A stretch of DNA of 56,228 nt, from NCBI GenBank assembly GCA_004293445.1, contig RDYP01000014.1, positions 1 to 56,228 on the forward strand. Reading direction: 5' to 3'. Within the stretch, counting starts at the first letter, position 1, and every line of letters begins with the position of its first letter. Origin of the DNA: Verrucomicrobiota bacterium. GTDB lineage: Bacteria; Verrucomicrobiota; Verrucomicrobiia; Verrucomicrobiales; Akkermansiaceae. The notes under the pieces are model-generated. The model made no database searches. It had not been told where the DNA came from and saw only the letters and a list, made by a program, of their open reading frames with translations. Both the position numbers and the translations under genes were made by a program. Positions 1 to 56,228 of the stretch are shown in pieces.

Positions 1-90
1 TTCGATTTCGATCCCTACCCCGACCACGTCATGCGGGACAAACGGCGACGCCAATCCCCCGTGGAATCAGGAATCCGGGCCTTAACCTGA
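1..90 (+). CDS. Possible C-terminal end of a truncated ORF
   Basis: Frame 1 is open from the first base to a TGA at 88-90 and would encode the last 29 residues of a protein beginning upstream of the window. The piece is rich in Arg/Lys (MRDKRRRQ) and matches no family I recognise. It overlaps, tail to tail, the stop of the truncated methyltransferase on the other strand, which fits a recombination junction near position 100. A chance open frame of this length is quite possible, so this is only a weak call. Confidence 0.2.
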   Translation, partial: FDFDPYPDHVMRDKRRRQSPVESGIRALT

Positions 91-723
91 CGCGAATGGG
101 TTCTTATAGGCTTTATCTTGAGCCTCCCCCCTCTCAAGTCTTCCAATTGAAAAGCGCTCTTTTATCTTGGCATAAGCAATCACGTGATCGTGATTGTCAC
201 TAAAGTATCGAGCATCGTTGGCTCTGGTGTATTTCTTTTGCCAAACGCAATTAGCCAAAAAATTTGAACGCCCAAACACCTCATCCATTAGCAGGCGAAG
301 ATTCGCGACTTCGTTGTCATCTATTGATACAAAAATCACCCCGTCATCTCTCAAAAATTGCTTAAGAAGCAAAATTCTCGGATACATCATGCACAGCCAT
401 TTGTCGTGACGGGAGAGGTCTTCCGCTTCCTTGCCGACGGTTTTCCCGAGCCAGCGCAGAATCTCCGGGGCGTTGACGTTGTCGTTGTAAACCCAGCCCT
501 CATTGCCGGTGTTGTAGGGCGGGTCGATGCAGATGCACTTCACCTTGCCGGCGTAGCACGGCAGCAGGGCTTTGAGGGCATGGAGATTGTCGCCTTCGAC
601 GATGAGATTGCCGGAGGCGGGATCGCCGTGGGAGAGTTTCGGGTCCGCTTCCAAGAGCCGGAAGGGCACTTCCTTGTGGTGACGCACCACGGCGTCCTTG
701 CCGATCCAGTTCAGCGTGGGCAC
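82..723 (-). pseudogene. Truncated type III-like (beta-class) DNA methyltransferase, Mod N-terminus
   Basis: This is the N-terminal third of a site-specific adenine DNA methyltransferase of the type III Mod kind. I chose the GTG at 723 because the protein then starts with a typical Mod N-terminus (PTLNWIGKDAVVRHHK). An in-frame extension to an ATG at 882 looks random. The catalytic motif DPPYNTG is at about residues 67-73, followed by the usual 'DGVIFVSIDDNE' segment. Similarity stops abruptly after 'AYKNP' at residue ~208 and the frame ends four residues later. The target-recognition region and the C-terminal SAM-binding FxGxG motif of beta-class enzymes are therefore missing. Full-length relatives are typically 500-650 residues. 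No res gene is visible. It is most likely an inactive remnant of a lost restriction system. Confidence 0.75.
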
Positions 724-1161
724 GGCACAGCTAAGCTGGAGGTGGCTGCCCAAGTCGGGCGGAGCCGCTCCAGAGCGGAGCGGGGCGAGGTCGCATGTCG
801 GGACGCGACGACCGGTGAGAGTCGGAAGGAAGGAGGCATGACGCTGCGTCCTTCCGGTGGACGGGGAGTGATAAAGTCGCACGAAGTCGACCGCAACGGC
901 CTTTAGCCGGACCCCGTGGGGAACGGCCTGGACATGCGCCGCCGCCTCCCCGGCCTTTTGGGTCGGTTTGGCGGCAATGTTGCGGTCATTGCCTACCGCT
1001 TCGTGTGAGGTTTATCAGGCCCCATCCGCCGTGGCGGACGCTTGCAGTCAACCCGCGGCCGGTTGCCGCGGCAAGAGGAAAGGTGGGGAGGGCGCGGGAA
1101 CCGCCGCTTCCAAGGGACATCGCACTTTGACTTTGCCGCCAGGTTTCGTATCCGTCTTGCC
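724..1161. other. 438-bp intergenic stretch, nothing recognised
   Basis: Short open frames on both strands have no recognisable similarity and unnatural composition. No clear hairpin terminator, repeat or RNA gene was seen. It separates the methyltransferase remnant from a small conserved gene and may contain the old mod promoter. Confidence 0.4.
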
Positions 1162-1383
1162 ATGCGAAACGGAATCTCCATCGAAGTTCCCGTGCCTGCG
1201 GCCCTCTCGGGATTCAAGTTGCCCGCCGGAGTTCAGCGCCGCCTCACGGCCTTGCTGGACCGGCAAGATTCCGGCACGCCACTGACTTCCGCGGAACGCC
1301 GCGAAGCGGAAGGTCTCGTGGAAATGGCGGAATTCCTTTCTCTGCTGAAGCTGCGCTCGAAGAGATCGACGACGGCGGCATGA
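1162..1383 (+). CDS. Small conserved protein, 73 aa, function unknown
   Basis: The protein starts MRNGISIEVPVP and continues with a pattern, 'LPAGVQRRLTALLDRQDSG' then 'LTSAERREAEGLVEMAEFLSLL'. I associate this pattern with short acidic-helical proteins found beside toxin-antitoxin or accessory genes in Planctomycetes and Verrucomicrobia. I chose the ATG at 1162 rather than the in-frame ATG at 1042 because the extra 40 residues are Arg/Gly-rich and look non-coding. It converges on the toxin gene at 1426. The predicted fold is a few amphipathic helices with no catalytic motif. It could be an orphan antitoxin-like protein, but nothing in the sequence proves that. Confidence 0.55.
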   Translation: MRNGISIEVPVPAALSGFKLPAGVQRRLTALLDRQDSGTPLTSAERREAEGLVEMAEFLSLLKLRSKRSTTAA

Positions 1384-1425
1384 GCAGGACACACCGTCCA
1401 CGCCGGGCTTTTCACGGTGGTGGCG

Positions 1426-1908
1426 TCACTCGCCGGCCTGGGACAAGATGAACCGTTCGATTTCGCTGCCGACGAAGAAGCCCGCCTCGTCGCGGAGGCG
1501 CTTGATTTCCGTGGCCAGGGATGGAACGTGGCCGTCCAAACGGGCGTGGAGCAACTCTCCGAGCAATCCGCCGATCAGGAGCCCGAAGCCCCGGGCCACC
1601 GAGCGCCCCTTGAGTTCGTCGATGAGCAGCAGTTCGGCACCCGAAGAAACGGCGAGCGAAATCGCTGCGCTCTCTCCTGGATCGAGGGGAATCGGAAGCA
1701 CGAGTGGTGTCACCCGGTTTTCCACCACTATCCATCCATCCGCTCTGGCTTGATTCAGGTCCGCGAGGGCGGCGACATGCTTGAGTGCGGAAAGCTCGGT
1801 CCACACTTCGGCGGGGATCGTCACATGGCCGTATCGCATCCGCAACAATCCGAGTCGGCCGATGACGGCGAGATTCGAGAGCGGCGAGGTGTTGCTAACG
1901 ACGTGCAT
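1426..1908 (-). CDS. DUF3368 PIN-like toxin of a type II toxin-antitoxin pair
   Basis: The 160-residue protein begins with 'VVSNTSPLSNLA' and continues 'IPAEVWTEL', 'LDPGESAAISLA' and 'ELLLIDELKGR', the usual order of the DUF3368 family of PIN-domain-like RNases. In that family the acidic residues at the first strand, in GE(S/A)AAI and in LLxDE form the metal site. Here the first strand reads SNTSP, with Asn where many relatives have Asp, while GES and IDE are intact. The gene overlaps the upstream UPF0175 gene by 14 bp, as is common in these modules. It probably cleaves RNA when freed from the antitoxin. Residue-level activity is inferred from family membership only. Confidence 0.85.
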   Translation of the reverse strand: MHVVSNTSPLSNLAVIGRLGLLRMRYGHVTIPAEVWTELSALKHVAALADLNQARADGWIVVENRVTPLVLPIPLDPGESAAISLAVSSGAELLLIDELKGRSVARGFGLLIGGLLGELLHARLDGHVPSLATEIKRLRDEAGFFVGSEIERFILSQAGE

Positions 1909-2146
1909 GGGCGATGTCTTCCAGGGCCTCGGTCAGACCGTATTGCCGGGGGATACCGCGCTCACCGAGGGCCACGCCCATGCTGAAGTGGTCTAGCTTT
2001 GCCAGCTTCGCGGCCTGTCCAATGGTCAGCCAGCCGTTGGCATAGTAGCGGCATGCCAGCTCGATCTGCATGTGGCGCTCGCGTTCTCCTGGGCCCAAGG
2101 GGAGGGAGGCGAGCGTTTCGTCATCAAGTTCCAGTGTGATGCTCAT
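1895..2146 (-). CDS. UPF0175 family antitoxin
   Basis: This 83-residue protein contains a UPF0175-type helical region: 'ELACRYYANGWLTIGQAAKLA' spans a predicted helix-turn-helix at about residues 29-50, followed by 'FSMGVALGERGIP'. UPF0175 proteins are the usual partners of DUF3368 toxins and probably repress their own promoter. The start ATG at 2146 is the first gene of the module, and the stop lies 14 bp inside the toxin gene, so the two are translationally coupled. No inverted-repeat operator was identified in the short space before it. Confidence 0.85.
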   Translation of the reverse strand: MSITLELDDETLASLPLGPGERERHMQIELACRYYANGWLTIGQAAKLAKLDHFSMGVALGERGIPRQYGLTEALEDIAHARR

Positions 2147-2196
2147 GACTGACAGTGCCGTTTGGCGGAGGCTCCGTCAAGTAGGCGGCCTTGCAC

Positions 2197-2229
2197 GAAA
2201 AAGCCGCCCCGGGGTTCCGGGGCGGCTTT
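2197..2229 (-). terminator. Rho-independent terminator of the PPDK gene
   Basis: A perfect 12-bp stem (2201-2212 with 2217-2228, AAGCCGCCCCGG) with a GGTT loop is followed on the minus strand by a run of T. It lies 30 bp after the PPDK stop codon. Confidence 0.9.
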
Positions 2230-2257
2230 GGATTGGTTTGGAAGTTTGTCTTAAGGC

Positions 2258-5137
2258 TTACTTCTTCTTCGCGGCTTTCTTGGCTGCCTTCTTCGCAGGT
2301 GCTGCCTTTTTGGCGGCGGCCTTCTTGGCTGGAGCAGCCTTCTTGGCTGGAGCAGCCTTCTTCGCGGGAGCGGAGCTACCGTCTTCGATCGCTGCTTGGG
2401 CGGCGGCGAGGCGGGCGACGGGAACGCGGTAGGGCGAGCAGGACACGTAGTTCAGGCCGAGCTTGTGGCAGAACTTCACCGAGTCCGGATCGCCGCCGTG
2501 CTCGCCGCAGATGCCGAGCTTGATGCCCGGGCGGGTGCTGCGGCCCTTGGCCACGGCGATTTCCATGAGCTGGCCGACGCCGGTGGCATCGAGAGTGGCG
2601 AAGGGGTTCTTCTTGAACACTTCGTTCTCGATGTAGGGCATCATGAAGGCGCCCATGTCGTCGCGGCTGATGCCGAGCGCGGTCTGGGTGAGGTCGTTGG
2701 TGCCGAAGCTGAAGAACTCGGCGCCCTTGGCGATCTCGTCGGCGGTGAGGGCACCGCGCGGGACTTCGATCATGGTGCCAACTTGGTATTCGAAGCTGAC
2801 CTTCTTCTCGGCCATCACCTGCTTGGCGACGTCGTGGACGATGGCGGCCTGGAGTTCGAACTCCTTGCTGAAACCGACCAGCGGGATCATCACCTCGGGC
2901 TTCACCGCGATCTTCTTCTTCGCCACGTCGGCGGCGGCTTCGAAGACAGCGCGGGCCTGCATCTCGGTGATCTCGGGGTAGGCGATGCCGAGGCGGCAGC
3001 CGCGGTGGCCGAGCATCGGGTTGAACTCGTGGAGGTCGGCGACGCGCTGGATGATGGTTTCAACCTTCACGCCCAGCTTCTTCGCGAGATCAAGCTGCTG
3101 CTCCTTGGTGTGGGGCAGGAACTCGTGAAGCGGCGGGTCGAGCAGGCGGATGGTGGCCGGGAAGCCCTTGAGCTCCTTGAAGATGCCGGTGAAGTCCTCG
3201 CGCTGGTAAGGCAGCAGCTTGGCCAGTGCGGCGCGGCGGGCTTCCTCGGTGGTGGCGAGGATCATCTCGCGCATGGCATCGATGCGGTCGCCTTCGAAGA
3301 ACATGTGCTCGGTGCGGGTCAGGCCGATGCCGGTGGCACCGAAGGCCAGGGCGATGCGGGTCTGCTCCGGGGTGTCGGCGTTGGTGCGGACGGCGAGCTT
3401 GCTGGCCTGCGAGCACCACTCCATGAGTTGGAGGAAGCTCTTGAACTTCTCGGTCTTCTTCGCGGCCTTGTCGCCGCTCACAATACCGGTGATGATTTCC
3501 GAAGGAGCGGTCTTCAGCTCGCCGCCGTAAACGGTGCCGGAGGTGCCGTCGATGGACATGAAGTCGCCTTCCTTGAAGGTTTGGCCAGCGGCCTTGACGG
3601 TGAGCTTCTCGTAGTCGATCTCAATGGCGGCGGCGCCGCAGACGCAGACCTTGCCCATCTGGCGGGCAACGAGTGCGGCGTGCGAGGAAACCCCGCCCTT
3701 GGCGGTGAGAATGCCTTCGGCGGCGATCATGCCGCGGAGGTCTTCCGGAGAGGTTTCGTTGCGGACGAGGAGGACCTTCTCACCGCGTTGTTCGGCTGCG
3801 GCAGCGCGGTCGGCGTTCAGGTAAACCTTGCCGGAAGCGGCACCCGGGCCGGCGGGCAGGCCGGTGGCGAGGACCTTGGCCTTCTTGGCATCGGCGGCGT
3901 CGAAGATCGGGGCCAGCAGCTGGTCGAGCTGGTCGGCCGGGTTGCGGAGCACGGCGGTCTTCCAGTCGATGAGCTTCTCCTTGAACATGTCCATGGAGAA
4001 CTTCAGGGCGGCGGCAGCGGTGCGCTTGCCGTTGCGGGTCTGAAGCATGAACAGCTTGCCTTCCTGAATGGTGAACTCGACGTCCTGCACATCCTTGAAG
4101 TGCTTTTCGAGGATTTGGCGGACCTTCATCAGTTCGGCGAAGGACTTCGGCATCTGCTTCTTGAGCAGGGCGACGGGCTCCGGGGTGCGGACGCCGGCGA
4201 CGACGTCTTCGCCCTGGGCGTTGATGAGGAATTCACCGTAGAATTCGTTGGCACCGTTGGCCGGGTTGCGGGTGAAGGCGACGCCGGAACCGGAGTTGTC
4301 GCCGGTATTGCCGTACACCATGGCCTGCACGTTGACGGCCGTGCCCCATTCGGCAGGGATGTTGTACTTGCGGCGGTAAACGATCGCGCGGTCGTTCATC
4401 CAGGAACCAAAGACGGCACCGGCGGCACCGCGAAGCTGCTCCCAAGGATCGGTCGGGAAGCCCTTGCCCGTGCGCTCTTTGACGAGTGCCTTGAAGCGCT
4501 TCACCAGCTCTTGCTGGTCGGCGGCGGTCAGGTCGGAGTCAACGATGTCCTTGCCGTATTTCTCGTGCTTGAAGCCTTCGATCACGACTTCGAAAGGTTC
4601 GTGGTCTTCGCCTTCGGTCTTTTGGACGCCAAGCACGACGTCGCCGTACATCTGGACGAAGCGGCGGTAGCAGTCCCAAGCGAAGCGCTCGTTTTTGGTC
4701 GCGGCGGCGAGGGACTTCACGGTCTCGTCGTTGAGGCCGAGGTTGAGGATGGTGTCCATCATGCCGGGCATCGAGTCGCGTGCGCCGGAGCGGACGGCAA
4801 CAAGCAGCGGCATGCCTTTCGCATCGCCGAACTTGCAGCCCATGATCTTCTCCATGTTCTTCACGCCGGCTTCCATCTGGCCCTGAAGAACGGCCGGGTA
4901 GGTCTTTTTGTTGGCGTAGAAGTAGGTGCAGACCTCGGTGGTGATGGTGAATCCCGGAGGCACCGGCAGACCGATGCGGGTCATTTCCGCGAGGTTGGCA
5001 CCTTTACCGCCGAGGAGTGCTTTCATCGACCCGTTGCCGTCGGCTTTGCCGTTGCCCCAGGTGTAAACGTACTTGGTGCCCTTGGAGGAGGACGCTTTCT
5101 TGGCCGCTTTTTTCGCGGACTTTTTCACGGTAGCCAT
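2258..5137 (-). CDS. ppdK: Pyruvate, phosphate dikinase with Lys/Ala-rich tails at both ends
   Basis: The enzyme interconverts ATP, Pi and pyruvate with AMP, PPi and phosphoenolpyruvate in the cytoplasm. The N-terminal nucleotide-binding domain is clear ([14 protein letters not shown] near residue 40). The swivelling phosphohistidine domain has the '[15 protein letters not shown]' motif, with the phosphorylated His near residue 484. The C-terminal TIM-barrel PEP/pyruvate domain contains 'GICGEHGG' with the catalytic Cys near 877. I start it at the ATG at 5137 ([10 protein letters not shown]) because the 37 residues of open frame before it look random. The product is 959 residues, against about 870-880 for the family. 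The excess is a ~25-residue N-terminal and a ~45-residue C-terminal tail made of AAPAKKA/KKAAKK repeats, resembling histone H1 tails. The core looks complete. The gene is monocistronic with a strong terminator. Confidence 0.97.
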
Positions 5138-5257
5138 CTGTAGTTCGTGGATCGGTTTAGCTTCTGGAAAGGCGCACGAGGACGACGGAAATGCGGCGGA
5201 TTCCCGGGCGCGGACGCGCGAGGCTAGCGGTGACGAACCCGGTGTCAATGAACCAGT

Positions 5258-5286
5258 TCCGGCGGAAGCGTCGCGCTTCCGCCGGA
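5258..5286 (-). terminator. Hairpin downstream of the response-regulator operon
   Basis: A 13-bp near-perfect stem (5258-5270 with 5274-5286, core CCGGCGGAAGCG) has a TCG loop, between the response regulator stop and the PPDK start. There is no T-run, so it may be a rho-assisted or mRNA-stabilising hairpin. Confidence 0.6.
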
Positions 5287-5323
5287 GACTTACCGGAGCT
5301 TTTCAGAGTCCCTGACGTCGGTG

Positions 5324-5986
5324 CTAATGGCAGAGGTCGGACTCGACCCAACGAACGGAGAAGCGGATCAGCTCGTTGCTGTCGGCGAGGCCGAGCTTTT
5401 CCCGGATGTGGGTCCGATGGGCATCGACGGTGCGCGGGCTGATCGTGAGCATGTCGGCGATCTCCTGGTTTCCTTTGCCACGTCCGATGAGCTCGAAAAC
5501 CTCGAGTTCGCGGTCGGTCAGTCGTTGGACCGGGAAGCTGAGCTTTTGCTCGCTGCCGCCCGCCAGGCCATGGAGGAAATGGTTCGTCACCGATTCGCTG
5601 ACAAAAACGCCGCCGTCGACAACCCGCCGGATGGCGCGGATCAGGGTTTCTGAAGGGGCTTCCTTTGCGATGTAACCACGGCCGCCGGCGCGGAGGACTC
5701 GCTCTGCGTAGATCAGTTCGTCATGCATGGACATCACCAGCACCGGTAGGTCCGGGTGCAGGGTCCGGAGGTCCTTGATCAGCTCGATGCCGTTTCGTCC
5801 GGGTAGGCCGAGGTCGGTCAGCACCAAGTCGGGCTGGGCGCCATCGACCATCGCAAGAGCGTCTTGCACCGAGCTCGCATTGCCGCAGACGCTGAGGCCG
5901 TCCGTGCCTTCGATGATGTTGCCGAGCCCTTCGCGGACGACCGGATGATCGTCGACAATCAGAATCCTTTTACGGTTCGATTTCAT
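5324..5986 (-). CDS. NarL/FixJ-family response regulator
   Basis: This 220-residue transcription factor has a receiver domain (residues 7-123) with the acidic pair D12-D13, phosphoacceptor D58 in 'LVLTDLGLPG', and the conserved Lys in 'GYIAKEAPSE'. It ends in a LuxR-type helix-turn-helix (about 155-212: 'LTDRELEVFELIGRG', 'SPRTVDAHRTHIREKLGL'). Its ATG overlaps the stop of the alpha/beta hydrolase gene by 4 bp, making it the last gene of a PRTase-hydrolase-regulator operon. The obvious partner is the HisKA_3 histidine kinase encoded divergently at 7887. The pairing is inferred from family type and proximity. Confidence 0.95.
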   Translation of the reverse strand: MKSNRKRILIVDDHPVVREGLGNIIEGTDGLSVCGNASSVQDALAMVDGAQPDLVLTDLGLPGRNGIELIKDLRTLHPDLPVLVMSMHDELIYAERVLRAGGRGYIAKEAPSETLIRAIRRVVDGGVFVSESVTNHFLHGLAGGSEQKLSFPVQRLTDRELEVFELIGRGKGNQEIADMLTISPRTVDAHRTHIREKLGLADSNELIRFSVRWVESDLCH

Positions 5987-6681
5987 CGTGTGACAACATC
6001 TCCGTTCTCTAACATGGAGTCGAGCTTTTCTTGAAACCAGACAGAGGCAAGGCGGGCGGCTCTCTCCAAAGTACCGGGTTCTTCGAAGAGATGATTTGCC
6101 CCTGGTATGATCTCGATGCGGGCCCGGGATCTCATGCGGCGTCGTGCCTGTTCGTTAAGTTGTAGCACGGCATGGTCGTCGCCGCCCACGATGAGCAACA
6201 CAGGTGCTTGGACGAGTGGCAGCGCGTGATCGGCGAGGTCCGGGCGGCCGCCGCGAGAGACCACGGCGCGAACCAGTCCGGGACGTCGGGCGGCCGCGAT
6301 GAGCGCGGCAGCGGCACCGGTGCTGGCACCAAAGAGGCCGATGCGCAGGTGTCGCGTCGCTTCGTGGATGGCAGCCCAGTCGATCGCGCCGGTGAGGCGT
6401 GCGGCGAGCAGGGTGATATCGAAGCGCAGCTCGCGAGTCATGGCATCGATTCGTTCTTCTTCGGGACTGAGCAGATCGAAGAGCAGGGTCGCGATGCCTC
6501 CGTCGTTGAGGACTTGAGCCACGTATCGGTTGCGCGGGCTGAGTCTACTGCTGCCGCTGCCATGGGCGAACATCACGAGGCTGGTGGCACCTGGAGGGAT
6601 GGTCAGGGTTCCTTCGAGACGCGCAGCACCGGCGTGGACGATGATCGCGGTGTCCTGTTGGGGGAGAGATTCAAGCTTCAT
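5983..6681 (-). CDS. Alpha/beta hydrolase, dienelactone-hydrolase-like
   Basis: This 232-residue cytoplasmic serine hydrolase has an oxyanion-loop motif 'FAHGSGSS' (38-45), nucleophile elbow GASTGA with Ser120, acid residue in 'VGGDDH' (Asp168/169) and His197 in 'PGANHLFEEP'. I start it at the ATG at 6681 because it is preceded by a GGGAG ribosome-binding site; the longer frame runs into the PRTase gene. It overlaps that upstream gene by 11 bp and the downstream regulator by 4 bp. In actinobacteria, PRTase and dienelactone-hydrolase domains are often fused or adjacent in dormancy/stress regulons. Its substrate is unknown. Confidence 0.88.
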   Translation of the reverse strand: MKLESLPQQDTAIIVHAGAARLEGTLTIPPGATSLVMFAHGSGSSRLSPRNRYVAQVLNDGGIATLLFDLLSPEEERIDAMTRELRFDITLLAARLTGAIDWAAIHEATRHLRIGLFGASTGAAAALIAAARRPGLVRAVVSRGGRPDLADHALPLVQAPVLLIVGGDDHAVLQLNEQARRRMRSRARIEIIPGANHLFEEPGTLERAARLASVWFQEKLDSMLENGDVVTR

Positions 6682-7366
6682 GGTAGGGAGCTCCCGCGAG
6701 CATCTTTTGGGATTTTTTGGCGAAAAACTTTGCGATGATGGACTCCACCTCGTCGTCCCGAGTGGGGGAAAAGTCGTCGTAGTAAGCACCAACCGCATGG
6801 AAGGGTTCGGGGGTGGCAATGCAGACGACTTCTTCGGCGAGGGCTTCGAGCATGGTCACCGTATCGGCGGCACCGACGGGCGCGGCGACAATCACCTCGG
6901 CGGGATGGAACGATCGGAGTGCGGCGATTGCAGCCTGCATGGTGGAGCCGGTGGCGAGGCCATCGTCGACCAGGATGACGGTTCGTCCCGCCATCGCCGG
7001 AAGCGGGCGGGATCCCCGGTAGCGTCGTTCCCGGCGTCGGAGTTCCTCGCGTTCCGCATGCGCCGCGTGAAGAAATTCGTCGTCGGTCACTCCCGCGGCG
7101 CGGATGAGTGGGGCGTTGCGGATGCAGGTGCCGCCGCTGGCGATGGCTCCCATGGCCAGTTCCGGCTGCCATGGAAGGCCGATCTTGCGAACGACGAGAA
7201 CGTCGAAGTCGCAGTCCAGAGCGCTGGCAACTTCAGCGGCCACTGGCACTCCACCGCGTGGAAGAGCGAGCACCAGTGGGTTTCGCCAGCGGTGGCTGAT
7301 CTTGAGCTGTTGCCCGAGCGCGCGCCCTGCGGCGACGCGATTTCGATAGGGTAGCGATGCGTTCAT
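6671..7366 (-). CDS. Phosphoribosyltransferase-family protein
   Basis: This 231-residue type I PRTase-fold protein carries the PRPP-binding loop 'VILVDDGLATGSTM' (130-143), the N-terminal 'LALPRGGVPVAAEVA' segment and 'VLVVRKIGLPWQPELAMGAI'. These are typical of the stand-alone putative PRTases that sit with alpha/beta hydrolases rather than of purine salvage enzymes. It is the first gene of a three-gene overlapping operon. The real reaction is not established for this subgroup. Its gene context suggests a role in stress physiology. Confidence 0.88.
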   Translation of the reverse strand: MNASLPYRNRVAAGRALGQQLKISHRWRNPLVLALPRGGVPVAAEVASALDCDFDVLVVRKIGLPWQPELAMGAIASGGTCIRNAPLIRAAGVTDDEFLHAAHAEREELRRRERRYRGSRPLPAMAGRTVILVDDGLATGSTMQAAIAALRSFHPAEVIVAAPVGAADTVTMLEALAEEVVCIATPEPFHAVGAYYDDFSPTRDDEVESIIAKFFAKKSQKMLAGAPYHEA

Positions 7367-7886
7367 GAGCGTGTCGATGGGGAGGTTCGTGTCCAGCCGT
7401 CGGCGGTTGGTTTCACGATCGCCAGACTAGGGATCACGAAAGCGGACAACAATCGGGGGAATCGCGCGGTGGGTATTGTTGATAATTCTTAGCACTCCGC
7501 CGAACCATCAACCAAGATTAGCGAAAGATGCCATCGCGTCGTTCGATATGGATTTTCCGCCATAACTTTTTTGGGGAAATGATCCGCGTAATTCGAACGT
7601 TCGTCGCTTGTCGGTGTCCAATACGAGTGATCGTCCGATCTCCTCATGGCAGCGAAAAAAATCATCCGCTTCCAAGGCCGAGTTGGCAGCAAAGGGCTCG
7701 CGGTATGCGGATGTCCGAAGCCGCGGGCCGTCGTCCGGTGGATTTGGGAGCGCTGCAGATTCATGGAGCTTGTCCGCTTTTTGGACAGAGTGCCGTTCGG
7801 GTTCTCCGCAGCCTTCCGTATGAAGGGCTTGGTGGGCGAAGACGGCCTTCCGGATCTCATGCCCTCGCACTCATCTTTCAAACATC
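7367..7886. other. 520-bp divergent intergenic region between the PRTase operon and the histidine kinase
   Basis: No gene is convincing here; frames up to 130 codons on both strands lack similarity and look like shadows. The region should hold the divergent promoters. A perfect 10-bp palindrome CGAACGTTCG lies at 7594-7603 and could be an operator, but a single palindrome is weak evidence. A lone TTAGCACTC at 7489-7497 matches half of a CIRCE element without its partner. Confidence 0.4.
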
Positions 7887-9887
7887 ATGAATGATCTTAT
7901 CGCCAGTCTCGGGGATGGTACGGAGTCGCTTCGGGAGCGGGCAGAAGCTCCGTCGTGCTTCACTCGTTCGGACATCGAAGGCCTTGGAGCGGAGGAAATC
8001 GAACAGCTGGTTTACCAGTTACAGACGCATCAGACGGAGTTGCGGTTGCAGAACGAGGAGCTGCGTCGCTCCCATGGTGAGTTGCTTCGTTCGCGGGATC
8101 GTTTCAGCGAGTTGTATGACGGCGCGCCTGCCGCGTATGTGATCTTGGACGGTGAGGGACGGATCCTCGAGGCGAATCGAACGGCTGCCATGATGTTTGG
8201 CTGCGAGAGTGGAGTATTGCGCGATAGTCGCTTGGCTCGATTCGTTGTTGGCGATTCTCAGGATATCGTCCACCGGCACCTGTGCGAGGTCTTCGGAGCG
8301 GAGGGTCCTCGCGACTGCGAATTGTTCCTTCGTCGGACGGACGGGCATGTCTTCGCGGCGAGGATGGAGAGCCGGTGTTCGGTTGCGCGTGGGGAATCCG
8401 CTGGGTCCTGTTGGAGTGTGATCGTCGACATCTCTGCGCGGAAGCGCTCGGAGCAAAAGCTGCGGCAGCTGAATGAGACGCTCGAGCAAAGAGTGGCCCA
8501 GCAGACGCAGGAAGTGCTCCTGCTCAGCGTGGCGGTATCGCATTTGGCGGAGGGCGTCGTGATCACCGGGAGCGATTTGAGTTGGCCCGGGCCGTCGATT
8601 GTTTTCGTGAATCCTGCCATGTGCCGCATCACGGGCTACACCGCTGCCGAGCTGATTGGCGGAACGCCGCGGATCCTCCAAGGGCCCACCACCGACCGGG
8701 CGGTCTTCGCGAAGATGCTGGCAGAACTGGCTGCGAATCGTTCGTGCCAGCTCGAACTGGTCAATTACCGGAAGGATGGAAGCCCGTATCCTGCGGAGAT
8801 GTTCATCACTCCGATGTTCGATTCCGAGGGGCGCCATACCCACTACGTTTCCATCCATCGCGACATTACCGAGCGCAAACGCGCCGAGGACGCATTGACC
8901 AGTTTGGGGCGCATCATCGAAGATTCACGGAACGAGATTTATATCTTCGATGCCTCAACCCTGAAATTTCTCCAAGTAAATCGCGGAGGACGCGAGAACC
9001 TCGGTTACTCCATGGAGGAGCTGCGCCGGCTGACGCCCCTGGATATCGAGCCCTCGTTCGATCGTGCGAGCTTTGACGCGCTGGTCGAACCCTTGCGTTC
9101 GGGAAAGGCGCTCAAGCTCGACTTTGAAACCCGCCATCGCCGCAAGGACGGCAGTTTCTATCATGTCGAAGTTGCCCTGCAGATGGCCGATTACCGCGGT
9201 TGTCCGAGTTTCGTAGCCATCGTGCTGGACACCAGTCTCCGTCGCGAATTGGAGCAGGAAGTCGTCAAGGCATCGGAGGAAGAACGGCAGCGGATCGCCC
9301 ACGATTTGCACGACGATTTGGGATCCTTGCTGACCGGCCTGAAACTTCGCATCGAGGCGGTGGCCCAGGGGCTTGCCGAAAGCATGGGTGGCCCCATCGA
9401 AGGCTGCGGTCTGATTTTGGAAACGGTGCGCGATGCGATCACGCGCACGCGTCAGATCGCGCGAGGGTTGCGGCCGGTGGGCAATGACCCTGAGGATTTG
9501 ATGGGCGCGCTGCGGGGGTTGGCCACGCGAACGGAGGAGTCAAGCGGCATCATCTGCCGTTTTCAATGTCCTGGCCCGGTCTTGGTGGCGGATTCCCATG
9601 CTTCGAACCATCTTTTCCGGATCGCGCAAGAGGCGGTGAACAACGCGGTGAAGCACGCCGGTGGCTCGTGGATTGTCGTTTCGCTGCGGGACGAGGCGGG
9701 TGCCTTCGAGCTGGAGGTGTTGGACGATGGCCGTGGCTTTGACGTTCATGGGGACCATGCGGGGCTGGGTTTGCACATCATGAATTACCGCGCTTCGGCG
9801 ATGAAAGCTTCGCTGCGGATAGGTAGAGCCGCCCGGGGCGGAACTTCGGTCCGCTGCATGGTGCCGAAGGCGGCAACCAAAGCTTGA
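7887..9887 (+). CDS. Triple-PAS sensor histidine kinase, HisKA_3 (NarX/DevS-like)
   Basis: This 666-residue protein has a short coiled-coil (about 35-70), then PAS domains at roughly 73-185, 210-335 and 340-455. A HisKA_3 dimerisation domain follows with 'EEERQRIAHDLHDDLG' and phosphoacceptor His472. The C-terminal HATPase domain has the N-box 'EAVNNAVKHAGG' and G-box 'DDGRGFD' and 'GLGLHIMNYRA'. The second PAS has the 'GGTPRILQGPTTD' signature, related to LOV/PAS domains but with Pro-Arg where the photoactive Cys would be. It is therefore probably not a blue-light LOV. No membrane segment is visible, so it senses a cytosolic signal such as a redox state, gas or small molecule. HisKA_3 kinases act on NarL-type regulators, and one lies 1.9 kb away at 5324. 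Confidence 0.95.
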   Translation: MNDLIASLGDGTESLRERAEAPSCFTRSDIEGLGAEEIEQLVYQLQTHQTELRLQNEELRRSHGELLRSRDRFSELYDGAPAAYVILDGEGRILEANRTAAMMFGCESGVLRDSRLARFVVGDSQDIVHRHLCEVFGAEGPRDCELFLRRTDGHVFAARMESRCSVARGESAGSCWSVIVDISARKRSEQKLRQLNETLEQRVAQQTQEVLLLSVAVSHLAEGVVITGSDLSWPGPSIVFVNPAMCRITGYTAAELIGGTPRILQGPTTDRAVFAKMLAELAANRSCQLELVNYRKDGSPYPAEMFITPMFDSEGRHTHYVSIHRDITERKRAEDALTSLGRIIEDSRNEIYIFDASTLKFLQVNRGGRENLGYSMEELRRLTPLDIEPSFDRASFDALVEPLRSGKALKLDFETRHRRKDGSFYHVEVALQMADYRGCPSFVAIVLDTSLRRELEQEVVKASEEERQRIAHDLHDDLGSLLTGLKLRIEAVAQGLAESMGGPIEGCGLILETVRDAITRTRQIARGLRPVGNDPEDLMGALRGLATRTEESSGIICRFQCPGPVLVADSHASNHLFRIAQEAVNNAVKHAGGSWIVVSLRDEAGAFELEVLDDGRGFDVHGDHAGLGLHIMNYRASAMKASLRIGRAARGGTSVRCMVPKAATKA

Positions 9888-9934
9888 AGCCAGTATTTTC
9901 TTAGGTCGTCAACAACGGCGCTGCATCGATTTGT

Positions 9935-10180
9935 TCATGCGTGGGAGTCGCTTTCGGGGAGGTCGGTCGATGCCTCGATGCTCATCAGTTCCAGCAGTTC
10001 GATGAAGGCATCGAGGATGCCCGATGAACGTCGTGGATTTCCGCGGAACTCCCGTGCGTGGGATGCGAGACGGACGATCTTGGGATCGAGCTGCTGGCGT
10101 GGTTTTTTCCTGCGTGGCGTTTTGATGTGCCGATCTGAAACAGGTTGCTGATTGGCGAGGAGGTTCGTTCCGGTTTTCAT
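9935..10180 (-). CDS. Hypothetical basic protein, 81 aa
   Basis: The ATG at 10180 opens a frame giving a Lys/Arg-rich N-terminal half (KTPRRKKPRQQLDPKIVRLA) and an acidic, helical C-terminal half (ILDAFIELLELMS). It has plausible codon use and sits downstream of hsp20 on the same strand, beyond that gene's terminator. I recognise no family. It could be a small stress-associated protein or a chance frame. Confidence 0.4.
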   Translation of the reverse strand: MKTGTNLLANQQPVSDRHIKTPRRKKPRQQLDPKIVRLASHAREFRGNPRRSSGILDAFIELLELMSIEASTDLPESDSHA

Positions 10181-10213
10181 GGCATGAGCGCTGGTGTGTT
10201 GGGGAGATTCCCG

Positions 10214-10246
10214 AAAAACCGCGGCGCGTGGGGGGGCGCGCCGCGG
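10214..10246 (-). terminator. Rho-independent terminator of hsp20
   Basis: A 10-bp perfect stem, CCGCGGCGCG at 10219-10228 with 10237-10246, has an 8-nt G-rich loop and is followed on the minus strand by TTTTT. It lies 70 bp after the hsp20 stop. Confidence 0.85.
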
Positions 10247-10315
10247 TCCATGGGGGGGAGATTCGGACGACCAAGTCCGAAGGCTATGGCAGGGAGCGAT
10301 GCTCCGGAAAGGGGT

Positions 10316-10777
10316 TCAGCTGACTTTGATTTCCTGGCGGCTTTGTTTGCGACCAGGAGTTTTCGGGAGATGAAGCGTTAGTACGCCATCGTGGTAATTG
10401 GCATCGATCTTTGCCGGATCGATCTCCTCGGGAAGCTGGAAGCTTCTCACGTATCTTCCGTAACTGCGTTCGACGCGGTGATAGCGTTTTTTGTGCTCCT
10501 CTTTTTCGCGGTGGCGTTCGCCTTCGATGACGAGCGATCCGTCTTCCATGAAGACCTTCACCTGTTCTTTCGGCACGTCGGGAAGATCGGCCGTGATGGT
10601 GAATTCGTTGTCGTCTTCTGCGATGTCGACTTCGGGAACCCAGTCGGCTTCAGGCAGGGCGTTGTCGAATACGGAGCCGTTGGCACCGGATTTCAGGAAC
10701 AGCGATCGAGTGCGGTTCTGAAGGTCTTCGAGTTCCTTGAACGGATTCCATTTGGTGATGGCGGTAGTCAGGTTCAT
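10316..10777 (-). CDS. Hsp20/alpha-crystallin small heat-shock protein
   Basis: This 153-residue ATP-independent chaperone holds unfolding proteins in soluble oligomers. The alpha-crystallin domain runs from about residue 50 ('VPEVDIAEDDNEFTITADL') to 'GVLTLHLPK' near 138. It has the conserved 'DGSLVIEGER' strand and a short basic C-terminal tail that supports oligomerisation. The N-terminus (MNLTTAITKWNPFKELEDLQN) is typical of bacterial class A Hsp20. It is transcribed alone, with its own terminator, close to the stress-type two-component module. No CIRCE element was found upstream. Confidence 0.95.
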   Translation of the reverse strand: MNLTTAITKWNPFKELEDLQNRTRSLFLKSGANGSVFDNALPEADWVPEVDIAEDDNEFTITADLPDVPKEQVKVFMEDGSLVIEGERHREKEEHKKRYHRVERSYGRYVRSFQLPEEIDPAKIDANYHDGVLTLHLPKTPGRKQSRQEIKVS

Positions 10778-11094
10778 GAGGTGATGGTGTTGCGTTTAGT
10801 GCAGCTCCATCATGCCGCTTTTCGGGACTCCGTATATTCGGTGAGATCAGCAGACTTGCACGGTGATTGGCGCGGACTTCAGGTACGGGAAAAATGTACG
10901 GGTGAAGTTAAGTATCTGAGTGAATGAAAGATGCTGAAAAAGTTTTCTATCAAAAAGAACACGCATCTCTTTGCAAATCATCCGCATGAATGAGCTTTTG
11001 GCTAGGATCGGGCGCGATTCCTCGTGGGATTCGCCGCACTTTCCCGTCACGGTTTGCGGTATCGCGCCTTCCCGCCGGATCGACGTGTCGTGAG
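10778..11094. other. 317-bp relatively AT-rich intergenic region upstream of hsp20
   Basis: The segment 10855-10985 is clearly more AT-rich than its surroundings and should contain the hsp20 promoter (minus strand). No coding frame, terminator or RNA was recognised. Confidence 0.4.
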
Positions 11095-11607
11095 CTAGGC
11101 ATCGATTTTGCCGACCTCGCGTCGGATTTTCGCGAGGTCGACTCTTTCCAGATACTGCCGGATGTTCGGAAAGAGGTCAGCATGGTGGCCGTGCCGGGGG
11201 TCGAGCAGCTCGGCGATGGCTCGGTCCCGTGACCAGCCTTGGATGACCATGCGGTACATCGCAATGACCACGCCGGTTCGATCCGATCCGTGAAAGCAAT
11301 GCACGAGCAGCGGTTTTTCGGCGGCGATCATGATGCGCAGCGCGGCGACGATTTCCTCATCGCGGATGCTTCCCGCCGTCATGCGAACGTGGTGCCGCTT
11401 GAGCGGTGCGGCTTCCTCCTTGTCGGAGTGCCAGCGACGTAGGCAGAGGACTTCACCGATGCCCTTTTCACGGAGTTCGTGGAACTCGTGGCGCGTGGGT
11501 TGGGAAGAACGCCATATCCGGGAATCGACCTGATGCAGCCGGTCCGGGCCCGCCGCGCAGGAGGCGAGTAGCAGGGCGGCTAGGAGAATGGTGGTGTTTT
11601 CTCCCAT
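11095..11607 (-). CDS. Lipoprotein dual-specificity/tyrosine-type phosphatase
   Basis: This 170-residue protein has the Cys-based phosphatase signature 'HCFHGSDRTG' (nucleophile C104, Arg110) and the upstream 'RSSQPT' and 'LRRWHSDKEE' segments seen in bacterial dual-specificity-like phosphatases. The N-terminus (TTILLAALLLASCAAG) is a lipoprotein signal with lipobox LASC and acyl-accepting Cys17, so the enzyme should be anchored in the cell envelope. It is the last gene of an mgtE-kinase-phosphatase operon, 10 bp after the kinase. Its substrate may be a phosphoprotein, phosphoinositol-like or nucleotide compound. Because the phosphatase is exported and the kinase is not, they need not share a substrate. 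Confidence 0.85.
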   Translation of the reverse strand: MGENTTILLAALLLASCAAGPDRLHQVDSRIWRSSQPTRHEFHELREKGIGEVLCLRRWHSDKEEAAPLKRHHVRMTAGSIRDEEIVAALRIMIAAEKPLLVHCFHGSDRTGVVIAMYRMVIQGWSRDRAIAELLDPRHGHHADLFPNIRQYLERVDLAKIRREVGKIDA

Positions 11608-11617
11608 GATGGGGGTT

Positions 11618-12004
11618 TTACGCGGGAGCGGGTAGGATTTCCGCGAGTTCGAAATCGATCACACAGAAGCGTCCGCTGCGCGGGTCGTAGGTGATGTTCC
11701 GCGGTTCGGCGTCGAGGTGGCGTATGCCGTACTGGCGTTCGAGGTCGGCGAAGAGGCGATCGGCGCGCTCTTTGCTGATCGTCGTGGCGGCTTGGCCGCA
11801 GTTGGTGGTGACGAGATAGAGTTCGTCGGGGTGTTCTTCGAGGAGGCGGGGGACGTTGGGGCAGCCGCGTTCTTCGAGGGTCTTGAGCACCGCCACCTCG
11901 TTGGAGTAGCGTTGGAGGGCGTCGCTGCCGCGGAATCGCTTGTGGACACGGCCAGTCCAGTCGAGGCGGACGTGCGCGCGGATCCCGTCCTTGAGGTTTT
12001 TCAT
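11618..12004 (-). CDS. Minimal RIO/BUD32-like kinase, 128 aa
   Basis: This very small protein carries the essential kinase landmarks in order. A candidate ATP-binding Lys22 (VHKRF), helix-C Glu36 (NEVAVLKTLE), catalytic loop 'HLDAEPRN' with D98 and N103, and metal-binding 'DFE' at 117-119 in 'FCVIDFELAEI' are all visible. HxDxxxxN plus DFE resembles atypical RIO/BUD32 or aminoglycoside-kinase-type folds rather than Hanks kinases. At 128 residues it lacks most of a C-lobe and the glycine loop is not obvious. Its ATG overlaps the mgtE stop by 4 bp, and the phosphatase starts 10 bp downstream. Activity is inferred from the motifs. It could be a lipopolysaccharide-core-type kinase relative. Confidence 0.7.
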   Translation of the reverse strand: MKNLKDGIRAHVRLDWTGRVHKRFRGSDALQRYSNEVAVLKTLEERGCPNVPRLLEEHPDELYLVTTNCGQAATTISKERADRLFADLERQYGIRHLDAEPRNITYDPRSGRFCVIDFELAEILPAPA

Positions 12005-13398
12005 AGTCCAAGGATCGCGCGGGCGACGGTGAAGTAAATGAGCATCCCCGAGACATCGACGATGGCGGCGATGGCTGGTGCGGAGACCACGGCGGGATCG
12101 AGGCGAACGGCGCGGGCGCCGAGGGGAAGCAGCGAGCCGAGGAAGGTGGCGGAGGTGACCTGTGTGGTGAGGGCGACGGCGACGGCGATGGCGACCTTTG
12201 CGAGGGTCATACCGGCTGGCAGATCGAAGTGGAAGAAGGGGAGGAGGACCACGGTGAACAAGGCCATGCAGCTACCGAGGAGGAGGCCGAGAAAGAGGCC
12301 GGTACGAAGTTCCCGCCATGCGACCTGCCAAGTCGCGTCGTGGTCGATTTCGCCGAGGGACATGGCGCGAATGACCATGGTCGATGCCTGTCCACCGGTA
12401 TTGCCACCGGCTGCGACGACCATGGGGAGGAAGAGGGCGAGAAGAAAGACCTCACTGAGGATGCTGCCGAAGCGCATCATCACGTAGCCGGAGAGGATGG
12501 AAACGAAGGCCAGTCCGGTCAGCCAGCCCGCGCGGCGTCGGAACTGGGTGAGGATGGTGGTGTTGAGGTAGGTTTCTTCAGACTGCTCGCCGCCGATACC
12601 GGCAATTTTCTCGATGTCTTCAGTACTCTCTTCCTGCATGATCTCCATCGCGTCGTCGTGGGTGATCAGACCGAGGAGATGGTCGAATTCATCCACCACC
12701 GGCAGTGCGATGAGGTCGTATTTGAGAAGCATGTTCGCTGCTTCTTCTTGGTCGGCGGTGGCGAGTACGCGCTCGGGGCCGATCTCCCGCATGATGTCTC
12801 GCACCGGGGTGTCCCAGGTGTTGAAAGCGAGGTCGCGGAAGCGAAGTTTGCCGATCAGGCGGCCTTTTTGGTCGACGACGAAGATACGGCTCAGGGTTTC
12901 GGTCGATTCCTGGCTGCGGCGCAGCATGTCGACGGCCTGTTTGACGGTCTGGTTTGCGAAGACCCGGCCGATGCGCGTGGTCATGCGTCCGCCCGCGGTG
13001 TCGTGCTCGTATTTCAGCAGGGAGCGGGTCAGCTCCTCGTCCTCGGGGCCGAGTAGGCCAAGAAAGCGCAGGCGTGCCTCTTCCCCCACGTCTTGGAGGA
13101 TGTCGACGCGGTCGTCGTCGGAAAGTTCGCGGAAGAGAATTTTCAGTTCGGAGGGACTGAACGCGTCGAGCGCTTCCTCGATCAGAGAGTCGGGGAGTTC
13201 GACGAGCATGTCGGCCGCCTTCGCCGGGCCGATGGTTTTGAGAAAGAGGTGGTGCTTTTCCTCGTCGAGCTCCTGGTAGGCTTGGGCGAGGTCGGCGTAG
13301 TGCATTTCCTCGGCCAGCGCGCTGACGGCGCTGCGGTCCTCGGCCTCGATCGCGCGCATCAGCTCGTCGAGTGGGGGCGTGGCTTCGTCGTCCGGCAT
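12001..13398 (-). CDS. mgtE: MgtE magnesium transporter
   Basis: This 465-residue inner-membrane Mg2+ channel has an N-terminal superhelical MgtE_N domain (about 1-130), two CBS domains (about 135-255, 'GRMTTRIGRVFANQTVKQAV' and the following repeat), a plug helix, and five membrane helices from about 290. These include the conserved pore segment 'ALFLPMVVAAGGNTGGQAST'. I place the start at the ATG at 13398 (MPDDEATPP); the longer frame runs towards the SNF2 gene and looks random. Only 68 bp separate it from that gene, leaving no room for an Mg2+ riboswitch. It leads an operon with the mini-kinase and phosphatase genes. Confidence 0.95.
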   Translation of the reverse strand: MPDDEATPPLDELMRAIEAEDRSAVSALAEEMHYADLAQAYQELDEEKHHLFLKTIGPAKAADMLVELPDSLIEEALDAFSPSELKILFRELSDDDRVDILQDVGEEARLRFLGLLGPEDEELTRSLLKYEHDTAGGRMTTRIGRVFANQTVKQAVDMLRRSQESTETLSRIFVVDQKGRLIGKLRFRDLAFNTWDTPVRDIMREIGPERVLATADQEEAANMLLKYDLIALPVVDEFDHLLGLITHDDAMEIMQEESTEDIEKIAGIGGEQSEETYLNTTILTQFRRRAGWLTGLAFVSILSGYVMMRFGSILSEVFLLALFLPMVVAAGGNTGGQASTMVIRAMSLGEIDHDATWQVAWRELRTGLFLGLLLGSCMALFTVVLLPFFHFDLPAGMTLAKVAIAVAVALTTQVTSATFLGSLLPLGARAVRLDPAVVSAPAIAAIVDVSGMLIYFTVARAILGL

Positions 13399-13466
13399 GG
13401 GGCGGATTGTAGGGCGCTGGAGCGGCGCGCCAAGAGCGGAGAGGCGCGGACTTGCAGGGAAATGGC

Positions 13467-16256
13467 TCACCCCAGCGGCGCGAGCAGGGCGGACAGCGTG
13501 CTTTCATCCGGCGCGGCGGCGCGGGCGGCGTCGGCGAGGAGGCTGTCGGCGAGCTGGCTTTTCTTGGCCTGGAGCTGGTGGATGCGTTCCTCGACGGTGC
13601 CCTGGCAGATGAGCTTGTGGACGAAGACCGGCTGGGTCTGGCCAATGCGGTAGGCGCGGTCGGTGGCCTGGGCTTCGGCGGCGGGGTTCCACCAGGGGTC
13701 GTAGTGGATGACGGTGTCGGCGGCGGTGAGGTTGAGGCCGGTGCCGCCGGCCTTGAGGGAGATCAGGAAGACGGGGAACTCGCCGGTCTGGAACTTCTCG
13801 ACCAGCTCGCCGCGGTTCTTCGATTCGCCGGTGAGTTTCAAGTACGGCGTCTTTCGTAGCTGGAGGAGTTGCTCGATGATCTCCAGCATCGAGGTGAACT
13901 GCGAGAAGATCAGGATGCGGCGGCCTTCCTCGATCAGCGTCTCCAGCAGGTCTGCGAGGTAGTCGAGCTTGGCCGAGCCGGCGGCGTCGGCTTCGATCTT
14001 CGATTCGCCTTCGAACTTCAGCAGCTTTGGCTCGCAGCAGATCTGGCGGAGCTTGAGCAGGGCTTCGAGAAAGACCATGCGAGAGCCTTCGAGGCCCTTG
14101 ATCGCGATCGATTGGCGGACCCGCTTGTCCATCGTGGCGCGGACGGTTTCGTAGAGGTCCTTCTGCGCGGTGTTGAGCTCGACCGGGTGGATGAGGATGG
14201 TTTTCGGCGGCAGTTCCTTGGCGACCTCGGTCTTGTTGCGACGGAGGATGAGCGGGGCGACGCGGGCCTTCAGCGCGAGGCGGCGGTCCTCGTCGCCGTC
14301 CTTTTCGATCGGGTTGCGGAAGCGGCGGTTGAAGTCCTCCTGGCCGCCGAGGAAACCGGGCATGAGGAACTTCATCAGGCTCCACAGCTCGCCGAGGTGG
14401 TTCTCGACCGGCGTGCCGGAAAGGCAGAGGCGGTGGCGGGCATCGAGCTGGCAGACGGCCTGCGCGACCTTGGCGGCGGGGTTTTTCACGTACTGCGCCT
14501 CGTCGAGGACGGCGAGGTGGAAGCGGTGGCCTTTCAAGGCATCGATGTCGCGCTGGACCAAGGCGTAGGAGGTCAGGACGAGGTCGGCGTAGGGGATCGA
14601 GCGGAAGTATTTTTTCCGCTGCGGTCCGTCCAACATGAGGATGCGAAGAGACGGCGCGAATTTCTGCGCTTCGGCGCGCCAGTTCGGGACCACGCTGGTG
14701 GGTGCGATGACGAGGGTGGGCTTGTCTTGTGAACGGCCGCTGTCCTTCTCGGCCAAAATGTGGGTGATGGTTTGCAGGGTTTTTCCGAGGCCCATGTCGT
14801 CGGCGAGGATGCCGTGAAGTTCGTGTCGGGCGAGGAACTGCATCCAGTGAAAGCCGGTGGTCTGGTATTCGCGAAGCCGGGCCTGGATGCCGACGGGCTG
14901 GGGAATCTTCTCGATGCCGGCGAAGTTGGAGAGCTTCGCGGCGAGTTCGGCGAGGCGTTCGGGGGCCTGGATGCCGAGTTCCTCGGAGGTCGCGATGGCG
15001 GCGGCGTCGAGCGGGTGGAGCTTGAGCTTGGATCCCTTGAAGCGGCGTGGATCAATGAGGGCGGCAAGCTGTTTGAGAATGCGGCGGATGCGGGCGGCGG
15101 GCAGGCGCAGGGCGCGGCCGTCTTCGAGGTGGTGGAGAAAATGGCCGTCGGCGGGGAATTCAAGCGACGACTCCATCGCGCCTTTTTCTAACAGCTGGGC
15201 GAGGATCGGGAGCAGATCGAGCTGTTTCCCGCCGACATCGAAGCCGACCGAGAGGTGGAACCAGCCGGAGCCGTCGTCTTCGAGTTGATAGACGAAGCCG
15301 TCGGGATCGAGGTCGATGATTTCGTGTCCGACCTCGGGCGCGAAGGTGACGGTCCAGTCCTGGCTTTCGAGGATGGGTGCTCCGGTGGCGCGGAGCCAGG
15401 GCCAGAACTCGGCGAGATTGCCGTGGGCGGGATTGGGGAACCAGAGTACTGCCGCGCCGCTGGATGGACGATTGGCGATGGGCGATGGACGATTGCGGGA
15501 TTCGAGGCCGAGGAGGAAGCGGTACTGGGAGTGGCCGGAAAGGCTCGCGAGGCCTGCTTGTTGGAGGGCCATGATGGCATTCATCTCGGCGGCGACGTCG
15601 CGGCGGAGAACGAGCGGGCCCTGCGGGGTATCGATGTGGAGTTCGCGCGGACCGGGAATACCGCCGAGTGGGATACGATGTTCGCCGTAGATGGCGAGCG
15701 GGCGGGCGACAACCCAGTCGCCGAGGTCGGGAATCTTGAGGGCTTGCAGAAGAAGTCGGACGACCTTCGAGCCGGTCTCCTCGCGAACGACGTCGAGGTG
15801 GAAAGTCGGTCGGAGTTCGAGGTGGGGAAGGTCGGCCGGATCCTTGGAAGCGTCGCTTCTCGTGCCCGACAAGGCGGTCGAAGCGCTGCGGATCGGCTTG
15901 CCTTCGAGCAGGCGCGGAAGGTTCTTCGGTTTGGCGGCTTCTTCCAGCAAGGCGGCTGCGTGAGGGCAGAAGCTGCGGACCTCGCAGGAGCAACTGCTTT
16001 CGAAGTCCCAGCTTTCGCCAGCGGGCCAGAGGGAGATTTCGCAGGTTTCGCCCACGATTTCGGCCCGGAGGGTGAAGCTTTCCTCGTCCGGGCGGTCCGC
16101 AACGAGTTCGCGGACTTTGGCCCGCAGTTTGTGGCCGGCTTGCAGGCAATCCTCGTCGAAGCGCTCTTGCCAGAGCTCGTGGTCGAAGAAGGCATGGATG
16201 TCGGGTGAGCTGTTCAAACGGGCATGTATGATTGAGGGCGCGTGGGCGGAAGGCAA
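13467..16256 (-). CDS. SWIM-domain SNF2/Rad54-type helicase-like ATPase
   Basis: This 929-residue DNA translocase has a SWIM zinc-binding motif near residues 89-99 ('SCSCEVRSFCPHAAALL'). It is followed by the bacterial SNF2 spacer domain, then the SNF2 ATPase core: Walker A 'ADDMGLGKT', DEAQ box 'LAVLDEAQYVKNP', 'LCLSGTPVENHLGEL'. The helicase C-lobe has 'ILIFSQFTSMLEII', 'SLKAGGTGLNLT' and 'ATDRAYRIGQ'. The start is uncertain: no ATG is available near the N-terminus, and TTG codons at 16256 or 16217 are possible. Either way the 5' end overlaps the start of divergent tilS. A heptamer repeat is embedded in frame around residue 257. It probably remodels DNA-protein complexes; its partner is unknown. 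Confidence 0.92.
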   Translation of the reverse strand: MPSAHAPSIIHARLNSSPDIHAFFDHELWQERFDEDCLQAGHKLRAKVRELVADRPDEESFTLRAEIVGETCEISLWPAGESWDFESSCSCEVRSFCPHAAALLEEAAKPKNLPRLLEGKPIRSASTALSGTRSDASKDPADLPHLELRPTFHLDVVREETGSKVVRLLLQALKIPDLGDWVVARPLAIYGEHRIPLGGIPGPRELHIDTPQGPLVLRRDVAAEMNAIMALQQAGLASLSGHSQYRFLLGLESRNRPSPIANRPSSGAAVLWFPNPAHGNLAEFWPWLRATGAPILESQDWTVTFAPEVGHEIIDLDPDGFVYQLEDDGSGWFHLSVGFDVGGKQLDLLPILAQLLEKGAMESSLEFPADGHFLHHLEDGRALRLPAARIRRILKQLAALIDPRRFKGSKLKLHPLDAAAIATSEELGIQAPERLAELAAKLSNFAGIEKIPQPVGIQARLREYQTTGFHWMQFLARHELHGILADDMGLGKTLQTITHILAEKDSGRSQDKPTLVIAPTSVVPNWRAEAQKFAPSLRILMLDGPQRKKYFRSIPYADLVLTSYALVQRDIDALKGHRFHLAVLDEAQYVKNPAAKVAQAVCQLDARHRLCLSGTPVENHLGELWSLMKFLMPGFLGGQEDFNRRFRNPIEKDGDEDRRLALKARVAPLILRRNKTEVAKELPPKTILIHPVELNTAQKDLYETVRATMDKRVRQSIAIKGLEGSRMVFLEALLKLRQICCEPKLLKFEGESKIEADAAGSAKLDYLADLLETLIEEGRRILIFSQFTSMLEIIEQLLQLRKTPYLKLTGESKNRGELVEKFQTGEFPVFLISLKAGGTGLNLTAADTVIHYDPWWNPAAEAQATDRAYRIGQTQPVFVHKLICQGTVEERIHQLQAKKSQLADSLLADAARAAAPDESTLSALLAPLG
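15463..15497. repeat. Five tandem copies of a 7-bp repeat (GATKGVC-like) inside the SNF2 gene
   Basis: The plus strand reads GATGGAC, GATTGGC, GATGGGC, GATGGAC, GATTGCG in direct succession. On the coding strand this gives a low-complexity NRPSPIANRPSS segment interrupting the protein between 'GLES' and 'SGAAVLWFPNP'. It resembles the short tandem heptamers dispersed in some bacterial genomes. Confidence 0.8.
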
Positions 16257-17262
16257 GCCGCGCGAGATTCGGATTCCACCTCTCGGTCGCGGGTGGCATG
16301 GATGGTTCGTGCAGCAATTGGAGAGTCCGTGGTTTCACCACGCTTCGAAGCGGAGGCGCTATCTCGCGGGTGTTTCCGGGGGTGCGGATTCGGTAGCCTT
16401 GTTGCATTTGTTGCATCGGCACGGTTTCCGCGATGTGGTGGTTTGTCATTTGAACCACGGTTTGCGGGGACGTGCGGGGGCGGGTGATGCACGCTTCGTG
16501 GTGGCTTTGGCGGGAAGCTTGGGCTTTCGCTGCGAAGTAGGGCAGGTGGATGTGGCGGCGATGATGGCGCTGAGGGGGCTGTCGATGGAGACGGCGGCGC
16601 GGGAGGCGCGGCATGGTTTTTTCGCGAGATGCGCGCGGAAGCATCGATGCCGGCGCTTGTTGCTGGCCCATCATGGGGATGATCAGGCCGAGACGATTTT
16701 GTGGAATTTGCTGCGTGGCAGCCGGGGCTTGGTGGGGATGAGGGAGAGTGGATTTTTGGAGATGGATGGGCTGAGGATGGAATGTGTGCGTCCGCTTTTG
16801 GATTTGCGGCGTGCGGAGCTGCGAGCCTGGCTGTCGGCCGAGGGTCTGCGGTGGCGTGAGGATGCCAGCAATGCGGAGCCGGTGGCGGTGCGGAATCGGA
16901 TTCGCCATGAGGTCTTACCGCTGCTGGCGGAGATTGCGCGGCGCGATGTGAGTGCGTTGTTGGTGCGCGCGGGAAAGTCGGCGAACGAGCTGCGGGAGAT
17001 CGAGCGCTGGGCGGTGGCTGAAGCCGGAGTGTGCGATCCGCAGGGCCGATTGCATGTGCCGAAATTGCGAAGTTTGCCGCCTGAGCTTCAGGCGTCCTGC
17101 ATTCATGCGTTTCTGACTTCGGCCGGTATCGGGGGGCTGTCGTGGGACCTGGTGGGGCGTTGTCGAGCCCTCATCGATTCTGCGAATGCGGTGGCGGCGG
17201 TGAATTTGCCGGGTGGCCGGGTGTTGCGACGACGGGCTGGCCGTTTGGTGATTGCGCCTTGA
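16228..17262 (+). CDS. tilS: tRNA(Ile)-lysidine synthase
   Basis: TilS converts the wobble cytidine of the CAU-anticodon tRNA-Ile to lysidine using ATP and lysine, which makes it read AUA; it is essential. The 344-residue product has the PP-loop 'GVSGGADSVALLHLL' (SGGADS at 50-55), 'VCHLNHGLRG', 'ETAAREARHGFF', 'LLLAHHGDDQAETILWNLLRGS' and 'NRIRHEVLPLL', in the family order. A C-terminal substrate-binding region is present but short. The ATG at 16228 is preferred over the in-frame ATG at 16198. Its start overlaps that of the divergent SNF2 gene, so the two promoters lie within each other's coding sequence. Confidence 0.93.
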   Translation: MIEGAWAEGKPREIRIPPLGRGWHGWFVQQLESPWFHHASKRRRYLAGVSGGADSVALLHLLHRHGFRDVVVCHLNHGLRGRAGAGDARFVVALAGSLGFRCEVGQVDVAAMMALRGLSMETAAREARHGFFARCARKHRCRRLLLAHHGDDQAETILWNLLRGSRGLVGMRESGFLEMDGLRMECVRPLLDLRRAELRAWLSAEGLRWREDASNAEPVAVRNRIRHEVLPLLAEIARRDVSALLVRAGKSANELREIERWAVAEAGVCDPQGRLHVPKLRSLPPELQASCIHAFLTSAGIGGLSWDLVGRCRALIDSANAVAAVNLPGGRVLRRRAGRLVIAP

Positions 17263-17287
17263 GATCGCGTTCGGCAGGGGCATCTAC

Positions 17288-17322
17288 AAAAAAAGCGCGC
17301 CTCCTGGTGGGGAAGCGCGCTT
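17288..17322 (-). terminator. Rho-independent terminator of the transketolase gene
   Basis: The stem AAGCGCGC (17293-17300) pairs with GCGCGCTT (17315-17322) across a 14-nt loop, followed on the minus strand by a run of seven T. It lies between the convergent tilS and tkt genes. Confidence 0.88.
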
Positions 17323-17341
17323 GGGAGAATGGGGAGTTTTC

Positions 17342-19324
17342 TCAGATCGCCTTGGCGGCCGCGACGACGTGGTCCTTGGTCATGCCAAGTTCTTTCATCA
17401 CGGTGTTGCCTGGGGCGCTGATGCCGAAGCGATCGATGCCCAGGACTTTGCCGCCGAGACCGACGTATTTCCACCAGAGGCCGGAGACGCCGGCTTCGAT
17501 GGCGAGGCGCTTGGTGCAGGAGGCGGGCAGGACGCTCTCCTGGTAGGCGGGGTCTTGGCGGTCGAAGCGCTCGAAGCAAGGAACCGAGACCACGCGCACG
17601 CCATCGCCGAGTTCCGCAGCGGCTGCAAGGCAGTGCTGCAGCTCGGAACCGCAGGACATCAGGATGTGGGTCAGCTCACCGCTCTCTTTTTTCGCGATGT
17701 AGGCACCTCGCAGCACGCCATCGCGGCGGGCCTCGACGGAGAGTTCGTTCATGAGGGGAACGGCTTGGCGGGTCAGGCTGAGCAGAGTCGGTCCATCGCT
17801 GCGGAGCATGGCGGCCACGTAAGCACCGGCGGTTTCCTCTGCATCGGCCGGACGAATGACGTCGAGGTTCGGGATCACACGAAGGCCGCTGACGGTTTCC
17901 ACTGGCTGGTGGGTCGGGCCGTCTTCGCCGACGCCGACCGAGTCGTGGGTGAAGATGTAGGTGACGGGGAGCTTCGACAAGGCGGCGAGGCGGATCGAAG
18001 CGCGCACGTAGTCGGCGAAGACCAGGAAGGTGGCGCCCGATGCACGGAAGAGTCCGTCGTAGGCGATGCCGTTGCAGATCGCACCCATCGCGTGTTCGCG
18101 GATGCCGAACCAGAGGTTGCGGCCGAGGGGGGTATCCGCGGAGTAGTCGCCGCCGTCCTTGATGTAGTTTTTGGTCGATCCGTAGAGGTCGGCCGAACCG
18201 GTGATGAACTGGGGAACGGACTTGGCGACGTGCTGGATTACGACACCGCCCGCACCGCGGGTTGCGTCTTTGTAGTCGGCGGCGAAGGCTGGGATTTTCG
18301 CGGAGAGGTCGCTGGGCACGGCACCTGCAACACATGCGGTGAGTTCCGCGGCGAGTTCGGGGTTGGCGGCGGACCAGGCGTCGTAGGTTGCCTGCCAGGC
18401 GGCGAAGGTCTTTGCGGACTCTTCTTTGACGGCTGCGAAGTGGGCGCGGACTTCGTCCGAAACGAAGAAATGCTGGTCGGCGGGAAGGCCAAGGCCGGCG
18501 CGGGCTTCATCGATGAACTTTGCTCCGCCTTCGCCGTGGGCAGCGGCGGTGCCGGCCACTTGTGGGATGCCTTTGCCGATCAGGGTTTTTGCGATGATGA
18601 CCTTGGGGCGGCCATTGTTTTCGGCCTTGGCTTTGGCGATGGCGGCGGCGATGGCGGCGAAATCGTGGCCGTCGATGGTCACGGCGTCCCATTGCTGGGA
18701 TCGGAAATAGGCTTCCGCGTCCTCGGTCTGGCTGCGATCGGCCATGGCGTCGAGGGTGACGTCGTTCGAGTCGTAGATCAGCACCAGGTTGTCGAGCCCA
18801 GCATGACCGGCGAAAGCGATGGCTTCCTTGGCGACGCCTTCCTGGAGGCAACCGTCGCCGTGGAGGGCGAAGACGTGCTGATCGAAGATGACGTGCTCGG
18901 CGGTGTTGAACTTCGCCGCGGCGCGTTTGGCGGAAATAGCGAATCCGACCGCGTTGCCGATGCCTTGGCCGAGCGGGCCGGTGGTGGCTTCGACGCCGAC
19001 GGTTTCAAAGGACTCCGGGTGGCCCGGGGTGTGCGATCCGAGTTGGCGGAAATTTTTCAGCTCCGCGATTGGCAGATCGTAGCCGGCGAGGTGCAGCCAC
19101 GTGTAGAGGAACATCGAACCGTGCCCCGCGGAGAGAATGAAGCGGTCGCGGTTGAGCCATTTGGGAGCGTCGGGAAACTGGCGGAGTGCGCCGCTGTAAA
19201 GGACGGCACCGATGTCGGCGCAGCCGAGCGGCAAGCCGAGGTGGCCGGAATTGCAGGCGTGGACGGCGTCCATGGCGAGGCCACGGGCCTGGGTCGCGGC
19301 TTGGGAGAGGAGGTCGGTATTCAT
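17342..19324 (-). CDS. tkt: Transketolase
   Basis: This 660-residue thiamine-diphosphate enzyme transfers two-carbon ketol units in the pentose phosphate pathway. The N-terminal PP domain has '[17 protein letters not shown]', '[18 protein letters not shown]', '[12 protein letters not shown]' and the ThDP/Mg motif '[14 protein letters not shown]' with 'YDSNDVTLD'. The PYR domain has '[11 protein letters not shown]', '[16 protein letters not shown]', '[17 protein letters not shown]' and '[17 protein letters not shown]'. The C-terminal domain is complete, and the length matches the family. It is monocistronic with its own terminator. Confidence 0.97.
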
Positions 19325-19519
19325 GAGAGTCGTTCGGAATGAGTGAACAGGGCGCGGAGGGTAGGAGCTCGGATCTTGCTGGCAAGCCGCAAGCGGGGCA
19401 GCTTCGTGGCGATCGTTTCATTGGGAAAATGCGCGCGATGCATTTTCATGAGAATTTTGTCTTGCGTCAGCATGCAAGCGGACTAATTTCCCGCCCGCCG
19501 CACGCGGCAAGGTTAGCAA

Positions 19520-19594
19520 GACCCGTTCGTCTAACGGTTAGGACTCCAGATTTTCATTCTGGCAATAGGGGTTCGATTCCCCTACGGGTTGCCA
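19520..19594 (+). tRNA. tRNA-Glu (anticodon TTC)
   Basis: This is a 75-nt cloverleaf. The acceptor stem GACCCGT pairs with ACGGGTT (a G-U at the first pair). The D-arm contains CTAACGGTTAG. The anticodon stem CCAGA/TCTGG encloses the loop TTTTCAT with anticodon TTC. The T-arm is AGGGG-TTCGATT-CCCCT. The discriminator is G and the CCA end is encoded (19592-19594). A strong terminator follows at 19608. It is a single-gene transcription unit. Confidence 0.97.
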
Positions 19595-19607
19595 ATTTTT
19601 GTTTTCG

Positions 19608-19636
19608 AAAAGCCACTCTCGCAGAGTGGCTTTTTT
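19608..19636 (+). terminator. Rho-independent terminator of tRNA-Glu
   Basis: AAAAGCCACTC (19608-19618) pairs with GAGTGGCTTTT (19624-19634) across the loop TCGCA, followed by T residues on the plus strand. Confidence 0.92.
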
Positions 19637-19801
19637 GTTGGTCGATGAGCTCTCGAATGCCTCGGGATTTCAAAATTTTCGCAATCGCGGAAGCTCCTCC
19701 CGATGCTGTGCTTTTTTGCGGTGGTTGTTCGGGCCTCCGCGTGGGCTTTACTCCGAGCGACATGCTATTTTCGGATTGGCGATCCCTCGTCACTGGCCAC
19801 G

Positions 19802-19834
19802 AAAAAGGCGGACCTCCGTGAAGAGGTCCGCCTT
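19802..19834 (-). terminator. Rho-independent terminator of the RRM protein gene
   Basis: AAGGCGGACCTC (19805-19816) pairs with GAGGTCCGCCTT (19823-19834); the minus-strand 3' side ends in TTTTT. It lies 35 bp after the RRM gene stop. Confidence 0.92.
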
Positions 19835-19868
19835 GGCTGAAATACCTTATAGAGCTGGAACAGAGGTG

Positions 19869-20288
19869 TTACCAGCGACGGCCACCGCCACCGCCGCCAC
19901 CGCCGCCACCGTAACCACCGCCGCCGCCGCCGCCGTAGCCACCTTTGCCGCCACCGCCGCCGCGACGGTCACCACCGTAGCCGCCGCCGCCACCGCGACG
20001 ATCGCCACCACCGCCGCCGCCACCAAAGGAGGGGCGGTCTTCGCGTGGACGTGCTTCATTGACGGTCAGATTGCGGCCGCCGAAATCCTTGCCATCGAGA
20101 CCGCGGATAGCGGCTTCCATCGCTTCTTTGGAGCCCATCGACACGAAGGCAAAGCCACGTGGGCGGCCAGTTTCGCGGTCCATGACCAAATTCACTTCGC
20201 TCACAGGGCCGAATTGGCCGAAGGCTTCGCGCAGCTCATCTTCGCCGGCGGAGAAGGGGAGATTCCCCACATACATCTTGTTACTCAT
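19869..20288 (-). CDS. RRM RNA-binding protein with Gly/Arg-rich tail
   Basis: This 139-residue protein has one RNA recognition motif at 4-80 with RNP2 'MYVGNL' and RNP1 'RGFAFVSM'. A low-complexity [15 protein letters not shown] tail follows (about 88-139). The layout is like cyanobacterial Rbp and eukaryotic glycine-rich RNA-binding proteins, which bind U/G-rich RNA and often act as RNA chaperones in the cold. The tail could drive self-association or condensate formation. The gene is monocistronic, with a strong terminator. Confidence 0.95.
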
Positions 20289-20584
20289 TGCTAATCAGGT
20301 GGCCCGAATTTTCCTACTGTCTCTTCTTCGACTGTTCCCGAGAACCGGGTTTCAAATCACCACTGAATGCAATTCACTTGATGACCCTCCATGCCTTGAA
20401 TTTGCCAGGGCGGCGAGCGCGGCGTGAGAATGAGTCGAGAGACATGGTGAACAAGCACCGATTTTGAAAACTTTTCCTTCGTATTTCCACGCAATCGGGG
20501 CTTCTTGGGAAAAGTGTGACACGGTGGATTGACCGGATGCGCGGCACGGACTATGAAGAGCCGTCCTCCGGGACACGAACCTTC

Positions 20585-21706
20585 ATGAAAAAACGTATTT
20601 CTTTCGAGCGGGTGGATTGGGTGAACACCGTCTTCCTCTTACTCATCTCCCTGCTCGCCGTGTGTGCGGCTCCAATCTACCTCTGGCATCATGGGATGAA
20701 TGGCTTCTTAGGAGGCATGTTCGCCTTCTACTGCATCGCCACCGGGATGAGCATCACCCTTGGCTACCATCGCTTGTTTTCGCACTTGTCCTTCAAGGCG
20801 AAGTGGCCGGTGCGTCTGTTCACATTGGTCTTCGGTGCCTGTGCTTTCGAGAACTCGGCGCTGAATTGGGTTTCCGATCACCGCCGCCATCACAAACACA
20901 CCGATCATGATGACGATCCCTACGATATCTCCCAAGGTTTCCTGTGGGCCCACATCGGATGGATCCTCTTCAAGCGCCTGCCTGAGCCGCCTTTGGATAA
21001 TGTGAACGACCTGCGAAAGGACCCGCTCGTCATGTGGCAGCACCGCTGGGACAAGATGATCGCCTTGTTCGTCGGGCTCATCCTGCCTGCTGTTCTCGGT
21101 TACTTCTTCTCGGGTGGTTGGACTGGCGCGCTTGGCGGCTTCCTGATCGCCGGCGTGCTGCGAGTTTTCGCCGTGCAGCAGTGCACCTTCTTCATCAATT
21201 CGCTCTGCCACACGATCGGTAACCAGCCTTATTCCACCCGTTGCAGTGCTCGTGACAGCTTCGTGATGTCGCTTTTCACCTTCGGCGAAGGTTATCACAA
21301 CTATCACCACGAGTTTCAACACGACTATCGCAATGGCGTGAAGCCTTGGAACTTCGATCCGACCAAGTGGTCGATCTGGTTTTTGTCGAAGATCGGTCTG
21401 GCGAGTGACCTCCGTCGTGTTCCCGACACCAAGGTTCTGCTCGCCGAAATGGCGGAGGCTCGTCGTCGCGCCGATCTGGAGCTGGCTCGCTTGAAAGAGT
21501 CTGGCGAGAATCCGCTGCGGGAGAAAGCGATCGAGGCAATGAGCGCGCTGAGCGAACGTCTGAGCGCCAACTACCATGAGCTCGAAAAGGCAATGGCCGA
21601 CCGTGTGGAGCTTTCACGTCAAGCCCTGCAACGTTGGAGCAAGGAAACCCGTGAGATGCTTCGTGATCTCGGTCAGATCCGTCGGGGTCGCTTGCAACCA
21701 GCCTAA
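20585..21706 (+). CDS. Membrane fatty acyl-CoA/acyl-lipid desaturase with extended C-terminus
   Basis: This 373-residue integral membrane di-iron enzyme introduces a double bond into fatty acyl chains. The three His boxes are clear: 'GYHRLFSH', 'SDHRRHHKHTDHDDDPY' and 'GEGYHNYHHEF'. They are separated by membrane helices ('VFLLLISLLAVCAAPIYLW', 'IALFVGLILPAVLGYFF'). I start it at the ATG at 20585 (MKKRISFERVDW); the earlier in-frame ATG adds a charged, unlikely N-terminus. About 90 extra C-terminal residues form a long charged helix or coiled-coil (ARRRADLELARLKES onwards), longer than in typical delta-9 desaturases. A terminator follows. Confidence 0.94.
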   Translation: MKKRISFERVDWVNTVFLLLISLLAVCAAPIYLWHHGMNGFLGGMFAFYCIATGMSITLGYHRLFSHLSFKAKWPVRLFTLVFGACAFENSALNWVSDHRRHHKHTDHDDDPYDISQGFLWAHIGWILFKRLPEPPLDNVNDLRKDPLVMWQHRWDKMIALFVGLILPAVLGYFFSGGWTGALGGFLIAGVLRVFAVQQCTFFINSLCHTIGNQPYSTRCSARDSFVMSLFTFGEGYHNYHHEFQHDYRNGVKPWNFDPTKWSIWFLSKIGLASDLRRVPDTKVLLAEMAEARRRADLELARLKESGENPLREKAIEAMSALSERLSANYHELEKAMADRVELSRQALQRWSKETREMLRDLGQIRRGRLQPA

Positions 21707-21723
21707 GGATCCGACTTTTTGAT

Positions 21724-21758
21724 GGCCGCCGGGGAGCACATTCCCAGGCGGCCTTTTT
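21724..21758 (+). terminator. Rho-independent terminator of the desaturase gene
   Basis: GGCCGCC (21724-21730) pairs with GGCGGCC (21747-21753), with inner GGGGA/TTCCC pairing, and is followed by TTTTT on the plus strand. Confidence 0.85.
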
Positions 21759-21833
21759 CGTTGGGCTTGGGCAATGTTGGACGAATTTGAATCGTCGGCT
21801 TGCGGGATGGCCGAAATCGGCAGAGGGGAAGGG

Positions 21834-22844
21834 ATGCCAGAATCATTTCATGCATGGGCTGCGTTCGCTACCGGCGCGAGGCTCCAGCCGTTTTCCTATC
21901 AACCCGGCGATCTCGGGCCGGAGCAGGTGCAGATTCGCATCGAATCCTGCGGGATCTGTCACTCCGATCTTTCGATGATCGACAACGAGTGGGGGAATTC
22001 TGTTTTTCCGCTGGTTGCCGGCCATGAGGTGGTGGGCGTGGTCGAAGCAGCGGGTGATTTCGCCAAGGGTGTGAAAGTCGGAGATCGAGTCGGCTTGGGA
22101 TGGTTTGCCGGCTCTTGCATGAGCTGCCAGCCCTGTCTTTCCGGTCGACACAATCTCTGCGGGAGCGCCGAGCAGACCATTGTGGGACGTCACGGTGGCT
22201 TCGCCGATCGCGTCCGCTGCCACTGGAGCTGGGCGATCCGTTTGCCGGATGGTCTGGATCCGCGAAAGGCGGGGCCGCTCTTTTGTGGCGGGATCACAGT
22301 GTTCGCGCCGCTCGTTGATTTTGGAGTCAAGCCAACGGATCGGGTGGGAGTGATCGGTATTGGGGGGCTGGGTCATTTGGCCATTCAATTTCTCAGCAAG
22401 TGGGGTTGTCATGTGACGGCTTTCACTTCGAATGCCGACAAGGCGGACGAGGCCAAGTCGCTCGGTGCTCACGCGGTGGTGGATTCCCGTGATGGGGGTG
22501 CAATGAAATCGTTGGCCGGCACCTTTGACTTTATCCTTTCGACCGTGAACGTCGCCCTCGACTGGACCGCTTATCTGGAGCTCTTGGCTCCTGACGGCAG
22601 ATTGCACTTTGTCGGCGCGGTTTTGGATCCGGTCGCGGTGCCGGCCTTTGCGTTGATCGGCGGCCGCAAGCGGATTAGCGGCTCGCCGCTCGGATCGATC
22701 GCCACGGTGGTCGACATGCTCGATTTTTCGGCCCGCCATGGGATCGCTGCGCGGACTGAGAATGTTCCGATGGGTGACGTGAATGCGGCCCTCGATCACC
22801 TGCGCTCCGGTAAAGCGCGCTATCGAATCGTTCTTGAAAACTGA
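21834..22844 (+). CDS. Zinc-dependent alcohol/cinnamyl-alcohol dehydrogenase family (YahK-like)
   Basis: This 336-residue medium-chain dehydrogenase has catalytic-zinc ligands in 'SCGICHSDLSMI' and 'VAGHEVVGVVEAAG'. The structural-zinc Cys cluster is 'CMSCQPCLSGRHNLC'. The Rossmann motif is 'VGVIGIGGLGHLAIQFLSKWG'. It probably reduces aldehydes with NADPH. The start at 21834 is supported by a preceding AGAGGGGAAG ribosome-binding site. It heads a tight operon: the ADP-ribosylglycohydrolase gene starts 4 bp after its stop, and tspO follows. Confidence 0.93.
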   Translation: MPESFHAWAAFATGARLQPFSYQPGDLGPEQVQIRIESCGICHSDLSMIDNEWGNSVFPLVAGHEVVGVVEAAGDFAKGVKVGDRVGLGWFAGSCMSCQPCLSGRHNLCGSAEQTIVGRHGGFADRVRCHWSWAIRLPDGLDPRKAGPLFCGGITVFAPLVDFGVKPTDRVGVIGIGGLGHLAIQFLSKWGCHVTAFTSNADKADEAKSLGAHAVVDSRDGGAMKSLAGTFDFILSTVNVALDWTAYLELLAPDGRLHFVGAVLDPVAVPAFALIGGRKRISGSPLGSIATVVDMLDFSARHGIAARTENVPMGDVNAALDHLRSGKARYRIVLEN

Positions 22845-22848
22845 ATCC

Positions 22849-23745
22849 ATGACCTCTCGCGATTTTATTCTTCCTTCGTTCTTCGGCGATTCGCTGGCGC
22901 TCGGGCTTCACTGGATTTACGACGCAGCTAGGATCGCTGCCCTGCATCCCGACGGCATTCAAAGCTACGATGATCCTCGTAGTTCTTATCATCCGGGAAA
23001 ATCCGCGGGGGATCTCACCCATCTCGGGGACCAGATGCTGCTCTTGTTAGAGTCGCTCGCGGCGGGTGGGGGATCGATTGTCGGCTGGCCGAGGGACTGG
23101 CGTGCGTGGGCGGAACGGATCCGAGACGATGGCAGTAGCTATCTCGACGGCGCGACGCGTGGGACCTTGGGAAATTTCGCTGTAGGTCGATCCCAGCCGT
23201 CGGCTTCGAGCGATCTGGCCGGCGCGGCAAGGATTGCGCCGTTGTTCGCGGTTCATGACAAGGTCGAGGCATTGGTCGCTTCTGCCCGGGTGCAGACCTC
23301 GCTGACTCACGGGGATTCGCGTGTGATCGATGCCGCCGAATTTTTCGCTCGTACCGCTTTTTCGGTAGGGGTGGGTGCGGGTTTTCGCGAGGCCTTCGAG
23401 GAGGCTTCTTCACAGCGATACGACGCCTTGCCGGCGGATGAATGGTTCGGCTTGGCGCTCCGGGCTGGGGGCGATCTGCCTACTGCGGCGGCGGCTTTGG
23501 GATTGGGTTGCGACATTGAGGGAGCCTTCCCGCTTACGCTCGCGCTGGCGCTTCGGCACGAAGGGAATCCGGTGGCGGCGCTTTCTGCGAATGCGATGCT
23601 GGGTGGTGATTCCGCCGCGCGCGGTCTGTTGCTTGGGCTGCTGCTTGGAGCTCGTCACGGGATCGATGCCTTTCCTGATTCGTGGACGAGTCGTTTGCGG
23701 GGTATCGATAGGATCAATGGCGCGCTGGAGCGTTTGGGATCGTGA
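22849..23745 (+). CDS. ADP-ribosylglycohydrolase family protein, copy 1
   Basis: The 298-residue protein has the ARH-fold landmarks: N-terminal 'FFGDSLALGLHWIYD', central 'LTHGDSRVIDAAEFFARTAF', and C-terminal 'SANAMLGGDSAARGLLLGLLLGARHGIDAFP', the Mg2+-binding GGDxxxxG region. ARH proteins remove ADP-ribose from Arg, Ser or small molecules. Some members act on other substrates, such as dinitrogenase reductase (DraG). It is co-transcribed with an alcohol dehydrogenase and TspO. A related ARH protein is encoded at 50410 in this window, sharing the NAMLGGD..RG signature. Confidence 0.88.
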   Translation: MTSRDFILPSFFGDSLALGLHWIYDAARIAALHPDGIQSYDDPRSSYHPGKSAGDLTHLGDQMLLLLESLAAGGGSIVGWPRDWRAWAERIRDDGSSYLDGATRGTLGNFAVGRSQPSASSDLAGAARIAPLFAVHDKVEALVASARVQTSLTHGDSRVIDAAEFFARTAFSVGVGAGFREAFEEASSQRYDALPADEWFGLALRAGGDLPTAAAALGLGCDIEGAFPLTLALALRHEGNPVAALSANAMLGGDSAARGLLLGLLLGARHGIDAFPDSWTSRLRGIDRINGALERLGS

Positions 23746-24218
23746 TGAACAGCACCCTTCGGTCCTGGGGCTGGCCGTTGGCTATGGCGTTATCCTGCCT
23801 GATTTTAGGCGGCTTTTCCGGCGCTGTCTCGGCTGACGGAGGCAGTGGAGAGTGGTATCGAGGGCTCGTCAAAACTCCCGGCACGCCGCCGTCCTGGCTG
23901 TTCGGTCCGGTGTGGTCGCTGCTTTACCTCCTGATGGGTTGGGCCGCTGGACTGCTGATCGTCAGAAAAGCATGGCGAGCACTCTGCCCATTCGGACTAC
24001 AGTTCGTCCTGAATCTCCTGTGGTCACCGGTCTTTTTTGGACTGCGGGAGCCGGAGATCGCGTTGGGGGTCATCGTGGCGATGCTGCTGTTGATCGTCCG
24101 CACGATGGTTATCGTCCATCGGACTTGCCCCCCAGTCGTCTGTTTGACGTGGCCCTATCTCGGATGGGTTGCTTATGCGACTTGGCTCAATGCCGGGATC
24201 GTCTGGTTGAATCCTTAA
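23745..24218 (+). CDS. tspO: TspO/MBR family tryptophan-rich sensory protein
   Basis: This 157-residue five-helix membrane protein binds tetrapyrroles and, in some bacteria, represses photosynthesis or mediates stress responses. The family motif is 'TPGTPPSWLFGPVWSLLYLLMG' in loop 1/helix 2, followed by 'FVLNLLWSPVFFGL' and a Trp-rich C-terminus ('WVAYATWLNAGIVWLNP'). The ATG at 23745 overlaps the last base of the ARH stop (TGATG), so translation is coupled; a GTG at 23742 is an alternative. It is the last gene of the operon. Confidence 0.93.
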   Translation: MNSTLRSWGWPLAMALSCLILGGFSGAVSADGGSGEWYRGLVKTPGTPPSWLFGPVWSLLYLLMGWAAGLLIVRKAWRALCPFGLQFVLNLLWSPVFFGLREPEIALGVIVAMLLLIVRTMVIVHRTCPPVVCLTWPYLGWVAYATWLNAGIVWLNP

Positions 24219-24244
24219 AATGTTTCCAAGGCAGTACGCGAAAG

Positions 24245-24270
24245 CAGGGACCTGATTTGCCAGGTCCCTG
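24245..24270. terminator. Hairpin between convergent tspO and bS22-like genes
   Basis: CAGGGACCTG (24245-24254) is perfectly complementary to CAGGTCCCTG (24261-24270), with a 6-nt loop. There is no T-run on either side, so it may act as a bidirectional or rho-assisted terminator. A second smaller hairpin (CACGGG/CCCGTG, 24295-24311) sits next to it. Confidence 0.6.
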
Positions 24271-24323
24271 TCGGGAAGAACATTTCACTTCAAGCACGGG
24301 TCACGCCCGTGGCACGCAAGCCC

Positions 24324-24428
24324 TTAGGACTTGTAACGCAGGCGCTTCTTATGGCGGTTCTGCTTCATGCGCTTTTTGCGCTTGTGCTTGTTGATCTTGG
24401 TCTTACGGCGTTTCTTCAGCGAGCCCAT
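24324..24428 (-). CDS. bS22/mS38-like (AURKAIP1/COX24 domain) ribosomal protein, 34 aa
   Basis: This is a very basic 34-residue protein: MGSLKKRRKTKINKHKRKKR is its first part and it ends in RLRYKS. The pattern MGS-x-KKRRK-x-(I/M)-x-KHKRKK is that of the AURKAIP1/COX24 domain found in mitochondrial mS38 and in bacterial bS22, a tiny small-subunit protein near the decoding region. ATG at 24428 and TAA at 24324-24326. It lies 36 bp downstream of hisG in reverse order of transcription. It is usually missed by gene callers because of its length. Confidence 0.85.
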   Translation of the reverse strand: MGSLKKRRKTKINKHKRKKRMKQNRHKKRLRYKS

Positions 24429-24464
24429 GGTGGTGCTTGGTAGTTACGGGTGGATGGGAAAATT

Positions 24465-25352
24465 TCAGGGGACGATTTTGTTCAAAGGATACTCGATGAT
24501 GCCTTCGGCTCCGAGTTCCTTGAGGGTCGGGATGATGTCGCGGACGACCTTCTCGCAAATGACGGTCTCAACCGCCACCCAGCCCTCTTCGGACAAACGG
24601 GAAACGGTGGGACGGCGCATTGCGGGCAAGAGTTCCAACAGGGCGGGCAGCTTGTCTGTCGGAAGATTCATTTTCAAGCCCACTTTGTCGCGAGCTTCCA
24701 GTGCGGCCTTGAGAAGCAGGGTCAGCCGCTCCATTTTTTGACGCTTCCAAGGGTCCGCTGCTGCGGCCTGGCTGGCGTAAAAATGCGGGAAAGAGGTAAG
24801 GAGGGTATCGACGATACGCAGCTTGTTGGCCTTGATCGACGAACCGGTCTCGGTGACATCGACGATCGCATCCACCAAATCGGGGACTTTGACTTCGGTG
24901 GCACCCCAAGAAAACTCCACCTCGGCATGGATGCCTTTCTCCTTCAGATAGCGCTCGGTGATCGCCACGCCTTCTGTTGCGATGCGCTTGCCTTCGAGGT
25001 CCTCGGGCTTGCGGATCGGCGAATCCTCGGGGACCACCAGCACCCAGTGCGTGGGTCGTGGTGTGGCTCGGGAATATGGCAGTTCGGCCAAATCGACCAA
25101 GCTGCCATCGAACTCGCTGGCCCAGTCGAGGCCTGTGATGCCGCAGTCGATGAAGCCTTGATCGATGTAGCGAGCAACTTCCTGGGCCCGGATCAGATAG
25201 AGATCCAGTTCCGGGTCGTTCGACGAAGGACGCAGGCCGCGGGATGAGACATAGACCTCATATCCGGCCTTCGCGAGAAGGTCGAGAGTCGGGCCTTCCA
25301 AGGATCCCTTGGGAATGGCGAGTTTGAGGGTTCTGTCGGGACTGTCCGGCAT
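24465..25352 (-). CDS. hisG: ATP phosphoribosyltransferase, long form
   Basis: HisG joins ATP and PRPP, the first step of histidine synthesis. The 295-residue protein has 'LAIPKGSLEGPTLDLLAKAG', 'GITGLDWASE', 'KRIATEGVAITERYL' and 'DAIVDVTETGSSIKANKLRIVDTLL', the PRPP-binding region. A C-terminal ACT-like regulatory domain follows ('AMRRPTVSRLSEEGWVAVETVI'). It is therefore the hexameric, His-feedback-inhibited long form that needs no HisZ. The start is the ATG at 25352 (MPDSPDRTLK). No other his genes are near, so the pathway is scattered in this genome. Confidence 0.96.
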   Translation of the reverse strand: MPDSPDRTLKLAIPKGSLEGPTLDLLAKAGYEVYVSSRGLRPSSNDPELDLYLIRAQEVARYIDQGFIDCGITGLDWASEFDGSLVDLAELPYSRATPRPTHWVLVVPEDSPIRKPEDLEGKRIATEGVAITERYLKEKGIHAEVEFSWGATEVKVPDLVDAIVDVTETGSSIKANKLRIVDTLLTSFPHFYASQAAAADPWKRQKMERLTLLLKAALEARDKVGLKMNLPTDKLPALLELLPAMRRPTVSRLSEEGWVAVETVICEKVVRDIIPTLKELGAEGIIEYPLNKIVP

Positions 25353-25594
25353 CGTGCGGGGCGGCGGGGATAGCGGGTCGCGGCCGGGGAGGCAAGGGAA
25401 GTTTTTCAAAGGCGGCTCGGCATGAGTGCCTCAAGGCAGCGGAGGTTGTTAAGATTTTCGGAATGGGGACTGGGATGCCCTTCATCCCATCGATTCGTGG
25501 GATGCTGTAGGGATCGGCGAAGAAAGCCTCGATCAACGACGAGTCGATTCCGCGTTCATGGTTTCATGCATCCGATTCACGAGCCCGATGCGGG

Positions 25595-27505
25595 TCATGA
25601 GAGACCGGCAGCTCCGTCTTTTTTTCGCCAGAAAAGCAGGCGCAAGCTGTTGAGCACCACTACGACGGTCGAACCTTCGTGGCCCAATACCCCAAGCGGC
25701 AAGGGGATCCAGGAGGCTAGCGCGGCGATGGCAAGTAGCACGACAACTCCAAGCGATAGCGCGAGATTCTGGCGGATGATGGAACGACAGCGGCGACTGA
25801 GGTGGAGAGCGTCGACAATGCGTTCCAATTTGTCTCGGGTGAGAACGATGTCCGCCTGCTCCAGTACCGCGTCGCTGCCTCGCAAGCCCATGCCGATTGA
25901 GATGTCCGCCGCGGCGAGGCTGGGCGCATCGTTCACCCCGTCCCCGGCCATCGCCACCATTTCTCCCTGCGCTCGCCATTCTTGGATCGCGGCGACCTTG
26001 TCTTCCGGATGCAAGCCGGCGCGAAAGTCTTGGAGCCCAAGCTCGCGGGCCACCCACTGCGCCGATTCCGGACGGTCGCCTGTGAGCATGGTCACCCGAA
26101 TGCCTTCCGCAGCAAGCAAGCGGATCAGAGGAGCGGCTTCGGTCCTTGGTGCATCGCGCAGCAGAAGACGCCCCCGCAAATCCCCGGCCTTTACCAGCAC
26201 TTCTGTCAGGCCGGGTTCGGGATCGGGGAGAGCGGTGAGCCACGCGTCGTCAGGAAACATCGCTCGCCGACCCTGGCTTGCGGCTTTGCCACCGACGCTT
26301 GCCTTCAGGCCGCGCCCCGCCAGCGACTCGAAATTCACGACCGCTCCCGCATCGGGCAGATCCCTCCGGAGAGCCTCTTTCACGATCGCCCGTGACAGCG
26401 GATGAGTCGAATTTCCCGATAAGGCCGCGGCAATCCCTAACAGCTCATCCTCATGCCCCGGCGGCGAGGTTTCACTGCCCAACAACTCCAGTTCGCCTTT
26501 GGTCAGCGTGCCCGTCTTGTCGACCGCCAGCCGACGAATTGCCGCCAGATTTTCCAAAGCCACTCCGCCGCGGAACAGGATCCCGCGCCTCGCCCCCGCC
26601 GCAATGCCGGCGAGGATGGCACTGGGGATGGAAATCACCAAGGCGCAGGGAGAACACACCACCAGCAGGGTCATGGCTCGGTAGAAGGCCGATCGCTCGC
26701 CGTGGTCGAGGAAGGCCGGGATTCCCGCGCCCCAGTGCCAGTAGAGGAACATCGAAAACGAAAACCCGAGGATGCCCACGGTGTAGCTCGTGCCAAAGCG
26801 GTCGGTAAAGCGCTGCGACGGTGCCTTGCTGGCTTGGGCCTCGCGGATCAGGCGGATGATGCGGGCTTGGGCGCTGTCTCCCGGAGGGCGCGTCACTTCC
26901 GCCTGAATCACGCCCCAGGTGTTCAGCGTGCCGCCGAAAATCGTGTCGCCAGGAACTTTCTCCACCGCCACCGATTCTCCGGTCAGGCTCGATTCATCCG
27001 CGGCGCTTTCACCCTCAGTGATCCTTCCATCGGCCGGAAACTGCTCGCCGGGTAGGACGCGGATCGTCATGCCGCTTTCCAAATCGGCGACTGCCACTTC
27101 GCGGATGACCCCTTCTTTGTCGACCACCAGTGCCCGCTTAGGAGCGTCGCGAAACAAGCTGCGGATCTCTCGCTCGGTTCGCGCCATCGCCATGGCCTCC
27201 AGCGCTCCGCTCAGTGAGAAGAGAAAAAGCAGGGCGGCACCCTCCCACCAGGCCCCGATCATCGCCGCGCCGGCCGCCACCGCCAGCATGAGAAAATGAA
27301 TGTCGAGCCGCATTCTACGGAGCTTGCCGTAGGTTTCGATCGCCGCCTCCCAACCGCCCGCCAGATAGGCCGTAGCATAGAGTCCGGTCGCGATCTCCGG
27401 CGTCGCAGTGCCGCGTTCCACCCATACTCCGGCCAAAGTCGCCACTCCACAAATCGCGGCGGAACTTAAAAGCCAGGGCCAGCCCGCTTTTTCCTGATCG
27501 GTCAT
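25595..27505 (-). CDS. Heavy-metal P1B-type ATPase lacking an N-terminal metal-binding domain
   Basis: This 636-residue membrane pump exports a transition metal at the cost of ATP. It has the transmembrane CPC motif ('VVCSPCALVISIP', near 283), the phosphorylation motif DKTGTLTKGEL (Asp328), the P1B hallmark 'SGNSTHPLSRAI', and 'GDGVNDAPSLA'. The last membrane segment has 'LGVLGHEGSTVVVVLNSLRLL', the H-E-G-x-T signature typical of Zn/Cd/Pb exporters (ZntA/CadA). No HMA (GMxCxxC) domain and no His-rich extension precede the first helix, so it is a short version. Its regulator is not visible nearby. Confidence 0.94.
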   Translation of the reverse strand: MTDQEKAGWPWLLSSAAICGVATLAGVWVERGTATPEIATGLYATAYLAGGWEAAIETYGKLRRMRLDIHFLMLAVAAGAAMIGAWWEGAALLFLFSLSGALEAMAMARTEREIRSLFRDAPKRALVVDKEGVIREVAVADLESGMTIRVLPGEQFPADGRITEGESAADESSLTGESVAVEKVPGDTIFGGTLNTWGVIQAEVTRPPGDSAQARIIRLIREAQASKAPSQRFTDRFGTSYTVGILGFSFSMFLYWHWGAGIPAFLDHGERSAFYRAMTLLVVCSPCALVISIPSAILAGIAAGARRGILFRGGVALENLAAIRRLAVDKTGTLTKGELELLGSETSPPGHEDELLGIAAALSGNSTHPLSRAIVKEALRRDLPDAGAVVNFESLAGRGLKASVGGKAASQGRRAMFPDDAWLTALPDPEPGLTEVLVKAGDLRGRLLLRDAPRTEAAPLIRLLAAEGIRVTMLTGDRPESAQWVARELGLQDFRAGLHPEDKVAAIQEWRAQGEMVAMAGDGVNDAPSLAAADISIGMGLRGSDAVLEQADIVLTRDKLERIVDALHLSRRCRSIIRQNLALSLGVVVLLAIAALASWIPLPLGVLGHEGSTVVVVLNSLRLLFWRKKDGAAGLS

Positions 27506-27615
27506 TCCCTGCCATATACCCCCTTGGCAATCCTAGAGCAAGGCACAGTCTGTGCACCTTCAAGACCGAATCCGACTTGTCCCCATGCCCTGCGATTGCT
27601 ACTCCCGGTTTCGTC

Positions 27616-28485
27616 ATGGGCGTTTCGTCACTCGGCAAAATCTTGGCCCTGCTTCTCGTCCTGTGGTCTGAAATCCCAGCCGTAGCGGGGGAAATCGACA
27701 GCCCGCTCGGCCGTGCGATCCGCGCCGATGATCGATCTGCGGTGTCGATGCTTCTCGCCAGCGGTGCCTCACCCGAGGAATCCATCGCCGAAGGCCAGCG
27801 TCCTCTTCATCTCGCCATCGCCCTGCGCCGCGCCGAGATCGTCGCGATCTTGCTGCGCCACAGCGCTTCGCCCCATGCGAAGCTCGATCCCGCCCACCAC
27901 GATTCCTTCCTTCCTCTGCTCCAGGACGATCTGCTCCGCTGGTTGCTGCGCCACGATCGCGACATCACGCCCTTGATGCTCGCGGCTGGCAGCGGCGATA
28001 CGGAGATCGCCCTGGCCTTGATGAACGCAGGCGCTTGCAGCGATGCCTCGACGCCGTGCCATCGCATCACTCCGCTCAGCATTGCCGCACGTTCGGACGA
28101 TGTGAAGATGATGCGTCGGCTCCTTGGCAAGGACCCCCTGTTGGAAGAGCGCCGCATCCTTGTCGATCTCTCCGGCCAAAAGCTCCGGGTCTTCGATTCC
28201 TCTGGTCTCGAGCTGCTGAATGCCGACGTGTCCACCGGAAAGAAGGGCTTTGCGACCCCCGTTGGCACCTTCGCCATCACGCACAAACACCGTGAATGGC
28301 ACTCTTCCTACACTGCGGTTCGCATGCCCTTTTTCCAGCGGTTGAGCTGTGGTGATTTGGGTCTTCATCAAGGCATCGTCACCGGGAAAAAAGAATCGCG
28401 CGGATGCATCCGCCTTCACCCTGCCGATGCCCGGCAGCTTTTCGCGCTGACCGAGCCCGGCGATCGCGTCGAAATCCAGCCCTAA
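27616..28485 (+). CDS. Ankyrin-repeat L,D-transpeptidase (YkuD) fusion
   Basis: This 289-residue exported protein has a signal peptide ('LGKILALLLVLWSEIPAVAG'). Four or five ankyrin-like repeats follow (about 30-175: 'RPLHLAIALRRAEIVAILLRH', 'TPLMLAAGSGDTEIALALMN'). The C-terminal YkuD L,D-transpeptidase domain runs from 'RILVDLSGQKLRVFDS' to 'ESRGCIRLHPADARQLF', with catalytic Cys264 and the upstream His of 'LGLHQG'. L,D-transpeptidases make 3-3 cross-links in peptidoglycan or attach lipoproteins to it. Ankyrin repeats presumably provide a protein-binding platform. The ATG at 27616 gives the best signal peptide; an upstream ATG at 27577 is possible. It is divergent from the P-type ATPase gene. 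Confidence 0.9.
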   Translation: MGVSSLGKILALLLVLWSEIPAVAGEIDSPLGRAIRADDRSAVSMLLASGASPEESIAEGQRPLHLAIALRRAEIVAILLRHSASPHAKLDPAHHDSFLPLLQDDLLRWLLRHDRDITPLMLAAGSGDTEIALALMNAGACSDASTPCHRITPLSIAARSDDVKMMRRLLGKDPLLEERRILVDLSGQKLRVFDSSGLELLNADVSTGKKGFATPVGTFAITHKHREWHSSYTAVRMPFFQRLSCGDLGLHQGIVTGKKESRGCIRLHPADARQLFALTEPGDRVEIQP

Positions 28486-28491
28486 GGTCGC

Positions 28492-30090
28492 TCACTCGTT
28501 GAGAACTACCCGTAGGCGGAGAAACCGGCGGGACTCTCCGGCGATGGGCCACGAGATACTGCGCTTCACGAATCCCGCAACGGCCGGGACGAAGGGAGTG
28601 GACGAGGACGTCGATCCCGCCGGCAAGGTTGCGGACCACGGAGCATCAACGAGGTCCGTCGAGCTTTCCACCAAGTACGACAAACCTCGTTGCAAGGCGT
28701 CTGATCGTTCGGGAAAAGAGAAAGAGATCATGCCACTGGATTCCTCAATTACCGGCAGCTGGGAAATCCCTGATGAGGTCGATGTCGCGCCTGATAGTGG
28801 ATCCCCGCCAAGCGCGTATTCCATCAGGTTGACGATGCCGTCATGATCGGGATCCGCTTCTTGTCCGCTCGCCGCGAGGCCATTCGTCCACCCGGCGTAG
28901 GACGGTGCTAGGGCGAAAGACTGGCTGGAAGCGGTCGCGGCAAATCCTTCCGACTCACGAGTTGCGTTCACGACCAGCAAAGAGGCCACCGGCAAGGCAG
29001 ACCAAGTCGCGGTGACCACCGCGTTGTCGCTCGTCGTCATCTCCCACTTGCGGACCGACCAGACCCCACCGCCCAGGTTTTCCGTCAACCATCCATTCGG
29101 CGTCGTCACCGTGCTCGGCCATTGTCCGGCCGCGAAGCTCAAGGTCAGCGCGGCAGCATGCGTCGTGCTCGATGACGTGTTGTCCATGATGAACGTGATA
29201 CTGCCCGGCATGGCCTGCCGCTGGAGCGATGGGCTCGCGGTGCTGCTCAAGGCAAGCGTCGCTGTCGCCGTAGAATCGTGGGGCCGCATCCGATAGCCTT
29301 GTGGATTCAACAAGGCATCGAGCGCCGTAATGTATCGCGGGACGAAGGTATCATACATCTTGTAGCCTGTGGGTGTCGCACCGACGGCGCTGTGAGTACC
29401 CACTAGGGCCGGTTGGCCGTTCACCATGTGGAAAGAGGGGCTGCCGGAATCTCCGCCTTCGGGCGAGAAATAGCAGTCGGCAGCGTTTGTCTCGGCACTC
29501 AGGTAATCGAAGGTGAAAAAACGAGTGGTTCCTTGTGGATCGTTGGGAACTTGGAGGCTGCTATCGATGAATCCACCGATCACCCCGCGCCCAGCCCGCG
29601 CGGTCTTGCCGAAGACGATCAGTTCTTTGTTCTGATATTGAGGCGCGGTCGCGGAGAAGGAAGGGAGGTTGAGTTTGAGGTAGGGAAAGGGTTTCACCGT
29701 CGCCGGTACCGGCTGCGAAAGGGTCGCGAGAGTGAGGTCGGAGTTTCCTCCCAGATGGCCCGGAACGATCGTCGCAGCGGAAACGGTCCGATCGACCACG
29801 ACTCCGTTCGTGTCGATGAATCGGATCGTCTTACCCGTCGGCATGCCGTAATGTGTCGCCCACAGAAAGTGGCGTGGCGTGACCATCGCGCACTGCTTGT
29901 AAGTCTCTGCCGGAAACCAAGCGACCCCGGTGAACTTGCTCGCATCGTAGAGGAAGGTCGGGTTCATCGTCGGCGTAGCAGGAAACCCGACGAACCGGTC
30001 ATGTACGCTGGCATTGTAGGCGCGATGTACCACCCCCCATGCCGGCTGGAATGCCGCTAGGAGCAGGATTGATCGGGATAAATGACTCAA
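28492..30090 (-). CDS. Secreted trypsin-like serine protease with Verrucomicrobia-type C-terminal region
   Basis: The protein has about 532 residues from a TTG at 30090 (SHLSRSILLLAAFQPAWG looks like a signal peptide). The frame stays open to 30429, but that extension is Arg-rich and runs over the divergent trpE. Candidate triad residues are in order: His in 'HFLWATHYGM', Asp in 'GNSDLTLATL', Ser in 'EGGDSGSPSFH' (a classical GDSGSP). The C-terminal half contains beta-rich sequence, then 'EADPDHDGIVNLMEYALGGDP' and 'YLVESSTDLVDAPW', a module I associate with many secreted Verrucomicrobiota proteins. It would act in the periplasm or outside the cell. The start codon is uncertain. Confidence 0.82.
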   Translation of the reverse strand: MSHLSRSILLLAAFQPAWGVVHRAYNASVHDRFVGFPATPTMNPTFLYDASKFTGVAWFPAETYKQCAMVTPRHFLWATHYGMPTGKTIRFIDTNGVVVDRTVSAATIVPGHLGGNSDLTLATLSQPVPATVKPFPYLKLNLPSFSATAPQYQNKELIVFGKTARAGRGVIGGFIDSSLQVPNDPQGTTRFFTFDYLSAETNAADCYFSPEGGDSGSPSFHMVNGQPALVGTHSAVGATPTGYKMYDTFVPRYITALDALLNPQGYRMRPHDSTATATLALSSTASPSLQRQAMPGSITFIMDNTSSSTTHAAALTLSFAAGQWPSTVTTPNGWLTENLGGGVWSVRKWEMTTSDNAVVTATWSALPVASLLVVNATRESEGFAATASSQSFALAPSYAGWTNGLAASGQEADPDHDGIVNLMEYALGGDPLSGATSTSSGISQLPVIEESSGMISFSFPERSDALQRGLSYLVESSTDLVDAPWSATLPAGSTSSSTPFVPAVAGFVKRSISWPIAGESRRFLRLRVVLNE

Positions 30091-30352
30091 GCGGCGGAAT
30101 TTAAGGCAAGATTTCCCCGGCTGCCAGCTACCGATTGTGGCATCCAAGCAACACCACGCCCTTCGAGTGCGAGGGAGCCGCGTCGATCGATGATCCTGCC
30201 GACCTCGACCGCACCCATGCCATGCGTCCGCCCTTTCTGGTCGCCGGCGAGCGGTGGTTTTGGATCGCCGGCTTTGCCATCGGCCCGCCCGGCGCGCTCG
30301 TAGCTCCGTCACAAGTTGCAAGGCCGGGCTTGCGCTCGTCTCTCCGCCCGCC

Positions 30353-31867
30353 ATGCTCCCGCCCGTAGTGAATCCCATCCCGGTCGAACCGTCGTTCGAA
30401 GCCTTCCGCGCGCTGGCGGAGCAGGGCAATGTCGTGCCCGTTTACACCCAGCTCGCGGCGGACTTTGAAACTCCGCTCTCGGCGTACCTCAAGGTGCGCG
30501 ATGCGCGGCATTCTTTCCTGCTCGAAAGCGCCGAAAGCAGCGACAAGGGTGGACGATGGTCGATCATCGGCAGCGGCCCGCGCCGGGTCATCGAGGCTCG
30601 AGGCAAGGATCTGACGATCCTCGAGGGCGGGGAGCTGAAGCATGTTACGGTGGAAGACGACGTGCTTGCCGCGCTCCAGCGCCACATGGCTGACTATCGC
30701 CCCGTGGTTCATGGCAATCTCCCGCCTTTCTGCGGCGGACTGGTCGGCTACCTCGCCTACGATGCCGTCCGACAGTTCGAGCCTACCGTACCGCCTCCGC
30801 CAAAAGACGAGCTGGGCATCCCTGACGCCGTTTTCCTGCTGGCCGACACGCTGATCGTCTTCGACCAGCGCCTGCGCCGTCTGCAAGTCATCGCCAATGC
30901 TTTCACCGATGATCATGCGACGCTGGAGGAGGCTTACGCTGCCGCCCGAACGAAGGTCGCCGCTATTGTGGAAATGCTCAATCGTCCGCTCCATGTGCCT
31001 GCCCTGAACGGCCTCGTGCCCGTCGAGGCGGCGGCAGCGGAAAGCAATACCACCCAAGCGGAATACGAGGCGATGGTTCTTAAGGGGAAGGAATACATCG
31101 CTGCAGGTGACGTGTTCCAGTTCGTGCCCAGCCAGCGTTTCGCCACCGATTTCCAGCGCTCGCCGGTCGATCTCTACCGCGCGTTGCGCCATGTGAATCC
31201 ATCGCCCTACATGTTCATCTTGGAGCTCGGGGGCTTCTCCTTGGTCGGTTCATCGCCGGAAGTCCACGTGCGCGCCATCGCGGGACGGATCGATATCCGC
31301 CCGATCGCCGGGACCCGCTGGCGCGGCAAGACATCCGCGGAGGATGATGCCCTCGCCGCGGACCTCCTCGCCGATCCCAAAGAGCGTGCCGAGCACTTGA
31401 TGCTGGTGGATCTCGCGCGAAATGATGTCGGACGGATCGCGAAGCACGGCAGTGTGAAGGTCGACGATTTCATGATCGTGGAGCGTTACAGCCACGTGAT
31501 GCACATCGTTTCGAACGTCACCGGCGAGCTCGACGACACCCATAGTAGTTACGACGTCCTGCGTGCGACTTTTCCTGCTGGAACGGTCAGCGGCGCGCCG
31601 AAGATTCGCGCGATGCAGGTGATCAACGAGCTGGAGAAAAGCAAGCGCTGCGCGTATGCCGGCGCCGTTGGCTACTTCGGCTTCGATGGTGGCCACGATT
31701 CCTGCATTACCCTGCGTACCTGTCTGCTCAAGGACGGAAAAGCCTATGTTCAGGCGGGTGCCGGGGTGGTCGCCGATTCGAACCCCACCTACGAATACGA
31801 GGAAACGGTCAACAAGGCGAAAGGCATGCTCCGCGCCATCGCTTTGGCCAAAACTCTGGAAAGCTGA
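30353..31867 (+). CDS. trpE: Anthranilate synthase component I
   Basis: TrpE makes anthranilate from chorismate using ammonia supplied by TrpG. The 504-residue protein has the N-terminal feedback region ('[18 protein letters not shown]', the Trp-binding ESAE motif). The chorismate-binding domain has '[13 protein letters not shown]', '[22 protein letters not shown]', '[11 protein letters not shown]', '[10 protein letters not shown]', '[16 protein letters not shown]' and '[17 protein letters not shown]'. The ATG at 30353 is chosen because the longer frame overlaps no conserved sequence. trpG follows 28 bp downstream. Other trp genes are not in the window. Confidence 0.96.
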
Positions 31868-31895
31868 TACAGAAAGCTCCGACCTTCGATTTCCC

Positions 31896-32459
31896 ATGTT
31901 GCTGATCATCGACAACTACGACTCCTTCACCTACAACCTCGTCCAGTATTTCGGCGAACTCGGCGCGGAGATGAAGATCGTGCGCAACGACGCGCTGAGC
32001 GTGGACGAAGTGAAGGCGCTTAAACCCGAGCGGATCTGCATCTCGCCGGGACCTTGCACCCCGAACGAGGCGGGGATCTCCTGCGAGTTGATCGAAAAGC
32101 TGGGCGCGAGTACGCCGATCCTAGGAGTTTGCCTGGGCCATCAATCGATCGGCCAGGTCTACGGTGGCGAGGTCGTCCGCGCCGCCCAGCTGATGCATGG
32201 CAAGACCTCGCCGATTTTTCACGAAGGCAAGAGTGTCTTCGCCGGCCTGCCGAGCCCCTTCGAGGCGACCCGCTATCATTCGCTCGTGGTCAAGCGCGAG
32301 ACCTTGCCTGACTGCCTGGAGATCACGGCTTGGACCTCCGACGGCGTGATCATGGGTCTCAAGCACAAGGAGCATCCGGTCCACGGCGTGCAGTTTCACC
32401 CGGAGTCCATTCTCACCCAGGATGGCAAGCGGATCCTCGAGAATTTCCTGCGTTTCTGA
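31896..32459 (+). CDS. trpG: Anthranilate synthase component II (glutamine amidotransferase)
   Basis: This 187-residue class I amidotransferase channels ammonia from glutamine to TrpE; it may also serve aminodeoxychorismate synthase. Motifs: '[20 protein letters not shown]', '[14 protein letters not shown]', nucleophile Cys79 in '[17 protein letters not shown]', and the His-Glu pair in '[20 protein letters not shown]'. The ATG at 31896 gives the standard N-terminus [10 protein letters not shown]. It is convergent with the zinc-ribbon gene, separated by only 12 bp. Confidence 0.96.
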
Positions 32460-32471
32460 GTCGGGCATCGC

Positions 32472-33671
32472 TCAGGCTTGCCGGAGCATCTCGATGATTG
32501 CGGCAATCAAGTTCAGCAAAGCGATCACGCAGAAGGCAATCTTCCAGCCACTCATCGGATACAAGGCGTGGGCCTTGCCCGTCACCGCGTTGACCGCGCC
32601 TTGCCAGGTTTTGCCGCGATACTGATAGCCGAGCAGCCAGATCGGTACGAGGATGTGTTTGAAGGTCTTGTTGGAGTATTCGGGCTGGATCCGTAGATTG
32701 CGATAGGTATCGCCAGGAACTTCTCGGCCGCACATTTCACGGAGGATTGCCTCCATGACACCGAAGCCGCTGCGCGAGGCATCGGACAGGGGAACTTGGT
32801 AGTGTTCAACCTGCCATCCGGACACAAAGCGGGTCTCGTAGGGCACAAGTTCGTGGGTGGGAAAAGGCTCCAGTGCTGTGAGAAGCTCGGCATCCAGACC
32901 GCGGGAACCCGAGACGACGATGTCATCGAACGAGGTTGAAATTTGCCCGCTGCTCGGCTGCCAGCGGATTCGCCGCTCTTGTCGGGACACCGTTCGGCCT
33001 TGGGAGTCCCGGCTTGTTACAGTGACGTAGTAGTAAGTGCCGCTTTCCGCCGTCCACGGGCACTCCGCGGCGGCGTCGAAGGTCCAGTAGGGGAGATACA
33101 CGCGCTGGATGCGCTCGATGAGATTACGGCGTTTGAGGTCGTTCGGGGCGAACCATTTTGACGCGAGAAAGGCTTTGAGCGCGTGATAGGCTTTTTCCTG
33201 CGAGACGCTGGCAGGGAGCAGCGACTCGGGAGGGACTGGGCTGGAAATGTCCTGGTAATCCAGCAGTTCCGGAGAGCCGCAGAAATCGCAGTGCCGGGCG
33301 ACGGTTTGGACGCTGCGCACGATCACGGCGTGACAGTGACCACACTGCACCCGTCGTTCTGTCGGATCTGCTTGACCTGCTCCTGCATCGATGCAGGCGA
33401 GCGCGAGGTCGAGATCGTGCTCCACAATCAGATCCGGCAAGGGCGGTGGGGAGTTTCTGACGAAATGCTTGCCACAGTAAGGACAAACGAGCTGCGTCTT
33501 GGCGGGGTTCCACTCTCCTTTGCCGCCACAGCCGTCGCAGACATGACGTTCTAGGGATCGCAGATCCGCCTCGATGCCGCGGCCCCGGGGCAGTGGCGGC
33601 GGCAGCTGTCTGCGGGGCACCAGAATCGGGGGACCAGGCTCGTCCGTATCGCTTGATGGCGTCTCCATCAC
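32472..33671 (-). CDS. Zinc-ribbon membrane protein encoded beside an SPFH gene
   Basis: This 399-residue protein carries two zinc ribbons in its N-terminal half ('CDGCGGKGEW...CPYCGKHF' and 'CGHCHAVIV...HCDFCGSPEL'). A conserved middle region follows ('LKAFLASKWFAPNDLKRR', 'VYLPYWTFDA', 'YYYVTVTSRDSQGR'). One C-terminal membrane helix is visible ('FCVIALLNLIAAIIEML'). This layout matches large bacterial zinc-ribbon proteins that are often neighbours of SPFH/virion-core-like proteins, as here with 60 bp between the genes. They may form a membrane-microdomain complex. No enzymatic motif is seen. Confidence 0.75.
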   Translation of the reverse strand: MMETPSSDTDEPGPPILVPRRQLPPPLPRGRGIEADLRSLERHVCDGCGGKGEWNPAKTQLVCPYCGKHFVRNSPPPLPDLIVEHDLDLALACIDAGAGQADPTERRVQCGHCHAVIVRSVQTVARHCDFCGSPELLDYQDISSPVPPESLLPASVSQEKAYHALKAFLASKWFAPNDLKRRNLIERIQRVYLPYWTFDAAAECPWTAESGTYYYVTVTSRDSQGRTVSRQERRIRWQPSSGQISTSFDDIVVSGSRGLDAELLTALEPFPTHELVPYETRFVSGWQVEHYQVPLSDASRSGFGVMEAILREMCGREVPGDTYRNLRIQPEYSNKTFKHILVPIWLLGYQYRGKTWQGAVNAVTGKAHALYPMSGWKIAFCVIALLNLIAAIIEMLRQA

Positions 33672-33731
33672 AAGTCTTTGGATATGGAGCGTACGGCCAT
33701 TGAAAGGAGGACGTTCAAGTCGGTCCGCGGT

Positions 33732-34784
33732 TTAGTGCGAAAGAAAGGCGTCGAGTGCGGCACGGGTGACTCGGTAGCTGGCCCCGATTTTCTTAGCAGC
33801 GAGTTTTCCGGACTCGATTTCCACCATCACGTCGCTCTCCGACACGCCGAGCATACGGGCGACGGTCGCGGGGTCGAGGATGTCGGGATTCGCCACGGCG
33901 GTCGCAGGAAGCGGCGGCGGGGTAGCGGTCCCCAAGCCACCCTGCTGCATGAGCTCTTTCGCGACCGCGAAACCCACGGCCAATTCGCCGGCCATCCCTG
34001 CCATGCCGCCACCCGCTCCGGTCGCCAAACCTTGGCCGATCTGATACTTCACGTAGTCGTTGAGATTTCCGATGGCGGACATGGCAGACCGCTTGTCGAT
34101 GGCTTGTTCGACTTCAGGCGGGACGCTGACATTTTCAATAACGAAGGAGGCGAGCTCGATGCCGTATCTCGCGGAAATGACTGGATTGATCATCGGTACC
34201 AGTGCGTCACCAAGCTCGGTGCAACGCGTAGCGATATCGAAGACTGGCACGCGCGCGGTGGCGAGGGAGTCGGAGAAGATACTCACGATCCGAGAGCGCA
34301 TGACGTCGGAGAATTCCTCGACGCGGAAGTCATGATCCGATCCTGCGACCTCTTTGAGGAAGAGGGGAACGTTCACCACCTTGAAGTCATAGGTTCCGTA
34401 GGCACGGGCGCGGACCACTCCGAGGTCGGCGTCGCGCAGCATGATGGGATTCGCGGTGCCCCATTTGTTGCCGGTAAAGAGCCGGGTGTTGACGAAATAG
34501 ACGTCGGCCTTGAAGGGCGATTGGAAGCCGTATTTCCAGCCTGCCAGCGTGGTAAGAACCGGGATGTTGTCGGTGGCCAGCGAATGCTTGCCGGGGCCGA
34601 AGGTATCGCCGAACTGGCCGAGATAGAGGAACTGCGCAATCTGGCTCTCGCGGACGATGAGCTGGGCTCCGTTCTTGATGGCCTTGTCATCGTCGGGGAA
34701 GCGCCAGGCGATGGTGTCGCGCGAATCGTCCTGCCACTCCATGATCTCGAGTAGCTCGCCTTTGATGAAGTCCATGAGTCCCAT
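33732..34784 (-). CDS. SPFH (band 7) protein with C-terminal excisionase-type HTH
   Basis: The 350-residue protein begins MGLMDFIKGELLEIMEW and contains an SPFH domain of the YdjI/virion-core type (about 20-225: 'WRFPDDDKAIKNGAQLIVRESQ', 'GKHSLATDNIPVL', 'RARAYGTYDFKV'). A Gly/Met-rich linker follows. The last ~50 residues read 'DPATVARMLGVSESDVMVEIESG' and 'KKIGASYRVTRAALDAFL', a MerR/excisionase-like winged HTH. In some relatives the C-terminus instead carries a zinc ribbon or a GYF_2-like domain. It is co-directional with and upstream of the zinc-ribbon gene. It could tether DNA or protein to membrane scaffolds; that is speculation. Confidence 0.85.
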   Translation of the reverse strand: MGLMDFIKGELLEIMEWQDDSRDTIAWRFPDDDKAIKNGAQLIVRESQIAQFLYLGQFGDTFGPGKHSLATDNIPVLTTLAGWKYGFQSPFKADVYFVNTRLFTGNKWGTANPIMLRDADLGVVRARAYGTYDFKVVNVPLFLKEVAGSDHDFRVEEFSDVMRSRIVSIFSDSLATARVPVFDIATRCTELGDALVPMINPVISARYGIELASFVIENVSVPPEVEQAIDKRSAMSAIGNLNDYVKYQIGQGLATGAGGGMAGMAGELAVGFAVAKELMQQGGLGTATPPPLPATAVANPDILDPATVARMLGVSESDVMVEIESGKLAAKKIGASYRVTRAALDAFLSH

Positions 34785-34907
34785 AGGTTTGAAGAAGCTT
34801 GTCTCAACACCATGCCGTGGGCGGTGGGAGGCGGGCAATCAGAAAGCCATTGTGAATCTCAAGGCCCCAATCTGCTGCAGATAGGCCCGATGCGTGACCA
34901 CGACACG

Positions 34908-34938
34908 AAAAAGCCGGGAAGGTTTCCCCTCCCGGCTT
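34908..34938 (-). terminator. Rho-independent terminator of rpsA
   Basis: AAGCCGGGA (34911-34919) pairs with TCCCGGCTT (34930-34938); the minus-strand side ends in TTTTT. It lies 30 bp after the rpsA stop. Confidence 0.88.
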
Positions 34939-34965
34939 GGAATGGTTCGCGGATGCGATGGCGGA

Positions 34966-36672
34966 TCAATCTTCCGATGGGCTCCACTCCTCGGTGGAGA
35001 GCGCGGCAAGATTGAAGGCCTGCTCGAGGCCGACCATCTCGGAAGACGGACGGAGGCTCTCAAAGCTGGCGCTTTCCTTCTTCAGGTCGGCTTCGCTGTA
35101 GTTCACGGCCTTGATCGAGAGGCCAATACGGCGCTCGACCTTGTCGACCTTGATCACGCGGGCTTCGACCTCGTCGCCAACCTTGATCACGTCCTTGACC
35201 TTCTCCACGTGGTCTTCGCTGAGTTGCGAGATGTGGATGAGGCCGTCGATATCGCCATCGAGGCTGATGAAAGCGCCGAAGGAAGCGATCTTCGCCACGG
35301 TGCCCTTGACCAAATCGCCGACCTTGAAGCGCTCGTCGATGTGGCTCCATGGATCATCCTCAAGCTGCTTGAGGCCGAGCGACACGCGCTGGTTGCCCTT
35401 GTCGATCGAAAGCACGATGGCTTCGACTTCGTCGTTCTTTTTGAGAACTTCGGAAGGATGATTGATCTTGCGGGTCCAGGACATGTCGGACACGTGGACC
35501 ATGCCGTCGATGCCTTCTTCCAGTTCGACGAATGCACCGTAAGCGGTGAGGTTGCGGACCGGGCCTTTGATGGTGGCTCCGATCGGGTAGCGCATCTCGA
35601 TTTCGTCCCAAGGATTGGGCTCGAGCTGGCGGACGCCGAGGGAGATCTTCTGTTCCTCGATGCTGATCCCGAGCACGATGGCCTCGATGACTTGATCGAG
35701 CTCCAGCACGTCGCTCGGGCGAGTGATGCGCTTGACCCAGGAAAGTTCGGACACGTGAACAAGGCCTTCGACACCGCGCTCAAGTTCGATGAAGGCACCA
35801 TAGGGCAGGAGTTTGGTGACCTTGCCCTTGACGTTGGAGCCGATCGCGAACTTGCGTTCGATGTCTTCCCAAGGATTCTCGGACATTTGCTTGAGGCCGA
35901 GGGAGACGCGCTCCTTCTCGCGGTCGACGTCGAGGATGACGACATCCACCGGTTGGCCGATGATGAGCATCTCGGAAGGGTGGTTGATGCGGCCCCACGA
36001 CATGTCGGTGATGTGAAGCAGGCCGTCCATGCCCTGAAGGTCGACGAAGGCACCGAAATCGGTGATGTTTTTGACCGCGCCGGTGACCTTGTCGCCAACC
36101 TTGACCCCCTGCAGGAAGTGCTGGCGAAGCTCCGCGCGCTCGGCTTCGATGACTTCGCGGCGGGAAAGAACGATGTTCTTCCGCTCGTCGTTGACCTTGA
36201 CGATCTTAAACTCGTAAACGTTGCCGACGTATTCGTTGAGATCCTTCGGCGGGATGATGTCGACTTGGGAGCCGGGAAGGAAGGCTTCGACGCCGACATT
36301 GACGGTGAGACCGCCCTTGACGACCGACTTGACCTTGCCGCGAACGAGGCCGCCGTCTTGGAACACCTTGACGATCTTTTCCCAGTTCTGCTTGTGGGCC
36401 GCTTTCTCCTTGGAAAGAACGACCATGCCTTCGTCGTTCTCAAGGCGCTCGAGGAGCACTTCGACCTCGTCGCCGGCTTCGATTTCCTCATCCTCGAATT
36501 CGTTGGATGGGATGGCGCCCTCGGACTTGTAGCCGATGTCGACGAGGACGACTTGTGGGCGGATCTCGATGATCGTGCCCTTGACGATGGTTCCTTCGCG
36601 GAACTCGCGGAACTTGGCGTCGATCAGATCGCTGAGTTCCTGATTGTTGGATTCAAGCACTGAGGTGCTCAT
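34966..36672 (-). CDS. rpsA: 30S ribosomal protein S1
   Basis: This 568-residue protein has six S1 OB-fold repeats (roughly 27-95, 113-178, 198-266, 283-353, 370-440, 457-526). Each has a G-x-V-x-G start; the last four carry the clear RNA-binding signature 'DFGAFVDL...GLLHITDMSW' or its equivalent. S1 unwinds mRNA and delivers it to the ribosome, which matters in genomes with few Shine-Dalgarno sequences, as here. The first two repeats are ribosome-binding type. The start ATG at 36672 (MSTSVLESNNQEL) is preferred over the frame that continues to 36801. Confidence 0.96.
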   Translation of the reverse strand: MSTSVLESNNQELSDLIDAKFREFREGTIVKGTIIEIRPQVVLVDIGYKSEGAIPSNEFEDEEIEAGDEVEVLLERLENDEGMVVLSKEKAAHKQNWEKIVKVFQDGGLVRGKVKSVVKGGLTVNVGVEAFLPGSQVDIIPPKDLNEYVGNVYEFKIVKVNDERKNIVLSRREVIEAERAELRQHFLQGVKVGDKVTGAVKNITDFGAFVDLQGMDGLLHITDMSWGRINHPSEMLIIGQPVDVVILDVDREKERVSLGLKQMSENPWEDIERKFAIGSNVKGKVTKLLPYGAFIELERGVEGLVHVSELSWVKRITRPSDVLELDQVIEAIVLGISIEEQKISLGVRQLEPNPWDEIEMRYPIGATIKGPVRNLTAYGAFVELEEGIDGMVHVSDMSWTRKINHPSEVLKKNDEVEAIVLSIDKGNQRVSLGLKQLEDDPWSHIDERFKVGDLVKGTVAKIASFGAFISLDGDIDGLIHISQLSEDHVEKVKDVIKVGDEVEARVIKVDKVERRIGLSIKAVNYSEADLKKESASFESLRPSSEMVGLEQAFNLAALSTEEWSPSED

Positions 36673-37283
36673 GGTGTTTGCGGGGTTGGGGTTAGGTTGG
36701 TTTGGTTTCGCTTTTCCTTCCGTCGATTGCCCCGGTGGAAGAACTGGCGGGCCACGGGGCTCCAACTGCTCGCCAGCAAACTGAAAGGTGAAACGGGGCA
36801 CGGAGATTCAGTAGCTACGGCGACCCTGGCAAGCCGAAAATCCCCGATTTCAGCGACTTCCGCGATAAGAGGGACCTTGTGAGTTGATCGATTCAAAGTC
36901 CGAAACCGCCGGTCTCAGCTTGCACTTTCTCCGCTGCTCTCATGCCCGTCCTTTTGGCATGACTCTGCAATGCGCGCCAGCCAGCGACATAGTCCCCCCC
37001 ACGCGGGGCGCTGAAGGCTTCCATCGGAAAGCACTTTTGGGAAAGGGTGGGAGGATCGGTGAGACGTGGACCAGCGGGACGGTCGGTGGGGGCGACTCTG
37101 CAACGGGTATGGGAAATGACGTCGCTGAGAATCCGCGACCGGAAACCCGTATCTCTTCGCGCTCGTTTTGCTTGGTTTGGCGGTCGCCGACTCCATTTCA
37201 GAGTGACCGTCGACCGTTTTGTTGGAATGGCATTGGTGCTCGAACCGGGTTAGTTCCCCGTTCCCTCGTTGCCGCTTTTCAAA
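36673..37283. other. 611-bp intergenic region between divergent rpsA and the glycan cluster
   Basis: It contains the promoters of rpsA (minus) and of the secreted-protein cluster (plus). Several frames are open, but none shows similarity or a natural composition. I found no riboswitch, repeat or strong hairpin. Part of it is probably the long rpsA leader, which in other bacteria is used for autoregulation. Confidence 0.4.
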
Positions 37284-39677
37284 ATGATTCTTCGCTTCTT
37301 TGCCGTTTTCGCTGCCCTCGTTTGTTCACTTCATGCCGAATGGGAGGCGAGCGGACCTGTTACGATTTCTGGGACGGGCTCTGCGCTTGGACGTGTTGTG
37401 ACCCTTCAGAGCCCGGCGCCAGGGACGATGGCTGGTGCGCGTTTCGGCCCGCTCGTCATCGACCCAGCGACTCGCGATCTCAATCTTCAGGCGGAAGTCG
37501 CCAGCTCAATCCCCGGTGGCAAGGCCTTTCGCCTGACGCTCTATCTCACCCATGACTCCGTTTTCCCCGATCAGGCCCAGAGGGTTCTTGCGCGGGCCAA
37601 CCGATCGATCAAGGGCGACTCGCGCGGACGTGTCGGGCTCAATGCCTCGATTCCTCGTCACGCGATCCCTGGCAAGCCCATTCACGCCTTCATCGAACTC
37701 AGTTCGGCCGACTTGGATCGACGAGGGAGGCCCGGCCCACCTGCCGCTGGCAAGCTCGTGGTGCGGGGTATCGACCTGCTTTCGAGCAGCCTTCCCGCTG
37801 CATCGACGATCGAAGCCCGGCGCCGCTCTTTCCTTCAATTCGCGGGCCGCTCTGCCATTGCGAACGAGCTCGGTGGAATCCACACCAAGTCGACGCTTCG
37901 CATGCCCGGCCTGTTGGCGTCGATTATCGAGGTGAAGGATCCTCGGGACCCACGGCTCACCCGTTTCATGGAGGAGACCGTCCTCATCGTGAAAGCCCTG
38001 CGCGCCAACAAGAATCGAGTCGGCCCCTTCGAAATCTACTTTCCGATCGCGAATCACGTCGCGGCCAAGCGACTGCTCGGAACCCTGCTCACCAGTCATC
38101 CCGAATATCCGGCTTATGAGAAAGCGGTCTTCGATTTCCAGTGCTCCTGGCCGGATTACAAATCCAACGGGGATCACTGGCCACGCAGCCCGATCCGCGA
38201 GGCGAAGACGATTGCCGATGTGCCCGGCAATATCGACAACGGCAACTTCCGCCTGCTAGTCACTGCCGCCGGCTATCTCTCCGCCCAGACTTTCCCCCGG
38301 CTCCGCACCACCTTGGTGAATCCGAAGACCGGCGAGGCAACGGTATTCGAGCGCGAACGAATTCTGCGCGAAATGACGCTCTACCTGCGTCGGGTTTACC
38401 ATTCGATCGCCACCTGCAATACCTGGGAGTATGGCGCGCAAACCTATCTCGCCATCGACTTCGCGCCGATCCACATGATCGCCGAATATGCCGAAGATCC
38501 TGAGATCCGGCGCATCGCGGTCCAAACCCTCGACTGCCTCTACAGCAGCCTCGCCACGTCTCTCAACCAGGGCCATTACATCCATGCTGCAGGCAGATCG
38601 AAAGGCGAGTTTCTCGGAACCGGGAGCGCCATCGGTTTCATCGGCTGGCTCGCCTTCGGCAGCGACCGTCCGGGACAAGGCTCGACCACGCCCTTCAATG
38701 TTTATCCCGCCCTACCCGGTCGCTATCGCGTCCCCGATGCCATCCGACCGACTCTCCGCTTTCCTTACGCCAAACGCGAACGGATCGGCGACGGGAGCGC
38801 TTTGGTGGCGACTTACACTTGGCAAAGCCGATCCTTCGGACTGACCAATGCGATCGAGGCTCGCGCGGCGGTGCGTCGTGCCAAGGACAAGAATTGGGAC
38901 CGTGATAGTTTTTTCAAAGAAGCCGGGCGGAACAAACTCAATTGGATCGGCGAGCGACCTGGAGGCTTCAGCCCGCAGTGGGAGAATTCCCGCCAGCCCT
39001 ACGGTCGCCTGCGCGACACGCCGAACGGACGCTACTACGGAAGCAACCCTTGGTCGCAGGTCGTCCAGCATCAGGGCACCCAGATCGGCCTTGCCGACGT
39101 CCGCGACGGCTATCCTTTTCGCAAGCTCTATGTCAGCTATCCGGTCCAGCAGCTTCGGGCCCGCGTCGTAAAATCCGACTGGACTCTCTGCCACAGTGGA
39201 AGCGTCGTCTTTGCTTTCCGCTCGCTCAAGCAGCCGACGACTCCCGCAGAAAACCGATCGGGTCAGATCACCGATTACTATGATTATCGTAAAACTGCGT
39301 GGATTCTCGAAGTTGCCGAAGCTCCGAAGTCTCAGGGGCGTAAGTCGGACGCCGCCGTTGCCGAAGAGATCGAACGTTTCCACCGCACTTTGCTGCGTTC
39401 CAAGGTCGAGGTGAGCGGTTTGGACGATGCGTCCAAGGAGTCACCCGTCCTCGCCTACACTTCGCCGATCAGCGGGCGGACTCTCAAGCTTGATGCCGCC
39501 GTCTATCCGATTCCTGCTGACGGCGACGGCGTGCCACCCGTCGATTATCCGGTCCTTGCCACCGATCCCGTGGAAAAAGGCGGGCCGAGGGTTCTCCAGC
39601 AAGACCAGCGGCTGCGCTGGTTCGGCCCTCGGGGTGAAACGCTCGTGGATCACGACTTCCGGGATTGGGTTCGCTGA
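37284..39677 (+). CDS. Secreted protein of unknown family, 797 aa, possible polysaccharide-active enzyme
   Basis: The ATG at 37284 starts a signal peptide ('MILRFFAVFAALVCSLHAEW'), so the protein is exported. The N-terminal ~170 residues look like a beta-sandwich. Residues ~190-480 are helical, with Trp/Tyr/His-rich helices reminiscent of an (alpha/alpha) toroid: 'CNTWEYGAQTYLAIDFAP', 'IAEYAEDPEIRRIAVQTLDCL', 'NQGHYIHAAGRSKGEF'. The C-terminal third is again beta-rich ('LRARVVKSDWTLCHSGSVVFAF', 'QITDYYDYRKTAWILEV'). This alpha-then-beta layout is seen in many polysaccharide lyases and in GH88/105-like enzymes, but no known family motif is evident. The next two genes encode GH106-like and GH16 enzymes, so a glycan substrate is likely. 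The assignment is inference. Confidence 0.7.
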   Translation: MILRFFAVFAALVCSLHAEWEASGPVTISGTGSALGRVVTLQSPAPGTMAGARFGPLVIDPATRDLNLQAEVASSIPGGKAFRLTLYLTHDSVFPDQAQRVLARANRSIKGDSRGRVGLNASIPRHAIPGKPIHAFIELSSADLDRRGRPGPPAAGKLVVRGIDLLSSSLPAASTIEARRRSFLQFAGRSAIANELGGIHTKSTLRMPGLLASIIEVKDPRDPRLTRFMEETVLIVKALRANKNRVGPFEIYFPIANHVAAKRLLGTLLTSHPEYPAYEKAVFDFQCSWPDYKSNGDHWPRSPIREAKTIADVPGNIDNGNFRLLVTAAGYLSAQTFPRLRTTLVNPKTGEATVFERERILREMTLYLRRVYHSIATCNTWEYGAQTYLAIDFAPIHMIAEYAEDPEIRRIAVQTLDCLYSSLATSLNQGHYIHAAGRSKGEFLGTGSAIGFIGWLAFGSDRPGQGSTTPFNVYPALPGRYRVPDAIRPTLRFPYAKRERIGDGSALVATYTWQSRSFGLTNAIEARAAVRRAKDKNWDRDSFFKEAGRNKLNWIGERPGGFSPQWENSRQPYGRLRDTPNGRYYGSNPWSQVVQHQGTQIGLADVRDGYPFRKLYVSYPVQQLRARVVKSDWTLCHSGSVVFAFRSLKQPTTPAENRSGQITDYYDYRKTAWILEVAEAPKSQGRKSDAAVAEEIERFHRTLLRSKVEVSGLDDASKESPVLAYTSPISGRTLKLDAAVYPIPADGDGVPPVDYPVLATDPVEKGGPRVLQQDQRLRWFGPRGETLVDHDFRDWVR

Positions 39678-39794
39678 CGAGTTCATCGTTTCAGCGTTTT
39701 GAGCCTGCTCATGCCGATCCCGCAAATCCGCCACGTTTCTCACTTTTTCGATCAGAATGCTTTTCTTCCTCCGTCATCCCTCCTCTCTCCATCC

Positions 39795-42700
39795 ATGAAT
39801 TTTTTGTTCCGAACATGCGTCGTCCTTGCCCTGAATGCCGCGCTCGCTGCCGCCGAGTCGTCGCTTGAGGCCGATTTCCGCAATCCTCCCGTCGCCGCCC
39901 GACCCTATGTGTGGTGGCACTGGATGGGTTCGAATTTCTCGAAAGAAGGCATCACCAAGGACCTCGAGGCGATGAAGGCCGCGGGCATCGGCGGGGCCAC
40001 GATTTTCAACATCACATCCGCCGTGCAGGAATCGCACAAGCCGACCCTGGACAATCCGTGGCCCGATCAAACGTATCGCAGTCCCAAGTATTGGGACGCA
40101 ATGAGGCATGCAGCTGCCGAGGCGGGCAGGCTCGGGCTTGAACTTGGACTTCACAATACCGTCGGATACTCGACCACCGGCGGTCCGTGGATTGATCAGC
40201 AGCGGAACATGCAGCAAATCGCTTCCAAGTCGGTTCGCGTGGAAGGCGGTAAACGCGTGAGCATTGAAATCTCGCGCCCCGACCCGGTGGTGTATCGAGG
40301 CTGGGGTGCCACGGGTGCCAAGTTCGAACGCTTCGAAGACATCGCCGTTTTCGCCGTTCCCGCCGCAGGCGACATCGATCCGGCGAAGGCGATCGATCTC
40401 AGCGACTCTTTCAAGAATGGCCGGCTCGACTGGGATGCGCCCGCTGGCAGTTGGGAGCTGGTTCGCTTGTGTTCCGTGCCGACCGGCGCCAGTCCGCACC
40501 CCGTTCCGGACGAATTGGTGGGAAAGACATTGGAGGCGGACAAGATGAGCCTCGAGCAGAGTCGCTATCACTGGGACCAAGTGATCGAGCCGATGAAGCA
40601 ACATCTCGGCCCTTATCTGGGCAAGAGCTTCAAGCATTTCTTGATCGATAGCTACGAGGCCGGTCCTCAAACTTGGACGGCGTCCTTCCGCGACGAGTTC
40701 CAGCAGCGCAAGGGCTACGATCCCCTTCCTTGGTTGCTCAGCTTGCAAGGTCGGGTGGTTGGAAATGCCGCGCTGACAGCCCGCTTCAAGTGGGACCATG
40801 CCGACGTGGTTCGTGCGCTCTACTATGAGCACGGCTGGCAAACCGCAGTGAACAAAATGAAGGCGGTTGGCATGGATCTCCAGTTCGAGCCTTATGGCGG
40901 GCCCTTCGATACGGTGGAGGGTGCGGCTCTCGCCGACCTGCCGATGGGGGAATTCTGGACCAGCGGTGGCGGAGGAATCAATGGTACCGTTGTCGCCGCT
41001 TCCCGTGCTGCCGGGCGTCGCGTGGTGGGTGCCGAGGCATTCACCGGACCGCCGGCGATCAGCAAGTGGAACGAGACTCCCGGCTTTCTCAAGCGCTCTG
41101 CCGACGGAACTCTCGCGAGCGGGGCGAACCGCTTGGTCCTTCATCACTGGGTTCACCAACCTTTCGACGACCGTTACAAGCCGGGCATGGGTATGGGCTG
41201 GTGGGGCACGCACTTCAACCGCCATCAGACTTGGGCCAAGGATGGGTCCGCTTTCTTCGCATATCTCGGCCGTGTCCAAGCTCTGCTCCAGTCCGGTGAA
41301 ACGCCTTCGGACTTCGTGAGCATCGGCAAGTCACAGGGCTCGGACATCGCCTCGTGGCGTGAATTCCGCGAAGGACTCCAGGTGAAAGACGGGCGGATCT
41401 TGCTCTCTTCGGGTCGCAGTTATCCTTTCCTTGGCATCCCGCACGATGGCTTGCTTTCGCCGTCTGATCTACGACGCATCACAAGTCTGTTAGAGAGGGG
41501 TGCGGTGATCGTTTGCGCGAAACCGCGGGGCGCACCGGGTCTGGCCGGCTATCCGCAAAGTGATGCCGAGGTGAAGGCCTCGACGCTGTGGGACGGCGGG
41601 GGCGTCCGGGCTTTCGGAAAGGGCAAACTTTATACCCGTGGCGACATCGCTGCCGCCGTTCGCGATTTCAAGATTGAACCGATCGCCCGGATCAGTGGCG
41701 CGTCGGGCATCGTCACCACGGCGCGCCGCAGCGGAGGCACGACTCTTTTCTTTGTCGCCAATACCCGCGAGCAGGCCGTGTCCTTCACCGGATCTTTCCG
41801 CATCGATGGTCAGCGTCCGGAGTTGTGGGACGCGGAAGACGGATCCATCTGCCCGGCTCCCGTCTGGCGGCACAAAGATGGCCGCTGCGAGGTCGACCTG
41901 AGCCTCGGCGGGCATCGTTCCATCTTCGTAGTCTTTCGCGATGCCGCGCTGCCCGCCGATCATGTGGTATCGGTCGTGACCAAGCCCGTGGGAGAGGATG
42001 CGGTGGAAATCGTCAAGGCCCGCTTCGGTGCTGCGGAACCGCAGCGTTGGCTCAATGTGACCGACAAGTTGCGCCAACTCGCGGCTGGTGGAGGGCTCGA
42101 TGTTGCCTCGGTGTCACCCGGTGTCTTCGGTAAGGATCCTGTGCCGAATGTGATCAAAACCCTCGAAGTCGAATACGGCCTCGCTGGCAAGACCGCGACA
42201 GTGCGCGTGGTCGAAGGCAAGCCGCTGCGTCTCGGCAAGTCCCGTGCTACCGATTTCCGGCTTTTCGCTGCGGCGGACGGATCGGTCCGTGCGAGTGCCA
42301 CCGGAGCACTTTGTGCCGAGCTTGTCTTCGCATCGGGCAAGCGCCAGCCGCTGGAAATCGCTGCGCCCGCCTCTCCGGTCGAGCTCAAGGGGCCTTGGGA
42401 GGTCGCGCTTGATTCACCGGTCGCCCAACCGCGCCAGATCAAATTGTCGGCGTTGGGCGATCTCGCCAGTCATGCCGATGACGAGGTGAGATACTTTTCG
42501 GGCACTGCGACTTACCGACGTTCCTTCAAGCTCGATACCCCCCCGGCCAGTTTGCTGCTCGATCTTGGTCGGGTCCACGACCTTGCCCGTATCGTCGTCA
42601 ACGGTCGGGACCTTGGTGTTCTCTGGCAGGCCCCCTACCGCATCGACATCGGCCCCGCTCTGAAGGCTGGTTCGAACCGTTTGGAGATCGCGGTGACCAA

Positions 42701-42953
42701 TACCTGGCACAATCGCTTGGTGGGCGATGAGCAGCGGCCGGCGGATTTCGAGTGGGGTGAAGATCGGGGAGACCGGGGCCGTGCGATGAAAGCGTATCCA
42801 GCGTGGTTCCTGAAGAATCAGCCGCGCCCCGAGTCCGGCCGGAAGTGTTTCGTCGTCTGGTATTATCACCGCAAGGATAGCAAGCTCCTGCCCGCCGGGC
42901 TCCTCGGTCCGGTTCGTTTGCTTCCTGTTGCGACTGATACCACTAGAGAATGA
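39795..42953 (+). CDS. GH106-like alpha-L-rhamnosidase, secreted
   Basis: This 1052-residue protein has a signal peptide ('FLFRTCVVLALNAALAAAES'). The N-terminal catalytic barrel shows the GH106-type opening 'RPYVWWHWMGSNFSKEGITKDLEAMKAAGIGGATIF', quoted here in part as YVWWHWMGSN and DLEAMKAAGIGG. 'ELGLHNTVGYSTTGGPWI', 'FLIDSYEAGPQTWT' and 'GAEAFTGPP' follow. The C-terminus carries beta-sandwich domains ending in a galactose-binding-like module ('LLLDLGRVHDLARIVVNGRDLGVLW'). GH106 enzymes release L-rhamnose from pectins such as rhamnogalacturonan II or from ulvan-type polymers. I choose the ATG at 39795; an upstream start would bury the signal peptide. It is part of a three-gene secreted cluster. 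Confidence 0.85.
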   Translation: MNFLFRTCVVLALNAALAAAESSLEADFRNPPVAARPYVWWHWMGSNFSKEGITKDLEAMKAAGIGGATIFNITSAVQESHKPTLDNPWPDQTYRSPKYWDAMRHAAAEAGRLGLELGLHNTVGYSTTGGPWIDQQRNMQQIASKSVRVEGGKRVSIEISRPDPVVYRGWGATGAKFERFEDIAVFAVPAAGDIDPAKAIDLSDSFKNGRLDWDAPAGSWELVRLCSVPTGASPHPVPDELVGKTLEADKMSLEQSRYHWDQVIEPMKQHLGPYLGKSFKHFLIDSYEAGPQTWTASFRDEFQQRKGYDPLPWLLSLQGRVVGNAALTARFKWDHADVVRALYYEHGWQTAVNKMKAVGMDLQFEPYGGPFDTVEGAALADLPMGEFWTSGGGGINGTVVAASRAAGRRVVGAEAFTGPPAISKWNETPGFLKRSADGTLASGANRLVLHHWVHQPFDDRYKPGMGMGWWGTHFNRHQTWAKDGSAFFAYLGRVQALLQSGETPSDFVSIGKSQGSDIASWREFREGLQVKDGRILLSSGRSYPFLGIPHDGLLSPSDLRRITSLLERGAVIVCAKPRGAPGLAGYPQSDAEVKASTLWDGGGVRAFGKGKLYTRGDIAAAVRDFKIEPIARISGASGIVTTARRSGGTTLFFVANTREQAVSFTGSFRIDGQRPELWDAEDGSICPAPVWRHKDGRCEVDLSLGGHRSIFVVFRDAALPADHVVSVVTKPVGEDAVEIVKARFGAAEPQRWLNVTDKLRQLAAGGGLDVASVSPGVFGKDPVPNVIKTLEVEYGLAGKTATVRVVEGKPLRLGKSRATDFRLFAAADGSVRASATGALCAELVFASGKRQPLEIAAPASPVELKGPWEVALDSPVAQPRQIKLSALGDLASHADDEVRYFSGTATYRRSFKLDTPPASLLLDLGRVHDLARIVVNGRDLGVLWQAPYRIDIGPALKAGSNRLEIAVTNTWHNRLVGDEQRPADFEWGEDRGDRGRAMKAYPAWFLKNQPRPESGRKCFVVWYYHRKDSKLLPAGLLGPVRLLPVATDTTRE

Positions 42954-43048
42954 GCGCGGGGTCGGTGGCTTAACGTAAAAGTCAATTTTCTGATCGCGAA
43001 AGACTGTCCGCTCTTATCGCGTTTCTCCTCGGTCTGGATGATTCCGCC

Positions 43049-44299
43049 ATGAAGCTAGCCTGTTCCCTTTCCTCGATCCTCGCCCTTGCGATGGCTACCC
43101 TCTCATCCGCTGCCGAGCCTTCCATCCTGCCCGGCGGAAAGGATCGCTGGACTTTGGTGTGGCAGGACGAGTTCGACTACCCCGACGCCAAGCTCGACGA
43201 GCAGTGGGAGTCGCAGAACGGGCCGAGCGGCCACATCCTTTGCAGCCGCTGGCGGGAGAATGCGAAGGTGGCGGACGGGACGCTCAAGCTGATCAATCGC
43301 AAGGAGAAGCGAGGCGGCCAGGATTGGACCTCCGGTAGCATCCTGACGCGCAGGACTTTTCAATATGGATACTTCGAGTGCCGCTACCGCTATGCTGCGG
43401 CCGAGGGTACCAACAATTCATTCTGGTTGATGACCCGCGGTCCGAGACCGAAGACCGGCAAGTCCTTCGAGATCGATATCAACGAGGGCCACTATCCGAA
43501 CAAGGTGAATACGAACATCCACAACTGGTCGGACATCAAGGTGGTCGATGGTCGCAAAACTCATCCCTCGTCGTCGCGTAGTTTCCCATTCGGCACGCGG
43601 CCGGACGTGACCATTCAGTTGGAGATCCCGGTAACCGCCAAGCGGGTGCGCTTCAGCTCCCGGCATCCCGGCCACTTCCACCTTGGCGAGTTTCGCTTGT
43701 ACGCGCCAAACGCCGCTGGTTTTCCGAGGGCCCTCTCTCCGACGGCTGACCGAGACAAGCCCGGTCTTGTGAATTTCGCTCGCGATCCCGGCACCCGTGT
43801 CACCGTGAATGGACATTTTGACAAGGACGGAGCGCAGAGACTCAAGCACCTGATCGACGGCAAACCGGAGACGACTTGGATCACCCGGCGGGATGGGGTG
43901 AAGAGCGTCGAGTTCGAGTTCGATCGCGAACGGACCGTCGGCTGCGTCCAGTTTCTCAATGGCTGGAAAAATCGTGGCCATTGGCAGGGGCTCGCTTCGG
44001 AGTATCGGTTGGAATATCACGATGGCCGCCGTTGGGTGGAAATGTCCGCCTTCGATCTCAAGGACGGTACTGTCGACTTTGCCCGCGACTTCCATACCTA
44101 CGGGCTGGAATGGACGCCGAAGGAACTCGTCTTCTACGTCGACGGCGAGGTGCTGCGCCGCGAAAAGAACGAGTTCTGCCACAGCCCGTCGCCGGTTTGG
44201 TTGAGTCTCGCGATCATCAAGTGGGCGGGGAAGATCAGTGATGCGATCGATGGCACTTTCATGGAAGTCGACCACGTCCGCGTCTATCAGGCTCGTTGA
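43049..44299 (+). CDS. GH16 endoglycanase with a discoidin-like domain inserted in the catalytic fold
   Basis: This 416-residue secreted enzyme has signal peptide residues 1-21. The GH16 beta-jelly-roll starts at 'WTLVWQDEFDYPDAKLDEQW'. The catalytic motif is 'FEIDINEGH' (Glu141 nucleophile, Asp143, Glu146 acid/base, the ExDxxE type). After 'VNTNIHNW' the fold is interrupted at ~185-335 by an F5/8C-like segment ('HLGEFRLYAPN', 'LKHLIDGKPETTWITR', 'YRLEYHDGRRWVEM'). GH16 resumes with 'DFHTYGLEWTPKELVFYVDGEVL' and 'GTFMEVDHVRVYQ'. GH16 enzymes cut beta-1,3/1,4-glucans, agar, porphyran or carrageenan; the substrate is not clear here. It is the last gene of the cluster. Confidence 0.88.
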   Translation: MKLACSLSSILALAMATLSSAAEPSILPGGKDRWTLVWQDEFDYPDAKLDEQWESQNGPSGHILCSRWRENAKVADGTLKLINRKEKRGGQDWTSGSILTRRTFQYGYFECRYRYAAAEGTNNSFWLMTRGPRPKTGKSFEIDINEGHYPNKVNTNIHNWSDIKVVDGRKTHPSSSRSFPFGTRPDVTIQLEIPVTAKRVRFSSRHPGHFHLGEFRLYAPNAAGFPRALSPTADRDKPGLVNFARDPGTRVTVNGHFDKDGAQRLKHLIDGKPETTWITRRDGVKSVEFEFDRERTVGCVQFLNGWKNRGHWQGLASEYRLEYHDGRRWVEMSAFDLKDGTVDFARDFHTYGLEWTPKELVFYVDGEVLRREKNEFCHSPSPVWLSLAIIKWAGKISDAIDGTFMEVDHVRVYQAR

Positions 44300-44343
44300 T
44301 GGCTTTGGATTCCCTGTTAGGGATCGCCTCGATTTTCATCGGA

Positions 44344-44790
44344 TCATGGCCTTGATTCCGATTTCTCCTCGAGGATGCGCCATTCCCCATCGGTGTCGGG
44401 TCCCACCATGATCGTCACGGGACTCTGATACTTCTTCAGAGTGGAAAATCGGTTTGCCGTGATGGTGACATTGGGAGCTGCCTCCAGATAGTTGACTTCA
44501 GAATACGTGCTGGTGTCGCCCCGGGCTTTGGCGAGCGGCATGACCTTTCGGAGCAGCGATTTGTATTCTTTTGGGTCCAGCTTCAGCGCTTGCTTTCTCC
44601 CGTCCGGATAAACCCGAGTGTTCTCGATCTTCGCCTTGTCTGAATAAAGCGCTGCAAGATCTGGATCAAAATTTTTCGCGAGCGTCGTGTATTCGGCGAA
44701 CAGCTTCTTTGCTCTATCGATGCTCTCCGCGGCTGATGCGAATGCGGTCGCGATGAAAGTCGTGATCAATGCGACAAGTAGTGTTTTCAT
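44344..44790 (-). CDS. Exported hypothetical protein, 148 aa (possibly NTF2/SnoaL-like)
   Basis: The ATG at 44790 gives a clear signal peptide ('MKTLLVALITTFIATAFASA') and a mature protein of about 128 residues. It contains 'KLFAEYTTLAKNFDPDLAALY' and a beta-rich second half ('NVTITANRFSTLKKYQSP', 'VGPDTDGEWRILEEKSES'). The pattern of an N-terminal helix, 'ALY' and a long curved sheet ending in W-R-I resembles NTF2/SnoaL-like proteins. No catalytic residues can be named. It converges on the GH16 gene and is transcribed away from the ISL3 element that lies just upstream of it. Confidence 0.7.
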   Translation of the reverse strand: MKTLLVALITTFIATAFASAAESIDRAKKLFAEYTTLAKNFDPDLAALYSDKAKIENTRVYPDGRKQALKLDPKEYKSLLRKVMPLAKARGDTSTYSEVNYLEAAPNVTITANRFSTLKKYQSPVTIMVGPDTDGEWRILEEKSESRP

Positions 44791-44898
44791 CGGGAGCTGG
44801 GTTCGAGTAGCCAGTGCATCTGGCGTGGGCGGAATGAAAATGTCGCGAGGAGTGCGGCAGTCGAGGCATTTCCGGGGGCGAGGATACCTCAAAAGTTT

Positions 44899-44918
44899 GG
44901 CTCTCCGCCAGATTTGCT
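44899..44918 (+). repeat. Left terminal inverted repeat of the ISL3 element
   Basis: GGCTCTCCGCCAGATTTGCT; it matches the right end with 19 of 20 identical bases. Confidence 0.85.
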
Positions 44919-44966
44919 GACGTAAAGGAGGGGTGGCACATCCCGGAACGGCCTTGGGCTGGGTGT

Positions 44967-46146
44967 GTGAAAACCTTCAACCTCAAAGCCTTGTTCGAGT
45001 TCGCCGGATGTGTCGTGGAGAAGATTCTCGTCGAGACGATCTGAGTGCAAGTCTCGGGCGTATCAAGTCACATTGCCCCCATTGCCAAGTAGCCCTCAAG
45101 GAAGTCCGTGAGGGAGAGATCGCCGTCTATGATCTGCCGCTTGGCGATAGGGCGGCGGTGTGGGTCAAGCTGCCAGTTGTTCAAGGCCGTTGCCCGAAGT
45201 GCTGGGAACTGTGCACGCCGCGGCCGCCCGAGGTTCACCCGACTCGCAACGCCACCTGGCGATTAATGCGCGCGGTGGCCGCGTGGGCGTTGCAAGCAAC
45301 GTCGCGGCCATGTTCGACATCGGTGAGTCCACCGTGCGCCGCTACGAGACCGACGTGCTCGAAGCCGAACTTCCCGAGCCGGATCTGGGCAACCTCGAAG
45401 TCCTGCTTGTCGACGAGAAGTCGGTCCGCAAAGGCCACGGCTACGTCACCGTCGTGCTCAACGGCCGCACCGGGGAACTGCTCCACATGGCGGAGGGCAA
45501 AAAGAAGGAAAGCCTCGAAAGCTTCTTCGCGACACTCAGCGACCTTCAGAAGGCCTCGATCCTGGCCGTCTGCATCGACCTCAACGGCGCGTACCACAGC
45601 GTGCTTGCAGAGCAGATCCCCAAGGCGGAGGTCGTCCACGACCGCTTCCACATCATCGCCAACCTCAACGCCGCCATCGACGAGGTGAGGCGCAGCGAAT
45701 GGCGCTCGGCAGAGGCCGAAGGCAAGAAAGTCATCAAAGGCTCGCGCTACCTGCTGATGATGGGCCATGAGAATCTCGATGACGCCGGCATTGAGCGATT
45801 GCGCGAGCTCACCCGCCTCAACGCAAAGCTTTCGGCAAGCTACCTCCTCAAGGAGGAGTTCCGCCTGATTTACAGCACGACGCTGAGCATGGATTGGGCG
45901 CGGAAAAGAATGCGGCAATGGTGCACCACGGTCGAGGCCTCAGGCATCGCTCTACTGATCCAATTCGCCAAAGGCCTGCTGCGGGACCTGCCGGCTGTGA
46001 CTGCATTCTTCAAACACCGGATCACTTCTGGACGGATCGAGGCCTTCAACAACCAGATCGCCCGGCTGATCCACCGGGCCTGCGGCATGACTAACCTTAA
46101 ACATCTTTTCCTCAAAATGCGGGCTCAATCACTCAAGCAAATCTGA
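44967..46146 (+). pseudogene. ISL3-family transposase, frameshifted
   Basis: The reading frame starts with a GTG at 44967 (KTFNLKALFEFAGCVVEKIL, a typical ISL3 N-terminus) but stops at a TGA near 45042. It continues in a second frame with the zinc-ribbon region ('CPHCQVALKEV', 'GRCPKCWELCTPRP', 'TRNATWRLMRAVAAWALQ'). Near 45293 it changes to a third frame for the HTH and DDE domain ('SNVAAMFDIGESTVRRYE', 'VLLVDEKSVRKGHGY', 'AVCIDLNGAYHSVL', 'VVHDRFHII', 'TSGRIEAFNNQIARLIHRACG'). At least two frameshifts are thus needed and no classical slippery heptamer is visible at either. The catalytic core from 45298 on is uninterrupted. The copy is probably inactive unless provided in trans. Confidence 0.88.
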
Positions 46147-46155
46147 CGGAGAGCC
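46136..46155 (-). repeat. Right terminal inverted repeat of the ISL3 element
   Basis: Reads GGCTCTCCGTCAGATTTGCT on the minus strand. The transposase stop codon lies inside this repeat. Confidence 0.85.
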
Positions 46156-46263
46156 GAAAAAGTGGGGTTCCTCGACAGGTTGTTAGACGAAAATGTCCTC
46201 AAAGCTATCTTGTTTCCACAAAGCTCAAAGTGAGGTAGCCGTGGCCTCAGGTGGGGTATGAGT

Positions 46264-47997
46264 TCAGACCTTTCTACGGCGATAAAAACCGCCGGTGGTC
46301 ACCACCGCGTCCACCCGGTCATCAAGTAGCGCACGGGCGCATTCGTCTGGTGAATTGATAATGGGTTCCTCGTGCACGTTGAAGCTGGTGTTGACTAGCA
46401 CCGGAATTCCAGTACGCGCATGGTAGGCTTTGAGTATATCATAGTATAGGGGATTTTCTTCACGGCGGATCAACTGCGGGCGGGCAGTGCCGTCGACGTG
46501 GACCACGGCGGGAATGCGAGATTTCCACGGATCCTTGACCTGGCATGTGATGGTCATAAAGCGAGAGGTATTGCGACTTTGCGGAGGAAGGTCTAGCACT
46601 TCATCGGCGTGTTCTTCGAGCAAAACGGGAGCGAAAGGCATGAACTCGCTGCGGTCCATACGAGCGTTGAGCGAGTCGTTGATATTGCCATTGACCGTAG
46701 CCGCGAGAACGGTGCGGGCACCGAGCGCACGCGGGCCGAACTCCATGCGGCCGGTATAGATTGCCACCGCATCCCCAGCGAGGATAGCATCCACTGCCAC
46801 TTCTACCGGACTTTCCGAGACCTTCTGAATGGCATGAAGCGTGGCGAAATGGTCGTCGACCAAACCGGTATAATCTCGGCCGAGGTAGAGATCGCGGAGT
46901 GGCCGGCGCTGGCCCAGCCAAGTCTCCATGCCATCGCGTTCCATCAGATACTGATAGACGCCGCCAAAGGCGATGCCTTGGTCGCTCATGGGTGGGACGA
47001 CGAAGATGCTGTCGAAAAGCCCAGAATCGGCAAGTACTTGGTTGAGCCGAACATTAGCAAAAAGTCCGCCGGATATCCCGAGGTTCCGGGACGGGCAGTG
47101 GCGGGCGAGTTTGGCGATCGATTCAAGAGTCACCTGCTCGACCAGTTTCTGGACGGAGGCGGAGACGTCCTCCTTGGTAGAATCCCTGGCGATGCGGAAG
47201 ATTAGCTCGCGGAGTTGCTGGTGGGTGCCGGATTTCGAGGTGATGCGACCACGGTCATCGACATTAAACCAGCTCCGGAGTTCATCGAAATGCCTAGCTT
47301 CGCCGCGTGCGGCAAGTCCGGTGAGTTTGCCTTCGTGGCGGTTGATCTTGTAGCCCAGCGCGAGGGTGGCGAAGCCGTAGGCAAGGGCGAGGCTAGAGCC
47401 TTCGAAATCGCAGCCGATATCCTCGTCCCCGCCGAAGAGAGTCTCCAGATGGCCATCGTGAAACCAGCGGTGGCTGTAGAAGCCGGTTTCCGCGCCACCA
47501 TCGGCCGAGTAGAGCAGAGCGTCCTGCCAGTCCGGATTGTGGAACAAAGCAGGCAGCACGTGGCCTTGGTGGTGGTCATAGAAGGTGACCTTAGCATCCG
47601 GATTGAAGCCATGATCGACCAAAAAATCCCCGGAGCGGAAGAATTTCGAGGCATCGGTGATCCCGCGGATGCTGATTTCCTTCGCGACACCGACTCCGCG
47701 ATTGCTGCCGGATATTGACTCGATCCCGCGGCGCAGGCGATGTAAGAGAGGGGCCCCGTGGCCGTCGAAGTAGCGGGTGGGAAATCGCGAGCGACTAAGG
47801 GCGAGGACATCAATGTCCTTGCGCGAGACACCACCGATCGTGAGGGCTTCATTAACGGCTTCATCGGGAAAACGACCGCCTTCGGATTTGATCCGGGTGA
47901 TGCGCTCGAGTGGGATGGCGGCGATAATGTCATAATCGCGGAACAGGCAGGCAGAAGCATCGTGGCCGCTAATACAGACTCCGAGGATGAAGCTCAT
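46264..47997 (-). CDS. NodU/CmcH-family carbamoyltransferase
   Basis: This 577-residue enzyme transfers a carbamoyl group from carbamoyl phosphate, via carbamoyl-AMP, to a hydroxyl of a sugar or antibiotic. The N-terminal Kae1-like domain has 'GVCISGHDASACLFRDYDI', 'DHHQGHVLPALFHNPDW', 'LYSADGGAETGFYSHRWF' and 'GYKINRHEGKLTGLAARG'. The C-terminal YrdC-like domain contains 'GRMEFGPRALGARTVLA' and 'VLVNTSFNVHEEPII'. I start it at the ATG at 47997 (MSFILGVCI). In bacteria, close relatives decorate capsule, O-antigen or Nod factors. No glycan-synthesis genes adjoin it. It stands alone between an ISL3 and an IS5 element, a sign of transfer or of a decayed gene cluster. Confidence 0.92.
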   Translation of the reverse strand: MSFILGVCISGHDASACLFRDYDIIAAIPLERITRIKSEGGRFPDEAVNEALTIGGVSRKDIDVLALSRSRFPTRYFDGHGAPLLHRLRRGIESISGSNRGVGVAKEISIRGITDASKFFRSGDFLVDHGFNPDAKVTFYDHHQGHVLPALFHNPDWQDALLYSADGGAETGFYSHRWFHDGHLETLFGGDEDIGCDFEGSSLALAYGFATLALGYKINRHEGKLTGLAARGEARHFDELRSWFNVDDRGRITSKSGTHQQLRELIFRIARDSTKEDVSASVQKLVEQVTLESIAKLARHCPSRNLGISGGLFANVRLNQVLADSGLFDSIFVVPPMSDQGIAFGGVYQYLMERDGMETWLGQRRPLRDLYLGRDYTGLVDDHFATLHAIQKVSESPVEVAVDAILAGDAVAIYTGRMEFGPRALGARTVLAATVNGNINDSLNARMDRSEFMPFAPVLLEEHADEVLDLPPQSRNTSRFMTITCQVKDPWKSRIPAVVHVDGTARPQLIRREENPLYYDILKAYHARTGIPVLVNTSFNVHEEPIINSPDECARALLDDRVDAVVTTGGFYRRRKV

Positions 47998-48250
47998 TGG
48001 TTGGGAAAAGGGCTGGAGAGTAGCTGCAGCTTGCAGCAAGGACTATACAGAGACTCTGCGAAGGAGTCCGGAGCTTGGCAAGCATGCGAATCCAAACGAT
48101 GCGAGCATCGCCCCGGGCGGGGTAGAATTGCTAAGACATTCCGGCGGTGATGCTTTTGCCGGGTCATAGTCCGCGACAACGGCCGCCATCCATTACCAGA
48201 GGTCTGTGCGTGTTGGTTTTGAACCGTTCGTAACCTTACCGGAAGACTTG

Positions 48251-48254
48251 CTAG
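48251..48254. repeat. CTAG target-site duplication, left copy (IS5 element)
   Basis: CTAG immediately outside the left inverted repeat; the same bases lie at 49100-49103 on the right. YTAR targets are typical of IS5-type insertions. Confidence 0.7.
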
Positions 48255-49099
48255 AAGCGGTTTCAAAAGTCGGAACTCGGACTGGTGCTATTCGGAGGGA
48301 TGCCTATGAACGGAAAGCGTGAGCAACGAGTTTATGACCAGACCCGGTCTGGAAGCGGATTCATCCCTTGGTTCCGGATGCCAACACCTTCGGAAGTTCG
48401 CGCTGCGTCGACTGCGACGTCTTTTAAGGCATCTTCTGGGTGCTCAAGACCGATGCCGGTGGAGGGATCTGTCCAAGCAAATTCCTAGCCCATCGATCGG
48501 TTGGAGACGCTGGCGCAACTGAGAAGAGGACGGCGACTGGGACGCGGTGCGGCGCGACTTTATCAGCCGACTCGACGCCGTCGGCGTTCTCGACTGAGAG
48601 CAATGTTTCATGGACGGCAGCTTCGCGCTGACCAAAAAAGGGGGCTCTGCGTCGGAACAACCAAGAAGGGCAAAGGAGCAAAGTGGATGGTGGTGGCGGA
48701 CGGCAAGGGCCTTCCTGTGGGAGACACCCTCTACTCGGCATCGCTCGCGGAGGTGACGCCGGCTATTCCGACGCTGGCCGATTGCAAGCCGAGGACCGAA
48801 CGCTTCCCGCACCGCTTGATCGCTGACCGGGCCTACGATGCCGATTCGCTGCGGCACCTGATGCACCACGTCGACGACGAGTTGATCAGCCTACACCGGT
48901 GCAGCCGCAAACGCGCGTCGCTCGAGGATGGCATGGCGTTGCGCCGCTACAAGCATCGCTTGAAGGTCGATCGTCTCGTCGCTTGGCTCGGCTTGTGACG
49001 GCGCCTGCTCGTCCGTCACGAGTGGCAGATCGATCTCTACGCCGGCTTCTTCAAGCTGGCTTAGATCATTATCCTCATCAGACACTTTTGAAACCACTT
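48255..49099 (+). mobile_element. IS5-family insertion sequence, decayed
   Basis: This ~845-bp element is bounded by 16-bp inverted repeats, GAAGCGGTTTCAAAAGT-like at 48255 and its complement ending at 49099 (one mismatch, C/T). CTAG duplications lie outside at 48251-48254 and 49100-49103. Length, termini and the broken DDE transposase inside fit the IS5 family (IS427-like size). Confidence 0.85.
48319..49064 (+). pseudogene. IS5-family transposase, multiply interrupted
   Basis: The recognisable order is 'CRWRDLSKQ', then 'WRRWRN', 'DWDAVRRDFISRLDAVG', 'FMDGSFALTKKGG' (first DDE acid) in one frame. A frameshift near 48650 follows, then 'VGTTKKGKGAKWMVVADGKG', 'RLIADRAYDADSLRHL', 'RRYKHRLKVDRLVAWLG' and 'RRLLVRHEWQIDLYAGFFKLA'. 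In-frame TGA codons follow WRRWRN, VLD and WLGL, at least two of them probably former Trp codons. Active IS5 transposases have no such breaks, so this copy is dead. Confidence 0.85.
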
Positions 49100-49103
49100 C
49101 TAG
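49100..49103. repeat. CTAG target-site duplication, right copy
   Basis: CTAG directly after the right inverted repeat of the IS5 element, pairing with 48251-48254. Confidence 0.7.
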
Positions 49104-49154
49104 GCATGCGGTCGTTGCGAGGGACGATTTCTCAAGATAAAATGTCAGAAGTAA

Positions 49155-49375
49155 TTTTTTGGTGGAGCGCTTATGGCTCCTGTTGAGCCTAGAAATAAAG
49201 GTGGGATATTTTAGGTCGTAGTCGCGGGTGAAGCCATGCTGCTGCTGCTACCGCGTTCGAAAGCATCGAGCAGGGTTTCAGAGTGGGCGGGATCGATACG
49301 GTGGCGGCCGTCGCTGCCGGTGCGGATCCGCGGAAGGGGGTGACGGCATAAGGGTTGGGTGAGGATGCGGAACAA
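49155..49375 (-). pseudogene. Relic of an IS66-family tnpA
   Basis: On the minus strand one frame reads 'PLPRIRTGSDGRHRIDPAHS' and 'ETLLDAFERGSSSSM'. After a one-base shift near 49235 the other reads 'GFTRDYDLKYPTFISRLNRS' and HKRS. Joined, this lines up well with the intact IS66 TnpA at 52940 ('RRGRLRYAPEQKAALVEAY', 'KFAAHHGVNYQTFAAWLQKR'). It lies directly beside the IS5 element, which probably inserted close to older IS66 debris. The rest of 49104-49445 contains nothing else I recognise. Confidence 0.6.
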
Positions 49376-49445
49376 ACCACGCAAAGGTATGGATACTAGT
49401 TGTACATGGACGGGTAATGGCCGCCGGTGGAGGGGTTATGAAGAT

Positions 49446-49730
49446 TCATGACTCCCGCCGTGAGTCGCCGAGCTGATCCGGAAGTGCCGGTTTTTCGGAT
49501 AAGGTCAGGAAAGGCCTGCCCTCCGCGGCACACCACAGGCGATAGACATTCACCACGTTCGGCCGGATCCCGCTGACGGGGATCTTGAGAAAGCCCCGGC
49601 GCTGGGCGGCTTCGAAAAGCGCGCGCTCTTTCAGGGTCAGCCGGTGGCCGATCCGGCGGTTCCCGATCTTGGCGCGGGTCGCCTGGCCGCGGCTGAGTTT
49701 TTCGACATCGTCCTTGTTCGGTTTTGGCAT
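49446..49730 (-). CDS. Conserved hypothetical protein, 94 aa (KLSRGxxxxR family seen in phototrophs)
   Basis: The protein begins MPKPNKDDVEKLSRGQATRA and has 'RRIGHRLTLKERALFEAAQRRGFLKI' in its middle (quoted in part: LTLKERALFEAAQRRGFL), then 'NVYRLWCAAEGRPFLTLS'. The core 'KLSRG..A...G.RR..HRL...ER..FE.A...GFL' resembles a small domain I recall from cyanobacterial and plant chloroplast proteins. Its function is unknown. It starts 5 bp after the stop of the SRPBCC gene and is clearly co-transcribed with it. Confidence 0.65.
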   Translation of the reverse strand: MPKPNKDDVEKLSRGQATRAKIGNRRIGHRLTLKERALFEAAQRRGFLKIPVSGIRPNVVNVYRLWCAAEGRPFLTLSEKPALPDQLGDSRRES

Positions 49731-49735
49731 GGCTC

Positions 49736-50209
49736 TTAGGTAACTGGAACTCGGGCCGCCTCCGCCCACTTGCGGGTACGGTGGTGGCGATAGCGGAAGA
49801 GCATCGTCAGATAAAGTCTCACGCCAGTCTCCGAAACCAGTCGTCCCCACCAGGAGCGCCCCCATTGATAGGTGATGGTGTCGTGCATGACACAGCGATC
49901 GGCTCCCCGTGCTTCGAAGCGGTGCTCGTGGACGAACAGAGCGAAGGGGCCTTTCACGATCTCGTCGGCCAAGAGGTGAGGGGGCTGCACGGTTTTCCAG
50001 CGGCAGGTCCATCGCATGGGAATGATCCACCAATCCCTGCAGTGCAGCTCGATCAAGCGTCCTTCTTGAGCCGGGCCATCGGTTTCCAGACGGATGAGCT
50101 TCAAGGTAGGAGGCATCACCTCACGAAGATTGGACGGATCGCTGTGGAATCCGAACATGACTTCCGCACTGGCGGAAAGGGGCGTGCTGGTCTTGAAAAT
50201 GGAAGGCAT
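49736..50209 (-). CDS. SRPBCC/START-like (polyketide-cyclase/dehydrase-type) protein
   Basis: The 157-residue protein has an SRPBCC beginning ('PLSASAEVMFGFHSDPSNLRE', partly quoted as SAEVMFGFHSDPSNL). The central strands are 'WWIIPMRWTCRWKTV' and 'FVHEHRFEARGADRCVMHDT', and 'YQWGRSWWGRL' follows. This matches the YndB/CDPs-type lipid- or hydrophobic-ligand-binding helix-grip fold, many members of which are annotated as cyclase/dehydrase. I start at the ATG at 50209 (MPSIFKTSTPLS). A truncated second copy of this N-terminus occurs at 52447 within a 230-bp duplication. Confidence 0.82.
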   Translation of the reverse strand: MPSIFKTSTPLSASAEVMFGFHSDPSNLREVMPPTLKLIRLETDGPAQEGRLIELHCRDWWIIPMRWTCRWKTVQPPHLLADEIVKGPFALFVHEHRFEARGADRCVMHDTITYQWGRSWWGRLVSETGVRLYLTMLFRYRHHRTRKWAEAARVPVT

Positions 50210-50390
50210 CGAGAAGTCGCAAGGGCCATGCAAGCCATAGCACGGCAAAGCGTCCGCGCATCCTCAATGATGGACCGATGCCGCAGGTCCCGAAAGACGA
50301 CGCTCCCCGGGTTTTTCAAGGCTCTCGATTTTCCGAAGGACGATTGCTTGCGATGAAAATCGCCAGACCTTGTGTCTCTAACATTCAAAG
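50161..50390. repeat. 230-bp duplicated segment, copy A
   Basis: Covers the upstream region and first ~17 codons of the SRPBCC gene. It is similar along its whole length to copy B at 52399-52628 in the same orientation, for example GTCTTGAAAATGGA, CCATAGCACGGCAA and CGTCCGCGCAT near the coding end, with scattered substitutions and small indels. Confidence 0.85.
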
Positions 50391-50409
50391 CCCGCCGCAA
50401 AGGCGCGTG

Positions 50410-51381
50410 TCAAATGGCGATGGATCCCTCGGAAAATACCTTCAAGCCGGTGGTCCAGCGATCATCGATGCCATTCGCTGCCGCAAGGATGGAACCGACA
50501 ACGGCACCCCGGTGGCAGTTGTCCCCGCCGAGCATGGCATTGGCGATGATCCCGGCATCGAACTGGTCATGATACTTCCATGCTAGATAGAGGGCGGCTG
50601 GGAATGCCTGATCGATGTAGCAAGCGGGACTCAGGATGCCGCCGATGATTTCGTCGTCCGGTCGCGTTTCCCAGCGCCCGGCTTTGCGACCGGAGAACCA
50701 ATCTCCGCCTTCGCGTGAGATCGCCTCGCGTAGCGGAGTGCCCGCGGTGATGGACTTCAGCAAACGGGCGAGACAGTCGGCGGCCCGCTGGACGTTGCTA
50801 TGGCGATGGGTCAGGGCGAGATGGGCGCGTGTGGCGGAGCGCCAATCGGCACCCTCCGGCAGTGCTGCCAAGAGTGCGGGGATTTGGGCAAGCCCACCGA
50901 TGTGTTCATCGGCGATCCCGCATTTGGTCACCGCCTTGCCCTGCGCGTAGCGCGTGAAAAAACCGCGATGGTATTCCTCAAGGTAGGTGTCGCGATGCCA
51001 GCCGGGAGTCAACATGCACTCGATGTAATGTCGGGCCCAACGCTCGGGATCATAGTCGCCATGGGAACGAATTTGTTCGTGAAGTTGTGAAGCCAGACGG
51101 AAGTTCACGGTATTTTCACCTGCCTGAAGAAATTGGTGATAGTGGATTTCGCGCTGGCCCCAGAAAACGGCCTGGTCCCGGAGGATATCGCCGCGTGGAT
51201 TGAGCGCATGGTATTCCGATCGCCACAGGATGCTGCCCGGGTGCGGGTTTCGCGGAGCCTGATAGTGGTCGAGCACCCCGTAGTCCCGCTTGAGAGCCTC
51301 CCGGTCGTAATACCAGTGGCCGGGCATTGCGAGGGCATCGGCGATCAGCGAACCGAGATAAGCGTCGTTCAGGGTGGTCAC
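50410..51381 (-). CDS. ADP-ribosylglycohydrolase family protein, copy 2
   Basis: This 323-residue ARH-fold protein has 'DAYLGSLIADALAMPGHWYYD' at the N-terminus, 'GIADEHIGGLAQIPALLAALP', 'LALTHRHSNVQRAADCLARLL', and C-terminal 'IANAMLGGDNCHRGAVVGSILAAANGIDD' with the metal-binding GGDxxxxG. It shares these signatures with the ARH protein at 22849 but is otherwise quite different, so the two are distant paralogues. It lies just upstream of the SRPBCC gene, with copy A of a 230-bp duplication between them. The substrate is unknown. Confidence 0.88.
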   Translation of the reverse strand: MTTLNDAYLGSLIADALAMPGHWYYDREALKRDYGVLDHYQAPRNPHPGSILWRSEYHALNPRGDILRDQAVFWGQREIHYHQFLQAGENTVNFRLASQLHEQIRSHGDYDPERWARHYIECMLTPGWHRDTYLEEYHRGFFTRYAQGKAVTKCGIADEHIGGLAQIPALLAALPEGADWRSATRAHLALTHRHSNVQRAADCLARLLKSITAGTPLREAISREGGDWFSGRKAGRWETRPDDEIIGGILSPACYIDQAFPAALYLAWKYHDQFDAGIIANAMLGGDNCHRGAVVGSILAAANGIDDRWTTGLKVFSEGSIAI

Positions 51382-51441
51382 GGTGGAGGATAATTCCCGG
51401 TTCGATTCGTGCCAGCCATGACTTGAAAAAGCACGAAGCTC

Positions 51442-52344
51442 TCAGGACGGCTGCAAGGTCGGCCGACTGATGCGGGCCATCGCCGCATCCTGGATCGGAT
51501 TCTCCGGGCCGATCGAGATGCGTATCACACGCAAGAGCAATCGCGTGGCGGGAACCACAAGCCAACGTGGCATTGCCCGCAGGCCGATCATTTTCTGATA
51601 GAGGTCGGGCAGCGTCAGATACGCCGCTTGGAACAACAACTGATAAACGAGGCGGGCGACCGGTGGCAGCGGAGGATGTCGAAGCCATTCGATCACTTCG
51701 CGGCAGTTTTCCGTTACGGCGAGCTGTGGATCAAAGTGCCGGATATCGTCAAGCAACGCGGCCTCGTCCCGGGCGGCATTCAAGAGCCCCAAGGGCTCGA
51801 CCGAGCGAGCCCACAAACGGATGTAGGCATCGGCTCCGCCAGAAATCGGCACCGGAGAATACGTCTGATGGCAACGCAGAAAAGAGTCCATGAAGGCGAT
51901 GTGCACCCATCGCAGCAGTTCGGGATCGGACGCATCATATTCCCTTTCGTGGCCGTTGGCATCACGATAGGTGCCGCGCACTCGGCCGTGCATGGCGCGC
52001 ACTCGAGCCGATTCCCGCAGGATCGATTCGCGCGAAGCGTAGGTGGTTACAGTGAGCCACTGGATGGTCCCGGCCAGACGCCCCAGCGGATCCGCTTTGT
52101 ATCGCGAGTGATCGCGAACGCCAGCGAGAGTGCCCGGGTGGAGCGCCTGCATGAGCAGGGCGCGCACGCCGCCCACCAGCGTCGCCATGTCGCCATGGAC
52201 AACCCACGGGGCATCTCCAGGCAGGAAAAACCCCGGCCCCTCGCCTGCCGCCACCGCGCCAAGCCACGGCGGGTTGCCACTCGGATCGCCGCACAAGACG
52301 GCCCGGAAACGGCGCGCGATGCTCTGTTGGAGAAACCTGATCAT
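51442..52344 (-). CDS. DUF2236 (oxygenase MpaB/Lcp-like) family protein
   Basis: This 300-residue protein has the DUF2236 pattern: 'GDMATLVGGVRALLMQALHPG', 'LGRLAGTIQWLTVTTYAS', 'LLRWVHIAFMDSFLRCHQTY', with the conserved His of ALHP and of WVHIAF likely haem or metal ligands. Family members include latex-clearing protein Lcp and the fungal oxygenase MpaB. I use the ATG at 52344 (MIRFLQQSIARR); the longer frame only translates the duplicated segment upstream. It is co-directional with the ARH gene (60 bp apart). Substrate unknown. Confidence 0.85.
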   Translation of the reverse strand: MIRFLQQSIARRFRAVLCGDPSGNPPWLGAVAAGEGPGFFLPGDAPWVVHGDMATLVGGVRALLMQALHPGTLAGVRDHSRYKADPLGRLAGTIQWLTVTTYASRESILRESARVRAMHGRVRGTYRDANGHEREYDASDPELLRWVHIAFMDSFLRCHQTYSPVPISGGADAYIRLWARSVEPLGLLNAARDEAALLDDIRHFDPQLAVTENCREVIEWLRHPPLPPVARLVYQLLFQAAYLTLPDLYQKMIGLRAMPRWLVVPATRLLLRVIRISIGPENPIQDAAMARISRPTLQPS

Positions 52345-52345
52345 C

Positions 52346-52447
52346 TTATTGGCATTCTGAACCCCATGCAAAAAATGCCAGGCAGATGGTTTCTTTGACT
52401 TCCGCAGTGGCGGAGACGGAAGTGCTAGTCTTGAAAATGGAGCGCAT
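52346..52447 (-). pseudogene. Truncated duplicate of the SRPBCC gene start
   Basis: The first ~17 codons (MRSIFKTSTSVSATAEV) match the SRPBCC protein start at 50209 (MPSIFKTSTPLSASAEV). The similarity then stops and the frame ends after 33 codons, directly before the DUF2236 gene. It is part of copy B of the 230-bp duplication and is not expected to give a folded protein. Confidence 0.7.
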
Positions 52448-52628
52448 CGGGAAGCCGTAAAAGCTGTGGAATCCATAGCACGGCAACGCGTCCGCGCATT
52501 CGCAATGATGGACGTATGCCGCAGTTCCCGAAGGACGACCCTCCCGAGAGTTTTCAAGGCCCTCGACTTTTCGAGAGACGATTTCCCGAGATAAAAATTC
52601 CGGACGTGCGGTCTTCAAACTTCAAGGA
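52399..52628. repeat. 230-bp duplicated segment, copy B
   Basis: Diverged direct repeat of 50161-50390 including the start of the SRPBCC gene. Its distal part (52572-52596) is also 22/25 identical to 49118-49142, beside the IS5 element. The 341-bp gap 52345-52685 holds this repeat and no intact gene. Confidence 0.85.
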
Positions 52629-52685
52629 CTCGTCCCTCGGACCTGCGCGGTTAAAAGCCGGGCTCGCTGACGAAAATTTCAAAAT

Positions 52686-52946
52686 TCAAGGATCGACCCT
52701 CCTAAGGATGGGCCACGCGAAAGTCCCTCGTTCCAGCCGCTTTGCCAGAACCCACAAGCCGCTACCATCCCAATAGAGGATCTTGAGCAGACTGCGCCGC
52801 TTGTTGGTGAAGGCGAAAATCGCGCCACTCTTGGGATCCTCCTTGAGCTTGCTGCCCACCGCGTCGTGCAGGCCGTTGAAGCTGCGGCGCATGTCGCAGG
52901 GTTCCACCGCTACGAAGACTTTGAGGCTGCCCGAAAAGCTCAGCAC
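52686..52946 (-). pseudogene. tnpB: IS66 TnpB, C-terminally truncated
   Basis: A GTG at 52946 (LSFSGSLKVFVAVEPCDMRR) starts a typical IS66 Orf2: 'SFNGLHDAVGSKL', 'GAIFAFTNKRRSLLKILYWDGSGLWVLAKRLERG'. Normal TnpB is about 115 residues and continues after 'KRLE.G.F.WP'. This copy diverges after 'FAWP' and ends at residue 86. Its start overlaps the tnpA stop by 7 bp (GTGCTGA), the usual coupling in IS66. Confidence 0.82.
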
Positions 52947-53311
52947 GGCCGGGAGATTTTGCGGATCAAGGCGGCGGCGAGCGGGACGGCGTCGGACCCC
53001 GCGACGTGGAGTTCGGCCCCGCCGGGCAATAGCACGGTCAGGGCGGCGGCGGTCCCCCGGGCGGCCGGAACAGAGACTTCGACCAGCGTCCAATCCTGCG
53101 GTGCCGGCAGTCCGGCCGGTGCTGCGGCCCGTTTCCGCTTCTGGAGCCATGCGGCGAAGGTCTGGTAGTTCACGCCGTGGTGGGCCGCGAACTTCGGACC
53201 GATCAGGCCACTCGTGGCGTAGGCCTCCACCAGGGCTGCCTTTTGTTCCGGCGCATAGCGGAGACGTCCGCGCCGGTCGAACTTCATAAGCGAGTCGTGC
53301 GTAGCATTCAT
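52940..53311 (-). CDS. tnpA: IS66 TnpA accessory protein
   Basis: This 123-residue protein has an N-terminal HTH ('LRYAPEQKAALVEAYATSGL', 'FAAHHGVNYQTFAAWLQKRKR') and a C-terminal strand-rich part ('LTVLLPGGAELHVAGSDAVPLAALIRKI' in slightly longer form). It is the first gene of a truncated IS66 element and appears intact, but it cannot mobilise the element without TnpC. Confidence 0.85.
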   Translation of the reverse strand: MNATHDSLMKFDRRGRLRYAPEQKAALVEAYATSGLIGPKFAAHHGVNYQTFAAWLQKRKRAAAPAGLPAPQDWTLVEVSVPAARGTAAALTVLLPGGAELHVAGSDAVPLAAALIRKISRPC

Positions 53312-53522
53312 ACGACGCTACGCTATGCAGCGAAGAGAGACCCGATGGCGCTTCAGACCACGCTTACGAAGAATTGAATCGTCTTCATGGGTGTGATAGT
53401 CCTTCGCAGAGCCGGGCCACGTGGTGAATCCTCGCCCGGAAACCCCGACTTGGGGCCGACGCATGGGGACAGGAGGGGAAGGTCGGGGATTCGAGGGACA
53501 GGCAGTTCTACCCTTCCATGGA

Positions 53523-54494
53523 TCAAGATGTGGGACGGCTTGATGAAGGGTATGGGCCGAGAAACCGGACGCCGTTGTAGTGGATCATGTGGTCAGGAGC
53601 ATCGGCGATCCAGACTTCAGTTTCCCAGGCAATCTTGGCGTGATGTTTGGTGAAGGTCTTGCGGTCGGGAAAGGTGGAGACGAAGACCAGCCCCGGCCGG
53701 GCAGTCGCGAACAAGTGTTCGAGTTCGTTCTTTCGCTTTTGGTCGATGGGACCGTGGGAAGTCACGGCTTCGATCACGATCAGCCAGTCGCGCTCCTGAT
53801 CGTGGACGAGGGCGTCGGGAGCCTTGCCCCGCTCCGGCATCGTGATTCCCAAGGCCTTCAATGGCGCGGGATGGCTGATGACCTCCTTGTTGGCGGCGTC
53901 GCCAAGCAACAGCACCCGCGGCTTGCGGACGAAGCGCGGGATGAATTCCTGGATGATAGCCCGGATCAAGGTGTTCTGACCGCCGGCGGAAAGTTCGATG
54001 GTCACACCGTCCGGCATGAGGACGCTTTCACGAGGCAGATCGCGATGCCGGGCTTGGAGTACTCCAGCCGATGGACTCGCGAGGAAGGTGGCGAGCTCCA
54101 CGGAGAACTCAGGAGTCCCCATGCTTCGCAAGAGCTTCAGAGCTTGCGGCGAAAGCTGATAACACCACTTCGGGCTGTTGATGGGCCGTTCGGGATCGTC
54201 GGGATTCTCCAGCACCAAGCCGTGTTGAACGAACTGGTGGACGGTTTGCCGCCGGATGGTCTCGCGGGTGTTCGGAGCATAGCGGACACCGTAATGCTCG
54301 CCCATCCAGTCCATCATCTGGGTGATCCTCCGCAGGGGCGAGGAAGAGTCTTTCCATGGCGATCGGGGCGCGAGGTCCGCGAGAGCCAACAAGGTCAGGG
54401 CCGAGCGCTCGTTCTGCTGCTCCTTGGGAATGCCGACGGCGACGAGGAGCTTCAGGGCTTCCTTCACTCGTTTGGCGGCGGCGGGCTTCATCAT
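53523..54494 (-). CDS. BsuBI/PstI-type type II restriction endonuclease
   Basis: This 323-residue enzyme has the N-terminal winged-helix region of the PstI family ('RSALTLLALADLAPRSPW', 'ITQMMDWMGEHYGVRYAPNTRETIRRQTVHQF', partly quoted as YAPNTRETIRRQTVHQF). The C-terminal nuclease domain is 'DALVHDQERDWLIVIEAVTS', then 'GPIDQKRKNELEHLF', with PD..(E)xV-type active-site residues. Family members recognise CTGCAG. The gene overlaps the methyltransferase stop by 4 bp and is therefore made after the methylase in the same operon. No C-protein gene is seen. Confidence 0.88.
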   Translation of the reverse strand: MMKPAAAKRVKEALKLLVAVGIPKEQQNERSALTLLALADLAPRSPWKDSSSPLRRITQMMDWMGEHYGVRYAPNTRETIRRQTVHQFVQHGLVLENPDDPERPINSPKWCYQLSPQALKLLRSMGTPEFSVELATFLASPSAGVLQARHRDLPRESVLMPDGVTIELSAGGQNTLIRAIIQEFIPRFVRKPRVLLLGDAANKEVISHPAPLKALGITMPERGKAPDALVHDQERDWLIVIEAVTSHGPIDQKRKNELEHLFATARPGLVFVSTFPDRKTFTKHHAKIAWETEVWIADAPDHMIHYNGVRFLGPYPSSSRPTS

Positions 54495-56077
54495 GATTGA
54501 TGGAACGAGGGTGCACCGAGCACCTTGGACATGGCAAGGTCGATGGATCCTTGGTCGGCGTCGTTCACGGCGGCTTTGCCGAGGCGTTCGAGGGATTTGA
54601 GATCCGGGTAGCGGAAGGCCCGGAGATCGGAGGCGTTGACCTGGGTGTGGCCGTTGAATTGGCGGAAGTAGCGGTCGGCCACCGTTGAGTTGAGGAAGCG
54701 GCCGAGACCCCTGGCCAGCGCTTCGGAGAGGCCGGCGCGCTGGCGATGGAAGAAATTCACGTGGTTCTCGAGGCCGATGAGTCCTTCCGGAAAGTCGGCG
54801 GGCTCCAAGACGCCAGCCACCAGGCGGCGCTTCTCTTCCTTCGAGGAGAAGCGCTTGATCAGGACGAAGCGGGCGACCGGTGTCAGCCAGCGATGGCTTT
54901 CGGAATCATCGCGGATGGCCACCGGCTTCTTGCCGACCCGGGCATCGCCATAGTCGGCGGAGCGGGCCAAGGGCGGGGAAACCCGGCCGGCCTTTACGCA
55001 ATGCGGATAGATCAAGGGGACGCTGCCCGCTGACAGTTCGTCGGCCAGGGAACCCTTGAGCCGGAAATCCACCACTGGGCCGGTTGAGACCGTGAGGCCG
55101 AGATCGCCCAACTTGCACGGCAGCGCGTGGATGAAATCGCGAACCTCGTCGGCATCGGTCTCTGTGGCGATGTGGATGACCTGGTCGGCGTCACCGGGTG
55201 AAACGAAGCGCTCGCGGGCGATGAGGGTCTCGAAGGGCGATTCCAAGGAGCCGGTCGATAGGGTGAGCGGCGAGTCGGCACGGCCGCCGCGAATCAGGTG
55301 GAACAGGATGTTCTCTTGAAGCACCTCATCGCGGCCAAAGGCTTCGCTGCGGGACTCGAAAAGGTGGACGCGGCGGAAGGTCGCACTTCCCAGGACTTCA
55401 CGGCGGAACTCGCGGAAATAGGGTCCGTTGCAGAAGCTGCGCGGGGTGATCGCTGAAAGCTCGCCGCCCTCCGTCAATTGCCGGAGCGCCAGCGCCACGA
55501 AAGCGGCGTAGAGATTCGAGGCCTCGATGCCGATCGAGGTGAGAAGGGTGCGTTCGCGGGACGAGGTGGCGATCTTGCGGTAGGGCGGATTGAGAATCGC
55601 GTGGGTGACCGTGGCGACCTCCCCGGCACCGAAGAGGCCGGGATCGAGGGCGCGGACGGCCCCGTCGATGTAGCTCTCGGCCCTGAGGTCGATCCGCACT
55701 TCGATGCCCGAGGCCTGCAATGCCGCGGCGCAGGCTTCGAGGTTGGCCCGCAATGCGTTGATGAAAGCCTTGTCGGACTCCCACGCGGTCAGCGTGACCT
55801 CGCGGAGCCGTGGCAAGCGACCGGCGGCCCGGAGGGAGGTGATGCGGTCCACCACCGCGGCGGTCAGAGCGCCTCCACCCGCGCCGGGATCGAGCAAATG
55901 AATCGCGGGACGATCCAGACCCGCTTCATGAAACCAACTTGCCAGAAATCCTGCGATGGGAGGCGGGGTGAAGAACTGGCCCTCCTGGCTTCGCTCCGCC
56001 CGCTCCTTGCCCACGCACGTCTTCCAGCCGACGGAATCGGCCAAGGCGAGAACCTGGGATGCGGAAGGTGGAGTCAT
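54491..56077 (-). CDS. N6-adenine DNA methyltransferase of the PstI/BsuBI type
   Basis: This 528-residue methylase has SAM-binding motif I 'HLLDPGAGGGALTAA' (60-74), catalytic 'ILNPPYRKI' (NPPY at 163-166), motif 'YAAFVALALRQLTEGGELSAITP', and a long C-terminal target-recognition region ('LIGLENHVNFFHRQ', 'FNGHTQVNASDLRAFRYP'). The N-terminus 'RAERSQEGQFFTPPPIAGFL' is the classical gamma-class opening. It should methylate adenine in CTGCAG and protect the host. It is the first gene of the R-M operon, before the nuclease. Confidence 0.9.
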   Translation of the reverse strand: MTPPSASQVLALADSVGWKTCVGKERAERSQEGQFFTPPPIAGFLASWFHEAGLDRPAIHLLDPGAGGGALTAAVVDRITSLRAAGRLPRLREVTLTAWESDKAFINALRANLEACAAALQASGIEVRIDLRAESYIDGAVRALDPGLFGAGEVATVTHAILNPPYRKIATSSRERTLLTSIGIEASNLYAAFVALALRQLTEGGELSAITPRSFCNGPYFREFRREVLGSATFRRVHLFESRSEAFGRDEVLQENILFHLIRGGRADSPLTLSTGSLESPFETLIARERFVSPGDADQVIHIATETDADEVRDFIHALPCKLGDLGLTVSTGPVVDFRLKGSLADELSAGSVPLIYPHCVKAGRVSPPLARSADYGDARVGKKPVAIRDDSESHRWLTPVARFVLIKRFSSKEEKRRLVAGVLEPADFPEGLIGLENHVNFFHRQRAGLSEALARGLGRFLNSTVADRYFRQFNGHTQVNASDLRAFRYPDLKSLERLGKAAVNDADQGSIDLAMSKVLGAPSFHQS

Positions 56078-56228
56078 GGGTTCATTCGAACAGTTTCGCG
56101 CGCGCTGTCAATGGAAGAGAAAGAGGGGGCCAGGGTCCCCTCATTATGGTGCGCGGATTCAAGCGGCTAGCGCAATCGGCGTGATTGGCAAGGGGCCAGG
56201 AGCTGTAGGAAGCTCGTGGTTCAACGAC

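Follow-up and report, generated by a model that had tools for sequence, protein, structure and literature searches.

What does the gene at the head of the GH106/GH16 group in this stretch of DNA encode, and does its product belong to a described protein family? In the window, by which we mean the whole analysed stretch of 56,228 nucleotides, translation gives an open reading frame (ORF) of 797 stop-free codons at 37284-39677 on the + strand, which heads a same-strand group and is followed by a GH106 ORF and then by a GH16 ORF. The ORF is a real gene, with a third-position GC of 0.70 vs. 0.70 and 0.76 in the next two genes. The start of its product and the two genes behind it have the following features.

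37284-37337, + strand: signal peptide, residues 1-18, assigned by inspection (MILRFFAVFAALVCSLHA); the model has a helix at residues 2-21
39795-42953, + strand: GH106 (alpha-L-rhamnosidase family) gene, Pfam PF17132, E 2.2e-135; its start is taken as the internal ATG at 39795, the ORF itself opening at 39699
43049-44299, + strand: GH16 gene, Pfam PF00722, E 1.9e-18

These matches agree with the original prediction that the protein heads a cluster of GH106-like and GH16 genes. Between the GH16 stretches of 43049-44299 sits an F5/8-type C (discoidin) stretch (PF00754, E 1.6e-5, 25.4 bits, below the cut-off of 28.2). Strand and spacing suggest that the 797-residue ORF may be co-transcribed with the GH106 and GH16 genes; promoter and terminator pattern scans of 36700-44500 stayed at chance level. 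A divergent gene with S1 RNA-binding domains (Pfam) lies upstream of the ORF, an ISL3 transposase gene is found 0.9 kb downstream of the GH16 gene, and plasmid, phage and viral-contig searches returned no matches. The 797-residue protein had been described as unclassified and secreted, and this description stands: its start resembles a signal peptide, and it has 0 matches in Pfam and NCBIfam at E up to 1 and 0 in a search of PDB sequences that allowed E values up to 10. A confident match to an existing family, which would speak against a new one, appeared in none of these three collections.

Members and spread of the family

The family, its conservation, its predicted fold and its gene neighbourhoods, as described here, are computed results. 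Relatives were found by sequence search in 9 of 97 genomes, the window's own included, and with a profile in 11 of the 97; this set is drawn largely from the genus, family and order of the window's source. A wide scan with two motif patterns over 84,980 species, one genome per species, gave 85 stretches, 43 of which encode a relative (assigned from the record titles, 22 in Verrucomicrobiota, 12 in Bacteroidota, 6 in Planctomycetota, 1 in Bacillota (Paenibacillus) and 2 unassigned). Some of these 43 loci are the same contigs as in the 97-genome search, and two of them (L049 and L050) share one MAG. Bacteroides cellulosilyticus, B. nordii, B. stercorirosoris, Coprobacter secundus and a Dysgonomonas are among the named carriers. 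The 797-residue protein is an outlying member of a family present in at least four phyla. This modifies the earlier proposal of a new-family candidate: there is indeed no match among the curated families searched (Pfam, NCBIfam and PDB sequences), while the picture of a lone orphan has to be given up, since the family spans at least four phyla. Our searches of a literature library on new polysaccharide lyase (PL) families and on these organisms turned up no description of the family.

The part common to the family comprises ~600 residues, corresponding to about 178-797 of the window protein. Conservation was read from alignment A2, made up of the window protein plus 34 of the 43 loci (L024, L027, L029, L040, L041, L043, L044, L050 and L055 were omitted); in alignment A3 the window protein is joined by 39 of the 43 loci, along with two tandem copies and four distant proteins, and the tree was built from A3 minus three cut-off rows, plus three rows of other origin. 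Pfam and NCBIfam matches in the 35 aligned members, from some of which non-family parts had been trimmed before the scan (e.g. the SGNH domain of L025 and C-terminal parts of L028), amount to type IX secretion tails plus hits that are weak and scattered; the single weak NCBIfam matches, e.g. at E 0.003, were taken as chance. The extra N-terminal, SGNH-hydrolase-like part of L025, read from its sequence, matches L018, a locus with a GDSL-lipase gene, and the Paenibacillus protein carries extra CBM_X2 and CBM96 domains. The window's own genome has a second full-length copy (C1:162323-164107), which has as neighbours a gene for an esterase-like alpha/beta-hydrolase and one with a pectate-lyase-like domain. 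A more distant copy in this genome is part of a protein of 3821 residues, where it covers 85-610; that protein also carries laminin-G-like, PKD and autotransporter-type (PATR) repeats.

Among the main-family copies found, the window protein is the most divergent. Its identity to the other 34 rows is 21-31% over the alignment, the search of the 97 genomes gave at most 38%, over the last 257 residues, and its end branch has 3.68 changes per column vs. a median of 0.36, with an unsure placement in the tree. Of 35 columns without variation among the other 34 members, it deviates at 8 (W337F, D342T, W427L, Y518F, R571Q, E587S, P618S and G623Q), any other member doing so at one column at most. The remaining 27 columns are invariant in all 35 members, the window protein included; they include Asn321, Asn379, Glu382, Tyr388, Gly430, Arg438 and Lys440 in the alpha-toroid and Asn568, Asn581, Tyr585, Asn588, His637 and Trp673 in the beta-sandwich.

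Predicted fold and candidate active site

Behind the signal peptide, three regions of the window protein can be told apart.

37341-37808, + strand: orphan N-terminal region (residues 20-175) to which the aligned relatives have no counterpart, mostly at pLDDT <50
37815-38723, + strand: alpha-toroid domain, about residues 178-480, from the model and the alignment
38751-39674, + strand: antiparallel beta-sandwich domain, about residues 490-797, from the model and the alignment

The model of the window protein (mean pLDDT 72) consists mostly of helices at residues 172-472 and mostly of strands at 495-791, and the relative L013, modelled with 46 sequences (pLDDT 93.6, pTM 0.91), has the same order, an alpha-toroid and then a beta-sandwich. 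The toroid and the C-terminal beta region that had been predicted from the letters are therefore recovered in both models. The N-terminal beta domain that had been placed in front of them (about residues 20-175) was not confirmed: most of this region is modelled at pLDDT <50, and a search with it across the 97 genomes, which gave E<=0.1 in 13 of them (own included) and a best match outside its own gene at E 0.0055, showed no convincing relative.

Comparison of the predicted structures bore out the proposed resemblance to lyase toroids. For the window model, Foldseek lists 14 PDB matches at E<=0.001, all of them lyases (PL33, PL35, PL17, PL12 and PL8), with TM-scores of 0.20-0.31 and Z up to 13.1 against lyases, on a scale where, by the tool's own warning, values below about 13 can reflect an arrangement common in helical models. 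The family numbers of the PDB entries follow, for part of them, a table in PMC12088678. The L013 model has 11 matches at E<=0.001, the best at 7.4e-7, which by title are chondroitinases, heparinase III, GAGases and human dermatan sulfate epimerase 1 (rank 4, E 5.7e-6); the next match is a GH81 enzyme at 1.9e-3. In a second comparison, run on the Foldseek list, L013 aligns with heparinase III at Z 12.4 over 405 residues (rmsd 6.6), and the best 50 of the 365 rows with Z>=2 contain nothing but lyases and human dermatan sulfate epimerase. PL33 is at the top of the Foldseek list for the window model and absent from the best 50 of 365 rows for L013. Because the TM-scores are low (0.20-0.42 for the 11 matches of L013, by query length), the fold relation to the lyases is a distant one. 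The toroid and antiparallel beta-sandwich that mark the lyase fold (PL8/12/15/17/21/23/33/35/39 type) are present in both predicted models.

The closest parallels are PL33, PL35 and PL12 (BT4410, GAGases II and VII, and heparinase III), which have the same two-domain fold (Foldseek, VIA-align 2); PL12 and PL35 resemble both models and PL33 the window model only, and sequence similarity of the family to the three is undetectable by profile search. Their catalytic sets are given as N238, Y291 and H444 for PL33 (PMC11848413) and as N192, Y246, H401 for PL35 and N240, Y294, H424 for PL12 (PMC12088678); for toroid lyases at large, the set is an Asn neutraliser, a Tyr about 53-57 residues further on and a His of the beta domain (PMC11848413, PMC12088678). 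Three codons of the window gene are candidates for the same roles.

38418-38420, + strand: Asn379 codon, proposed carboxylate neutraliser, invariant in 35/35; role suggested by N238 of PL33 and N192 of PL35
38577-38579, + strand: Tyr432 codon, proposed acid/base, 53 residues after Asn379
39192-39194, + strand: His637 codon, proposed helper of the Tyr, invariant in 35/35

In sequence the family has, like PL33, PL35 and PL12, an invariant Asn, a Tyr that in the window protein follows 53 residues later, and an invariant His of the beta domain, which would be the counterparts of that set. It differs from them in that the Tyr stands at column 431 or 432, in the invariance of Arg438 and Lys440, and in a longer spacing to the His. 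The 53 residues from Asn379 to Tyr432 equal the N238-Y291 spacing of PL33, that of PL35 and PL12 being 54 (PMC11848413, PMC12088678). A Tyr at 431 or 432 is found in 39 of the 41 main-family rows with letters there, without one fixed column; the two exceptions, L015 and L038, have Leu-His instead. The spacing from Asn379 to His637 is 258, compared with 184-219 in the families tabled there, and that from Asn379 to Tyr585 is 206; since the latter fits better, the partner in the beta domain may be either His637 or Tyr585. Glu382 is the only acidic toroid residue invariant in all 35 members, Asp342 being kept in 34 and lost in the window protein. PL8 (chondroitin AC, hyaluronate and xanthan lyase) shares the fold as well, L013 aligning with S. 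pneumoniae hyaluronate lyase at Z 10.4 over 455 residues; the His-Tyr pair of PL8 was not recognised by eye in the family, which has no sequence match to PL8 PDB chains.

Known lyase families were also compared by sequence. PDB entries exist for PL8, 12, 15, 17, 21, 23, 35, 38 and 39 (PMC12088678), to which the Foldseek match of the window model adds PL33, and profiles A1, A2 and A3 found no lyase among all PDB sequences at E up to 10; the only rows, a haemoglobin chain (E 1.3) and a 77-residue protein (E 0.086-0.17), were taken as chance. PF07940 (Hepar_II_III_C) has no Pfam match in the 35 members at E up to 1, the heparinase II/III model has none in the window's own genome, and no sequence link to the heparinase II/III type (PL12/15/17/21) was found by hhalign, which gave no more than 0.3% probability when run on 32 PF07940 proteins grouped in 10 clusters. 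The family most similar in outline is PL37, founded on Cdf79930 of Formosa agariphila, an ulvan lyase of 622 residues with an incomplete toroid and a beta-sandwich (PMC6168547); this founding protein has homologues in a heparin locus of Bacteroides (PMC6168547; PMC9067506, strain WH2). Members of our family are of similar length, secreted, built from toroid and beta-sandwich and likewise found in Bacteroides, and the PL37 substrate ulvan is a rhamnose-uronate polymer (PMC6168547). In 35 kb at the heparin locus of B. cellulosilyticus DSM 14838, presumed as such from its heparinase-type genes, the only ORF of 600-640 residues is P0002 (632 residues, no match in Pfam or PDB), which from its locus is likely a PL37 protein. 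This presumed PL37 group (P0002 and ten homologues) and our family do not match in either direction, with an hhalign probability of 0.8%.

Neighbouring genes and substrate

The best pointer to function comes from a partner gene. GH88 enzymes are the usual partners of lyases and remove the unsaturated uronate that lyases make, and for this reason GH88 genes next to family members fit a lyase. A gene with a GH88 Pfam match lies 2 bp upstream of the family gene in L036 and about 150 bp downstream of it in L048, and L052 and L053 have one on the same strand with one and two genes in between, respectively. GH88 thus occurs in 4 of 11 Bacteroidota loci vs. 0.54 expected (P 0.0013), in a test that assumes an even spread whereas such genes cluster in glycan loci; the 11 were drawn from 12 by omission of L050, which shares a MAG with L049. 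B. cellulosilyticus and B. stercorirosoris also have a GH88 gene, some 16 kb away from the family gene and beyond the counted stretch. No GH88 neighbour was found in the loci outside Bacteroidota by a single-query search at E<=1e-8. The window's own genome has one sub-cut-off GH88 match of 18.8 bits, at an ORF without Pfam match, and is not among the 37 of 97 relatives with a match over the cut-off. Other genomes with a long family match are divided between GH88 present (G007, G029 and G076) and absent (G005, G010, G038 and G047), and the idea that the family requires GH88 in the same genome was not supported by the 97-genome search. Removal of unsaturated uronate by GH88 is stated for a chondroitin locus (PMC9067506).

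Other neighbours vary between loci. Counts with single query proteins at E<=1e-8, which are lower bounds, gave SusD-like genes in at least 7 of 43, GH95-like genes in at least 6 of 43 (two of these from one MAG) and GH29-like genes in at least 4 of 43; there are also GH2 and GH39 in single loci, Pel9A-like beta-helix genes in L015 and L038, and genes of the sulfatase-modifying-factor type in L036 and L052. These neighbours are consistent with an acidic polymer that contains rhamnose or fucose and is perhaps sulfated. The proposal that the GH106 and GH16 enzymes and the 797-residue protein would act on the same rhamnose-containing substrate has weak backing from one other locus, L018, in which the family gene is followed by a GH106-type gene, with a GH16 gene some 9 kb upstream.

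Competing readings and a more distant group

We consider the protein and its relatives to be, with a probability of roughly two in three, a new sequence family of toroid polysaccharide lyases, set apart by comparison with Pfam, NCBIfam and PDB; the odds for this and the other readings overlap and do not sum to one. The family probably cuts acidic (uronic-acid) polysaccharides in environmental and gut bacteria, and beta-elimination is the best-supported predicted activity. Lyase chemistry, residue roles, substrate and the activity of the divergent window copy are what we infer here. The 797-residue protein would be a secreted lyase with the toroid and antiparallel beta-sandwich fold of PL8, PL12, PL17, PL33 and PL35 and would bind a uronic-acid-containing polysaccharide between the two domains. 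Invariant Asn379 would neutralise the uronate carboxylate, and the Tyr of loop 431-432 (Tyr432 in the window protein) would abstract the proton at C5 and donate one to the leaving sugar, perhaps with the help of His637 or Tyr585, both invariant beta-domain residues, with invariant Arg438 and Lys440 holding the acidic chain. The product would bear a 4,5-unsaturated uronic acid, which GH88-type hydrolases could remove in the Bacteroidota relatives, and in the window the GH106 and GH16 products might trim the same rhamnose-containing acidic glycan.

Membership of an existing CAZy family that lacks both a Pfam model and a solved structure would be compatible with a lyase, and we regard it as a serious though rather doubtful option. 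PL37 is the obvious case, having the same architecture, homologues in Bacteroides and activity on rhamnose-containing ulvan (PMC6168547), but the family profile matches neither P0002, the likely PL37 protein, nor any PDB lyase chain. PL29 is reportedly absent from B. cellulosilyticus (PMC9067506), which nevertheless carries family member L045, and our literature search on new PL families and these organisms returned no account of such proteins. Of a different kind is the suggestion that the family is sound and the window copy itself is degenerating or has changed its role, which we think unlikely: its 8 departures where all 34 others agree, its very long branch without any close copy found, and the ISL3 transposase gene behind GH16 would all suit it, and against this the 797-codon frame is intact, third-position GC is like that of the neighbours, and N321, N379, E382, Y388, R438, K440, N568, N581, Y585, N588 and H637 are retained.

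Inverting glycoside hydrolases usually need two acids. A hydrolase on a toroid scaffold would suit the hydrolase neighbours in the window, and the toroid hydrolases GH81, GH146 and GH95 do appear lower in the fold list of L013; we nevertheless rank it low, as distinctly improbable, because the fold matches at E<=0.001 are lyases or an epimerase and only one toroid acid, Glu382, is invariant in all 35, and the GH88 partners also fit a lyase. Least probable of all, in our view, is a use of the lyase fold for uronate C5-epimerisation or for binding, to which the fold rank of human dermatan sulfate epimerase 1 (4, E 5.7e-6) and the loss in the window copy of W337 and W427, invariant in the other 34, would lend some colour; it is ranked low because of the GH88 partners, which together with SusC/D-type loci point to depolymerisation in the relatives, and the polar columns invariant in all 35 include the active-site candidates.

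Within the lyase reading, a more specific and more tentative proposal is that of an undescribed family whose active site is re-arranged: Asn, Arg and Lys of the toroid are invariant, the base Tyr occupies one of two adjacent positions and the beta domain carries a YGEN-type motif. Such a family would span Verrucomicrobiota, Planctomycetota, Bacillota and Bacteroidota, human-gut Bacteroides among them. Its substrate could be a methyl-pentose-rich (rhamnose/fucose) uronate polymer without known lyase, and the window protein could be a fast-evolving offshoot with a new substrate; taken jointly, these features are plausible at best. Lyases determine which acidic polysaccharides a microbe can open, and as long as so widespread a family has no Pfam or NCBIfam model, annotation with these two libraries overlooks what is likely a degradation step of Verrucomicrobiota, Planctomycetota and gut Bacteroides. 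If true, the lyase reading would add a branch to the fold group of heparinases, alginate lyases and human dermatan sulfate epimerase, and it raises the testable question of which acidic glycan the family loci dismantle.

A second, more distant group is picked up by the family profile at 43-133 bits. It consists of L054:3580-5379, L047:13218-15314, L047:4238-6472, L016:12871-14670, L009, L095 and residues 85-610 of the 3821-residue protein, and those of these proteins that were scanned against Pfam gave no match. Glu382 and Arg438 are retained in its four aligned rows and in L095; in the four aligned rows Gly replaces Asn379 and the YGEN motif is absent, for which reason this group probably has a different active site.

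Distant relatives of the lyase-like family

A search with the family profile brought out a second, distant group among stretches of other genomes:

L095:1252-3177, second-group member
L054:3580-5379, second-group member
L047:13218-15314 and 4238-6472, two second-group members
L016:12871-14670, second-group member

Glu382 and Arg438 (window protein numbering) are retained in this group, and the Asn379 position is occupied by Gly. Because of this replacement, the sequences suggest that the chemistry of the second group may differ from that of the main family. Within the genus Bacteroides, a weak match of second-group type occurs in 12 of 119 genomes and the main family in 4 of 119; a GH88 gene lies at most about 5 kb away in two of these genomes.

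Another distant copy is found in the window's own genome:

L136:1753-13218 (G000:C28), +, 3821-residue ORF containing a distant lyase-like domain

The domain spans residues 85-610 and is followed C-terminally by laminin-G-like, PATR and PKD repeats. Part matches are also present in long ORFs (3571-3822 aa) of three relatives.

Unnamed proteins in Bacteroidota loci

Proteins of 587-813 residues adjoin lyase-like genes in three Bacteroidota loci:

L052:7587-9374
L045:16446-18884 (Bacteroides cellulosilyticus)
L053:7191-8951

None has a catalytic Pfam match, and the sole Pfam match of the L053 protein is a secretion tail. At its presumed heparin locus, B. cellulosilyticus encodes a further unnamed protein:

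L098:11836-13731, -, 632 residues

It is without a match in Pfam or PDB and is probably a PL37 member.

The GH16 gene and its downstream flank

43049-44299, +, GH16 protein with a discoidin-like (F5/8 type C) stretch (residues 264-334)
45160-46146, +, ISL3-family transposase; the GH16 gene lies 0.9 kb upstream
46264-48039, -, carbamoyltransferase (N- and C-terminal domains), adjoining the transposase gene

GH16 matches flank the discoidin-like stretch, one at the protein start and the other at residues 341-397, and from this domain order the stretch is apparently nested inside the GH16 domain. The short ORF at 48501-48998, which has no Pfam match, looks transposase-like by eye.
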